Origin: Planctomycetota bacterium | Lineage (GTDB): Bacteria; Planctomycetota; Brocadiia; Brocadiales; Brocadiaceae | Reading direction: 5' to 3' | Length of the DNA stretch: 43,237 bases | NCBI GenBank assembly: GCA_016235875.1 | Contig: JACRII010000068.1 | Coordinates: 1-43,237, forward strand | Part shown: one piece after another, positions 1 through 43,237 of the stretch | How the letters are laid out: every line of letters begins with the position of its first letter | How positions within the stretch are numbered: position 1 is the first letter of the stretch | The notes under the pieces: model-generated | The model's input: only the letters and a program-made list of their open reading frames with translations | What the model was told of the DNA's origin: nothing | The model's database searches: none | Program-made: the position numbers and the translations under genes

Positions 1-38
1 CCCGTCTCGTTGATCGAGAAACCCTCATTTTCCGACAC
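1..38 (-). CDS. Start of an unidentified protein, cut by the window edge
   Basis: A GTG codon at 38..36 opens a frame that runs without a stop to the left edge (12 codons, beginning M-S-E-N-E-G). A purine-rich ribosome site (GGAGAGG) lies about 7 bases upstream, and all genes to the right point the same way. It is therefore probably the next gene of the operon led by the P-II gene. Too little is visible to name a family. Confidence 0.35.
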   Translation of the reverse strand, partial: MSENEGFSINET

Positions 39-42
39 TAGC

Positions 43-135
43 TTACCTCTCCTGCTTCAAATATTCAATACTTTTATCCGATTCTTTCAGCCTTCTTCTC
101 CTTGTATTATCTGCCTTCGGCTGGTTTTCGTTCAA
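43..135 (-). CDS. Possible 30-residue basic peptide
   Basis: An open frame with a TTG start four bases after the stop of the 139-residue protein encodes 30 very hydrophilic residues with a run of four arginines in the middle and a helical, charged end (SIEYLKQER). It fills the gap between two operon genes. I do not recognise it. It may be a real small protein or just a spacer that carries the ribosome site of the next gene, which overlaps its last codons. The start codon is weak and the call is tentative. Confidence 0.25.
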   Translation of the reverse strand: MNENQPKADNTRRRRLKESDKSIEYLKQER

Positions 136-138
136 ACA

Positions 139-558
139 CTATTTAGATATTTTTCCTAAAAATTGTTCCATCTCCAGGATTAAATCGGTAATTCTATTAA
201 GCTGCGGGTCGAGAACATTATCAAGTCCATCCTGGACATCACCATATCTTTTCAACCTCTTTGCTTTTACATTCTCAATAATTTCCCAGCAGGAAGGCAA
301 TATGCCAAAAATCTTCCGCAGTCCCTCTCTACATTCCTTTTCAAGGGCAAATACAGTTGCAATATAGTTTATTCTGTCCTTAATAAAGGAGATTCTTTTT
401 AAAATCTCTTCTTTACCATCAGGGGCAACACTGCAATTCGTATCATAAAGGATGCCCTCATAGGTTTTGTTTTCTAATAACTGCTCAATCTTCTGCATGT
501 TTTCTTCAACAATGCGAAGTGCTATCGTAAGCCCTCTTTTTTGATCTTTATTCAGCAT
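139..558 (-). CDS. Hypothetical helical protein in the fluoride-switch/P-II operon
   Basis: A 139-residue soluble protein with no signal peptide and no membrane segment. The sequence is charged and likely all-helical, with leucine/isoleucine spacing suggesting coiled or bundled helices and three scattered cysteines (about residues 42, 76 and 90) that form no recognised metal motif. It begins 17 bases after the stop of the FNT channel gene, so it is almost surely co-transcribed with it. I do not recognise the family and do not assign a function. Its position suggests an accessory to the channel or to the P-II protein, but that is inference. Confidence 0.7.
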   Translation of the reverse strand: MLNKDQKRGLTIALRIVEENMQKIEQLLENKTYEGILYDTNCSVAPDGKEEILKRISFIKDRINYIATVFALEKECREGLRKIFGILPSCWEIIENVKAKRLKRYGDVQDGLDNVLDPQLNRITDLILEMEQFLGKISK

Positions 559-575
559 AATACATCCAAGTAGCG

Positions 576-1508
576 TTATTGCTTATTCCTTTTTGGGAAA
601 TCAGATTTTATATTAAGAGACAAGAAATGGATATCCGGTCGCAGGTAAATAAACCAGCATACCGTACCAATCAAAATAACGCCGCCTATAAAATTACCCA
701 GGGTTACAGGAATGAGATTGTTTATAAAAAATCCCTTCCAGGTAAGCTGTGAAAGGTCTAATGTTTTCCCTGCCATTTTTTCCGCAGCAGCTACTACCGC
801 TGGGTTTTTTCTCAAAACCATACCTATTGGGATAAAATACATATTCGCAACGCAGTGTTCAAACCCGCTGGCAACAAAGCCGCCTATAGGAAATATAACG
901 GAAAGAACTTTGTCTGCTAAAGTTCTTCCGCTATAGCACAACCAGGCATTAAGGCATACCAGTGCATTGCAAAGCACACCTCTTGCCAGGGCTTCTGTAA
1001 AAGATAGATTTACTTTCTTATGGGCAATAAGCAGTGCCTTTGCACCTACCATATTGTGAAAAAATTCAAATTGATGTGTTTTGTACATACAGCAGACCAT
1101 CAAAAGACTGCCTATAAAATTGCCTATGTATACAATAACCCAAATCCTGAGCAATTCCCCTGGTGTAATACGATTGCTGAGATAACCTAAAACATTAAGG
1201 TTGTTGCCTGTGAAGAGTTCTGCGCCAGCAGTTTCAACCAGTATGAGACCGAGAGAAAATACGACGCCGGCAATAAGAGAGGTTAACCCAAAATGCAGGG
1301 TAGAATCACTTGTCACAAAAGTGGCAAATTGAGCGCCCAAAGCAACAAATATTCCGGCCATGATACTTAACGCAAAGGTTTGTGTAACGCGCAATTTCGC
1401 CCTTACCGCAGCCTTATTTTCAACGATAGCTGCAGTTTGTGGAGGTGAATATGCCGTGTCTGTATTCATGGTTTGCATATTTTTTGTGAAATTACGCTCT
1501 TCTGCCAT
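576..1508 (-). CDS. Formate/nitrite transporter (FNT) family channel, copy 1
   Basis: This 310-residue inner-membrane channel belongs to the FocA/NirC family, homopentamers that pass small monovalent anions or their acids (formate, nitrite, hydrosulfide). Six membrane helices fit the hydrophobic pattern. Family signatures include GAELFTGN in the third helix region, CYSGR, and GFEHCVANM, which carries the central histidine. It is very close to copy 2 (7321-8241) but has polar changes near the pore: ET in place of VG before AGAELFTG, and NN in place of NC after it. It starts 10 bases after the zinc-ribbon gene and belongs to the P-II operon behind a fluoride riboswitch. Nitrite would be the expected substrate in a nitrite-using organism; the riboswitch raises fluoride/HF as an alternative. 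Substrate cannot be read from the sequence. Confidence 0.93.
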   Translation of the reverse strand: MAEERNFTKNMQTMNTDTAYSPPQTAAIVENKAAVRAKLRVTQTFALSIMAGIFVALGAQFATFVTSDSTLHFGLTSLIAGVVFSLGLILVETAGAELFTGNNLNVLGYLSNRITPGELLRIWVIVYIGNFIGSLLMVCCMYKTHQFEFFHNMVGAKALLIAHKKVNLSFTEALARGVLCNALVCLNAWLCYSGRTLADKVLSVIFPIGGFVASGFEHCVANMYFIPIGMVLRKNPAVVAAAEKMAGKTLDLSQLTWKGFFINNLIPVTLGNFIGGVILIGTVCWFIYLRPDIHFLSLNIKSDFPKRNKQ

Positions 1509-1518
1509 AGCAAAGATT

Positions 1519-1773
1519 TTATTTGTAAAGTCGCATGCTTTTTTGAAGATATTTTTTGCCGATGTCTATCGCCAGGTCGTACTCTAATTTTTTAAAACAC
1601 ATCTGACATTCGATATAATTATCGTCTTCCCGTAAACTAGGCATGACATCGCTTTCATCTATACGAATTCCCATCTCCGGCGATTGTTTAACCACCTGAA
1701 AATTGCTTGTAAAGGCCCTGAAATTTTTAACGTTACCGCAGTTTGGGCATACAAAAAATATGCTAGCTAACAT
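1519..1773 (-). CDS. Small zinc-ribbon-like protein
   Basis: An 84-residue protein with two cysteine pairs, CPNC near the N-terminus and CQMC near residue 57, that could form a four-cysteine zinc ribbon. The ATG at 1773 is chosen because AAGGAGG lies 6 bases upstream; a TTG two codons earlier is possible but less well placed. It sits between the P-II gene (65-base gap) and the FNT gene (10-base gap), so all three should be one transcript. No family is recognised. A regulatory or metal-sensing adaptor for the channel operon is possible but unproven. Confidence 0.75.
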   Translation of the reverse strand: MLASIFFVCPNCGNVKNFRAFTSNFQVVKQSPEMGIRIDESDVMPSLREDDNYIECQMCFKKLEYDLAIDIGKKYLQKSMRLYK

Positions 1774-1844
1774 ATACAACCTCCTTAATAATTGTTGAAG
1801 TTGTTTTGTTAAAAGTAAAAAATAAAAGTTATTAAACCTTTGGT

Positions 1845-2183
1845 CTAGATTGCGGCTTCTCCTGACTCTTTCGTACGAATACGATACACGTTTTCTACAT
1901 CAAAAACGAATATCTTGCCGTCGCCGATACTTCCTGTTTTAGATTCCTCAATGATGGTATTGACGATTTTCTCCACATCGTCATCTTTGGCGGTAATCTC
2001 GATCTTCATTTTCGACAGTAAATCTATCCGAAATTTTCTTCCCCGCCACATCTCGCTGATACCTTTCTGATTGCCGTGACCCTTTACTTCTGTAATGGTC
2101 ATCCCTGGGTAGCCCAAATGTAGCAAGGCGTCCTTGACCATATCAAACTTTTCAGGTCTGATTATCGCCTCAATCTTTTTCAT
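1845..2183 (-). CDS. P-II family nitrogen regulatory protein lacking the Tyr51 modification site
   Basis: A 112-residue GlnB/GlnK-type trimeric signalling protein that binds ATP/ADP and 2-oxoglutarate and controls targets through its T-loop. The family pattern is clear from end to end: MKKIEAIIRP, the MTITEVKGHGNQKG segment before the T-loop, and TGSIGDGKIFVFDVENVYRIRT at the nucleotide site (B- and C-loops). Length equals that of E. coli GlnB (112). Residue 51, the tyrosine that is uridylylated in proteobacteria, is phenylalanine, residue 49 is arginine rather than serine, and residue 46 is tryptophan. A ribosome site GGAGG lies 6 bases before the ATG. P-II genes usually sit next to an ammonium channel gene; here the downstream channel is an FNT, and the upstream control element is a fluoride riboswitch. 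Confidence 0.93.
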   Translation of the reverse strand: MKKIEAIIRPEKFDMVKDALLHLGYPGMTITEVKGHGNQKGISEMWRGRKFRIDLLSKMKIEITAKDDDVEKIVNTIIEESKTGSIGDGKIFVFDVENVYRIRTKESGEAAI

Positions 2184-2234
2184 AAAAGACCTCCATTCAT
2201 AGAAAAGTTATTTAGGATAAGGGCATTGTTTAGC

Positions 2235-2276
2235 AAAAAACCTCCTGTCGAAACTATTGCTTCAACAGGAGGTTTC
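2235..2276 (-). terminator. Second (backup) hairpin terminator after fluoride riboswitch 1
   Basis: On the minus strand, arms AAACCTCCTGT and ACAGGAGGTTT (2265-2275 and 2238-2248) pair around a loop, with a run of six T at 2240-2235. It follows the first terminator within a few bases, so read-through of the riboswitch terminator meets a second one before the P-II gene. Confidence 0.75.
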
Positions 2277-2277
2277 A

Positions 2278-2319
2278 ATAAAAAAACTCCTATTGAAGTA
2301 TCCAGCTTCAACAGGAGTT
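2278..2319 (-). terminator. Expression-platform terminator of fluoride riboswitch 1
   Basis: Hairpin arms at 2306-2319 and 2285-2298 (AACTCCTGTTGAAG with CTTCAATAGGAGTT on the minus strand) are followed by a T run. The 5' arm contains AACTCC, which is also the 3' pseudoknot strand of the aptamer. Aptamer folding and termination are thus mutually exclusive: ligand binding should prevent termination and turn the operon on. Confidence 0.85.
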
Positions 2320-2359
2320 ATCAGCTACAACGTAGCAGTTAGGCGAACTCCATCGCCTG
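2309..2359 (-). promoter_or_regulatory. Fluoride riboswitch (crcB motif) 1, upstream of the P-II/FNT operon
   Basis: The minus strand reads GGCGATGGAGTTCGCC, then CTGCTAC-gtt-GTAGC, then TGATAACTCC. This matches the fluoride aptamer fold: outer GGCG/CGCC pairing, a hairpin CTGCTAC/GTAGC, and a pseudoknot of GGAGTT with AACTCC. The element begins within a base or two of the expected transcription start of the promoter at 2395-2367 and overlaps a terminator. In known examples fluoride binding favours read-through. The genes behind it here are P-II, zinc ribbon, FNT and two unknowns. Confidence 0.9.
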
Positions 2360-2366
2360 AAAAAAT

Positions 2367-2395
2367 ATACTAAAGCTCCTAAATATTTTTGACAA
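2367..2395 (-). promoter_or_regulatory. Sigma-70-type promoter for fluoride riboswitch 1
   Basis: On the minus strand a -35 box TTGTCA (2395-2390) and a -10 box TAGTAT (2372-2367) are separated by 17 bases. The predicted start of RNA, near 2359, coincides with the 5' end of the aptamer, which supports the call. Confidence 0.7.
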
Positions 2396-2458
2396 TGATT
2401 AGCATTTTTGTCTTATACTTATAAATTCACACGCAGCCTCCATAATGCACAGAAACAT

Positions 2459-2659
2459 TCAAACCAGCCAGTCGTCCATACAAAAACAGCTTTTATTATC
2501 GAGCGTGTAATTACCGTTTCGTAAAATAATGCGATCATTATCTGACTTGTCATTTACAATCAAGTACATCATGAAGGCATCATACAAATCTAATTCTGTA
2601 TACTCAGCGCCTAATAGTCCAGCATTCTGGAGATCCTTAACGCCAATAACCTTTTCCAT
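2459..2659 (-). CDS. Unknown 66-residue protein behind fluoride riboswitch 2
   Basis: A 66-residue acidic protein with no signal peptide and no clear membrane span; the central stretch AFMMYLIV is hydrophobic, and the C-terminus carries CFC followed by MDDWLV. The ATG at 2659 is chosen because AGGAGGGG lies 6 bases upstream; a longer reading from 2716 would begin inside the riboswitch terminator zone and has no ribosome site. It is the only gene between the two fluoride riboswitches, so it should be made when fluoride is present. No known fluoride-response family is recognised. The ribosome site can pair with an upstream GCCCCT (2690-2685), suggesting a second, translational layer of control. 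Confidence 0.65.
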   Translation of the reverse strand: MEKVIGVKDLQNAGLLGAEYTELDLYDAFMMYLIVNDKSDNDRIILRNGNYTLDNKSCFCMDDWLV

Positions 2660-2662
2660 TTT

Positions 2663-2690
2663 GCCCCTCCTAATAAATTTGGACAGGGGC
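2663..2690 (-). promoter_or_regulatory. Hairpin that could hide the ribosome site of the 66-residue gene
   Basis: GCCCCT at 2690-2685 is the exact complement of AGGGGC at 2668-2663, which contains the core of the ribosome binding site just before the ATG at 2659. The 16-base loop is AT-rich. A weak hairpin, but placed where it could reduce translation. Confidence 0.4.
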
Positions 2691-2719
2691 GTTTGTTTTC
2701 GGAGTATAAAGCTCATAAC

Positions 2720-2760
2720 AAAAAACCCTTGTCAAAACCGTTGGCTCCGACAGGGGTTTT
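2720..2760 (-). terminator. Second hairpin terminator after fluoride riboswitch 2
   Basis: On the minus strand, AAACCCCTGTC pairs with GACAAGGGTTT (one mismatch) around a long loop, followed by a T run at about 2725-2720. It mirrors the tandem-terminator layout of riboswitch 1. Confidence 0.65.
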
Positions 2761-2764
2761 ATCA

Positions 2765-2806
2765 ATAAAAAAACTCCTATCGAAACATCTAGCTTCAATA
2801 GGAGTT
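2765..2806 (-). terminator. Expression-platform terminator of fluoride riboswitch 2
   Basis: Arms AACTCCTATTGAA and TTCGATAGGAGTT (2794-2806 and 2772-2784) are followed by seven T on the minus strand. The first arm overlaps the aptamer's pseudoknot strand AACTCC, so folding of the aptamer and termination compete. Confidence 0.85.
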
Positions 2807-2845
2807 ATCAGCTACAACGTAGCAGGTGGGCGAACTCCATCGCCG
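2796..2845 (-). promoter_or_regulatory. Fluoride riboswitch (crcB motif) 2, upstream of the 66-residue gene
   Basis: The minus strand carries GGCGATGGAGTTCGCC, CTGCTACGTTGTAGC and TGATAACTCC, nearly identical to riboswitch 1. All three structural parts of the fluoride aptamer are present, including the GGAGTT/AACTCC pseudoknot. The near identity of both the aptamers and the terminators suggests that one cassette arose by duplication of the other. Confidence 0.9.
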
Positions 2846-2866
2846 TAATATGTAAAATATTCTTTG

Positions 2867-2895
2867 ACTATAATAAGTATTTATTTTTTTGTCAA
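2867..2895 (-). promoter_or_regulatory. Strong sigma-70-type promoter for fluoride riboswitch 2
   Basis: A perfect -35 box TTGACA (2895-2890) and a near-consensus -10 box TATAGT (2872-2867) are 17 bases apart on the minus strand, in an A-rich spacer. RNA would start near 2860, about 15 bases before the aptamer. Confidence 0.75.
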
Positions 2896-3015
2896 GCTAA
2901 TTTTTTATTTGGATTTTTATGTTTGCCGTGCATAATATGAAGTTTTATTATTCGAATTTATTGGGCCCATATTAACGGTATTGTGAGATTATAGTGAACG
3001 CTAAAAGAAAGTTGT

Positions 3016-3078
3016 CATTGCGAGGGCGATAGCCCGAAGCAATCCCTGCTTGAGATTGCTTTGCTGTCGCTCGCAATG
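3016..3078. repeat. REP-like palindromic repeat
   Basis: Outer arms CATTGCGAG and CTCGCAATG enclose inner arms GAAGCAATC and GATTGCTTT. This is the common REP-type palindrome seen between genes in many bacteria. It lies between the fluoride-switch region and the IS110 remnant. Confidence 0.7.
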
Positions 3079-3092
3079 GTAAAATGAAAAAG

Positions 3093-3216
3093 CAGCATCC
3101 TTCCAAGGAGGTTAAAAAGCCTTGAACAGGCAATAACCTTTTGTGATATTAAATATCATAAAGGCTTTAGACCATCAATAAAGATGGTAAGTCTTTAAAC
3201 CTTAGGAAGGAGGCTG
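3093..3216 (+). ncRNA. Structured leader of the IS110 element, candidate bridge RNA
   Basis: The 124 bases before the transposase ATG fold into one long stem closed by CAGCATCCTTCC at the 5' end and GGAAGGAGGCTG at the 3' end. Inside it are hairpins ATGATATTTAATATCA-like (3142-3160) and GACCATC/GATGGT with GTC (3169-3193). IS110 elements are known to encode a structured bridge RNA in a noncoding end next to the transposase gene, and this matches in place and rough size. The 3' arm also contains the transposase ribosome site, so a simpler role in repressing translation is equally possible. Confidence 0.35.
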
Positions 3217-3217
3217 T

Positions 3218-4109
3218 ATGACAAAGTATATAGGATTGGATGCCCATTCGTCAACATGTACATTCAATGTGACGGATGAAAGAGGGATGGAAGTAGACAA
3301 CACTACGATTGAGAGCAATGGTCGGCTTTTGGTGAAGTATGTGAGGGGAATAGAGGGTGTTAAGAAACTGACGTTTGAAGAGTGTGAATTAAGCAACTGG
3401 CTGTATGAGATATTGAGACCAGAAGTAGATGAGTTGATCGTATGCAATCCTGTAGCAAACAAGGATTACCAGAAGATTAAGACGGACAAGATGGATGCCA
3501 GGAAGCTATCGAAGCTCTTGCGAGGAGGTTTTCTGATATCCGTGTATCATGATGGTTCAAGGAGGGAGCGGTTCAGGAGTTTAATGTCAGGGTATCAGGA
3601 TTTCATTGAAGAAGGGGTGAGGCTGAAGAACAGATACAAATCCTTATTTCGGAAAAGTGGGAAGAAAGTGAAAGGAGAATCGTTATATAACGATGAGAGT
3701 TTTCTTGAGGGATTAGAGCGAACAGACTTTAAATTTATTGGCACGCAGATATATCAGCTTTTAGAGAAGATGGAAGGGAGCAGACCGGAGAGGTTTAGCA
3801 GTAAGTACAAATATTACAGCTACTGTGGGTTGGTGAGGCATAAGAGGATAAGTGACGGGAGGGGATATGGGAGTGAGAAGATTTGGGGCAATCGGATATT
3901 AAAATGCGTATACAAGATGGCTGGACATTCGGTATTGAAAGGTAAGAGCGGTTTAAGGAACTATTACGATACCTTACGGTTGAAAGGTATCAGTCATGAT
4001 AATGCCTATAATGCAGTAATGTCGTAAGATAGCGGCAATAAGCTTGAGCGTATGGAGGAAGAGTGAGAAATATGATGACAGACTGATAACAGGCAATCTA
4101 ATCAAGTAA
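3218..4109 (+). pseudogene. IS110-family transposase, internally deleted and frameshifted
   Basis: The N-terminal DEDD domain is intact: YIGLDAH with D8, FEEC with E54/E55, and KTDKMDARKL with D90 and D93. The C-terminal Transposase_20 half follows (FSSKYKYYSYCGLV, then a serine before DGRGYG). At about residue 187 the two halves are joined directly, and the segment that normally carries a PGIG-type motif is missing, an in-frame loss of perhaps 25-40 residues. The frame stops at 4027 (AVMS-stop), but the +1 frame continues R-K-I-A-A to LITGNLIK and a stop at 4107-4109, the usual tail. A single inserted T after ATG near 4018-4022 explains this. The ribosome site GGAAGGAGG is good. Two lesions make it non-functional. 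Confidence 0.8.
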
Positions 4110-4460
4110 AACAGGGTAAGAAGGCATGAAAGGTTGGTTCATACCTGTTTTCTTGAGAGAGGGATGAGATCCAAGTGTCATTGACCCAAAGAGGTCCAAC
4201 GCAATGGTTGATCCGCCCTCGTTTAAATCCGAAATTACCATGCTCAGGAAAGAGCATCGATAGATGACTGAAAACCGATTGCCGAAGGTATTTCATGGAA
4301 GGGAATAGAAAGAGAACGGTAATAACCAGTTTGACATTCATGCACTCGAGACTGTATGGCTTGATTAGCCCCAGTGTGGAAGGACGCATGGCAAGAAAAC
4401 ATTTCTTTTGGTTTTTTTGTCAACAGGGATACTTTTTCTTCTTGACATGCTTTTTCATAG
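4110..4460. other. Noncoding stretch after the IS110 gene
   Basis: No convincing gene on either strand; open frames here lack ribosome sites and family features. It is probably the right noncoding end of the IS110 element followed by an AT-rich upstream region for the next gene. I see no clear terminator or terminal repeat. Confidence 0.4.
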
Positions 4461-4520
4461 ATGACTATTATATTATATGTCAACTTATTTAAGGCGTTTA
4501 CTGTAGTATTAAGTAATTTT

Positions 4521-5513
4521 ATGAGTTTACCATCTTTTCTACCACTCTTGATTACCGGTGTAACAGGGGTGCCCGGTTACAGTGCCTTTCAGTATTTTCA
4601 CTCAAAATATCCAAACCACGTTGTCGGCATTCGTCCCGTCCGATACTGGCCGCTGCGGGAGAAGGGGATCATCCCTCTGGATATAGAAGACCACAAGGGG
4701 CTTGCGGCTTTGATGAAACAGAAGCGGTTCAAATCTGTTTTAAATGGGGCAGGGTCGTGCGCCTTGAAGTCTTGCGAAATGAATCCTGTGCTGGCGTATC
4801 GTGTGAATGTGCAATCGGCCTTAAATATAGTGGAAGTGATTTCTAGTCATGATATTCGATTGATACATCTTTCTACAGACCTGGTATTCCCTGGAAAATC
4901 AGAGGGGCTCTATACAGAAGAAGACGCAGTGTCACCCGTCACAATGTATGGCAAGACTATGGCGATAGCCGAAGAGATTATTATGCTGAAAAATCCTGCA
5001 GCTGCGATTTTCCGGATATCGCTTCCCATGGGAAGCAGCGTCAATGGGCATGCAGGGGCGATTGATTGGATACTGTCCCGGTTTAAAAAGAATAACCCAG
5101 CCACCTTATATTTTGATGAGGTCCGATCGCCGTTTTATTGCGAAGATTTCAATGAAGTCACAGAACAGGCCCTCGGGAATAAAATCAGGGGTATTTATCA
5201 TCTTGGTTCTCATCGGCATCTCAGCCTTTATCAGATAGGACAGATCGTAAACAAGGTGGGCGGATATGCCCCGCATCTGTTAAAAGGCTGCATGCGAAAG
5301 GAAGCAGGCCCTATGCCCCCAAGGGCCGGAAACGTTACGATGAACAACAAGAAGCTTATCCAGGCATTAGGAACAGACCCGTTTCGCAAGTGGCCTTACC
5401 TTGAACACCATGTTCCTGGCGGGAGAGACTGGCATTACGACCGCCCTTCTCATTGGATTTTTCATCCCGAACAGATTCATAAATGTTTGTATAGAATTCC
5501 TGTGGCGTGCTGA
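4521..5513 (+). CDS. RmlD-like NAD(P)-dependent sugar-nucleotide reductase/epimerase
   Basis: A short-chain dehydrogenase of the extended type, most like dTDP-4-dehydrorhamnose reductase (RmlD). The N-terminal nucleotide motif GVTGVPG follows a beta strand (LPLLIT), and the catalytic region shows LSTDLVFPG with YGKTMAIAE (the YxxxK pair). The C-terminal part (HLGSHRHLSLYQIG) resembles the substrate-binding domain. The ATG at 4521 places the Rossmann motif 10 residues from the start; an ATG at 4461 is also open but adds 20 hydrophobic residues of unlike character. About 330 residues is longer than the usual 290-300, the extra being at the C-terminus. It stands alone next to the IS110 remnant, with no other nucleotide-sugar genes nearby, so its substrate is uncertain. 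Confidence 0.75.
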   Translation: MSLPSFLPLLITGVTGVPGYSAFQYFHSKYPNHVVGIRPVRYWPLREKGIIPLDIEDHKGLAALMKQKRFKSVLNGAGSCALKSCEMNPVLAYRVNVQSALNIVEVISSHDIRLIHLSTDLVFPGKSEGLYTEEDAVSPVTMYGKTMAIAEEIIMLKNPAAAIFRISLPMGSSVNGHAGAIDWILSRFKKNNPATLYFDEVRSPFYCEDFNEVTEQALGNKIRGIYHLGSHRHLSLYQIGQIVNKVGGYAPHLLKGCMRKEAGPMPPRAGNVTMNNKKLIQALGTDPFRKWPYLEHHVPGGRDWHYDRPSHWIFHPEQIHKCLYRIPVAC

Positions 5514-5610
5514 AAGAATTGGTGCTGCGGCGAATGGAGCGGTTAGCAGGATTGTATAGGAATTTCATATTATTTAAGTGGGTTTCAGGGCATCTTTTCA
5601 TGTAGGATTA

Positions 5611-5664
5611 TGGTTATATGGTTGTATGGTTGGAAAACCATTTAACCATTCAGCCATATAACCA
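5611..5664 (+). repeat. Imperfect palindrome, possible terminator of the RmlD-like gene
   Basis: Arms TGGTTATATGG and CCATATAACCA are separated by further ATGGTTGG/CCATTTAACCAT-type pairing, with TTTTT directly after the right arm. It may end the plus-strand transcript. Its repeated TATGGTT units also look like a dispersed intergenic repeat. Confidence 0.45.
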
Positions 5665-5755
5665 TTTTTCATGACGAACATAACTAACTCAAAAAACTCT
5701 GTAATTTGCTTCACCCAACCTTACAGGTTACTATTTTATCTGTGCTAATCTGTGG

Positions 5756-6907
5756 TTAATTTAACTTTGAACGTAACAGATTTAATATTTCGTCCGCCGC
5801 ATGTTTGGATGCTCCCGGTTTTGCAATCTCATGCATGAGCAGGGATAACTCATGAATACAAGCCTGTTTTTTTTGAGGATTGTGGAGTAATTGTATTGCC
5901 TGATTGACAAGCCAGGCGGGATTCACTCTGCACATAAGACGTTCTGGAACAATCATCTTACTGGCGAGTTTATTCACAAGGCCAATATAAGGAGTGGTAA
6001 GAAATGGCCTGGCGATGAAATAGGCAAATGGCGATATTTTGTAAACGATAATCATTGGCTTGAGGTAGCAGGCAATTTGTAATGTGATTGTTCCAGCGCC
6101 TGCTATACAAAGGGTGGATGCCTTGATTACTTCATGGACACTTCCTACAACAATTTTAAAAGGGACAGGGAATTCTTTTGTAATGGTGCTTATAAGGTCA
6201 AAATGTTGCTCATTGCTGCAGGAAATGAGAAATTGTGCCAAGGGGATTGTATGGTGTATCTGTACTGCTGATTGCAGGAATAAGGGTAACAATCTAACGA
6301 TTTCCTGTCTGCGGCTGCCCGGGAGAAAAGAAACAACGGTTTCTCCCAATTGTTTTTTTAGTTCAGTAACAAGTCCTTCATCAACGCCCTCTTTATGAAT
6401 TTCATCGAATAGCGGATGCCCCACATAAGTAACAGAGATACCGGCATTGTCATAGAAGGATTTTTCAAAAGGGTAAATAACGAGTAGTCTGTCTACTAGT
6501 TTTTTCATCTTTTTCACACGCCACGGTCCGTGCGCCCAGAGTTGTGGACTGATATAGTAAATCACGGGGATACCAAGTTTTTTAGCAGCTCTGGCTATAT
6601 AGAAATTGAAACCGCAGTAGTCGATCAATATTACCGCACAGGGACTTTCCTGCCTCAAAAAGTGGATACATTCCTTTTTCATTCTTAGGAAGGTCGATAG
6701 CTCTGTTAAGGCGTGAAGCCACATTAAGGATTTTAGGGACATGTCATGGAGCCCCTGCAATCCGGCCTTTGCCATATTTTCTCTACCGAGTCCGTAAAAT
6801 GTTACATGGGGATCTCTTTCGAGTAAACAGCGCATGAGGTTTGCGCCATGAATATCCCCTGACGATTCACCTGCGCTAATGAATATTTTCCTGGGAATTT
6901 CAGACAT
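5756..6907 (-). CDS. lpxB: Lipid-A-disaccharide synthase
   Basis: LpxB joins UDP-2,3-diacylglucosamine to lipid X, giving the disaccharide core of lipid A on the inner face of the inner membrane. The 383-residue length matches the family. Signatures in order: SAGESSGDIHG at the N-terminus, LIDYCGFNF near residue 95, YYISPQLWAHGPWR near 141, YPFEKSFY, YVGHPL near 182, LPGSRRQEI near 216, and the nucleotide-sugar region AGAGTITLQ near 272. The ATG at 6907 has AAAGGTAG upstream and overlaps the preceding membrane-protein gene by 8 bases, implying coupled translation. Its presence shows a lipid A-type outer membrane. Other lpx genes are not in the window. Confidence 0.95.
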   Translation of the reverse strand: MSEIPRKIFISAGESSGDIHGANLMRCLLERDPHVTFYGLGRENMAKAGLQGLHDMSLKSLMWLHALTELSTFLRMKKECIHFLRQESPCAVILIDYCGFNFYIARAAKKLGIPVIYYISPQLWAHGPWRVKKMKKLVDRLLVIYPFEKSFYDNAGISVTYVGHPLFDEIHKEGVDEGLVTELKKQLGETVVSFLPGSRRQEIVRLLPLFLQSAVQIHHTIPLAQFLISCSNEQHFDLISTITKEFPVPFKIVVGSVHEVIKASTLCIAGAGTITLQIACYLKPMIIVYKISPFAYFIARPFLTTPYIGLVNKLASKMIVPERLMCRVNPAWLVNQAIQLLHNPQKKQACIHELSLLMHEIAKPGASKHAADEILNLLRSKLN

Positions 6908-7265
6908 GAACTACCTTTAAGATATAAGAAATAAGGTTTACGATAAAAAGTACGGGTGTTAATAGCCAAACGAGAACCAACACAAAAGATGTGTCTATAC
7001 AAAACAGGCCATAGTGTACATCAAGAGCAAACAGGATGAGACATATTATGGGGAAGACAATAAGGAATATAACAATCGTGTAAAAAAAGATGGCGTGATT
7101 GTTGTGTATCAGGAAAAAAGAAAGAAACGTGTTAGACGTATAAAACAAGATGAGTGTAAATGAGAACAGCTTTATTTTGGCAAAAAAATAGCTGATAGCA
7201 GATGCTATAAGGGATACGAATGCTATGAGTAGTAATACATGAAAAAATCCCGGCATGATTGACAT
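6900..7265 (-). CDS. Small hydrophobic membrane protein upstream of lpxB
   Basis: A 121-residue protein that is almost entirely hydrophobic, with about four predicted membrane helices and no recognised motif. It overlaps lpxB by 8 bases, so the two are likely translated together; an envelope role is plausible but unproven. The start is doubtful: ATG 7265 lies in the loop of a terminator hairpin (7241-7292) with no ribosome site, and ATG 7256 lies inside its stem. The gene may begin later, or its mRNA may arise by read-through of that terminator. Confidence 0.6.
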   Translation of the reverse strand: MSIMPGFFHVLLLIAFVSLIASAISYFFAKIKLFSFTLILFYTSNTFLSFFLIHNNHAIFFYTIVIFLIVFPIICLILFALDVHYGLFCIDTSFVLVLVWLLTPVLFIVNLISYILKVVHV

Positions 7266-7292
7266 AGTTTATTTCATACCGGGATTTTTTCA
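7241..7292 (-). terminator. Intrinsic terminator after the FNT2 gene
   Basis: The minus strand reads AAATCCCGGTATG, a loop, then CATGCCGGGATTTTTT. The stem is strong and is followed by a T run; it also has A residues on the other side and could work in both directions. It ends the TDT-FNT3-FNT2 transcript and overlaps the start of the 121-residue membrane-protein gene. Confidence 0.8.
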
Positions 7293-7320
7293 AGACAATT
7301 ATTTAAGCATTCACAAAAAG

Positions 7321-8241
7321 TTACTTTTTATCGGGGAAAAAGTCCTGTTTCACACTAAAAGATAAGTTAAGGTGAGGCCGTAAATAGACAAACCAGAACA
7401 TTATTCCAACCAGGATAACTCCCCCTACGATGTTACCCAGAGTAACCGGGAAAAGATTATTTACAAAAAATCCCCTCCAGGTAAGTTGGGAGAGGTCCAA
7501 GGTTTTTCCTGCCATTTTTTCAGCAGCCGCAACTACTTCAGGATGTTTTTTTAATACCACACCCATGGGAATGAAGTACATGTTTGCAACACAGTGCTCA
7601 AATCCACTGGCAACGAAACCTCCGATGGGGAAAACAATCGAAAGGATTTTGTCTGCCACGCTCCTGCCGCTGAAACATAACCAGATAGCAAGGCATACCA
7701 TTGCGTTACAGAGGACGCCCCTTGCCAGGGCAGCCGAAAAAGAGAGATTGACCTTTGTGTTGGCGATAAGCAGCGCCTTTGCGCCGACCATATTGTGAAA
7801 AAATTCCCATTGATGGGTTTGAGACATCCAGCAGACCATCGTCAGACTGCCCACTAAATTCCCGGCAAATGAAACGATCCAGTTATTGAGCATATCACGC
7901 GTCGAGATCCTTTTACTAATATAACCCATAATAATTAAACAATTGCCCGTAAAGAGTTCCGCGCCGCCAACTACGACTAACATAAGTCCGAGGGAGAAGA
8001 CAATGCCTGCAATCAGAGAGTTAAGCCCAAAGTGCAGAGTGGAGTCGCTCGTTACAAAGGTGGCGAATTGTGCGCCAATGGCAATATAGACTCCTGCTAA
8101 TATTCCCAGTAAAAAAGTCTGTGCAAAGCTTAATTTTGCCTTTACCAGGGCGACTTTGTCAATTCGGGATGCGATCAGCGGAGGTGAATAGGCATCGATA
8201 TCGATAACCTGGATAGATTTTGGAACTTTATTTTCTGCCAT
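7321..8241 (-). CDS. Formate/nitrite transporter (FNT) family channel, copy 2
   Basis: A 306-residue six-helix channel of the FocA/NirC family. It contains GAQFATFVTSDSTLHFG, GGAELFTGNCL, CFSGR and GFEHCVANM with the central histidine. It is closer to copy 1 (576-1508) than to copy 3, with long identical stretches such as HNMVGAKALLIA and KMAGKTLDLSQLTW. RBS AAGGAG is well placed before the ATG. It lies 19 bases after copy 3 and is the last gene before a strong terminator, so FNT3 and FNT2 form one transcript. Nitrite uptake or export is the likely role if this is a nitrite-respiring organism; formate and hydrosulfide remain possible. Confidence 0.94.
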   Translation of the reverse strand: MAENKVPKSIQVIDIDAYSPPLIASRIDKVALVKAKLSFAQTFLLGILAGVYIAIGAQFATFVTSDSTLHFGLNSLIAGIVFSLGLMLVVVGGAELFTGNCLIIMGYISKRISTRDMLNNWIVSFAGNLVGSLTMVCWMSQTHQWEFFHNMVGAKALLIANTKVNLSFSAALARGVLCNAMVCLAIWLCFSGRSVADKILSIVFPIGGFVASGFEHCVANMYFIPMGVVLKKHPEVVAAAEKMAGKTLDLSQLTWRGFFVNNLFPVTLGNIVGGVILVGIMFWFVYLRPHLNLSFSVKQDFFPDKK

Positions 8242-8260
8242 ATCTTATATCTCCTTTTCA

Positions 8261-9160
8261 TTATCTCTTTGATGGACGCAAATAGATAAACCAATACACA
8301 CCCGCAACCAGAACGATACCACCGAATAAATTTCCAAGGACGACAGGGAACAGGTTATCAATCAAAAAACCTTTAAAGAACGTGAGATTCGAAAGGTCTA
8401 ATTTTCCGCCGTGAAACTTTTCTGCGGCCGCCAGTACGGCGCTGTTGCCTTTCAGAACAAGCCCCATGGGAATAAGCCACATATTAACAACGCAGTGTTC
8501 GAATCCGCATGCTATCAGACAGGAGATAGGCCAGAGTAATGCCAGTATCTTATCCATATTGCTTCTGCCACTGTAACATAACCAAATACCCAAACATACC
8601 AGGGCATTGCAAAGCACACCCCTGGCAAAGGCAGCGCCAAATGGGATATTCACCTTGTCATTGGCTGCAAGGACAATTTTAGCGCCCAAGAGATGATTAC
8701 TGATTGTCCATTGTTTTGAAACGTATATCCATAAAACAAGGGTTAATGCGCCAATAAAGTTGCCGATAAATGCTATAATTAAATTTCTGGCAAGGTCTTT
8801 ACCGGTAATTTTTCTGGCCATAAAAGACATCGCAATAAGACAATTTCCCGTAAAGAGTTCTGCGCCGGCTATTACGATTAAAACTAGGGCTAAGGTAAAA
8901 GCCACACCGCCCACCAACTGATTTAGACCATAATTAGAGGTAGCGGTATGTGTTACTAACATGGAGAGTTGAATACCCAACGCAATAAAAACACCGGCAA
9001 GAATACTTAGGGCGAATGTAGTTAATGTACCGAGTTGCGATTTCGCAACGCCAACATGCCCCACCTTATCGGCCATCTTTGCCGGAGCATAGGCATCAAT
9101 CTCAATCACTGGTGCGGCATATTCCTGATTGTTTGTACTGCCAGTCTGCGTATCAGCCAC
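8261..9160 (-). CDS. Formate/nitrite transporter (FNT) family channel, copy 3
   Basis: A 299-residue FNT channel, more distant from copies 1 and 2: it has LVTHTATSNYG where they have FVTSDSTLHFG, and GFEHCVVNM rather than GFEHCVANM. The central histidine and the GAELFTGNCL and CYSGR motifs are kept. The start is GTG at 9160, with AAAGGGGG upstream; no ATG is better placed. The gene follows the TDT-family channel gene by about 150 AT-rich bases, which may hold its own promoter, and precedes FNT2 by 19 bases. Divergence in the selectivity region suggests a different substrate or direction from copy 2, which is inference. Confidence 0.93.
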   Translation of the reverse strand: MADTQTGSTNNQEYAAPVIEIDAYAPAKMADKVGHVGVAKSQLGTLTTFALSILAGVFIALGIQLSMLVTHTATSNYGLNQLVGGVAFTLALVLIVIAGAELFTGNCLIAMSFMARKITGKDLARNLIIAFIGNFIGALTLVLWIYVSKQWTISNHLLGAKIVLAANDKVNIPFGAAFARGVLCNALVCLGIWLCYSGRSNMDKILALLWPISCLIACGFEHCVVNMWLIPMGLVLKGNSAVLAAAEKFHGGKLDLSNLTFFKGFLIDNLFPVVLGNLFGGIVLVAGVYWFIYLRPSKR

Positions 9161-9308
9161 AAATTACCCCCTTTCGTGTATTAAATTAGATTACGAATAA
9201 AATGCATCACGCAATATTTTAAAATATATAATTAATTTATTTGTACTGAACATTTGGCAAATAAAAAAATCGCACAATTAATCTTTCGCTGTTTTTCACA
9301 AGGAAGTT

Positions 9309-10397
9309 CTATCCTTTTGCAACGCCTGTCATCTGAGGTTGAACCGCCTTTGCCGGGGCAGCCGCTTCTTTTGCAGTCGCTGCTTTTATCATGGAAAGTA
9401 TCATGGTAATAAATATGAAACTCCAGGCAACATAAGCCGCATAGATAAAATATTTTGATATGTTAGCAATAAATGGAATTTGAATGGCCTGCGAAAGCCT
9501 TATGGTGCAAGCTGTGTACATGCCCAAAGGGAAGACCATGCCCCAATAAAGAGGGGTGTACTTAAATTGTGTCTTATGAAAGACGTATTTCCATATTCCA
9601 ATAATGACCAAGAAGGGTATCCACCATGTGCCGAATGACCAGAAAAACAAAGTAAATCCTTTTGTAAATCCTAAGAAATCAGCGTACGGTCCCTGTATTT
9701 TAGGAATATTTATGCATAAGATAGAACCTGCTAAGGTTGTAATGGCTAGCGCACCCATATTTATCCAGTATGGCGGGACTAGAGCGTCAGGGGATATTTT
9801 GAAAAATACAAGTCTATACATGATTAGTGTAATCAAGACCATGTAAAGGAAAGAGCCGATCATCCACCACACAAAGGAGGAAAACATCACGAAACTCCCG
9901 GCATCCCCAAATTTCGGTGCAAGCAAGGCTCCAAGCACAGCCACTGATTGGGTGCCAACGGTTGCGGTCAACCAACCTCCGTGCATTACCATTTCGATTC
10001 TTTGATCGCATTTTATAAAGAGGAGATTAAATGTGGATAGCGAAACGATTGTCCAGAGGAATATGCCAAAATACCAGAATATCTTTGCAACTTCCGGATA
10101 ATTTACTACAGAGACAAATTGTGCACCCAGTACATTAGTGCCTGCAACCGTAGTGAAGAAAACGAGGCTTAATTTCGGATTGGAAAGGTCATTATACAGG
10201 TTTGTCCAGAACATCCTTATCCGCAGTATTTGTAATGATAGAACGGCTGCATATGCAATAATGTTTATATAAAAGAGCCCATAAGCAATACCCTTGAAGC
10301 CCAGAAGTCCGGATGCAATCGAGATTATGCCTGTGGACATTATAAAAGCAAAATAAGCTGGGTGCAATGTCTTGATTGTATTTCTGATAACACTCAT
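9309..10397 (-). CDS. TDT/SLAC1-family anion channel or transporter
   Basis: A 362-residue membrane protein with about ten helices, of the family that includes TehA (tellurite resistance), SLAC1 plant anion channels and C4-dicarboxylate carriers. The N-terminus (HPAYFAFIMSTGIISIA) and the segment TVAGTNVLGAQFV match the family pattern. The C-terminus ends in an alanine-rich soluble tail. RBS AGGAGAGGG precedes ATG 10397. Standing directly before two FNT channels, it is likely involved in moving a small anion such as nitrite, nitrate or chloride; the family does not fix the substrate. The upstream AT-rich region is shared with a divergent gene at 10815. Confidence 0.85.
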   Translation of the reverse strand: MSVIRNTIKTLHPAYFAFIMSTGIISIASGLLGFKGIAYGLFYINIIAYAAVLSLQILRIRMFWTNLYNDLSNPKLSLVFFTTVAGTNVLGAQFVSVVNYPEVAKIFWYFGIFLWTIVSLSTFNLLFIKCDQRIEMVMHGGWLTATVGTQSVAVLGALLAPKFGDAGSFVMFSSFVWWMIGSFLYMVLITLIMYRLVFFKISPDALVPPYWINMGALAITTLAGSILCINIPKIQGPYADFLGFTKGFTLFFWSFGTWWIPFLVIIGIWKYVFHKTQFKYTPLYWGMVFPLGMYTACTIRLSQAIQIPFIANISKYFIYAAYVAWSFIFITMILSMIKAATAKEAAAPAKAVQPQMTGVAKG

Positions 10398-10814
10398 TAC
10401 GAAATCCCTCTCCTTTTTAAAAAATATACATCACAATGTTGCATAATACGTAATTTACAGCAATTTAGCATATACACAAGCGGTATTCCAATTAAATAAA
10501 TTATTGATATTTAATTTTTTTTACATAAACATTTTAAAATATTGAGCTTATAAAATTACTAATTTTTTTGTTATATTTTTATTACACCGTTCCAAGGGCT
10601 TTGCATTTCAAAAATGATATACCCATTTCAAATTTTCATTTGTTTAAATGCATAGTAATCATTATTTCATGTTAACCGACGCAGTAAAAATACGTTGCTT
10701 TTTGATTGTATTATACATTATCATAATCAAGTTATATTTTATTTGTAATTATAACATAGCATAGTAAGTTTCAATCAAAATATTTAATAAATAGAATAAT
10801 TTTTGGAGGCAAAA
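10398..10814. promoter_or_regulatory. AT-rich divergent promoter region with an inverted repeat
   Basis: About 400 noncoding bases separate the minus-strand anion-channel operon from the plus-strand ScdA_N gene. TTGATT (10702-10707) and AATCAA (10725-10730) form an inverted repeat 17 bases apart; the half-sites look like FNR/CRP family halves, but the spacing is too wide for a standard FNR box. I see no unambiguous -35/-10 pair. Confidence 0.35.
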
Positions 10815-11012
10815 ATGGCGGATATGATTACGAAGGATATGGTTATTAATGATGTGATAAAGAAATATCCAAAAACAATTACAATTTTTAGTAATTTTAA
10901 GGTAGATTCCTGCTGTGGCGGTGGTTTTAGTATCGAGAAAACAGCGGGAATGAGCGGTATCGACATGGATGCCCTGCTCAAGGCATTGAATAAAGTTGCA
11001 ACTGTAAAATAG
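10815..11012 (+). CDS. Stand-alone ScdA_N (DUF542) domain protein
   Basis: A 65-residue protein matching the N-terminal domain of the RIC/ScdA/YtfE iron-sulfur repair proteins, including DVIKKYP and the cysteine motif DSCCGGG near residues 34-40. ATG 10815 is preferred because GGAGG lies 6 bases upstream. The hemerythrin-like iron domain that completes the repair protein is absent, as in several stand-alone homologues. In the full-length family the domain is tied to repair of Fe-S centres after nitric oxide damage, which would fit an organism with nitrogen-oxide intermediates. It is followed at 33 bases by the comM-like gene. Confidence 0.8.
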   Translation: MADMITKDMVINDVIKKYPKTITIFSNFKVDSCCGGGFSIEKTAGMSGIDMDALLKALNKVATVK

Positions 11013-11045
11013 CAAGTCCGGATACATTATTTTTGGTATCAGCGA

Positions 11046-12581
11046 ATGCTGGCGAAAGTCAGAAGTGTTGCCGTTTTTGGTATTGAGGCATACTTATTAG
11101 ATATTGAGGTTTATATCGCCAGGGGTGATATGCCTTATATTGCCATCGTTGGGTTGCCGGATACGGCGGTTAAGGAGAGCCGTGACAGGGTAAAGGCGGC
11201 GGTCAATAATAGCGGTTACAAGTTTCCTTATAAACCCATGACAATAAATCTTGCACCTGCAGACCGCAAGAAAGAAGGCCCGGTTTTTGAATTACCAATA
11301 GCAATCGGGATACTTATAGCAACGAACCAAATCGACGTTCCGGATATCCAGGAATATGCTATTGCGGGTGAGCTGTCTCTGGATGGCAGGCTGCGTCCGG
11401 TTAAGGGTTGTTTATCAATGGCGTTTAAGTGTAGAGAATCGGGGATAAAAAAATTTCTGGTGCCTGCTGAAAATGCGTCTGAGGCAGCGGTTGTTGACGG
11501 GCTTGATACCATTCCCGTTGAAACCCTTACAGAGACGGTAGGGATATTGACCGGGTCGATTCCTGCGGTGCCATATAAGATTGAACTCAACGAAGTGTTT
11601 AAGGAATCTTCTGGCTATGACATGGATTTCTCAGACGTTAAAGGGCAGGAACACGTCAAAAGGGCTTTAACGGTTGCCGTCGCAGGAAATCATAATGTGA
11701 TTATGGTAGGGCCGCCGGGCGCAGGCAAGACGATGCTTGCGCAACGTATCCCCACAATTATGCCTTTGCTCACCTTGGAGGAAGCTTTAGGAACGACCAA
11801 AATTTACAGTGTGCTCGGACTCCTTGACTCGAAACAATCATTGGTCTCAACAAGGCCATTTCGTGCCCCTCATCATACAATCAGTACAGCAGGGTTAATC
11901 GGTGGTGGTTCGTTCCCGAGACCCGGCGAGATTAGCCTTTCACATAATGGGGTGCTTTTTTTAGATGAACTTCCGGAATTTGACCGAAAGACACTGGAAG
12001 TGCTTCGACAACCTTTGGAGAAAGGCAGTGTGACCATTTCACGGGCGTTAAATTCAGTCACCTATCCTGCAAACTTTATGCTTATATGCGCCATGAACCC
12101 CTGTCCCTGCGGGTATTATACCGATAAACGGAGAGAGTGTCATTGTACGCCCCATCAGATTCAAAGTTATATGTCAAAGGTTTCAGGCCCGTTGTTGGAT
12201 AGAATGGATATTCAGGTAGAGGTGCCTGCGGTACGCTATAATGAGCTTGTATCCGATAGGGAGAGGCAATCCACTGTGGATATCAGAAAAAAGGTGACGG
12301 TTGGCCGTGAAATGCAGAAAGAGCGGTTTAAAGATCAGCCAACGGGTACGAATGCCCATATGTCTTCCAGGCAGGTTAAAAAATATTGTGTGATGGATAA
12401 AGATGCAGAAGCAATTCTTTATCAGGCAATGACGGAATTAGGGCTTTCTGCACGTGGACACAGTAAGATTCTCAAAGTGTCCCGCACCATTGCCGATCTG
12501 GACGAAAGCGAGCATATAAAAATAGAGCATGTATCTGAAGCGATACAATACAGGAGTTTGGACAGGGGTTTGTGGAAATGA
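11046..12581 (+). CDS. comM: YifB/ComM-family Mg-chelatase-like AAA+ ATPase
   Basis: A 511-residue protein with the full ComM layout: an N-terminal ChlI-type domain (GLPDTAVKESRDRVKAA), an AAA+ core with Walker A GPPGAGKT near residue 222 and Walker B VLFLDELPEF near 300, a cysteine-rich stretch MNPCPCGYY with CHC downstream, and the C-terminal Mg_chelatase_C domain. ComM is a hexameric helicase that promotes branch migration in natural transformation; in many bacteria the family has no tested role. Its stop overlaps the next gene's ATG in an ATGA arrangement, so the two are translationally coupled. Confidence 0.92.
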   Translation: MLAKVRSVAVFGIEAYLLDIEVYIARGDMPYIAIVGLPDTAVKESRDRVKAAVNNSGYKFPYKPMTINLAPADRKKEGPVFELPIAIGILIATNQIDVPDIQEYAIAGELSLDGRLRPVKGCLSMAFKCRESGIKKFLVPAENASEAAVVDGLDTIPVETLTETVGILTGSIPAVPYKIELNEVFKESSGYDMDFSDVKGQEHVKRALTVAVAGNHNVIMVGPPGAGKTMLAQRIPTIMPLLTLEEALGTTKIYSVLGLLDSKQSLVSTRPFRAPHHTISTAGLIGGGSFPRPGEISLSHNGVLFLDELPEFDRKTLEVLRQPLEKGSVTISRALNSVTYPANFMLICAMNPCPCGYYTDKRRECHCTPHQIQSYMSKVSGPLLDRMDIQVEVPAVRYNELVSDRERQSTVDIRKKVTVGREMQKERFKDQPTGTNAHMSSRQVKKYCVMDKDAEAILYQAMTELGLSARGHSKILKVSRTIADLDESEHIKIEHVSEAIQYRSLDRGLWK

Positions 12582-14089
12582 AAATTCTTTTAGTAGACCC
12601 GCCTTTTTATAGATTTTTTAATTACTATAACCGGTATTTCCCTTTAGGATTAAGTTATCTATCCTCAACGCTGAAAAAGGCCGGGCATCAAGTAACCATC
12701 TATGACGCCGACTGCAACAAAAATTCAAAGGGGATGGATTACACGAGACTGCCTGAAAAATATCGCATTTACTTGAAGGAATTGAGGAATCCGGAAAATT
12801 CCATTATAAAAGAGATTTCGGAGATTTTTGTAAAATATCAACCCGATATCGTTGGGGTTACGGTTATGACCCCGAAGGCTGCCTCTGCGTTTACGATTGC
12901 TTCCCTGGCAAAAAAATTCAACAAAAATTGTTATGTTGTCTTTGGTGGTCCCCATGCGGCTTTGAAGGCAGACGAGATCCTTAAAAACACAAAAGACGTT
13001 GATTTTGTTGTGAATGGAGAGGGCGAAGCGGTATTACTTGAATTGGTAAATACGTTAAACTTGTCCTCGACTTTGATCGGGGATTCGAAAAACAATAATT
13101 TCGGCACAATACCTGGAATTTCCTACCGGGATGGTGATAGAATTGTCTGCAATAATACGAAAAAATTTATAGATAATTTAGACAGCCTTCCGTTTCCAGA
13201 CAGAGAAACGTTGTTAGGTTTGGATACGTATACTTCGGAAGATATGGGATTGTTAATGGGGAGCCGGGGTTGTCCATATAGCTGCTCCTATTGCGCAACA
13301 CAGATATGGACGAGAAAGGTACGGTATCGTTCCCTGACAAATATTGTGGAAGAAATCAAGTACGTGCATCATCGTTACGGGACACGGCAGTTCACATTTA
13401 AGGATGATTCTTTTACGGTGAACAGAAAGAGGGTCATGGAATTTTGTAATATGCTGATGAATGAAGGCATAAAAATTAACTGGGATTGTAATACACGGGT
13501 GGATTTAGTGGACCCGGAACTGTTGAGGACTATGAAGAAGGCGGGTTGTAACAGCATAAAGGTGGGGATTGAATCGGGCAGCGAGAGAATTTTAAAATTG
13601 ATGGACAAAGGTATTACCTTCGAACGGATACAAGAAGCGGCAAGGCTTTTCCGGGAGACAGGTATTCACTGGACCGCCTACTTTATGATGGGTATACCGA
13701 CAGAGACAAAGGAAGATATCAAAAATACTCTGGAATTATTGTATAAAATAAAACCCAGTTTTGCATCAATCGGTGTCTATGAGCCTTTCCCGGGGACGCG
13801 TCTTTTTGATGTGGGTGTTGAGCATGGACTGGTTAACAAAGAAATGTCGTATGAAGATTTCTTTACCCGCATACCGAGCGACTATTATCTAAAAGATGTA
13901 AATCGAAGGGTTGATACCATGGATTTTGGTGATTTTGTAACGCTTGAAAAAGAGGTAAAAGACGCCTTCCACAATTATAATAAAGGCGTTATGCGCATCT
14001 TTGAAAGGGCGAAGGCAAGAAGCAGTATTTACCTGCACAATCCCAGAATCTTTTTTAATGACATTGAAAAATTTTTAGGCTGGGTTTAG
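12578..14089 (+). CDS. B12-binding-domain radical SAM enzyme
   Basis: A 504-residue enzyme with an N-terminal cobalamin-binding-like domain (KILLVDPP at the start; VFGGPHA near residue 120) and a radical SAM barrel with CPYSCSYC near residues 231-238 that binds the 4Fe-4S cluster. A long C-terminal region follows. Such proteins methylate or rearrange unactivated carbon in lipids, hopanoids, cofactors or natural products; the particular substrate cannot be read. ATG 12578 overlaps the comM stop (ATGA), whereas the GTG at 12572 would only add two residues. The downstream glycosyl-phosphate transferase, 2 bases after its stop, suggests a link to envelope polysaccharide or lipid synthesis. Confidence 0.88.
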   Translation: MKILLVDPPFYRFFNYYNRYFPLGLSYLSSTLKKAGHQVTIYDADCNKNSKGMDYTRLPEKYRIYLKELRNPENSIIKEISEIFVKYQPDIVGVTVMTPKAASAFTIASLAKKFNKNCYVVFGGPHAALKADEILKNTKDVDFVVNGEGEAVLLELVNTLNLSSTLIGDSKNNNFGTIPGISYRDGDRIVCNNTKKFIDNLDSLPFPDRETLLGLDTYTSEDMGLLMGSRGCPYSCSYCATQIWTRKVRYRSLTNIVEEIKYVHHRYGTRQFTFKDDSFTVNRKRVMEFCNMLMNEGIKINWDCNTRVDLVDPELLRTMKKAGCNSIKVGIESGSERILKLMDKGITFERIQEAARLFRETGIHWTAYFMMGIPTETKEDIKNTLELLYKIKPSFASIGVYEPFPGTRLFDVGVEHGLVNKEMSYEDFFTRIPSDYYLKDVNRRVDTMDFGDFVTLEKEVKDAFHNYNKGVMRIFERAKARSSIYLHNPRIFFNDIEKFLGWV

Positions 14090-14091
14090 CC

Positions 14092-15483
14092 ATGACAATA
14101 AAGATTTTTAATTATCCAATCTCAAAACGGCTTATACTGCTCATTTTGGGAGACCTGCTTATTGTAAATGGTTCCATCTTTCTATCGGCAATACTTCGTT
14201 TAGGAGTAAGCGCTGGGTGGGGCTATATACAAAGCAATCCCTGGTCATTTATACTAACAGGCTTGATTTACATTATGGTGTTCTTTTCCACCGAACTTTA
14301 TGATATTCGAAAGGATTTTAAATCCATCGGGAATGTCATGGCTATCACGCTTGCCTCAACCAGTGCCTTTGTCATTACTACATTGTTGTTTTATATGAAC
14401 TGGTCGCTGCGAATAGGACGTGGTGTATTCATTCTCAATGGGATACTCATTACCCTTTTTATCATCGGGTGGAGAATTTTATACAGTTATCTCCTGGAGC
14501 AGCCGATTTTTAAACGAAATGTCCTCATTGTTGGCGCCGGATGGGCAGGGAAAACCATTTTGCAGGAGATAAACAGGTTGCAAAAATCAGGATTGAGGAC
14601 TGTAGGTTTTATTGATGACGACCCGCAAAAGAAAGGCAAACTCATTGATGGGGTTCCCGTATTAGGAGATCGATATACGATAGATAAGGTCATTCGTAAA
14701 AATGATATTGACCTGATAGTTGCAGCTATTACTCATGAAAAACATGCCGATTTAATCAAGGCATTAATTAATTGCTCGTGGAAAGGCGTAGATATTATTG
14801 ATATGCCTGCTATCTACGAACAATTAACGGGTAAAATACCGTTTAAACATATCAATAACATGTGGATGCTCCACATTGCCATTGGCAAGCCCAAACTGTA
14901 TAGCAGATTGATTAAGCCTATTCTGGAAGCAATTATCGCATTGATACTATTTATTTTGTTAATACCCGTCATGGTGATTCTCTCAATAGTAATAAAATGC
15001 GATTCCAGGGGGAGGATTTTTTATACACAGGAACGTATTGGCAAGGATGGTAGAAAATTTACCATTATGAAATTCCGTACCATGGTGGAGAATGCGGAGT
15101 CGCTTACCGGTGCGGTTTATGCCGCAGATAACGACCCCAGGATTACGAAGATTGGGAGATTTCTGAGAAAATGGAGATTGGATGAAATCCCGCAATTGGT
15201 AAATGTCATTAAGGGTGATATGGGTTTGATTGGGCCGCGTCCGGAACGGGAGGTTTTTATAAGGGAGTTTGAAGAAAAAATACCTTTTTACACCCAGAGG
15301 CTTCTGGTGAGACCCGGCCTGACCGGCTGGGCGCAGGTAAAGTTTCCTTATGCATCGTCAATAGAACAAACGGAAGAAAAATTACAATACGACCTTTATT
15401 ATATCAAGAACATGTCGTTTATCCTGGATTTCGTGGTATTTTTAAAAACCATTAGAGTCGTGCTATTTGGAAAGGGAAAATAA
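14092..15483 (+). CDS. Polyprenyl-phosphate sugar-1-phosphate transferase (exopolysaccharide type)
   Basis: A 463-residue membrane enzyme of the WbaP/WcaJ group that loads the first sugar phosphate onto undecaprenyl phosphate, starting exopolysaccharide or O-antigen units. About four N-terminal helices come first, then a CoA-binding-like Rossmann domain (VLIVGAGWAGKTI near residue 144), another helix near 280, and the catalytic C-terminal domain with KFTIMKFRTM, RKWRLDEIPQL and GLIGPRPE. It starts 2 bases after the radical SAM stop and ends 4 bases before dapF. No flippase or polymerase genes accompany it here. Confidence 0.92.
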   Translation: MTIKIFNYPISKRLILLILGDLLIVNGSIFLSAILRLGVSAGWGYIQSNPWSFILTGLIYIMVFFSTELYDIRKDFKSIGNVMAITLASTSAFVITTLLFYMNWSLRIGRGVFILNGILITLFIIGWRILYSYLLEQPIFKRNVLIVGAGWAGKTILQEINRLQKSGLRTVGFIDDDPQKKGKLIDGVPVLGDRYTIDKVIRKNDIDLIVAAITHEKHADLIKALINCSWKGVDIIDMPAIYEQLTGKIPFKHINNMWMLHIAIGKPKLYSRLIKPILEAIIALILFILLIPVMVILSIVIKCDSRGRIFYTQERIGKDGRKFTIMKFRTMVENAESLTGAVYAADNDPRITKIGRFLRKWRLDEIPQLVNVIKGDMGLIGPRPEREVFIREFEEKIPFYTQRLLVRPGLTGWAQVKFPYASSIEQTEEKLQYDLYYIKNMSFILDFVVFLKTIRVVLFGKGK

Positions 15484-15487
15484 CCAC

Positions 15488-16441
15488 ATGAAATTTACAA
15501 AAATGCACGGCATAGGCAATGACTATGTCTATATCAACTGTTTTGAAGAAGAAATGAAAGACCCTGTAAAGGTCGCCCCGATTATTAGCGACAGACATTT
15601 TGGTGTGGGGTCTGACGGGCTTATCCTCATCCTACCGTCGAAGGCGGCGGATTGCAAGATGCGCATCTTTAATGCGGACGGCAGCGAGGCGCAGATGTGC
15701 GGAAACGGTATCCGCTGTGTTGCAAAATATGTATACGACCACAAAATCACCCAAAAGAATCCACTCACTGTAGAAACCCTGGCAGGTGTTAAGTCGATCC
15801 AGCTTTTTACAACGAATGGAAAAGTGTCCAGCGCAAGAGTCAACATGGGAAAACCAAAACTCATGCGATCAGAAATTCCTATGATTGGTAAAGAAACTCA
15901 AGTAATTGATGAAATATTAACTATGAGTGTAACAGCGCACCCCCACCGAAACCTCCCCCGTCAAGGGGGAGGAATACAAGGGGATAATGAGTATTCCCCG
16001 CCCCTGGTGGGAGGGGTTAGGGGAGGGGGTGAACTTTTACCTATTGGCAAAGAGGTTTCATTTCGGATTACCTGTGTCTCTATGGGAAATCCGCATTGCG
16101 TTATCTTTGTTGACAATTTTGATAAGATCGACCTGCCTCAACATGGTGCTGAAATTGAGCGACATCATTCATTCCCGGAGAGGACAAACGTCCACTTTGT
16201 GAAAATACATAATCCTAAAGAGGTAACCATGAAGACGTGGGAACGCGGTTCTGGAATAACTTTAGCTTGTGGGACAGGCGCATCGGCTGTATGCATTGCG
16301 GGTGTCCTCAACAAAAAGACCGAGCGCAAGATTCTTGCCCATCTACCAGGAGGCGATCTGGAACTGGAATGGGCAGAAGATGGCAATGTTTACATGACAG
16401 GCCCGGCAACGGAGGTATTTACAGGGGAGTGGATATTATAA
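15488..16441 (+). CDS. dapF: Diaminopimelate epimerase carrying an in-frame repeat insertion
   Basis: DapF turns LL- into meso-diaminopimelate for lysine and peptidoglycan. Both catalytic cysteines are present: MCGNGIRC in the first half and LACGTGASAVC in the second. MHGIGNDYVYI opens the protein and SMGNPHCVIFVDN is the expected mid motif. The length of 317 exceeds the usual 270-280 because residues about 151-182 are encoded by a GC-rich palindromic repeat (15938-16031) that keeps the frame and reads as a glycine/proline-rich linker. The insertion lies in the loop before the second domain, so activity may survive. ATG 15488 is the start used by the family; the frame is open a little further upstream. 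Confidence 0.92.
   Translation: MKFTKMHGIGNDYVYINCFEEEMKDPVKVAPIISDRHFGVGSDGLILILPSKAADCKMRIFNADGSEAQMCGNGIRCVAKYVYDHKITQKNPLTVETLAGVKSIQLFTTNGKVSSARVNMGKPKLMRSEIPMIGKETQVIDEILTMSVTAHPHRNLPRQGGGIQGDNEYSPPLVGGVRGGGELLPIGKEVSFRITCVSMGNPHCVIFVDNFDKIDLPQHGAEIERHHSFPERTNVHFVKIHNPKEVTMKTWERGSGITLACGTGASAVCIAGVLNKKTERKILAHLPGGDLELEWAEDGNVYMTGPATEVFTGEWIL
15938..16031. repeat. GC-rich palindromic repeat inserted inside dapF
   Basis: Outer arms CACCCCC and GGGGGTG enclose smaller hairpins: CCTCCCCC/GGGGGAGG around GTCAA, GGGGATA/TATTCCCC, and CCCCT/AGGGG. The CCCGTCAAGGG core recurs (reversed) at 28313-28395, so it is a dispersed element. Here it contributes about 32 codons to a gene without breaking it. 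Confidence 0.8.
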
Positions 16442-16534
16442 AGTCAATGCAAAAGTAAAAATAAGGGGGCCTTTGCACAAATTCTGGCAAATCCACGGAT
16501 AAAGAAAATTCGAGGTATTAGAGGATATTCCTGT

Positions 16535-17770
16535 ATGAATGGTCAATGGTTGGGATATTTAGTAAATCCCCAAAGGGATGGAGTGCCTTTGAAAATCCAG
16601 CAAAGTTTTGTTGTGCTGAATTTAGATCTCATTGGAGAATCTTTTGAAGGAAGGGTGATGTTGTTCAATTTGAATAGAAATTGGAGTGTCGCCCAAGCAA
16701 AAATTAATAAAAAAGACTTTAACCAATACACAGGAATATTCACAGGAAAACTGTCTGACTTTAATCCGATTAAAGAGGATACTACTATCGGAAGTTGGGA
16801 AGAAAAAGAATTCTCTAATATTCCAAAAACTGAGATACCAGAAACTAGTGAATTTAGTGGGATTAGTACGAAAAACAAAACTGGAGAATCTATACTTATT
16901 GGGAGATTTAAAACAGACAAACCTTATGAAGGAGAATATTATTTAAGATTTTACAGCTCTGACAAGCCATATGAATATAAAGATTCTGATATTAAAATTT
17001 ATGAAAAAGTAGAATCTTGGGAAGACTTTAAAAAGAAGATAGCAGAATACAACCAAGACCAAAGATATATTTTCAGAGGACAAACAGGGGAAAAATGTAA
17101 AAACCAATGGATACAGTGGAAACTGCGCACGTTTTTTCATAGAACTAACAGAGTCGATCTCTTTCGCTATAGAGACGAAAATATACCGGAGCTCCACGGT
17201 AAAATAAACATTTCTTCAAACCGTAGATATGATTTAAACAATCCACTCGACTATGGAGCATTACTGGCACTTGCTCAGCATCATGGCTATCCTACACCTT
17301 TATTAGACTGGACCCGTTGTCCTTACGTAGCTGCATACTTTGCTTACGAAAACATCGCAAAAAATGAGGCAGAACAAAGCAAAGGCTATGTCAGAATTTT
17401 CGTTTTTGATACTGAAAAGTGGGTAAATGGACCAGATTGGGTACGGAGAAGAGATAGTAAATATATGCAATCAGTTAAACTTTTGGACCGTGCCTTTCCT
17501 TCAATTACTTATTTCGAACCGTCTGACGAAAGCAATAAAAGGATGCAATCTCAGAAAGCTGTATGAATGTTTTCAAGTTTTGATGATATTGAGGGTTATG
17601 TAAGGTATTTAGAAAATGAAAACAAAAATGTGTATTTAAAAATTTTTGATTTACCAATTAGAGACAGAGCAAAAGCTATAATAGATTTGAATGAAATGGA
17701 TATTACAGCCACATCTCTCTTCCCAGATTTAGATGGAATCTGTAAAGCGCTAAAAGAAAAACATTTTTAG
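16535..17770 (+). pseudogene. FRG-domain protein interrupted by an in-frame TGA
   Basis: The reading frame encodes an FRG-domain protein: YIFRGQ near residue 180 and LAQHHGYPTPLLDWT near 250, followed by PYVAAYFAYE. A TGA at 17564-17566 ends the first part after QSQKAV. The same frame continues at once with MFSSFDDIEGYV and ends with the ITATSLFPDLDGICKAL tail typical of this family. The whole would be about 411 residues. The simplest reading is a nonsense mutation; translation restart at the ATG right after the TGA could make two pieces. FRG domains occur in toxin and defence-type proteins, but the biochemical role is not established. It lies before a toxin-antitoxin pair, in an accessory-looking stretch richer in A+T than the genes on either side. 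Confidence 0.7.
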
Positions 17771-18002
17771 ATGCTATGTTAAAAAAGGATGGCAAGGGTC
17801 ACCATCTTAAAACTTAGGGGGAACTTCATATTTCAATTACAGGATGCAGAAGAACTATGTCAGACCAAAAATAATGAGTAGTGCGAAGAACTGAGAAATT
17901 GTAGTATTAAAAAACAATTAATTGTTAAATATTGGTAACAATGCAGTTTTTTAAAAAATCTCAATATAAACAATACTCATTTAAAGAAGGAGAAAAATAG
18001 TC

Positions 18003-18239
18003 ATGGTAACATCTATTATTGAAGATATTGAAAAAAAATTTAAGCAATTATCCCGAGATGAGCAATTATGTTTGTTCGAACGGCTTGCGCATCAACTTAG
18101 AGGTGAGGTATTAAATAAACAAAAAACTATAGAAGCCCAACTTACTGCAATGGCATTTGATCCAGAGATTCAGCTTGAGATAAGAAAGATTAATTCTGAA
18201 TTTACTGGCACTGAATTGGATGGGTTGGTAAAGGTCTAA
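18003..18239 (+). CDS. Antitoxin of a MazF-type pair
   Basis: A 78-residue protein, helical and charged, with the layout of small antitoxins: an N-terminal region rich in E and K (EDIEKKFKQLSRDEQL) and a C-terminal flexible end suited to toxin binding. It overlaps the toxin start by one base (TAATG), typical of toxin-antitoxin operons. RBS AAGGAG lies about 8-9 bases upstream of the ATG. The precise antitoxin family is not certain, and no DNA-binding motif is obvious. Confidence 0.75.
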   Translation: MVTSIIEDIEKKFKQLSRDEQLCLFERLAHQLRGEVLNKQKTIEAQLTAMAFDPEIQLEIRKINSEFTGTELDGLVKV

Positions 18240-18586
18240 TGGCTGTCAAGAGAGGGGAAATATACTTTGTAGATTTAAACCCTGCAAAAGGGAAAGAACA
18301 AACAGGGACACGACCGGTTTTGGTCTTATCCATAGATGCTATTAACAAACTACCCCTTGTGGTAACCATAGTTGTCGGGACAAAAGGTGAAAACATTTCC
18401 CATGATTATCCCACAAATGTTCGTGTATCACCATCAGAGAGTGGCTTGCCAATGGAAACAGTCTTCCTTTGTTTTCAAATACGTTCGATAGACCAAGCCA
18501 GGTTTCCAAAACAACCCGCTGGTAAGGTTTCAGATGAAATAATGAGAAAGATTGAAAATGCCGCAAGATATAGCCTTGGATTATAG
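18239..18586 (+). CDS. MazF/PemK-family mRNA interferase toxin
   Basis: A 115-residue toxin that cuts mRNA at short sequence motifs. Family signatures are KRGEIYFVDLNP at the N-terminus, GTRPVLVLS near residue 22, and SGLPMETVFLCFQIRSID in the middle. The length is normal (110-120). It is paired with the upstream antitoxin through a one-base overlap. Its location between a broken FRG gene and a housekeeping lipoprotein suggests a small accessory island. Confidence 0.9.
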   Translation: MAVKRGEIYFVDLNPAKGKEQTGTRPVLVLSIDAINKLPLVVTIVVGTKGENISHDYPTNVRVSPSESGLPMETVFLCFQIRSIDQARFPKQPAGKVSDEIMRKIENAARYSLGL

Positions 18587-18675
18587 AGTTGTTGATTCAT
18601 TAGATATTGTTATGGTTTAAATGGGAAATGCATTAAAAGAGTTTTTGAATTTGAGAGAAGTAAGACATTAATAAA

Positions 18676-19539
18676 ATGCAAAATTCAGATAGATGGTTGA
18701 AAATGTATGTAATTCGCAGTTTCTTTCTCTGTGCAATTCTTGCATCTGGTTGTGCAACCTATAAAACACCGGCCTTGCAGAAACCGATTTGGGAGGATAC
18801 ATCGGCTATTTTAAGGAATATACAGGGGAAGCCCCAAAACCTCTCATTACAGCAAATACGCGATGCTATCATTTCCAACGGTTCCAGGCTTGCCACCTTT
18901 CGCGCAAACATAGCAATGACCCTTACTGCTCCAGACCTCAAAGGTCCCGTCCGCTGTACCGGATTGATACTATACCAAAACCCGAAGAGTTTGCGGGCGA
19001 TAGGCTCTAAACTTGCCACGACCGTATTTGATATATCTTCTGATGGGAATAAATTCCGGCTCTATGTTCCGCTGGAAAACAAGGTTTACACGGGCGCTTG
19101 TAACACCTTTCACAGGATCGAAACGCTCGGTATCAATATTTTCCCGGGAGATATGGCGAGCCTGTTCAATTACAAAGAAATTTTAGAAGGAGAAAAACCC
19201 ACCTTGGAAACCTGGCCTGCCTATTGGCTGATTCATATGCTGGAAATGGATAAGGAGGATGTGAATCTTAAAGGGAATCTGTTGGTTGACCGGGTCAACG
19301 GCGAGGTGTTTCGCTGCGAATTGTTTAATGCCGATGGTTCTATACGGTTACAGGCCGTGTTTACCAATTATACAAGTTATAAGGAGTGCAGGATACCGCA
19401 AAGGATCGACGTTCGCTGGCCTGCATACGACACCACCTTTAGCCTTGCCTTTTCTAACATTGTTGTGAATGGTAAGCTCGACCCGAAAGTATTTACGCTT
19501 GTAATACCCAGGGGGGCACAGACAATTACCCTGGACTAA
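18676..19539 (+). CDS. Predicted outer-membrane lipoprotein
   Basis: A 287-residue protein with a lipoprotein signal: a hydrophobic stretch RSFFLCAIL followed by ASGC, giving a lipidated cysteine near residue 26. The rest resembles the LolA/LolB-like lipoprotein fold (a beta-rich lipid-carrying barrel with RANIAMTLTAPD and a GLILYQNPKSLR strand), but this is only a structural impression. An internal ATG at 18703 would give a shorter signal. It ends 4 bases inside the end of rpiB on the other strand (convergent overlap). The role may be lipoprotein or lipid transport; not certain. Confidence 0.75.
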   Translation: MQNSDRWLKMYVIRSFFLCAILASGCATYKTPALQKPIWEDTSAILRNIQGKPQNLSLQQIRDAIISNGSRLATFRANIAMTLTAPDLKGPVRCTGLILYQNPKSLRAIGSKLATTVFDISSDGNKFRLYVPLENKVYTGACNTFHRIETLGINIFPGDMASLFNYKEILEGEKPTLETWPAYWLIHMLEMDKEDVNLKGNLLVDRVNGEVFRCELFNADGSIRLQAVFTNYTSYKECRIPQRIDVRWPAYDTTFSLAFSNIVVNGKLDPKVFTLVIPRGAQTITLD

Positions 19540-19988
19540 ATCCCGCTGCCGTCTTCAACGTCCATGATCTTCTCAACACGGCGGGCGTGTCTGCCGCCCT
19601 CAAAAGGGGTTTCTAGCCACAGCTTAACCTTTTGTTCAAGAAGGTCTTCGTCTATCACATCGGCGCCAATACACAAGATGTTGGAATCATTGTGTCTCCG
19701 GCTCATTTCCACGGTATAAAGATTATGGCATACTGCGGCCCGAACGCCATTCACCTTGTTGGCTACGAGAGACATCCCAATTCCAGTACCGCATATCAGA
19801 ATCCCCCTGTCAGATTCTCCGGACCCGACAGATCGGGCTGCTTTCAATCCGTAATCGGGGTAATCGACTGATTCAGTACCTGTTGTCGTGCCAAAATCCT
19901 TGACTGTATGCCCCATTTGGGCAAGCATGGATGCTACGTGCTTCTTAAACTCAAAACCTCGATGATCTGACGCTAATGCTATCTTCAT
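19536..19988 (-). CDS. rpiB: Ribose-5-phosphate isomerase B
   Basis: RpiB interconverts ribose 5-phosphate and ribulose 5-phosphate in the pentose phosphate pathway. The 150-residue length and motifs fit: ASDHRGFE at the N-terminus with the phosphate/ring-opening residues, ICGTGIGMS near residue 66, and AAVCHNLYTVEMSRRHND with the family's arginine and histidine residues. It overlaps the lipoprotein gene tail to tail by 4 bases and follows the PilZ gene at 11 bases on the same strand. Confidence 0.95.
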   Translation of the reverse strand: MKIALASDHRGFEFKKHVASMLAQMGHTVKDFGTTTGTESVDYPDYGLKAARSVGSGESDRGILICGTGIGMSLVANKVNGVRAAVCHNLYTVEMSRRHNDSNILCIGADVIDEDLLEQKVKLWLETPFEGGRHARRVEKIMDVEDGSGI

Positions 19989-19999
19989 TATCGTATTAA

Positions 20000-20740
20000 T
20001 TAAGCCCTTTCTTTAGATTCTTCAAAAATCTGTTCCATAATCTTTTTTTCCTGAATAGAAAGTCCTAAGATTCCCCAGGCTGCATGGACACGTTCCGGGG
20101 TACCATCAGGTTTCCAGGTCAAAACATTTAACCGCAAAAATTTACATGGCAAGTTACTTACCTGAACGCTGTTATATTCAGCGGGGAATTTTATGGTAAT
20201 GTGTGTGCTTCCCAGGAGATTTGAATGTTCGCTCGAATATACAAAGTCACAAGCCACGCCATTTATACTTATGTTAATAATATTTGCTTCAATTTCGTCA
20301 TATTTTGTATGAATTATCGCCTGTGTGTCTGGTATGTAAATTCGTTCGTATGCACGCCATCTTCTTGGATCACAGGCTGAATTAATCTTATCTCGAAGTT
20401 CTTTTGAAGTAAAAGGGAAAACTAAATAATGGGTAATACCATGTTCGAGTAATTCTTTTATATTCTCGGCAGTATTGGTTGAGGTTACGAGAATAAAGGC
20501 AACTTCTTTGTTGATGGACAGGGTGTGTATCTTTTTATAGAGTGCCAGTCCATTCGAATCAGGTAATTCCTTACCACAAAGTACCAATTCAAATTTTTGT
20601 TCCTGGCACTTTTGAATAGCTTCCTGAGATGAAGAAACCTCAGAAATGGCAATGTCATCCAATTCAGACAGGATGTAAGATTTCAAACGGTTTCGAGTCG
20701 TTCCTGAACCATGAACAATTAACAAATTCCGCATACTCAT
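20000..20740 (-). CDS. Pseudo-receiver plus PilZ-domain protein
   Basis: A 246-residue two-domain protein. The N-terminal 120 residues follow a response-regulator fold (LLIV strand, LVLCGKELPDSNG, FILVTS, HYLVFPF with the usual lysine replaced), but the acidic pair after LLIV is HG and the phosphorylated aspartate is replaced by glycine, so normal phosphorylation is unlikely. The C-terminal part looks like a PilZ domain: RAYER (RxxxR, near residue 130) and NISINGV (NxSxxG, near 157), which bind cyclic di-GMP. It may link c-di-GMP to motility, adhesion or exopolysaccharide. It sits between tsaC and rpiB on the same strand. Confidence 0.8.
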   Translation of the reverse strand: MSMRNLLIVHGSGTTRNRLKSYILSELDDIAISEVSSSQEAIQKCQEQKFELVLCGKELPDSNGLALYKKIHTLSINKEVAFILVTSTNTAENIKELLEHGITHYLVFPFTSKELRDKINSACDPRRWRAYERIYIPDTQAIIHTKYDEIEANIINISINGVACDFVYSSEHSNLLGSTHITIKFPAEYNSVQVSNLPCKFLRLNVLTWKPDGTPERVHAAWGILGLSIQEKKIMEQIFEESKERA

Positions 20741-20773
20741 ATTTTCATTTCCTCATATATCAAGACGGTCTTA

Positions 20774-21409
20774 TTACACTTTTGCCAGGCTATTTTCAAG
20801 ACAACTTCGGATAATACTCTCTGTGATAATGCCGTGACGAACGATCTCGATGGTGTCGTCCTTTACTTTAAGCACCGTGGAAGACGAACGAAGCCGTGTC
20901 GAGCCGCCGTCAAGGATCATATGAATTTTTCCTCCGAGATCCATTAAGACCTGTTGCGCATCTGTGGCGGGAGGATGCCCTGAAATATTGGCGCTTGTGG
21001 TTAATATGGGTATTTTTACCGCGCGGATCAGATCCCTTGCCACGGTATTATCAGGGAGTCGAATACTCATGTCTGAACCGTTTTTTAAAGGGAAAACAAT
21101 TGCCAGCGCGCCTGGCCAGAAGAGAGACATCAATCTCTTTGCTGTATCGGAGATATAATCGACGTATTTTTTTACATCATCGGGATCAGCAATCATCAAG
21201 GTTAGCCGCTTTTCTTCGGGCCTGTTCTTTACCTCGTAGAGTTGTTCGATGGCTTTTGTATCATCTCTCCGTGCGCCTAATCCATACACCGTCTCCGTGG
21301 GGAAGGCGACCAGTTCGCCCATACTCAAAGCCTGGGCAGCCGCTTCTATGTGTCTCCAATAAAGCGTTCGGTCCTTTAGATTAAGTACGGTTGTATTCAT
21401 AATAACCAT
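20774..21409 (-). CDS. tsaC: L-threonylcarbamoyladenylate synthase (Sua5/YciO/YrdC)
   Basis: This enzyme makes threonylcarbamoyl-AMP from threonine, bicarbonate and ATP for the t6A37 modification of ANN-decoding tRNAs. Signatures are VAFPTETVYGLGA near residue 34, KNRPEEKRL near 61, FWPGALAIV near 95, and the C-terminal TTSANISGHPP near 140. At about 211 residues it lacks the extra C-terminal domain of Sua5, so it is the short type. ATG 21400 (MNTTV) is an equally good start; neither has a clear ribosome site. A divergent gene at 21487 shares the 77-base spacer. Confidence 0.93.
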   Translation of the reverse strand: MVIMNTTVLNLKDRTLYWRHIEAAAQALSMGELVAFPTETVYGLGARRDDTKAIEQLYEVKNRPEEKRLTLMIADPDDVKKYVDYISDTAKRLMSLFWPGALAIVFPLKNGSDMSIRLPDNTVARDLIRAVKIPILTTSANISGHPPATDAQQVLMDLGGKIHMILDGGSTRLRSSSTVLKVKDDTIEIVRHGIITESIIRSCLENSLAKV

Positions 21410-21450
21410 AGTCTAAATGCTAAAGGGCAACATTTCAACATCTTTTATAC

Positions 21451-21479
21451 CTTGACAATAAATTACTAAATTGGTAGAG
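21451..21479 (+). promoter_or_regulatory. Candidate promoter for the S55 peptidase gene
   Basis: TTGACA (21451-21456) and TAGAGT (21474-21479) are 17 bases apart. RNA would start only a few bases before ATG 21487, implying a nearly leaderless message; no ribosome site is visible there either. Confidence 0.4.
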
Positions 21480-21486
21480 TTTCAGC

Positions 21487-23325
21487 ATGAAATTGAAAGA
21501 GCGTCAATTACCTTATTTATTCATGATTTTAGGCTTTTTTTCTGTCTTCATTTCATCCGGCAAGACGTTAATCTTCGCCACAGAAAACATCATGAATATT
21601 GATGAAATTGTGCCCGGCATGAAAGGATACGGCAAAACCGTTTTTACCGGCGACCGGGTCGAGATGTTCAATGTTGAGGTATTGGGTATCCTGAGAAACT
21701 GGGAAGCAAAGAGCAATATGATCCTGATCAGGATGTCGGGTGACCCCTTGGAAAAGTCGGGCATTATCGCAGGTATGAGCGGCAGCCCTGTATATATCGA
21801 TAATCGCCTCATCGGCGCAGTTGCTTATGGATGGAGCTTTGCAAAAGAGGCTATTGCCGGCGTTACTCCGATTAATGAAATGAAAAGCACCTTGCTCAAT
21901 ATACCGGTACAGGAGAAAGACATTTCACTTACTTCCGCTGATTGGGAACTCCCGTCTTTCCCGCAGAACGAGTCTGAACCAGGTTCACGGGTTGCTCCCT
22001 TGATGTCACAAGAATTAATACAGGGGAATTCAAGTAATATGAAGCTTACGCCGATTCTCGCCCCTTTGGTAGTATCGGGTGTTAACGGCGAAGTTTTACA
22101 AAAAATGCAACCCCTTTTTAATACTTACGGACTGTACCCTGTACAAGGGGGAAGCTACGTTTCTGTAAATTCCCTTTCCGAAAAAGGGGATAGTATTTCA
22201 GAAAAAGCCAAACTCGTTCCAGGGGCGTCAGTGGCTGCGATTCTGGTTAAGGGAGACCTCAGCGCCGCTGTTGTTGGTACGGTGACGTATGTAGAAGGAG
22301 ATAACGTCTTAGCCTTTGGGCATCCGTTTTTGCAAACAGGGACAGCAGACCTCCCCATGGCATCCGCTTATGTGTATGCCATTCTTACCAGCCAGTCAAA
22401 TTCTGTAAAAATGGCTTCTCCGCGAGAAATCGTTGGTCGAATACATCAGGACAGAAGGTCAGGGATTGCCGGTACTTTTGGTGAATCATCCCGCATGGTG
22501 CCCTGTCGTATCGAAGTAGAAGGTTCACAGAACCTCGCCTATGATTTTGAGGTCATTGATAATAAACTGCTAACGCCCAGCCTTGTTCTGATGGCAGCCC
22601 AGAGCGCTGTGTTGTCGACTGAAAGGAGATTGGGGGAAAAATCGGTAAACATAAAACTTTCAGCACAAATCGATGGTTACGAAAAACCCGTGGTGATTGA
22701 AAACGTCTTTTACGAACTCGATCCATCGTGGTTTCCTCTCAACCATATAGTCCAGCCATTTGCCATGATCCTGAACAACCAGTTTCAGAAGGTGCGTGTG
22801 AACCAAATCGACCTTAAAATTAAGGTATTAGATGCACGTAAAACAGCATATATTGAAGCCATTAAGGTAGACAAAAAACAAGTTAAGCCCGGCGACACGT
22901 TACAGGTAGACGTGCGTATCAAACCGTTTACGGGGGAGAGTTTTTATCAAACGGTATCGATGCAAATACCGGAAGATACGCTTCCCGGAAGTACGCTGAA
23001 TGTCACTGCCTGCGACGCCACGTACGGACAGGCATTGAATATGGGTAGATCTGCCGGAAAGTTCCTGCCCACGAATTTTGAGCAGCTTTTGCATTACGTA
23101 GAAAACATGGAACGAAACAATAATCTCATGGTACGTGTCCTCTTGCCAAAAAAAGGAGTTACCTATAAAGGAGAAGGATTCCCGTCTCTTCCGACGTCGA
23201 TGCTTTCCATTATGAGTTTTTCCAATCAAAGTGGAATCGGACCTCTCTTTGACGAAGTAATATCACGTATCCCAACCGCCTATGTGGTGAGCGGAAATCA
23301 AAGCATCCCGGTATCGGTTAAATAA
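21487..23325 (+). CDS. SpoIVB-type (peptidase S55) domain exported protein
   Basis: A 612-residue protein with an N-terminal signal (YLFMILGFFSVFISS) and a SpoIVB/S55 serine-peptidase-like domain. The start of the mature part, EIVPGMKGYGKTVF, matches the family, as does GMSGSPVY near residues 97-104 with the catalytic-type serine, and the VLAFGHPFLQ segment that positions the histidine. Outside Firmicutes such proteins are mostly uncharacterised; in sporulation SpoIVB cuts a signalling protease partner. The C-terminal third is beta-rich. The next gene begins 16 bases later and encodes a propeller-type exported protein, so the pair probably acts together in the periplasm. Confidence 0.82.
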   Translation: MKLKERQLPYLFMILGFFSVFISSGKTLIFATENIMNIDEIVPGMKGYGKTVFTGDRVEMFNVEVLGILRNWEAKSNMILIRMSGDPLEKSGIIAGMSGSPVYIDNRLIGAVAYGWSFAKEAIAGVTPINEMKSTLLNIPVQEKDISLTSADWELPSFPQNESEPGSRVAPLMSQELIQGNSSNMKLTPILAPLVVSGVNGEVLQKMQPLFNTYGLYPVQGGSYVSVNSLSEKGDSISEKAKLVPGASVAAILVKGDLSAAVVGTVTYVEGDNVLAFGHPFLQTGTADLPMASAYVYAILTSQSNSVKMASPREIVGRIHQDRRSGIAGTFGESSRMVPCRIEVEGSQNLAYDFEVIDNKLLTPSLVLMAAQSAVLSTERRLGEKSVNIKLSAQIDGYEKPVVIENVFYELDPSWFPLNHIVQPFAMILNNQFQKVRVNQIDLKIKVLDARKTAYIEAIKVDKKQVKPGDTLQVDVRIKPFTGESFYQTVSMQIPEDTLPGSTLNVTACDATYGQALNMGRSAGKFLPTNFEQLLHYVENMERNNNLMVRVLLPKKGVTYKGEGFPSLPTSMLSIMSFSNQSGIGPLFDEVISRIPTAYVVSGNQSIPVSVK

Positions 23326-23341
23326 ACAATAAGGAACACGC

Positions 23342-25570
23342 ATGAAAGGTTTACTTATGGTAAAAATTTTTACGTTGTTTTTCCTCCTGTTGCTGGTTTC
23401 ACGCGCCGATGGTACGACCACCAATATCTGGACTCAATCGACAGAATCCGAGTTCGACAAAGGCATTAATCAAAACGTATCCATCCACAGCACCGGTGAA
23501 ATACGGCTTTCGCCCAAAACAGAGGCCGTTACGGGCATCAAAAGCGCCTTCGTCTGGTCGATGGCTTCGAACTTACAGAATCAGGTATTTGTTGGGTCGG
23601 GTGACCCCGGGACTGTTTATTGCATAAAGAACGGTTCTGAGGCCGTAGAACTCTTCAAGTCACCCGAATTGTACATCCAGAGCATTGTCTGTGATAAACA
23701 CGGCAATCTCTATGCAGGCACCTCACCGAAAGGCATTATTTACAAAATAAACAACAGGGGCGAGGCATCGGCGTTTTGCAGCCTGCCCGCTGCTTATGTA
23801 TGGGATATGGCAGTAGACAATGATTCGAATCTCTTCGCTGCAACGGGAAATGAGGGCATACTGTTCAAAATATCGCCTGATGGCATCCCGGCCGTATTTT
23901 TTGATTCACCGGAAACAAACCTGCTGGATATTCTGCTTGATCAATATAACAATGTTTATGCCGGAACGGAACCAAACGGTTTGGTTTATAAGATTACGCC
24001 CGCCGGAGAGGCACAGGTACTGTACGATGCGAGCGAAGGTGAAATTCACAGTCTTGGAATAGATTCGTCAGGGAATATTTATGCGGGGACGGCGTCGGGC
24101 GCACAAGTCTTCGTGCCTGCGGCTCCGGCAGCCCCGGCCGTCACCCAGACCGGAGTTGTTACGCCTTTTTCTAAAGAAGAAAAGGCCTGGGATTTGAACC
24201 TCCCCGAAGAATTACCAATGGCCCAACCTGCGAGTATGGCGCAGCAAAGGCCACCGTCAAGGGAAACCGAGGCGCCGCCGAAAATTACAGGTATTCCCAT
24301 GGCGCCAAATTATGTTTATAAAATCACAAAAGAAGGACTTGTACGAAAGATATTCGAAACCGGCCAGGCGCTTATCCTCGGCATTTCCCTGGATACACAA
24401 GATAACCTTTATGTGGTTACCGGAAATAGATCAGGTGTATATAAAGTTTGGAAAGATGAGACTTCAAGCAGTATGGTAGATGTTGAAGAAGTACAGGCGC
24501 TTTGCTGTTTAAATACCAATAATAATGAATTATACGTGGGTACCGGCAATATGGGAAAGGTTTATAAAATATGGCCGTCTTTTGTAACAGAGGGCGCATT
24601 TATTTCCAGCGTGCTTGATACAACAACCATCTCGGATTGGGGATGTATTTATTGGGAAGCTGCACAACCAGAAGGCACGAACGTAACATTGGCTACACGT
24701 TCAGGAAACTGTGAGAAACCCGATCTTACCTGGGATAGCTGGTCAACTCCGTACCTGTTGTCTGGAGAAAGAATAATAAGCGCCCCTGCGCGTTTTATAC
24801 AATATAAAGCCGCCTTACAAACAGTGAATACCGATACGACTCCTGCAATAAACATGGTATCGTTATCGTATTTACCGAAAAACCAGCCTCCTAAAATAGT
24901 TAATTTTACCATAGAAAAAGAACCTTCTTCCGCATCACAAAAACCATCAGAGGCAAAGACAGACGTTAAGGCGGAAACAAAACCCCAGACGCCCGCAATC
25001 CAGAAACCACATCACCAGATAGCGCAAAAGAATATCCAGTGGGATACAGAAGACCCAAACAATGACTCCCTTCAATTGACAATATATTTTAAGGGTGAGG
25101 ATGAAAAGGTATGGAAGGTTATTGATAAGAACACGCAAAAAAAGGGTTCTTATGCATGGGATACCCTGCGTCTGCCTGATGGGAAATATCAGGTTAAACT
25201 GGTTGCCAGTGACGAGCCAGATAATCCACCAGAGACTGCTCTCGATGCTGAAAACACGATACAACCCATAGTAATTGACAATTCAAGACCGATGATAAAG
25301 TCTCTGAATACTGCGATGGGAGCGGATGGCAGGTATGTCATTTCAGGGGCAATAAAGGACGAATACAGCAATATTATAAAGGTTCAGTACACGATCGACG
25401 GTCATGAATGGACCTCTGCGTATCCCGTAGACGGGGTCTTCGACAGTCAGGAGGAATCCTTTCAAATAACCACCAAACACCTCACGCCGGGCGATTACAC
25501 CCTCATTGTTAATGCATTTGATAGTGAGGGAAATATTGGTGTGGAAAAGGCAATGTTTGAGGTGAGATAG
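23342..25570 (+). CDS. Exported beta-propeller protein with a C-terminal beta domain
   Basis: A 742-residue protein with a signal peptide (FTLFFLLLLVSRADG). Residues about 70-260 and 320-410 carry short repeats of the kind YAGT..G.VYKI and D..NLYAATG, typical of a beta-propeller of the NHL/SMP-30/two-component-regulator type; a proline/alanine-rich linker (near 250-320) interrupts them. The last 200 residues hold Ig-like or discoidin-like beta strands (NNDSLQLTIYFKG, GKYQVKLVASDEP). It is probably periplasmic or surface-bound and may bind a ligand or partner. The 16-base gap to the S55 gene and RBS AAGGA indicate one operon. Confidence 0.75.
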   Translation: MKGLLMVKIFTLFFLLLLVSRADGTTTNIWTQSTESEFDKGINQNVSIHSTGEIRLSPKTEAVTGIKSAFVWSMASNLQNQVFVGSGDPGTVYCIKNGSEAVELFKSPELYIQSIVCDKHGNLYAGTSPKGIIYKINNRGEASAFCSLPAAYVWDMAVDNDSNLFAATGNEGILFKISPDGIPAVFFDSPETNLLDILLDQYNNVYAGTEPNGLVYKITPAGEAQVLYDASEGEIHSLGIDSSGNIYAGTASGAQVFVPAAPAAPAVTQTGVVTPFSKEEKAWDLNLPEELPMAQPASMAQQRPPSRETEAPPKITGIPMAPNYVYKITKEGLVRKIFETGQALILGISLDTQDNLYVVTGNRSGVYKVWKDETSSSMVDVEEVQALCCLNTNNNELYVGTGNMGKVYKIWPSFVTEGAFISSVLDTTTISDWGCIYWEAAQPEGTNVTLATRSGNCEKPDLTWDSWSTPYLLSGERIISAPARFIQYKAALQTVNTDTTPAINMVSLSYLPKNQPPKIVNFTIEKEPSSASQKPSEAKTDVKAETKPQTPAIQKPHHQIAQKNIQWDTEDPNNDSLQLTIYFKGEDEKVWKVIDKNTQKKGSYAWDTLRLPDGKYQVKLVASDEPDNPPETALDAENTIQPIVIDNSRPMIKSLNTAMGADGRYVISGAIKDEYSNIIKVQYTIDGHEWTSAYPVDGVFDSQEESFQITTKHLTPGDYTLIVNAFDSEGNIGVEKAMFEVR

Positions 25571-25725
25571 GATTAGGACGCAGATTTTCGCAGATTACAC
25601 AGATAAAAGGACAAAAACAAAGGTATCGTCAGTCCCTTTACACTATAGGCAATTCTCTCTTTTTGCTTGGATTTTTCTTTGCGTTCTTCGTGTCTTTGTG
25701 GTGAAATATTATTATTAAAATGGTG

Positions 25726-25805
<80 letters not shown>

Positions 25806-26009
25806 TATTGTTTAGAATCTGTAGCGCAACCGTCTCGGTTGCAAAAAAGAAAGTTGCCGAAGATAGCTTAATTTCATTGTAGCAAAGGGAATGATCCCAC
25901 GTTAATTAATAATATAATCCTGGGAGAAAAGCAATTCCACATTGAAAATACCCTTTCCGTATGCCTTTCTTCCCGTAAAACCTAAGAATTAATCGCATAG
26001 GTATTACCA

Positions 26010-27068
26010 TTGTTTCGTAAAATTAGCTTCTGGCATTATATACTGCTACTTCTACCAGCAACCATCGTTGCAAATTATTACCACTTTTCTACAGTCATAA
26101 TTTTTATTCTGTCTGGTGTTGTACTCATTCCGTTAGCTTATTTCTTAAGCAATGCCACAGAAGCACTATCAGAAAAAACGAATGAACATTTTTCCGGCAT
26201 TATAAATGTGACCTTCGGTAATGCGGCAGAATTAGTCATTGCTATCTTTGCTATTAAAAGTGGTCTGGTAGATATTGTAAAATATGCATTAATTGGCGCC
26301 ATAATTGGTAAAATTTTATTCGTCCTGGGGCTGAGCATACTTATTGGTGGAATAAAACATGGAGAATTAGAACTTAATGCCGACATTACCAGCCACACGA
26401 TAATTTATCTTGCTATGGCTGCCATGTGTTTCGCAATTCCCACGGTGTTTGCAAGTGCAGATACAATACCAATTATTAATAAATACAGTTTCAGTCTTGC
26501 CATAGTTTTGCTCGTTGTCTATTTTCTAGGGATATTTTATACCGTTATGAATCATAAGTGTAAGGGATCCTCCCTCGTCTTACATAATGCCATTGAGGTA
26601 ACAGCGCCAAAATGGGGCATTATACTGAGTCTTACCGCGCTGGTTTTGTCAACAGGGGGAATCGTTTATATCTCCAATATACTGGTAAATCAGATCGAAC
26701 CCTTCATTGCGTCTACACACATTCCGCGCGATTTTGTGGGTTTAATTATTTTACCTCTTATTGGTAACGTGGCAGAGCACTCAGTTGCAACTATAAGCGC
26801 TATAAAAAACAAAATCAACCTCAGTCTGTCTATCGCTAATGAGAGCAGTACACAGATTGCACTCTTTGTATCGCCTATATGTGTCCTTGTTGCCGGGCTT
26901 TTCAATAAAAATTTCAATCTGATTTTTAACAAAATCGAGCTGATCACACTGGGCATGTCCATTGGCGCCACATGGCTCGTCGTTCACGACAATAAGAGTA
27001 ATTGGTGGGAAGGGATTTTATTAATATCTTTTTACTTTATTATTGCCATTACTGCGTATTATTTATAA
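26010..27068 (+). CDS. Ca2+/H+ antiporter (CaCA/CAX family), copy A
   Basis: A 352-residue membrane protein with about eleven helices and the two alpha-repeat motifs of the family: FGNAAELVIAI (residues 69-79) and IGNVAEHSVAT in the second half. Such proteins export Ca2+ in exchange for protons. The asparagine found in copy B at residue 101 (IIGNILLILG) is lysine here (IIGKILFVLG), a charged residue in a helix that may change activity. The start is TTG at 26010; no ATG is near, and copy B uses TTG in the same context. The next gene (27243) is a close duplicate, so this is a tandem duplication with divergence. Confidence 0.9.
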   Translation: MFRKISFWHYILLLLPATIVANYYHFSTVIIFILSGVVLIPLAYFLSNATEALSEKTNEHFSGIINVTFGNAAELVIAIFAIKSGLVDIVKYALIGAIIGKILFVLGLSILIGGIKHGELELNADITSHTIIYLAMAAMCFAIPTVFASADTIPIINKYSFSLAIVLLVVYFLGIFYTVMNHKCKGSSLVLHNAIEVTAPKWGIILSLTALVLSTGGIVYISNILVNQIEPFIASTHIPRDFVGLIILPLIGNVAEHSVATISAIKNKINLSLSIANESSTQIALFVSPICVLVAGLFNKNFNLIFNKIELITLGMSIGATWLVVHDNKSNWWEGILLISFYFIIAITAYYL

Positions 27069-27242
27069 TGTATTTACATTTTAAATTTTTCGTTTATAAT
27101 ATATTGCACAACTTTTTAGATCCTCTTTGCGATAGTGTGGCAGTCGGAATAATAACTTGGTCGCGACTTGCCGTGCTATAAAATACGGTTAATTACGGCA
27201 TTCTCCGTACAGGCTTAACAACTAACCGCACGGGTATTAGCT

Positions 27243-28301
27243 TTGATTCCAAAATTTAGCTTCTGGCATTATCTGCTCCTGCTTATACCAGTCACCGTAT
27301 TTGCCCACCATTATCACTTCCCGGCGGTCATCACCTTTGTTCTGGCTTCGGCGGTTCTGGTGCCTCTGGCACATTTTTTAGGCGAGGCTACGGAGGTAAT
27401 TTCCGAGAAGACAGGCGATCATTTTTCGGGCATTATCAATGCCACCTTCGGTAATGCCGCAGAATTGGTCATCGCAATCATTGCCATCAGGAGCGGTCTG
27501 GTGGAGATTGTGAAGTATTCATTGATTGGCTCAATTATAGGTAATATCCTGCTCATCCTGGGATTAAGTCTTTTTACCGCAGGTATAAAATTTGGCGAGC
27601 TGAAACTAAGCCCTAATATTACCGGTCCCACGGTCATCCACCTTTCTCTGGCTGCCATGTGCTTCGGGGTGCCCTCCATCTTTGCCAGAGAGAATACCCT
27701 GCTTGCCCTGAACAAATACAGCAGCAGCATTGCCATAGTTTTACTCGTGGTCTATTTTGTGGGAATGTTTTATGCCATGGTGAATCGTCAGAAAAAGGAG
27801 GCATCCCAGGTTATCCATGAGGCCATTGAGGCCACGGCGCCCAAATGGAGTGTGGCAAAGAGCCTTTTTGTCCTTATTGCGGCAACGGGAGGGCTCGTTT
27901 ATATCTCAGAGATATTGGTGCACCAGATCGAGCCACTCGTTGCATCCACGCACATCCCGCCCGCCTTTGTGGGCTTAATTATCTTGCCGTTGGTCGGCAA
28001 CGTAGCAGAACATTCCGTAGCTATCACCAGCGCCATGAGGAACAAGATCAATCTGAGCCTTGCCATCGCCGCAGAGAGCAGCACACAGATTGCCCTCTTT
28101 GTGTCGCCTATCTGCGTCCTTATCGCAGGTCTTTTTGGGCAAAATTTCAACCTGATTTTTAACAAGATTGAATTGATCACCCTGGGCATGTCCATTGGCG
28201 GCGTGTGGCTGGTCGTTCACGATAATAAGAGTAACTGGTGGGAAGGGTTTTTGCTGTTGTCGTTTTACTTCATCATCGCCATCACAGCATATTTCTTGTA
28301 G
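27243..28301 (+). CDS. Ca2+/H+ antiporter (CaCA/CAX family), copy B
   Basis: A 352-residue copy of the preceding exchanger, same length, colinear and with no gaps apparent by eye. The alpha repeats FGNAAELVIAI and VGNVAEHSVAI are intact, and the canonical asparagine at residue 101 is kept. Its coding sequence is richer in G+C than copy A, which suggests that the two diverged long ago or that one was acquired. The start is TTG 27243, preceded by GGGTATT, the counterpart of AGGTATT before copy A. The 174 bases between the copies may carry a separate promoter. A hairpin with a T run at 28502-28541 may end this transcript. Confidence 0.92.
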   Translation: MIPKFSFWHYLLLLIPVTVFAHHYHFPAVITFVLASAVLVPLAHFLGEATEVISEKTGDHFSGIINATFGNAAELVIAIIAIRSGLVEIVKYSLIGSIIGNILLILGLSLFTAGIKFGELKLSPNITGPTVIHLSLAAMCFGVPSIFARENTLLALNKYSSSIAIVLLVVYFVGMFYAMVNRQKKEASQVIHEAIEATAPKWSVAKSLFVLIAATGGLVYISEILVHQIEPLVASTHIPPAFVGLIILPLVGNVAEHSVAITSAMRNKINLSLAIAAESSTQIALFVSPICVLIAGLFGQNFNLIFNKIELITLGMSIGGVWLVVHDNKSNWWEGFLLLSFYFIIAITAYFL

Positions 28302-28312
28302 TATTTGACACG

Positions 28313-28395
28313 AAAATCCCCTCACCTTAATCCTCTCCCGCAAGGGGCGAGGAAGCTTTCCCTCCCTTGACGGGAGGGACAAAGGGAGGGTGACA
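28313..28395. repeat. GC-rich palindromic repeat after the antiporter genes
   Basis: The segment has CCTCTCCCGC-AAGGGGCGAGG, then CCCTCCCTTGACGGGAGGG and AGGGAGGGTGA, forming nested hairpins. The core CCCTTGACGGG is the reverse of the one inside dapF (15938-16031), placing both in one dispersed family. Confidence 0.7.
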
Positions 28396-28501
28396 TGTTT
28401 TCATGTCTTTTTATAAGGGTTTACTTTGTAAAAGTTTTTCCCTGTTTTCGTGAGGACAAATTTTAGCAAGCACATAGAGATAGTGACAAGTGTCGAGTGT
28501 C

Positions 28502-28541
28502 AAGTGGCAAGCGGTTTATACACGTCACTCGCCACTTTTTT
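28502..28541 (+). terminator. Probable terminator of the antiporter transcript
   Basis: AAGTGGCAAG and CTCGCCACTT pair with one mismatch around a loop, followed by TTTTT on the plus strand. Confidence 0.5.
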
Positions 28542-28586
28542 GGTTGATGCTAAAGTAATTTTTAGTAAGCACAAAAAGGTAGAGGC

Positions 28587-29012
28587 ATGATTCATATCAC
28601 ACGTACCATCACAATTGACGAGAGCGAAATACAGCAGAAATTCATTCGTGCCCCGGGACCCGGCGGGCAGAATGTCAACAAGGTCGCCACCGCTGTGCAG
28701 CTTCGTTTTGATGTGGTCAACTCACCGTCACTGCCCGATGATGTTCGCAAACGGCTGATTCACCTGGCTGGCAGACGGATTACCGAAGAAGGCATATTGA
28801 TTATCGAAGCCCGGCGTTTTCGTACACAGGAACGAAACCGGCGGGATGCAATCGACCGACTGGTTGAATTAATCCGTAAGGCAGCCGAAAAGCCCAAGCC
28901 CCGCCATAAAACAAAACCTACATTTGCATCAAAGAGACACAGGCTGGAAGCCAAGCATCGCAAGGGCGAGGCAAAACGCATGAGACGGTCAACTCCGCAT
29001 TTAGAAGATTAA
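28587..29012 (+). CDS. arfB: Alternative ribosome-rescue factor B (peptidyl-tRNA hydrolase)
   Basis: ArfB (YaeJ) frees ribosomes stalled without a stop codon, cutting peptidyl-tRNA with a release-factor-like GGQ loop. GPGGQNVNK at residues 24-32 carries the catalytic GGQ. The C-terminal tail, rich in K and R (KHRKGEAKRMRR), is the segment that enters the empty mRNA channel. The length of 141 matches the family. It is a single gene followed by an inverted-repeat arm. Confidence 0.94.
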   Translation: MIHITRTITIDESEIQQKFIRAPGPGGQNVNKVATAVQLRFDVVNSPSLPDDVRKRLIHLAGRRITEEGILIIEARRFRTQERNRRDAIDRLVELIRKAAEKPKPRHKTKPTFASKRHRLEAKHRKGEAKRMRRSTPHLED

Positions 29013-29021
29013 CCACAATAT

Positions 29022-29073
29022 AGCCACAGAGCACACAGAGGCCGCAGAGGGAAAACTCTCTGTAATCTCGGTG
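29022..29073. repeat. Left arm of an inverted repeat around the 29129-29731 gene
   Basis: It reads TAGCCACAGAGCACACAGAG and continues with CAGAGGGAAAA and CTCTCTGTAAT. Its reverse complement recurs at 29747-29800 with a few changes. The CACAGAG unit is typical of dispersed intergenic repeats. Confidence 0.7.
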
Positions 29074-29128
29074 ATCTCAGTGGCAAGCATGTTGTTGAAG
29101 GATTACAACCGTGAAAGGAGAATGAAGA

Positions 29129-29731
29129 TTGAAACGAACGATTGTATTTGCAGTTATAATCTGCACAATATTCTTTTGTAAGCTGGAGAATATGCAAGCG
29201 GATGTTTATAAAGACGGTTTGATTACCGTAAAACACGAGGCACTGCCCGTGAAAAGGGATGTTCAACGTATCCAGCTTAACCATCCCTATAAACTAACGG
29301 GAGATATTGTCACAAAAGTATTATCAGATATTTATTATAAAGAAAAAGGGTTATTTAAAAGGAAGGAGACCTTGAGGGTCTTTCAGGACGAGGAGATAAA
29401 GAAATTGGTTCCCCTGATTGTGCAGGCATTCTCGGTTGCCACACCGACACATGTAATCGCAGTCACATCGTATTCCTATCGTATGATTTTATCCGACAAA
29501 AAGAATTATTGTATCCTGTTTATTACAGATCACAGCTTGAACATAGTCTTTGGCCGCATTCACATGTTCCAGACGTTTAACGACATCATGTCAGAGAAAA
29601 AAAGGTATCTGGTGACGCGAGAAAATCCTGCAAAAAAGAGGCGCAGCAGTTTCTGGAAATTGATTCCGTCATTGGGACAACAACTAGAACCGGGTCACGA
29701 AAACTGGCTTATCATTGATTTATCCAAGTGA
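29129..29731 (+). CDS. Exported protein of unknown function between inverted repeats
   Basis: A 200-residue protein with an N-terminal signal peptide (TIVFAVIICTIFFC followed by a polar segment). The mature part is basic and mixed alpha/beta, with no recognised motif; NHPYKLTGDIVTKVLSDIYY and a lysine-rich C-terminal third (PAKKRRSSFWK) are its clearest features. The start is TTG 29129, in line with the ribosome site AAAGGAG 9 bases upstream; a nearby ATG at 29122 is in another frame. It is bracketed by a nearly 50-bp imperfect inverted repeat, so it may be a mobile or once-mobile cassette. No function is assigned. Confidence 0.7.
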   Translation: MKRTIVFAVIICTIFFCKLENMQADVYKDGLITVKHEALPVKRDVQRIQLNHPYKLTGDIVTKVLSDIYYKEKGLFKRKETLRVFQDEEIKKLVPLIVQAFSVATPTHVIAVTSYSYRMILSDKKNYCILFITDHSLNIVFGRIHMFQTFNDIMSEKKRYLVTRENPAKKRRSSFWKLIPSLGQQLEPGHENWLIIDLSK

Positions 29732-29746
29732 CAAAGCACAAGTAAA

Positions 29747-29800
29747 CCAGGTTACAGAGAATTTTTCTGTGTTCTCTGTGCGCTCTGTGGCTAAAGTTAA
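29747..29800. repeat. Right arm of an inverted repeat around the 29129-29731 gene
   Basis: It reads TTACAGAGAATTTTTCTGTG and then TTCTCTGTGCGCTCTGTGGCT. Reverse-complemented, it follows the left arm (29022-29073) over about 45 bases with scattered changes. Confidence 0.7.
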
Positions 29801-29817
29801 AAAGGGTACTATTTAAA

Positions 29818-30270
29818 ATGTTTAAAGTCGTGACGAATCTGGAAGACCTGATCAAGGTCTTTGTTGTGCGCGGTATCGTGTTCATAGAGGAGCAAGGCGT
29901 TTCGTACAGGATAGAACATGACGAATACGACGTATCGGCAACGCATATCCTGGGAGAAATGGATGGAGAACCCTTTGCAGCAGGCCGCATACGTGTCGTT
30001 GGTGAGTATGCGAAACTGGAGCGTGTGGCAACAAGAAAATCACACCGGGGAAAGGGGCTTGGCCACAAGCTGACTGACTTTATGATATTGGTTGCAAAGG
30101 GGCGGGGTTTTCGGAAATATAAGGTACATGCCCAGTCGTACCTCACCGACTTTTATCGAAAGCACGGATTTGAGGTAGTCGGAGACATGTTCAAAGAAGT
30201 TGGCATTGACCACTATTTGATGATTCGTGATGATAATCCTGTGAAAATATATCCTAACAAAACTTTATGA
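29818..30270 (+). CDS. GNAT-family N-acetyltransferase, ElaA-like
   Basis: A 150-residue acetyl-CoA-dependent acyltransferase. The region LERVATRKSHRGKGLGHKL (residues about 67-85) contains the acetyl-CoA pyrophosphate motif of the R/Q-x-x-G-x-G type, and HAQSYLTDFYRKHGFEVVG is the usual C-terminal fold of the ElaA group. The length fits. The start ATG 29818 lacks a strong ribosome site. Substrate is unknown. The right arm of the inverted repeat ends 18 bases upstream. Confidence 0.88.
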   Translation: MFKVVTNLEDLIKVFVVRGIVFIEEQGVSYRIEHDEYDVSATHILGEMDGEPFAAGRIRVVGEYAKLERVATRKSHRGKGLGHKLTDFMILVAKGRGFRKYKVHAQSYLTDFYRKHGFEVVGDMFKEVGIDHYLMIRDDNPVKIYPNKTL

Positions 30271-30449
30271 AACTGGCGGAATGACAATCAACACAGCAAA
30301 TAGAAAACATTCAAAGAAAGTAGTTTGGAATGTGGGGAAATAGTGCCTTTATTAGAGGTACTCTATAATACGTGGTTTGTTTTAATCAACTCAAATCCAA
30401 TTCATTTAAACTGAGAAGCATACAGAACAATAATTCAGATTAGGCGTAT

Positions 30450-30626
30450 CTATTTTGCTAACCGAGTTCTGATTTTATCCAAAGATTCTTTTGCTAAGTT
30501 ACTCCCTAGAGCACGAGCATCAGTGGGTTTTTCCTCCATTTTTTGCTCAAAAGACTTTGGAAAATATTCTTTTTCAAACGCCATAATTGAGTGAAATACA
30601 CGCGTTTCCTTTCTATTACCATTCAT
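30450..30626 (-). CDS. 58-residue partner of the Ntn-hydrolase candidate
   Basis: A 58-residue highly charged protein with a HSIMAFEKEYFPKSFEQKM core and a C-terminal helical tail (LAKESLDKIRTRLAK). ATG 30626 lies one base after the stop of the large upstream gene (TAA-A-ATG), and AAGGAG is 8 bases upstream. It is therefore translated together with the upstream gene. I do not recognise the family. A physical partner, adaptor or substrate of that protein is the natural guess, but it is inference. Confidence 0.7.
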   Translation of the reverse strand: MNGNRKETRVFHSIMAFEKEYFPKSFEQKMEEKPTDARALGSNLAKESLDKIRTRLAK

Positions 30627-30627
30627 T

Positions 30628-31926
30628 TTAAATCTCCTTATAGTAGTTTGCAAAGAATTGAGGATTCAACTCTGCTTTAAAATAATGTTTTCTCTTAATC
30701 CATACAAAACCATCACCTTTAGAAATTACAGCAACATCAATTGGCCCTCCAACGGTTTCACTCCCCATCGTAACTTTTCTTTTGAAAGAAGTTAGACTTA
30801 CAAGTGCCTCTGCCATTGCTGCAAGCTCATCCTTTGGGAGCATTGAAACAACACTTGTGACTGGCCTTATATGTTTTTCTTCTCTATAATTCTCAAATTT
30901 CTTATTAATGTCTTTTAGTATTTCATTGGTTACTATCATAAGTTTTTCTTTTAACTTTTTCCGCTCCTTATCATCGTATTTTCTCATTGATTCAATAACT
31001 ATTCCAGCATAATTATTAAATATTTGGGACAAATAACTTTCCTCTATAATTCTATAATCAGGGTCAATGCCTTCCATAAATGTATCTACCATTTCTCTTT
31101 GAGCAAAAGGAATAATTGAAGCGCTTACTGTGAAGTCAATTTTTGCAGATTTATAGTTTTTATATTTTAACTTATTATTAGCTATTCCTTCAAGATGGAA
31201 TGATTCAAGAGATGGAAACGTATCTCTTTCACCAAAACCCGCAATTACTACGCCAGAAATATCTATATTTTGAATAGCTTCCGGAAATTTAGAAAATAAA
31301 CTCGAGGCAATTTTCTTTAATTGATTTATATGATTTATTGATAAAGGCGCCTTTTCAAAAACCTTCTTTATTGCTTCATCAATGATTTTCTTGTATTTAA
31401 TAATTATATTTTTATTATACCTTTTCGGAATCGATGGAATGTTAGCCTTTTTCCCCCAATTTTCATAATGCCTTTCTATTATTTCTGATATTATCTGATT
31501 TGTTTCTTCTTTAGTGATTTTGCCTTTCTCATCGATCTTTAAATGTACTTTATTTATGATTGTATCTTTAATAAAGTTAAAATAAGAATAAATAGAATCC
31601 CTTATATACTCCTCTTGGACAGAATCTGGAAACAACGTATTGCCATTATCTAAAAATTCTATGAAATTATGGGCATACTTTTCTAATGTGTCAAATTTCT
31701 TTTTACCTAGATCCTTTCTATAAATCTTGATTATAGTTTCCCACGGCACATCCATAAAAATAGCATTTCCATACACCATTATTCCAACAGGATGAAATTT
31801 TGATAAAGCAAAAAGTTTGTTAGCAGAAGTAAAAATCTTCTGACGAGATTCTCCAAGCATGGTAACGGCACTATCTGATGCAAGGGCAATTGCTTCTTTG
31901 TTCATTATAGCAATTTCAGCTGTCAT
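30628..31926 (-). CDS. Proteasome-like Ntn-hydrolase candidate, 432 residues
   Basis: If the initiator Met is removed, the protein begins with Thr1 and reads TAEIAIMNKEAIALASDS, so that Asp falls at residue 17, as in the proteasome beta/HslV pattern (Thr1, Asp17, Lys33). A candidate catalytic lysine is at residue 36 (SANKLFALS), three positions late. PVGIMVYGNA resembles the family's next strand. The C-terminus ends with GGPIDVAVISKGDGFVWI, like the closing strands of the fold. The central 250 residues, rich in K, I and E, are extra compared with 170-200-residue proteasome-type subunits. Codon use is more A+T-rich than in neighbours, suggesting transfer. A 58-residue gene is coupled to its 3' end. 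The fold assignment is by motif only. Confidence 0.6.
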   Translation of the reverse strand: MTAEIAIMNKEAIALASDSAVTMLGESRQKIFTSANKLFALSKFHPVGIMVYGNAIFMDVPWETIIKIYRKDLGKKKFDTLEKYAHNFIEFLDNGNTLFPDSVQEEYIRDSIYSYFNFIKDTIINKVHLKIDEKGKITKEETNQIISEIIERHYENWGKKANIPSIPKRYNKNIIIKYKKIIDEAIKKVFEKAPLSINHINQLKKIASSLFSKFPEAIQNIDISGVVIAGFGERDTFPSLESFHLEGIANNKLKYKNYKSAKIDFTVSASIIPFAQREMVDTFMEGIDPDYRIIEESYLSQIFNNYAGIVIESMRKYDDKERKKLKEKLMIVTNEILKDINKKFENYREEKHIRPVTSVVSMLPKDELAAMAEALVSLTSFKRKVTMGSETVGGPIDVAVISKGDGFVWIKRKHYFKAELNPQFFANYYKEI

Positions 31927-31978
31927 CTCGACTTCCTTAGCTAATACTTATCAAGCCAACATGTTAAAATCTTGAAGC

Positions 31979-32160
31979 TTAATTTAACCATCTTTCCATA
32001 CGCTTTTTGGCTTCTCTTTGAGATACTTTTTTCCTGAATCTGCCTGTTTGATGCCTCGATCAATCTTATACAGGAGATATAATTTTTCCATAGCATCTTT
32101 AATAGAAGCATCCGGTGGAAATTCCTGAATGGCCTTGATTACTTGATCTTTTGCATTCGT
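31979..32160 (-). pseudogene. Relic of a RelB/StbD-like antitoxin
   Basis: The minus strand encodes NAKDQVIKAIQEFPPDAS and then DAMEKLYLLYKIDRGIKQA, an antitoxin-like pattern, but there is no ATG, GTG or TTG in the frame before it, and the frame shifts at a run of six A near 32030. After it the second frame (VSQREAKKRMERWLN) completes the familiar tail with a stop at 31981-31979. No toxin gene follows. It is a decayed gene. Confidence 0.45.
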
Positions 32161-32164
32161 AAAA

Positions 32165-32487
32165 TTTCCTGCGATGATGTACCGTCAATTAACAAAATGT
32201 CGTTATTTAGTTAGATCATAATAGAAATCGACTGTTGTATTTATACAATAAGTAAGTTATCTTTTCAAGAAGGATACGTTTGCATTGTTGGTTTTGCTAT
32301 TCCTCAAAACAATTAACGTGCACCGCAACGGTATTAATGAAAGGTTTGCTATTCAGATAAAAGGATCGTATCCGGAGTCAGCCGTCTTTTTAATATCCTG
32401 CAGGCCGCTTTCTGAAAGAGGTCTTCGTGAGTCTTCCGCTTCAGTCTTTGCCTCTGTATGTCATGTCTGATGAAATAAATTAACATA
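32165..32487. other. Noncoding stretch
   Basis: No gene with a ribosome site or family features is seen on either strand. Nothing structural stands out. Confidence 0.5.
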
Positions 32488-32973
32488 TCAGTATACCTCC
32501 ATCATCCACGGAATATCTTCGCTGGCGAAGCGGATGGTGGTTTCTGTCATGTAGTTGTATTCCGTCCTGAAATGTTCAAAATGGGATAGTTCCATATCCG
32601 CAAGGGTTTTGAAAATTTTTCGGTCACCCTCATCGGTTGAGGTTTCAAAAGCTCTTTTGTAAAATTTGTGCGCCCTGAGTTCTGTATCCAAAATGACTTT
32701 GATGGCTTCTGCAAAAGAAGCAGTTTTTGGCGGTGTCTCAGGCCGAACGATCTTACATTCTCCCCCCTCTTGCAACACAGGTGATTTGCGAAACTTCTCC
32801 TGATAATACGATAGCAGGGATTCATAATGCCTCATCTCAATGGCAGCCATGACCTCGAATTTCAGGCGCGCACCCTTGTCCTCCATCTGGAGCGCCAGAT
32901 TGGAGTAAAACCGGCTTGCCTTTATTTCCTCTGAAATGGCTGTTTCTAAGATGTCCTTGATATTGTATGACAT
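32488..32973 (-). CDS. Rubrerythrin/ferritin-like di-iron protein A
   Basis: A 161-residue four-helix protein with two repeats carrying the di-iron ligand pattern E...E..H: SEEIKASRFY with EMRHYE in the first half, and DTELRAHKFY with DMELSHFE in the second. Rubrerythrin-type proteins reduce hydrogen peroxide in anaerobes or store iron. There is no C-terminal rubredoxin domain, so an outside electron donor is needed. It lies 28 bases after the next small gene (33001-33186) and is likely in one operon with it and the YbaK-like gene. Confidence 0.85.
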   Translation of the reverse strand: MSYNIKDILETAISEEIKASRFYSNLALQMEDKGARLKFEVMAAIEMRHYESLLSYYQEKFRKSPVLQEGGECKIVRPETPPKTASFAEAIKVILDTELRAHKFYKRAFETSTDEGDRKIFKTLADMELSHFEHFRTEYNYMTETTIRFASEDIPWMMEVY

Positions 32974-33000
32974 ATAATACCTGTTCCCGGCGGTGGACTA

Positions 33001-33186
33001 TTACCTTTCTCTTGCCTGTCGTAACGTTTCCAGCACTTTCTTTAAAACCTCTTTTTGTTTTGTCAGCATTTCTCTGAAATCCAAGCTATCCGTATCTGCG
33101 ATTTCCATGCGGAGATCAGAAAGGTCGTTTTCCAGGATGTCAATCAGCATTTCTTTTTCCACTTGTGCAAGTTCCAGATGAATCAT
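33001..33186 (-). CDS. Small coiled-coil protein of unknown function
   Basis: A 61-residue acidic, helical protein with heptad-like leucines (LAQVEKEMLIDILENDL, then LKKVLETLRQ). It has a strong ribosome site (AAAGGAGGTG) and lies between the ferritin-like and YbaK-like genes, 21 and 27 bases from its neighbours, so it is a real gene of that operon. No family known to me fits. It may bind a partner in the same operon. Confidence 0.75.
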   Translation of the reverse strand: MIHLELAQVEKEMLIDILENDLSDLRMEIADTDSLDFREMLTKQKEVLKKVLETLRQARER

Positions 33187-33207
33187 GTCTGCACCTCCTT
33201 TACAAAT

Positions 33208-33678
33208 CTACTTTCTCTCGACAGAAAACGTGATTACTTTTGGTTTTACCAATTGCTCAAAATCCTTGTATGCCAACTTGACAAGTTCCCGATGGGAACC
33301 GGCATTAAACGCAATTTCCCTGTCTTCAGTCAAACTCTTTGCCACAAAAACCTCCATTCCATAGAGATTGCCAAAGGGCGGCATGGCGCCAATTTCACAA
33401 TCGGGGAACAGGTTTTTGAATTCCTTTTCACTGGCAATTTCAATCGTAGCGGCTCTGGTGGCCTTTTTCAAAAGATCAAAATCTACCTTACTGGAAGCCG
33501 GAAGTACGGCCATTGCCATTTTCCCATCGATTTTTACCATAACCGTTTTGGCCAGTTCTTTTACAGGAACATGAGCAGATGCTGCGGTTTCCTGGGCTGT
33601 GAATGCCCGTGAGTGGCTGATAGTTACGTACTTAACGTTATGCGAGTCCAAAAATTCTTTTAATTTCTGTATGGGCAT
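33208..33678 (-). CDS. YbaK/ProX-type aminoacyl-tRNA deacylase
   Basis: A 156-residue editing-domain protein that removes wrong amino acids from tRNA (Cys-tRNA-Pro or Ala-tRNA-Pro types). Family features are TAQETAASAHVP near residue 27, KTVMVKIDGK near 44 with the key lysine, LPASSKVDFD, and GAMPPFGNLYGMEVFV near 97. The length is normal. RBS AAAGGAGG is well placed. Which mischarged tRNA it edits cannot be said. Confidence 0.88.
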   Translation of the reverse strand: MPIQKLKEFLDSHNVKYVTISHSRAFTAQETAASAHVPVKELAKTVMVKIDGKMAMAVLPASSKVDFDLLKKATRAATIEIASEKEFKNLFPDCEIGAMPPFGNLYGMEVFVAKSLTEDREIAFNAGSHRELVKLAYKDFEQLVKPKVITFSVERK

Positions 33679-33760
33679 AAAGACCTCCTTTACGGGATTT
33701 ATAGTTTAATATAGGAATTTTCATTATATTTAAGCAGATCACATGACATATGCGATGCAA

Positions 33761-33850
33761 AAATCCCCCTTAGAAAAGGGGGCAAAGGGGGTTGTAAAAT
33801 AGCCCAGGAAAAACACAACCCCCTGAATCCCCCTTTTTTAAGGGGGACTT
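33761..33850. repeat. CCCCCTT-type palindromic repeat
   Basis: Nested arms AATCCCCCTT/AAGGGGG and AGGGGGTTGT/ACAACCCCCT, with a final CCCCCTTTTTTAAGGGGG hairpin. It lies between the YbaK-like gene and the gamma-lyase gene and belongs to a class of GC-rich palindromes different in detail from the dapF one. Confidence 0.7.
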
Positions 33851-33863
33851 AAACGGAATAAGT

Positions 33864-35018
33864 TCATGCTAAGGCATTTTTGAGGTCATCAATTAAGTCA
33901 TCGACATTTTCGATCCCCACGGAGACCCTTATAAGCTCGTCGGATATGCCTATTTTCTCCCTGACTTCTTTTGGTAAAGACGCATGGGTCATTATTGCGG
34001 GATGTTCTATGAGCGACTCCACGCCGCCAAGACTTTCTGCCAGGGAGAATACCTTTACTCTTTCAAGAAATTTCCGGGCAGCCTCCAGCCCTCCTTTGAT
34101 AAAGAACGTTACGATTCCTCCAAATCCGGTCATCTGTCTCTTCGCAAGCTCATGCTGTGGATGTGAGCTGAGTCCTGGATAAATGACCCTTCTGACTTTT
34201 GGATGATTTTCCAGGAATTGCGCTATCTTCAATGCATTTTCTGCGTGCCGTTCCATTCTGATGGCAAGTGTTTTAATTCCCCGGAGGACAAGGAAGCAGT
34301 CAAAAGGTCCCGGTACACCTCCTGCTGCATTCTGAAGGAACTGGAGTTTGTTATATAATTCCTGATCGTTCATTACCAGGGCGCCGCCGATAACGTCACT
34401 GTGGCCGTTGAGATATTTGGTGGTGCTGTGCATAACGATGTCTGCCCCAAGTTTCAAAGGCTTCTGGAAGAAAGGGGTTGCAAAGGTATTATCAACAACA
34501 GTTACTATTCCGCGGTTTTTTGCAATTCTGGCAGTTGCTTCAATGTCGATAAGCTTCAGGAGCGGGTTTGAAGGGCTTTCCAGCCATACCAGCTTTGTGG
34601 TGTTTTTAATATGTCTTTCCAGCGATTGAAGACTGGTTAAATCTATAAAATCGAATTCAAGGTTGAATTTCTTCAATACTTTATCGAATAGGCGAAACGT
34701 CCCGCCGTAGACATCGTCACTGCAGATGATATGGTCGCCCGCACTCAGCATGTGGGTAATTGCGGTAATAGCGGACATCCCGGATGAGAAGGCAAGCCCA
34801 TACTTACCTTCTTCGAGAGAGGCAATGTTTTTTTCCAGGGCTGTTCTGGTAGGATTGTGCGTCCTTGAATAGTCATATCCTTTGTGTTTGCCAGGAGATT
34901 CCTGGACATACGTGCTTGTCTGAAATATGGGTGTCATGATAGCGCCAGTCCCGGAATCAGGCTCACAGCCTGCGTGTATAGCCCGTGTTTCAAATTTCTG
35001 TTTCATGCTATCGCTCAT
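33864..35018 (-). CDS. Cystathionine gamma-lyase/gamma-synthase (PLP enzyme)
   Basis: A 384-residue fold-type I PLP enzyme of the Cys/Met metabolism family. Signatures are FETRAIHAG at the N-terminus, YDYSRTHNPTR near residue 43, and STTKYLNGHSD with the PLP lysine near 196. In reverse transsulfuration it splits cystathionine to cysteine; synthase activity cannot be excluded by sequence. ATG 35018 is used; ATG 35006 (MKQKF) is an equally good start. It lies 53 bases after the cystathionine beta-synthase-like gene on the same strand, and the pair is a clear methionine-to-cysteine route. Confidence 0.9.
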   Translation of the reverse strand: MSDSMKQKFETRAIHAGCEPDSGTGAIMTPIFQTSTYVQESPGKHKGYDYSRTHNPTRTALEKNIASLEEGKYGLAFSSGMSAITAITHMLSAGDHIICSDDVYGGTFRLFDKVLKKFNLEFDFIDLTSLQSLERHIKNTTKLVWLESPSNPLLKLIDIEATARIAKNRGIVTVVDNTFATPFFQKPLKLGADIVMHSTTKYLNGHSDVIGGALVMNDQELYNKLQFLQNAAGGVPGPFDCFLVLRGIKTLAIRMERHAENALKIAQFLENHPKVRRVIYPGLSSHPQHELAKRQMTGFGGIVTFFIKGGLEAARKFLERVKVFSLAESLGGVESLIEHPAIMTHASLPKEVREKIGISDELIRVSVGIENVDDLIDDLKNALA

Positions 35019-35071
35019 TCTCAAGTCTTATAATTTAATTGTATAGGATTTTCATTTTATTTATTTTGATA

Positions 35072-36091
35072 TTAATCTAAAAAGCTGTTGGCCTTCATCC
35101 ATTCGTCATTATACAGCTTGCTGAGGTATCTGCTGCCGGAATCCGGAAGAATGACTACGATATTTTTGCCTTCTTTTATTTCACCGGCAATCTTCATAGC
35201 CGCCCATACAGCGCTGCCGCTCGATCCTCCCGCAAAGATACCTTCCTCTCTTGCCAGTCTCCTCGCCATCAAAAATGATTCTTTATCATGCACCTGAATG
35301 ATGTCGTCTATAAGGTTAAAATCAACAGCCTTTACCAGGTAGTCCTCTCCGATTCCCTCTACCTTGTACACGTGTGGTTTTATGAGAGTCCCGGTCTTGA
35401 AATAATCATAAAAAACTGAGCCTTCCGGGTCAACTGCAATTATCTTTATTTCAGGGTTCTGTTCCTTGAGATACTTTCCAGCTCCGCTCATTGTGCCGCC
35501 AGTACCTATTCCAGCGACAAAATAATCTACTTTTCCTCGAGTCTGTTTCCATATCTCAGGCCCGGTGGTGTAATAGTGAGAATCAATATTCCTGGGATTA
35601 TTGTACTGGTCTGGATAATATGAATTAGGGGTTTCTCTGGCGATTCTTTTAGCAACGCTGTAATAACTTTCAGGCGAATCAGGAGGGACGTCCGTGGGCG
35701 TTACAACCACTTCCGCCCCAAAAGCCTTCATCAGGTTCTTTTTTTCATCGCTCATTTTATCAGGCATGGTAATTATGCACTTATAGCCCTTTACCGCTGC
35801 AATCATGGCAAGGGCGGCGCCGGTATTGCCAGATGAATTTTCTACGATAGTTCCGCCGGGTTTTAAAAGTCCCTTCCTTTCAGCATCCTCAATGATGAAC
35901 AGGGCCATCCTGTCTTTTACACTTCCGGCAGGGTTGAGAAATTCCAACTTGGCAAAGATATTCGGGTTTATACCGCTTGTTATCTTGTTTAGCCTTACCA
36001 ATGGCGTCCAGCCAATAGTTTTTAAAACATCAGAGGCGACACTCCCAAATTTTTCTATCAGGACGCTGATATCTGCGTTGGTAATGGGCAT
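35072..36091 (-). CDS. Cystathionine beta-synthase/cysteine synthase-type PLP enzyme
   Basis: A 339-residue fold-type II PLP enzyme. NPAGSVKDRMA near residue 53 carries the PLP lysine, SSGNTGAALA near 85 holds the phosphate, GIGTGGTMSGAG near 196 is the PLP-phosphate loop, and FAGGSSGSAVW is the C-terminal serine region. It ends without CBS domains, as in bacterial OAS-dependent cystathionine beta-synthases (MccA/Bacillus type). Next to a gamma-lyase, this role is more likely than plain cysteine synthase. The first genes of the two-step pathway thus stand together. Confidence 0.88.
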   Translation of the reverse strand: MPITNADISVLIEKFGSVASDVLKTIGWTPLVRLNKITSGINPNIFAKLEFLNPAGSVKDRMALFIIEDAERKGLLKPGGTIVENSSGNTGAALAMIAAVKGYKCIITMPDKMSDEKKNLMKAFGAEVVVTPTDVPPDSPESYYSVAKRIARETPNSYYPDQYNNPRNIDSHYYTTGPEIWKQTRGKVDYFVAGIGTGGTMSGAGKYLKEQNPEIKIIAVDPEGSVFYDYFKTGTLIKPHVYKVEGIGEDYLVKAVDFNLIDDIIQVHDKESFLMARRLAREEGIFAGGSSGSAVWAAMKIAGEIKEGKNIVVILPDSGSRYLSKLYNDEWMKANSFLD

Positions 36092-36181
36092 GATTTTACC
36101 TCTTGAAAACTGCTCTGGATAAAAGAGCGTAGGGGTTGAAGATTTTCAACCCCCACATTGAAATATTGAAATTTCTTAACG

Positions 36182-36748
36182 TTAAATCTGCTTGCCGACA
36201 GAAAAAGCCTTGCCAAGACATTTGCCAATCCCATAGTAGGCGCGGATTTCTGGTGCGTATAAGAAAGGGCGCATTTTTTCTATATCGATTGTTCCGCCTT
36301 CCCCGAGCACCGAATCTTCGACTTTGACGTCCACGATCTCGCCAATAAACTGGGTGTGTAACCCGATTTCAACGGTATGGGTTAATTTACATTCCAGAAC
36401 GAGGGGGAATTCCTTGATATAAGGGGCATCCACGAGATCGCTCTTTACAGCAGTGAGTTTTGTTGCTGAAAACTTGTCTTCTTTACCTCCTGATACAATC
36501 CCGAAGTGATCTGCTTCCTTTACATAGGTCTCAGAAGGGATGTTTATTGTGAATGCCTTTCGTTCCACAATATTTCCATAGGTATAGGTAGCCTTCCTGA
36601 GAGAAATCGCAACACTGGGCGGACTGGAGCAACAAAGTCCTCCCCACGCAACGTTCATCGCATTTGGTTTTCCCGCTGTATCGTAGGTTCCTACAATAAA
36701 TACCGGTGTTGGATATACAATAGTTTTTGCACCTAAAGACTTTTTCAT
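36182..36748 (-). CDS. Flavin-reductase-like FMN-binding protein
   Basis: A 188-residue split-barrel flavoprotein of the flavin reductase/DIM6 family. The N-terminal [16 protein letters not shown] and the segment [16 protein letters not shown], where FMN usually binds, are typical. ATG 36748 is preferred since GGGGG lies 6 bases before it; ATG 36754 would touch that site. It may reduce FMN with NAD(P)H or act as an electron carrier; the single gene gives no partner. It sits between the transsulfuration genes and the diheme cytochrome gene. Confidence 0.85.
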
Positions 36749-36840
36749 ACTCATCCCCCAAAATATTGATCAAGCTCTACAACTACAATCAGAATGTTAT
36801 TTCGCTGTTTTCATGTTTAAGCATTTGATATTGCTAACAA

Positions 36841-38295
36841 CTATAATGCCCTCAAAAAGGCTACCAAGTCATCCTTTTCTTGTTTTGTAAGCTGGACCTC
36901 AAGAATCAGGTTAAAGAATTCTACAGTATCTTCCAGTGTCAACAGTCTCCCATCGTGCAGGTAGGGTGGTGAATCCTTGATGCCGCGCAGTGGGAAGGTC
37001 TTGATGGGGCCGTCGGCGCTGGCCATGAGCCCATTGAACATGTGCGGTTTGTAGAAACGCTCCGCTTTAAGGTTGTGCATGAGGTTATCCGTGTAGTATG
37101 GAGGATGATGACAAAAAGAACATCTCGCCTTACCAAAGAACAAGTCCTGCCCGCGAAGCTCAACCTCTGTGGCTTTTTTCTGATCCAGCATGCCGTAGAT
37201 GTTCAACTTGGGAGCAGGGGGAAAGTCGAATAGTTCCTGAACCTCTGCCATGAAGTGCACCTGACTGCCCCTTTCGAGGATGTTGACACCCTTTTTCGTG
37301 GCAATGACCGGGTCGCCGTCAAAGTAGGCTGCGCGCTGTTCAAATTCGGTAAAATCTTCGACACTTTTCAATGCCCGCTGAGAGCCGAACAACCTCTGAA
37401 TATTCACCCCGCGCAAGGAAGGGGTATCGAGACGATGGCGAAATTCCTGCGGTCGAATGTCACCCACCAGGTGGGTAGCGCCATTGGTATGCCCATTTAC
37501 GTGGCAGTCAAAGCAGACAACCCCTCGGCTCGGTTGTTCCGAGCGGCGGTCTTCCGTTTGGTTGAAATTCTGCTGGGGGAAAGGCGTCACCAACAGCCTC
37601 AAACCTTCAAGCTGTTTCGGATTCAGTATCCCGTTGAATAGCTCGTAATAATTGGCAATGGTCACCAGTTTGCCCTGAGAGACGTCTCCTAAGTCAGGCC
37701 GTGTGGTTAAATAGATTGGCGGTGGAAACTCGGATAAAAAATGATCAGGCAGGTCATAATCCAGATCAAAGCGGGTGAGGTCTCGTCCCTCTTGTTTCTT
37801 GATCTCGTTGATGTGAAACTTGGGGAAGAGCATACCGCCTTCCGCATGATTTGGGTGTGGAAGTGGCAAAAGACCTTTTGGGAAAAGGTCTTTTGCCTGG
37901 ATATCTTCTGGAGTCATAGCTGCCAGGGTTTCCCAGGTCACGTCTTTCGGGAGTTTGACCCGTACACCTTGTTGTATGGATTTCCCACGAGACATGGTTA
38001 CATCTTTAGCCGGGTTATCGCTTAAATCGTAACGTTCATTAAGTAAATCCATATGACGCTTCATTACCTCTGGTTTAGCAGCCTTCATTCGAGCCATCAT
38101 GTCTTCAAAGGACTCAGTTATGGTTACAGGCGCATAACTTGTCTTTACGGCCTTCTTTTTCTGGATGACGATTTTTACAGGTTTTCCTTCCTTGCCGGTT
38201 TTCTCTTCCTGGGCATATGTTAACCCCAAGGTGATGAGCGTCATGGCGAACATCACCAACAACGCACTTCCGTATTTTAATACTCCTTCTCTCAT
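36841..38295 (-). CDS. Exported diheme cytochrome c, peroxidase/MauG-like
   Basis: A 484-residue periplasmic protein: signal peptide YGSALLVMFAMTLITLGLTYAQ at the start, a charged linker, then two heme c motifs, CFDCH (residues 261-265) and CSFCH (392-396). The C-terminal part, with PLRGIKDSPPYLHDGRLLTL, follows the pattern of bacterial cytochrome c peroxidases. The N-terminal 200 residues are extra compared with the common 320-350 residues. ATG 38295 is chosen over 38337 because AGGAG lies 7 bases upstream. It may detoxify peroxide or oxidise a specific partner; in an anammox-like cell many such cytochromes exist. Confidence 0.85.
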   Translation of the reverse strand: MREGVLKYGSALLVMFAMTLITLGLTYAQEEKTGKEGKPVKIVIQKKKAVKTSYAPVTITESFEDMMARMKAAKPEVMKRHMDLLNERYDLSDNPAKDVTMSRGKSIQQGVRVKLPKDVTWETLAAMTPEDIQAKDLFPKGLLPLPHPNHAEGGMLFPKFHINEIKKQEGRDLTRFDLDYDLPDHFLSEFPPPIYLTTRPDLGDVSQGKLVTIANYYELFNGILNPKQLEGLRLLVTPFPQQNFNQTEDRRSEQPSRGVVCFDCHVNGHTNGATHLVGDIRPQEFRHRLDTPSLRGVNIQRLFGSQRALKSVEDFTEFEQRAAYFDGDPVIATKKGVNILERGSQVHFMAEVQELFDFPPAPKLNIYGMLDQKKATEVELRGQDLFFGKARCSFCHHPPYYTDNLMHNLKAERFYKPHMFNGLMASADGPIKTFPLRGIKDSPPYLHDGRLLTLEDTVEFFNLILEVQLTKQEKDDLVAFLRAL

Positions 38296-38357
38296 ACCAT
38301 TCTCCTTTGGCCTTTTTGTGAAATGGCGCCCAATCAATAGGTTACAATGAAATAAAG

Positions 38358-38861
38358 TTATGATACCAGTTTCTTTAATGCCTTCAGTTGTTCTGCAAGT
38401 AATTTTAAGTGTTTTTTTTCTTCGTTTGCCAGTTGTTCGAGTGCCATTTTCCCCGCAGGATATTTGGTATTTTTTGCAGCCTCGGTGTAATAAAGGATTG
38501 AGTCCTTCTCCGCCTGGATGCCGATTCGCAGTGCATCAATATCTGTTTTTATCTCAAGCGCAATTCTCTTTGCTTCGCCTTTTTGGGTGAAGACGCCGGT
38601 ATCAACAAGATATTTGAGATACAGATCTACCGTGTAGTCCTCGCAGCCCTGTGCCTTGCCTGCCGAATCTGTTATTTCGAGGAGCGCCTTTTGGAAACGG
38701 GCAAGATGTTCCTTCTCATCGGAGGCGAGTTTTGAAAATATCTCTTTTACCTCGCGGTCTCTGGCGCTTTTCATAAGCGTAGAGTAAAACTCCAGCCCCT
38801 CCTCTTCGATGTTTACAGCTATCTTGAGCGCTTCTGCATCATTAAAATTTTCATATTTCAT
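38358..38861 (-). CDS. Rubrerythrin/ferritin-like di-iron protein B
   Basis: A 167-residue four-helix protein with the E...E..H pattern in two places: NIEEEGLEFY with DEKEHLARF, and AEKDSILYYTEAAK with NEEKKHLKLL. It resembles protein A (32488-32973) in plan but not closely in sequence. The AGAGGATAATAAG sequence serves as ribosome site. It precedes the diheme cytochrome gene by 62 bases on the same strand, so a peroxide-response pair is likely. Confidence 0.85.
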   Translation of the reverse strand: MKYENFNDAEALKIAVNIEEEGLEFYSTLMKSARDREVKEIFSKLASDEKEHLARFQKALLEITDSAGKAQGCEDYTVDLYLKYLVDTGVFTQKGEAKRIALEIKTDIDALRIGIQAEKDSILYYTEAAKNTKYPAGKMALEQLANEEKKHLKLLAEQLKALKKLVS

Positions 38862-38885
38862 ATCTTATTATCCTCTTTAGTATAG

Positions 38886-38925
38886 CCAAAACCACTGAAA
38901 CACGGAAATCTGGAAACACAGAAAA
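38886..38925. repeat. Left arm of an inverted repeat around the GxxExxY gene
   Basis: It reads CAAAACCACTGAAACACGG and goes on with AAACACAGAAAAA. The reverse complement of 39298-39338 matches over about 39 bases with a few changes. Confidence 0.75.
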
Positions 38926-38929
38926 AATG

Positions 38930-39298
38930 TTAGCTTACCACCCTTTTTATTTTTAAGACTGCTTTGGCAAAATTAAACAATAATCCAACTTTTAATCCAG
39001 TAGCATTCAAGTAAGAAATTAATTGAGCTATATGACTTTCATCAAAATCTTTTACAGTTTTTAGTTCAACAACTATTTGGTCTTCTACTACTAAATCAAG
39101 ACGATGCAGACCTATCTCTTTGCCTTCGTAAAAAATCTTTATCGCCTTTTGGGTTTCTACTTTTAATTTTTGTTTGACTAATTCCATTGGTAAAGCTACT
39201 TGATAAATAGATTCTAAAAAACCAGGACCTAATTTTTTATGAACCTCTATTGCACATGAAATAATCTTTCCAGTTAGTTCTTCTAATTCTAAAGTCAT
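38930..39298 (-). CDS. GxxExxY protein (PD-(D/E)xK nuclease-like)
   Basis: A 122-residue protein of the GxxExxY family, named for the motif that here reads GPGFLESIYQ (near residue 24). HRLDLVVEDQIVVELKTV, near residue 65, has the D...ExK pattern of the PD-(D/E)xK nuclease fold. The function is not established. The gene is bracketed by an inverted repeat of about 39 bp, and the 3' arm touches the start codon. There is no ribosome site. This kind of cassette is common for the family and suggests spread as a small mobile unit. Confidence 0.85.
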   Translation of the reverse strand: MTLELEELTGKIISCAIEVHKKLGPGFLESIYQVALPMELVKQKLKVETQKAIKIFYEGKEIGLHRLDLVVEDQIVVELKTVKDFDESHIAQLISYLNATGLKVGLLFNFAKAVLKIKRVVS

Positions 39299-39338
39299 TT
39301 TCAGTGTTTCTCTACTTCGGTGTTTCAGTGGTTTTTGT
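39298..39338. repeat. Right arm of an inverted repeat around the GxxExxY gene
   Basis: It reads TTTCAGTGTTTCTC, then CGGTGTTTCAGTGGTTTTTG, the inverted counterpart of 38886-38925. Confidence 0.75.
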
Positions 39339-39343
39339 AAAAA

Positions 39344-40603
39344 TTATGGATACAAACCTCTGACCATAATTGCGTCTGCGACTTTTTTGACGGCCAGTAT
39401 CATGGCTGCGGTGCGTAAGTTGACTTTCCTTTCTTGAGAAAGGCGAAGGACCTCTTCGTATGACCGATCCAGGAGATTTCTGAGCCTTGCATTTACCTCG
39501 TGCTCACACCAGAAATAACACTGTACATCCTGTACCCATTCGAAGTAGGAGACAATCACACCGCCCGCATTCGCCAGGATATCTGGGACGACAGGTATTT
39601 TCCGTTCGGTCAATATTTTGTCTGCTTCCAGCGTAGTAGGCCCGTTAGCGCCCTCGACAATCAGTTTTGCTTTTATCTTACCAGCATTCTCTCTGGTAAT
39701 CTGATTACCTAACGCTGCGGGAACCAGGACATCGCACGGGAGTTCCAGCAGGGCCTCGTTTGTTATGCTTTCAGCACGAGGAAAATTATCGAAAGAACCG
39801 TGTTCTTTATAATGTTTCATGAGGGCAATATGGTTTAGTCCTTTTGAGTTAAAAACCCCTCCCTTCGAGCTGCTCACGGCGACGATCTTGCAGCCCATTT
39901 CGCTGAGTAATTTTCCCACAGTCGATCCCACATTACCATAACCCTGAATCGCCACTTTGAGACCCTTAAAATTTATTTTCTTAGATTTGATGGCGCTGGC
40001 AATGGAAAAGGTAATACCAAGACCGGTTGCATCTGTTCGCCCCAGAGAACCTCCGATATTGACGGGTTTACCCGTTACAATTCCCGGCGTGCAATAACCG
40101 TTATTCATACTGTAAGTATCCATCATCCACGCCATGATCTGCTCGTTGGTATTCACATCAGGGGCGGGAATGTCCTTTTCGATCCCAATGATCGGCATAA
40201 TTGCATACGTGAAACGGCGTGTAAGTCTTTCGATTTCGCCTTTGGAAAGTACCTTGGGATTGCAAATAATTCCTCCTTTTGCGCCTCCAAACGGTACGCC
40301 CACCAGAGAGCACTTCCACGTCATTTCCATTGCCAGCGCCTTTAAATCGTCGAGGGTAAGGTCGGGGTGATACCTGACGCCGCCTTTATAGGGACCGCGC
40401 GCCGAGTTGTGCTGTACACGGAATCCGTTGAAAACGCTTAGAGAGCCATTATCCAGCCGTACCGGAATGGAAACGGTCAATATGCGCTCGAAATTCCTGA
40501 GCTGTTGATGAACATCATCTGAAAGCAGCATGATTTTTGATACATTATCGAATTGAGTTAATGCCGTTTGCCATGCGCTGTTCGCTGGTATCTTTTCAGT
40601 CAC
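39344..40603 (-). CDS. Glutamate dehydrogenase
   Basis: A 419-residue hexameric-type glutamate dehydrogenase that makes glutamate from 2-oxoglutarate and ammonium or the reverse. GPYKGGVRYHP near residue 70 and KCSLVGVPFGGAKGGI near 97 hold the substrate lysines; PAPDVNTNEQIMAWM is the catalytic-aspartate region; VAIQGYGNVGS near 211 is the nucleotide site. The start is GTG 40603 with TTAGGAGG upstream. Cofactor preference is not obvious by eye. It ties ammonium to amino acid synthesis, a process that P-II proteins sense. The large palindrome at 40713-40792 lies just upstream. Confidence 0.95.
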   Translation of the reverse strand: MTEKIPANSAWQTALTQFDNVSKIMLLSDDVHQQLRNFERILTVSIPVRLDNGSLSVFNGFRVQHNSARGPYKGGVRYHPDLTLDDLKALAMEMTWKCSLVGVPFGGAKGGIICNPKVLSKGEIERLTRRFTYAIMPIIGIEKDIPAPDVNTNEQIMAWMMDTYSMNNGYCTPGIVTGKPVNIGGSLGRTDATGLGITFSIASAIKSKKINFKGLKVAIQGYGNVGSTVGKLLSEMGCKIVAVSSSKGGVFNSKGLNHIALMKHYKEHGSFDNFPRAESITNEALLELPCDVLVPAALGNQITRENAGKIKAKLIVEGANGPTTLEADKILTERKIPVVPDILANAGGVIVSYFEWVQDVQCYFWCEHEVNARLRNLLDRSYEEVLRLSQERKVNLRTAAMILAVKKVADAIMVRGLYP

Positions 40604-40712
40604 CTAAACCTCCTAACCCGAACAAGTCGGAAGAGTCCTTGAATGGGAATTTGCGATTTTAGACTTCGTTGTGAGTCTTCGGCGTGAGCGCAGACGAACG
40701 CTCAGTCGAACG

Positions 40713-40792
40713 ATTTACGATTTGGGATTTACCCTCCCCCTTTATCCCCCTCTAGAGGGGGACAGGGGGAGGGTAAATCCCAAATCGTAAAT
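40713..40792. repeat. 80-bp nearly perfect palindrome upstream of the glutamate dehydrogenase gene
   Basis: A 27-base arm beginning ATTTACGATTTGGGATTTAC is repeated exactly in inverted form at the other end. Inside are CCCCCTCT/AGAGGGGG arms with only a small bulge. It lies in the 312-base gap between the glutamate dehydrogenase and cysteine dioxygenase genes. It may act as a terminator on one or both strands or as a relic of a mobile element. Confidence 0.85.
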
Positions 40793-40915
40793 TTTTAATA
40801 AAAGGGTCAAAACATTCTTTATAAGAAACTATGATAAAAGGACATTGGCCTTAAATCTTTACACAAGTGGATAACGGAGGAGAAAAATCCTGCTTTACCT
40901 GAAAATGCAACTGAC

Positions 40916-41437
40916 CTATTCACCCTTCGTATCGGTGTAATCGGCAGTCCATTTTTCCATCTGTGTATTTTCCAGGTTATAGATGTTCATCAAGGTCAGA
41001 GGGGGAAAGTAAATATTCATGGTAACCAGATTCCCGTTATGAGCATTCGACACACGATGGATAGTTGTGAGGTTTATGTAAGACAGTTCGTTCGTATGAA
41101 ACCTGCGGGTAAAGGTAGGGACAATCATACCCGTGGGCAGTTTGTTGAAAAGCTCTTCTGTCATAGTGCCCTCTCGTATGATTGTAATCCCTGTAGAGCC
41201 GCCGTGATCGTGTATCGGAGTAATCTGTCCTTTCTTGAAGCACAGCACCGTAAATTCACACTTACTGCTGACATGCACGATATTCCTCTTATAATCCTTG
41301 TCTGAAAAGCTGATATATTCATCTATCGGCAGTTGTCTTCCATCCATCTCCAGGATGCATTTTTTCAGGACATCTATGGACGGTTTGTCTGGTAAAGATT
41401 CCAGGCGATTGATGAACGATCTTAAAGTGATATCCAT
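40916..41437 (-). CDS. Cysteine dioxygenase, type I
   Basis: A 173-residue cupin enzyme that oxidises cysteine to cysteine sulfinate with O2 and Fe(II). The three iron ligands are at H76 and H78 (PIHDHGG) and H127 (TTIHRVSN); the tyrosine of the Cys-Tyr site is at 143 (NIYFPPL). The residue in the position of the cross-linked cysteine of mammals is glycine (83), as in bacterial forms. It begins 3 bases after the diheme peroxidase stop, so both are on one transcript. An oxygen-dependent enzyme in a likely anaerobe is noteworthy. Confidence 0.88.
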   Translation of the reverse strand: MDITLRSFINRLESLPDKPSIDVLKKCILEMDGRQLPIDEYISFSDKDYKRNIVHVSSKCEFTVLCFKKGQITPIHDHGGSTGITIIREGTMTEELFNKLPTGMIVPTFTRRFHTNELSYINLTTIHRVSNAHNGNLVTMNIYFPPLTLMNIYNLENTQMEKWTADYTDTKGE

Positions 41438-41440
41438 ACA

Positions 41441-42493
41441 TTAAAATCCTTTTGGTAAATTGGGATATACCAGGGGAATGGCATCGTATTTTATTTGGAC
41501 CAGTTCCCCGGTCAATGCCTTCATAAATTCAATGAGGTCGTTGACCTCTTCCCCGGTCAAATTCAAGCCATGAATGTCAGGACTCTTGTTTTCACTTCGT
41601 CCGCCTCCTCCATTATAAAATTGTACTACCTCAAATAATGTGGGGAAGAATCCGTTATGCATATAAGGGGCAGTATCAGTAATATTCCGCAAGGTAGGAG
41701 TCTTGAATGCCCCTTTGTCGGAATCCTTCTTGGTAACATTATACCGTCCTAAATCTTCCTTAAATGGTACCTCCGTCGGTACTCCAATATTGTGAAATTT
41801 ATTGTCAGTAAAATTGGGACCGTTATGACATTTGATGCATTCTGCCTTCCCCATAAAAAGAAACATACCTCTCTTAGCCAATTCGCTCATGGCATGTTCG
41901 TCTCCCTGCATATATTTGTCAAAGGGTGAATTTGAGAAAACAATCGTGCGTTCGAAGGCCGCAATGGCCTTGGCTATACCATTAGTGGTTATGCCTGTCC
42001 CAAAGACCTCTTTAAATGCGTTGACATATTCGGGAATACCACTTAACTTTCTCACAACATTGTCCAGGGTTTCAAACATCTCGTTAGGGTTCTGGATGGG
42101 ACCAAGCGCCTGTTCTTCCAAAGTAGCAGCACGACCGTCCCAGAACTGGAATTCATTATAGGCACAGTTGATAATTGTTGGAGAATGTCGACCACCCTCC
42201 TTAGCCGTAGGTCCACCAAGAAATCTAGGCAAACCGTCTGCAAAGCCTAATGTCGGGTTGTGGCATGTAGCACAGCTAAACAAGTTATTTCCTGAGAGTC
42301 GTGGATCAAAATAAAGTTTCTTGCCCAATTCTATCTTTGCTGCAGTTTGTGGATTATCCGCAGGGATTGTTAGGGGTGGAAGAGGTCCAATTGGGGGATA
42401 TGCAAGGGCGTCACTCCCATGGATACCTTGCATTGTCAAAAACAGAAAAAGGGTACATCCTAAAACAGATTTTGTGATATTTGATATTTTCAT
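41441..42493 (-). CDS. Periplasmic diheme cytochrome c peroxidase
   Basis: A 350-residue protein of the bacterial di-heme peroxidase family. A signal peptide (CTLFLFLTMQGIHG) is followed by two heme motifs, CATCH (residues 74-78) and CIKCH (219-223). YMHNGFFPTLFEVVQFYNGGGG at the C-terminus matches the family. It reduces H2O2 to water using electrons from small c-type cytochromes. RBS GGAGG lies 9 bases before the ATG. It is the first gene of an operon with cysteine dioxygenase. Confidence 0.94.
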   Translation of the reverse strand: MKISNITKSVLGCTLFLFLTMQGIHGSDALAYPPIGPLPPLTIPADNPQTAAKIELGKKLYFDPRLSGNNLFSCATCHNPTLGFADGLPRFLGGPTAKEGGRHSPTIINCAYNEFQFWDGRAATLEEQALGPIQNPNEMFETLDNVVRKLSGIPEYVNAFKEVFGTGITTNGIAKAIAAFERTIVFSNSPFDKYMQGDEHAMSELAKRGMFLFMGKAECIKCHNGPNFTDNKFHNIGVPTEVPFKEDLGRYNVTKKDSDKGAFKTPTLRNITDTAPYMHNGFFPTLFEVVQFYNGGGGRSENKSPDIHGLNLTGEEVNDLIEFMKALTGELVQIKYDAIPLVYPNLPKGF

Positions 42494-42539
42494 ATTAACA
42501 AACCTCCATTATAAATTTATGTTGAGCTTGTTCAATGTT

Positions 42540-42605
42540 ACATAATTGTAGCGCGAGACTTCGTCGGGAGCGCTCAGTCGAACGATTTATCTCGCCTGAA
42601 GCGAC
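42540..42605. repeat. Dispersed repeat containing GCTCAGTCGAACGATTTA
   Basis: The motif GCTCAGTCGAACGATTTA also occurs at 40700-40717, just before the big palindrome, so the two places share a unit. The upstream TGTAGCGC is likewise similar to 25819-25830 (TGTAGCGCAACC). Confidence 0.5.
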
Positions 42606-42673
42606 CAAAAAGGTAATCAATAGAAATAGGCGACTTGAAAGTCGCGTTACAGCGTTGCAGGAGTCAACTCCTG

Positions 42674-43237
42674 TTATTGTGCCGAGAAACCTCCATCCAC
42701 AAATATTACCTGTCCTGTAATATAATCAGATGCCTTTGATGCCAGGAAGACTACTGTGCCGGAAACATCCGACGGTTGACCGATTCGGCCCAATGGAATC
42801 TTTGAAATCAGCGCTTTTTTAACTTTCTCATCCTCTAGCATGGTCCCGGTCTTTTCTGTCTCAAGAGAATATGGCGCAATGGAATTCACGTTGATATTAT
42901 ATTTTGCCCACTCAATGGCCAATGCCTTTGTTAATTGGATTACTCCGCCCTTGCTGGCACAATATGCCCCTGAGTCTCTAGCGCCAAATACTCCAAGGGC
43001 GGCGCTCATATTGATAATCTTGCCCTTTTGTCTTTCGACCATGTGTTTTCCTACGACCTTCGAGCAGATATAGGTGCTGGTGAGGTTAATTTCCAGCATC
43101 TTATGCCAATTATCAACGGAAAATTCGAGGAAAGGACCGCCAAGAAATGTACCGACATTATTGACAAGAATATCTATCGTTTTGAACTCACGTAAAATAG
43201 TTTCTGCCATCCTGACAACGTCTTCTTCTTTTGTAAC
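42674..43237 (-). CDS. Short-chain dehydrogenase/reductase, C-terminal part (cut by the window edge)
   Basis: The visible 187 residues match the classical SDR fold: DILVNNVGTF, KIINMSAAL with the catalytic serine, YCASKGGV with the Y-x-x-x-K pair, and the C-terminal SDYITGQVIFVDGG. The GxxxGxG cofactor motif and the first strand lie outside the window on the right. The closest classes are FabG-like and 3-oxoacyl-ACP or sugar reductases; the substrate cannot be given. The frame is open to position 43237, so the start is off the window. Confidence 0.9.
   Translation of the reverse strand, partial: VTKEEDVVRMAETILREFKTIDILVNNVGTFLGGPFLEFSVDNWHKMLEINLTSTYICSKVVGKHMVERQKGKIINMSAALGVFGARDSGAYCASKGGVIQLTKALAIEWAKYNINVNSIAPYSLETEKTGTMLEDEKVKKALISKIPLGRIGQPSDVSGTVVFLASKASDYITGQVIFVDGGFSAQ

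Follow-up and report, generated by a model that had tools for sequence, protein, structure and literature searches.

Serial fluoride riboswitches with double terminators in anammox-family planctomycetes: a predicted terminator relay and a link to a dynamin-like protein

The window analysed here is a stretch of 43,237 nucleotides from a Planctomycetota bacterium (contig JACRII010000068.1). Exactly two matches to the fluoride riboswitch model RF01734 were found in it using cmscan, both on the minus strand and both of full length (model positions 1-64): aptamer A, the upstream copy, at 2853-2792 (42.7 bits, E = 1.1e-08), and aptamer B, the downstream copy, at 2366-2305 (50.0 bits, E = 4.7e-11). 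Since both exceed the gathering score of 34 bits, the covariance-model search proposed along with the original prediction of two fluoride riboswitches confirmed it for each copy. The motifs quoted in that prediction (GGCGATGGAGTTCGCC, CTGCTAC/GTAGC and AACTCC) were found in both cassettes. The start-to-start spacing of the aptamers is 487 bases, and they stand ahead of different genes, encoding a 66-aa protein and a PII protein, in agreement with the earlier description of two copies less than 500 bases apart.

Each aptamer is followed by two hairpins on the minus strand, the second of which has a U-tract. Terminator 1 (T1) of cassette A (2772-2806; 5' arm 2806-2793) and that of cassette B (2285-2319), both identified by terminator search and folding, have a 5' arm that begins with AACTCC, hence the pseudoknot strand of the aptamer overlaps the expression platform in both cassettes, as had been proposed. 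The second hairpin, which had also been anticipated, forms terminator 2 (T2) at 2723-2759 in cassette A, where 2752-2730 was called as a terminator and the hairpin with its U-tract was folded, and at 2238-2275 in cassette B, where it was recognised by folding and is followed by TTTTTT. In total, three terminator-like sites were found in the region by the search, compared with 1.0 expected from shuffled sequences. In the Bacillus cereus fluoride switch, an intrinsic terminator is disrupted in a fluoride-dependent manner (PMC8752731). By homology to that switch, the assumption that both elements are ON switches operating by antitermination appears well founded, because a fluoride aptamer recognised by a sequence-structure model shares its pseudoknot strand here with a terminator. 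We thus regard the identity of the switches as secure by homology.

The genes behind the switches are also encoded on the minus strand. The first one after cassette A is that of the 66-aa protein (family c3, 2459-2659), preceded by the ribosome binding site GGAGGGG at 2670-2664. Homologues of this protein were found in 14 of 33 genomes of the anammox family, with dN/dS of 0.05-0.20 where it could be calculated, and on these grounds the short reading frame is judged to be a real gene. Its product gave no fold match in the PDB with an AlphaFold model of pLDDT 89.5. Cassette B is followed by a gene for a PII protein of the GlnB/GlnK type (1845-2183; Pfam P-II, 2.6e-32), a small zinc-ribbon-like protein carrying two CxxC pairs (family c5, 1519-1779), which is kept in other fluoride loci and matches no Pfam family above the cut-off, a formate/nitrite transporter, FNT (576-1508; Pfam Form_Nir_trans, 1.7e-71), and a 139-aa protein (family c8, 139-558), also kept in fluoride loci. 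No Pfam family was found for either the 66-aa or the 139-aa protein. The PII protein has Phe and Trp at the T-loop positions that we take to correspond to Tyr-51 and Tyr-46 of E. coli GlnB, respectively; because of these replacements, its control by uridylylation looks unlikely. Two more FNT genes lie in tandem on the minus strand (7321-8241 and 8261-9160), about 5 kb from the riboswitch-controlled one, and carry no riboswitch.

To place the locus in its family, we used 33 genomes of the anammox family (Brocadia, Kuenenia, Loosdrechtia and relatives). Aptamers were present in 23 of these, one to three clustered copies in each and 41 in total, and the named homologous loci belong to Candidatus Brocadia, Kuenenia, Loosdrechtia and groundwater Planctomycetota, which places the window in this family or close beside it. 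The gene that comes first behind the 41 aptamers encodes a dynamin-like protein in 14 cases, the 66-aa protein in 11, a 275-aa protein in seven, PII in three and the zinc-ribbon protein in two, the remaining four being other genes or contig ends. The placement of the 66-aa gene between two close aptamers recurs in two further genomes, G012 and G039. The tandem layout is therefore typical of the family and not a chance oddity; the original prediction had called it uncommon, whereas tandem copies as such are common in these bacteria. What is unusual is the gene set and a possible coupling of the two terminators, neither of which figured in that prediction. Several individual loci depart from this arrangement. 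In G034 (L048 7463-7649), only about 125 bases, without a gene, separate two aptamers; T1 and a remnant of T2 are left at the first, and the second has lost its terminators. The 66-aa gene is found without an aptamer or a dynamin gene in G024 (C185:730-918) and, in a broken form, in G042 (C588:1865-2033), which suggests decay of the locus. The dynamin-like gene of G015 is split into pieces (L035 6844-7807), so that in some lineages the module appears to be in decay.

T2 is present in 34 of the 41 family elements and missing from seven; outside the family, none of the few aptamers whose core could be located by pattern showed a double terminator, several loci being unreadable in this way. In the same number of elements, 34 of 41, the 3' arm of T1 can pair with the 5' arm of T2. 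The resulting helix, proposed from folding and family covariation, would span 2745-2786 on the minus strand in cassette A (2786-2772 with 2758-2745, 13 pairs) and 2260-2299 in cassette B (2299-2285 with 2273-2260). When AACUCC was blocked and the 3' arm of T2 had not emerged, the calculated energy of this relay helix in cassette A was -18.4 kcal/mol, compared with -8.4 kcal/mol for the remaining T1 stem. In the same state, a relay helix of at least 8 bp was the minimum-energy structure in 34 of 34 elements, and was on average 12.3 kcal/mol better than what remained of T1. Complete T2 together with the inner T1 stem reached about -22 to -37 kcal/mol, whereas the relay helix reached -13 to -24 kcal/mol, and the barrier from relay to T2 was estimated at about 8.6 kcal/mol on average. 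Since the completed T2 is thermodynamically better than the relay helix, a relay could work only kinetically.

From these calculations, a mechanism may be proposed. Without fluoride, T1 would form and halt RNA polymerase, and T2 would catch the leak. With fluoride, the pseudoknot GGAGUU/AACUCC would hold the 5' arm of T1, so that T1 fails; the freed 3' arm of T1 would then pair with the emerging 5' arm of T2 and delay T2 long enough for read-through. One aptamer would in this way control two terminators by a kinetic relay. If this is right, a coupled double terminator is a compact way to cut the leak while the ON state is kept. A different role for the 5' arm of T2, as a decoy that pairs with the aptamer loop, is disfavoured: T2 carries ACCCC instead of ACUCC in nearly all copies.

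The strongest rival of the relay is a simpler one, to which we give somewhat less than even odds: the riboswitches may be ordinary, T2 being an unregulated back-up terminator or a relic of duplication, and its complementarity to T1 a by-product. The arms of T1 and T2 are alike in sequence, T2 probably arose by duplication of T1, and complementarity between the 3' arm of T1 and the 5' arm of T2 is expected from such an event by itself. The advantage of T2 over the relay helix once it is complete also fits this explanation, and within the main clade the complementarity of own pairs was not significantly above that of cross-pairs (permutation p = 0.09). However, a strong unregulated T2 would depress the ON and the OFF state equally, and yet T2 has been kept in the 34 elements. 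The covariation of the relay helix, which derives from few independent events, mainly in one clade (Kuenenia and a neighbouring genus) and in cassette B, scored 0.172 compared with 0.141 for shuffled alignments, and none of the 500 shuffles reached it. Its positions were paired in 89.3% of cases, most failures coming from a single column that is mismatched (A/C) in 31 of 32 sequences, and four pairs had changes on both sides. T1 and T2 each covary as expected. The reciprocal pairing, between the 5' arm of T1 and the 3' arm of T2, should follow from duplication equally well, yet it was weaker than the relay duplex in 25 of 34 elements and showed no excess of double changes: it had a single double-change pair, a count reached by 420 of 500 shuffles, and its covariation score was reached by 14 of 500. 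In alignment columns 40 and 39, moreover, the 5' arm of T2 follows the 3' arm of T1 despite an unchanged 3' arm of T2, with which it is left in wobble pairing. Cassette B shows a double change from G-C to A-U relative to the family, by which the relay pair is kept and T2's own pair becomes U-G. Weighing the folding models and the covariation together, we put the existence of the relay from T1 to T2 at about even odds.

A second issue is whether the two cassettes are transcribed separately. Upstream of aptamer A, a sigma-70-type promoter was found on the minus strand at 2867-2895, consisting of TTGACA (2895-2890), a 17-nt spacer and TATAGT (2872-2867) and agreeing with the consensus at 11 of 12 positions. 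Directly upstream of this promoter, separating it from an RmlD-like gene (4461-5513), lies an IS110-type transposase gene (3218-4027, plus strand). According to the original prediction, each cassette has its own -35/-10 pair, which would make it an independent transcription unit. The first pair is indeed strong; the downstream one, TTGTCA-17-TAGTAT (2367-2395, minus strand), is weak (9 of 12) and not clearly above chance, shuffled versions of its region containing 4.6 promoter-like sites on average. That a pair with 17-nt spacing precedes aptamer B, and that the same pair is found in G012, speaks for independent units, but no clear promoter was found at the equivalent place in G039. Across the anammox family, an exact TTGACA was located within 90 nt upstream of 23 of the 24 first cassettes with readable upstream sequence and of only 2 of 16 distal ones, and its lack in the other 14 makes independent transcription, in our opinion, the less likely arrangement. 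As distal copies generally have no promoter, the downstream copy probably acts as a gate within the operon of the upstream one. Judging from this promoter distribution, gating is probably serial, and the distal aptamers are probably internal gates of one transcript and not independent cassettes; the distal genes would therefore need fluoride to be sensed more than once. In the window, cassette A would drive the gene of the 66-aa protein, and cassette B, which would receive polymerase mainly through read-through or from a weak promoter, would gate the genes of PII, the zinc-ribbon protein, FNT and the 139-aa protein, whose expression would require fluoride sensing twice.

Taken together, both elements are best interpreted as predicted fluoride-responsive ON riboswitches that act by antitermination, stand in series in one operon and carry a relay from T1 to T2; we assign this reading a probability of roughly 0.7. 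A drift of the aptamers to a different ligand, or a loss of function in these copies, is very improbable: directly ahead of ACUCC the clade does have an A in place of the G of the Rfam consensus, its CGC segment occurs as the variant UGC, and some elements of the family have degenerated and carry no terminators, but the scores lie well above the cut-off, the loop and the pseudoknot are intact, the G-to-A change replaces a U-G contact with the loop by U-A and so keeps the pairing, and in other lineages consensus-like fluoride aptamers accompany this gene family at loci that include CrcB, enolase and an Na+/H+ exchanger.

The identity of the regulated genes was less expected. Control of a fluoride exporter is typical of RF01734, though no requirement, and it was not seen here: no CrcB was found in the 33 family genomes by a search that was positive in 10 of 14 controls, and no CLC gene adjoins the aptamers, CLC proteins (fluoride-type or other) being encoded elsewhere in some of the genomes. 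A third aptamer in the genome of the window (G000:C189:216-277) precedes instead the genes of a dynamin-like protein of about 600 aa and a zinc-ribbon/HEAT protein. The former contains a Dynamin_N GTPase domain (PF00350, 6.9e-28, score 98.2 with a cut-off of 27), and its best PDB match is the bacterial dynamin-like protein BDLP (E = 6.2e-26). The 275-aa protein found behind seven aptamers is a GTPase-less stalk paralogue of it, with 48% identity over 253 aa. In a profile search, the dynamin was found with very strong E-values in all 23 genomes that have aptamers and in none of the 10 without; dynamin and aptamer are jointly absent in at least three genera, and the relatedness of the genomes inflates any probability calculated for this co-occurrence.

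A scan of GTDB genomes for the dynamin-like protein, which used the protein only and was not conditioned on RNA, yielded five distant homologues with 32-34% identity from Deltaproteobacteria, Syntrophales, Desulfobacca and Thermodesulfovibrionales. A fluoride aptamer was found just upstream in four of the five, in metagenome-assembled genomes of the sulfate-reducer type, and the fifth gene lies near a contig end. In these loci, aptamers also stand before CrcB, before an Na+/H+ exchanger and, with a small gene pair in between, before formate-THF ligase; the neighbours include enolase and UspA (both identified by sequence and not through a family search) and a HEAT/zinc-ribbon protein. One deltaproteobacterial genome has five aptamers within about 4 kb (L098 1888-5859), located before CrcB, before the small genes that lie ahead of formate-THF ligase, and before the dynamin-like gene. 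In five genomes of a sister planctomycete family, a pattern search allowing one mismatch detected no aptamer before the five dynamin homologues; hence the link between dynamin and aptamer is not absolute.

The functions that we ascribe to the gene products in the fluoride response are hypothetical. The genes may form a module for the fluoride response in which a dynamin-like protein and FNT take the place of CrcB. What would be new is such a fluoride regulon, centred on dynamin and free of CrcB, and the probable coupling by which two terminators answer to one aptamer. It is a good deal more speculative, and on balance unlikely, that the full architecture, with its arm-to-arm relay and serial units, serves a CrcB-free fluoride defence by the dynamin-like protein and accessory proteins, perhaps with FNT as a channel for fluoride/HF. 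If it does, fluoride defence has a membrane-remodelling arm, tied to one kind of riboswitch in at least two bacterial phyla, a notion absent from the literature passages at hand. Anammox bacteria would then offer an example from nature of how fluoride is sensed where the standard exporter CrcB is missing, with relevance to fluoride-rich groundwater and wastewater. Our literature search found no paper joining the fluoride riboswitch with anammox or dynamin, and on tandem or double terminators in riboswitches only unrelated papers; as most subscription literature lay outside the search, prior mention of either is possible.

In the passages of a recent review on which we draw (PMC11139923), the genes linked to fluoride riboswitches include exporters, Na+/H+ antiporters, pyrophosphatase, enzymes of the haloacid-dehalogenase fold, enolase and formate hydrogen lyase. 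Enolase, CrcB and the Na+/H+ exchanger of the deltaproteobacterial loci agree with this list, and FNT in the anammox family together with formate-THF ligase in the deltaproteobacterial loci fits its formate theme. In contrast, the dynamin-like protein, its GTPase-less paralogue, PII, the HEAT/zinc-ribbon protein and the 66-aa protein are not named among the classes in those passages, and the word "dynamin" does not occur in the review. With the known bacterial dynamin-like proteins (BDLP, 2j68/2j69; the Campylobacter DLP pair, 5owv; IniA, 6j72), the protein described here shares a Dynamin_N GTPase domain and a long helical part; it differs from them by its putative fluoride regulation, as judged from the aptamer, and by often being accompanied by a stalk-only paralogue. 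The riboswitch of the B. cereus type (RF01734) has the same aptamer fold and the same sharing of the pseudoknot strand with the 5' arm of a terminator (PMC8752731), whereas here each aptamer is followed by two terminators with arms that can cross-pair, two cassettes stand in series, and the genes behind them encode the 66-aa protein and PII, zinc-ribbon protein and FNT (elsewhere dynamin), not CrcB or EriC. As in other tandem riboswitches, such as the glycine tandem aptamers, more than one aptamer of a single class would lie on one transcript; unlike in those, every aptamer comes with two terminators of its own, and genes are located between the copies.
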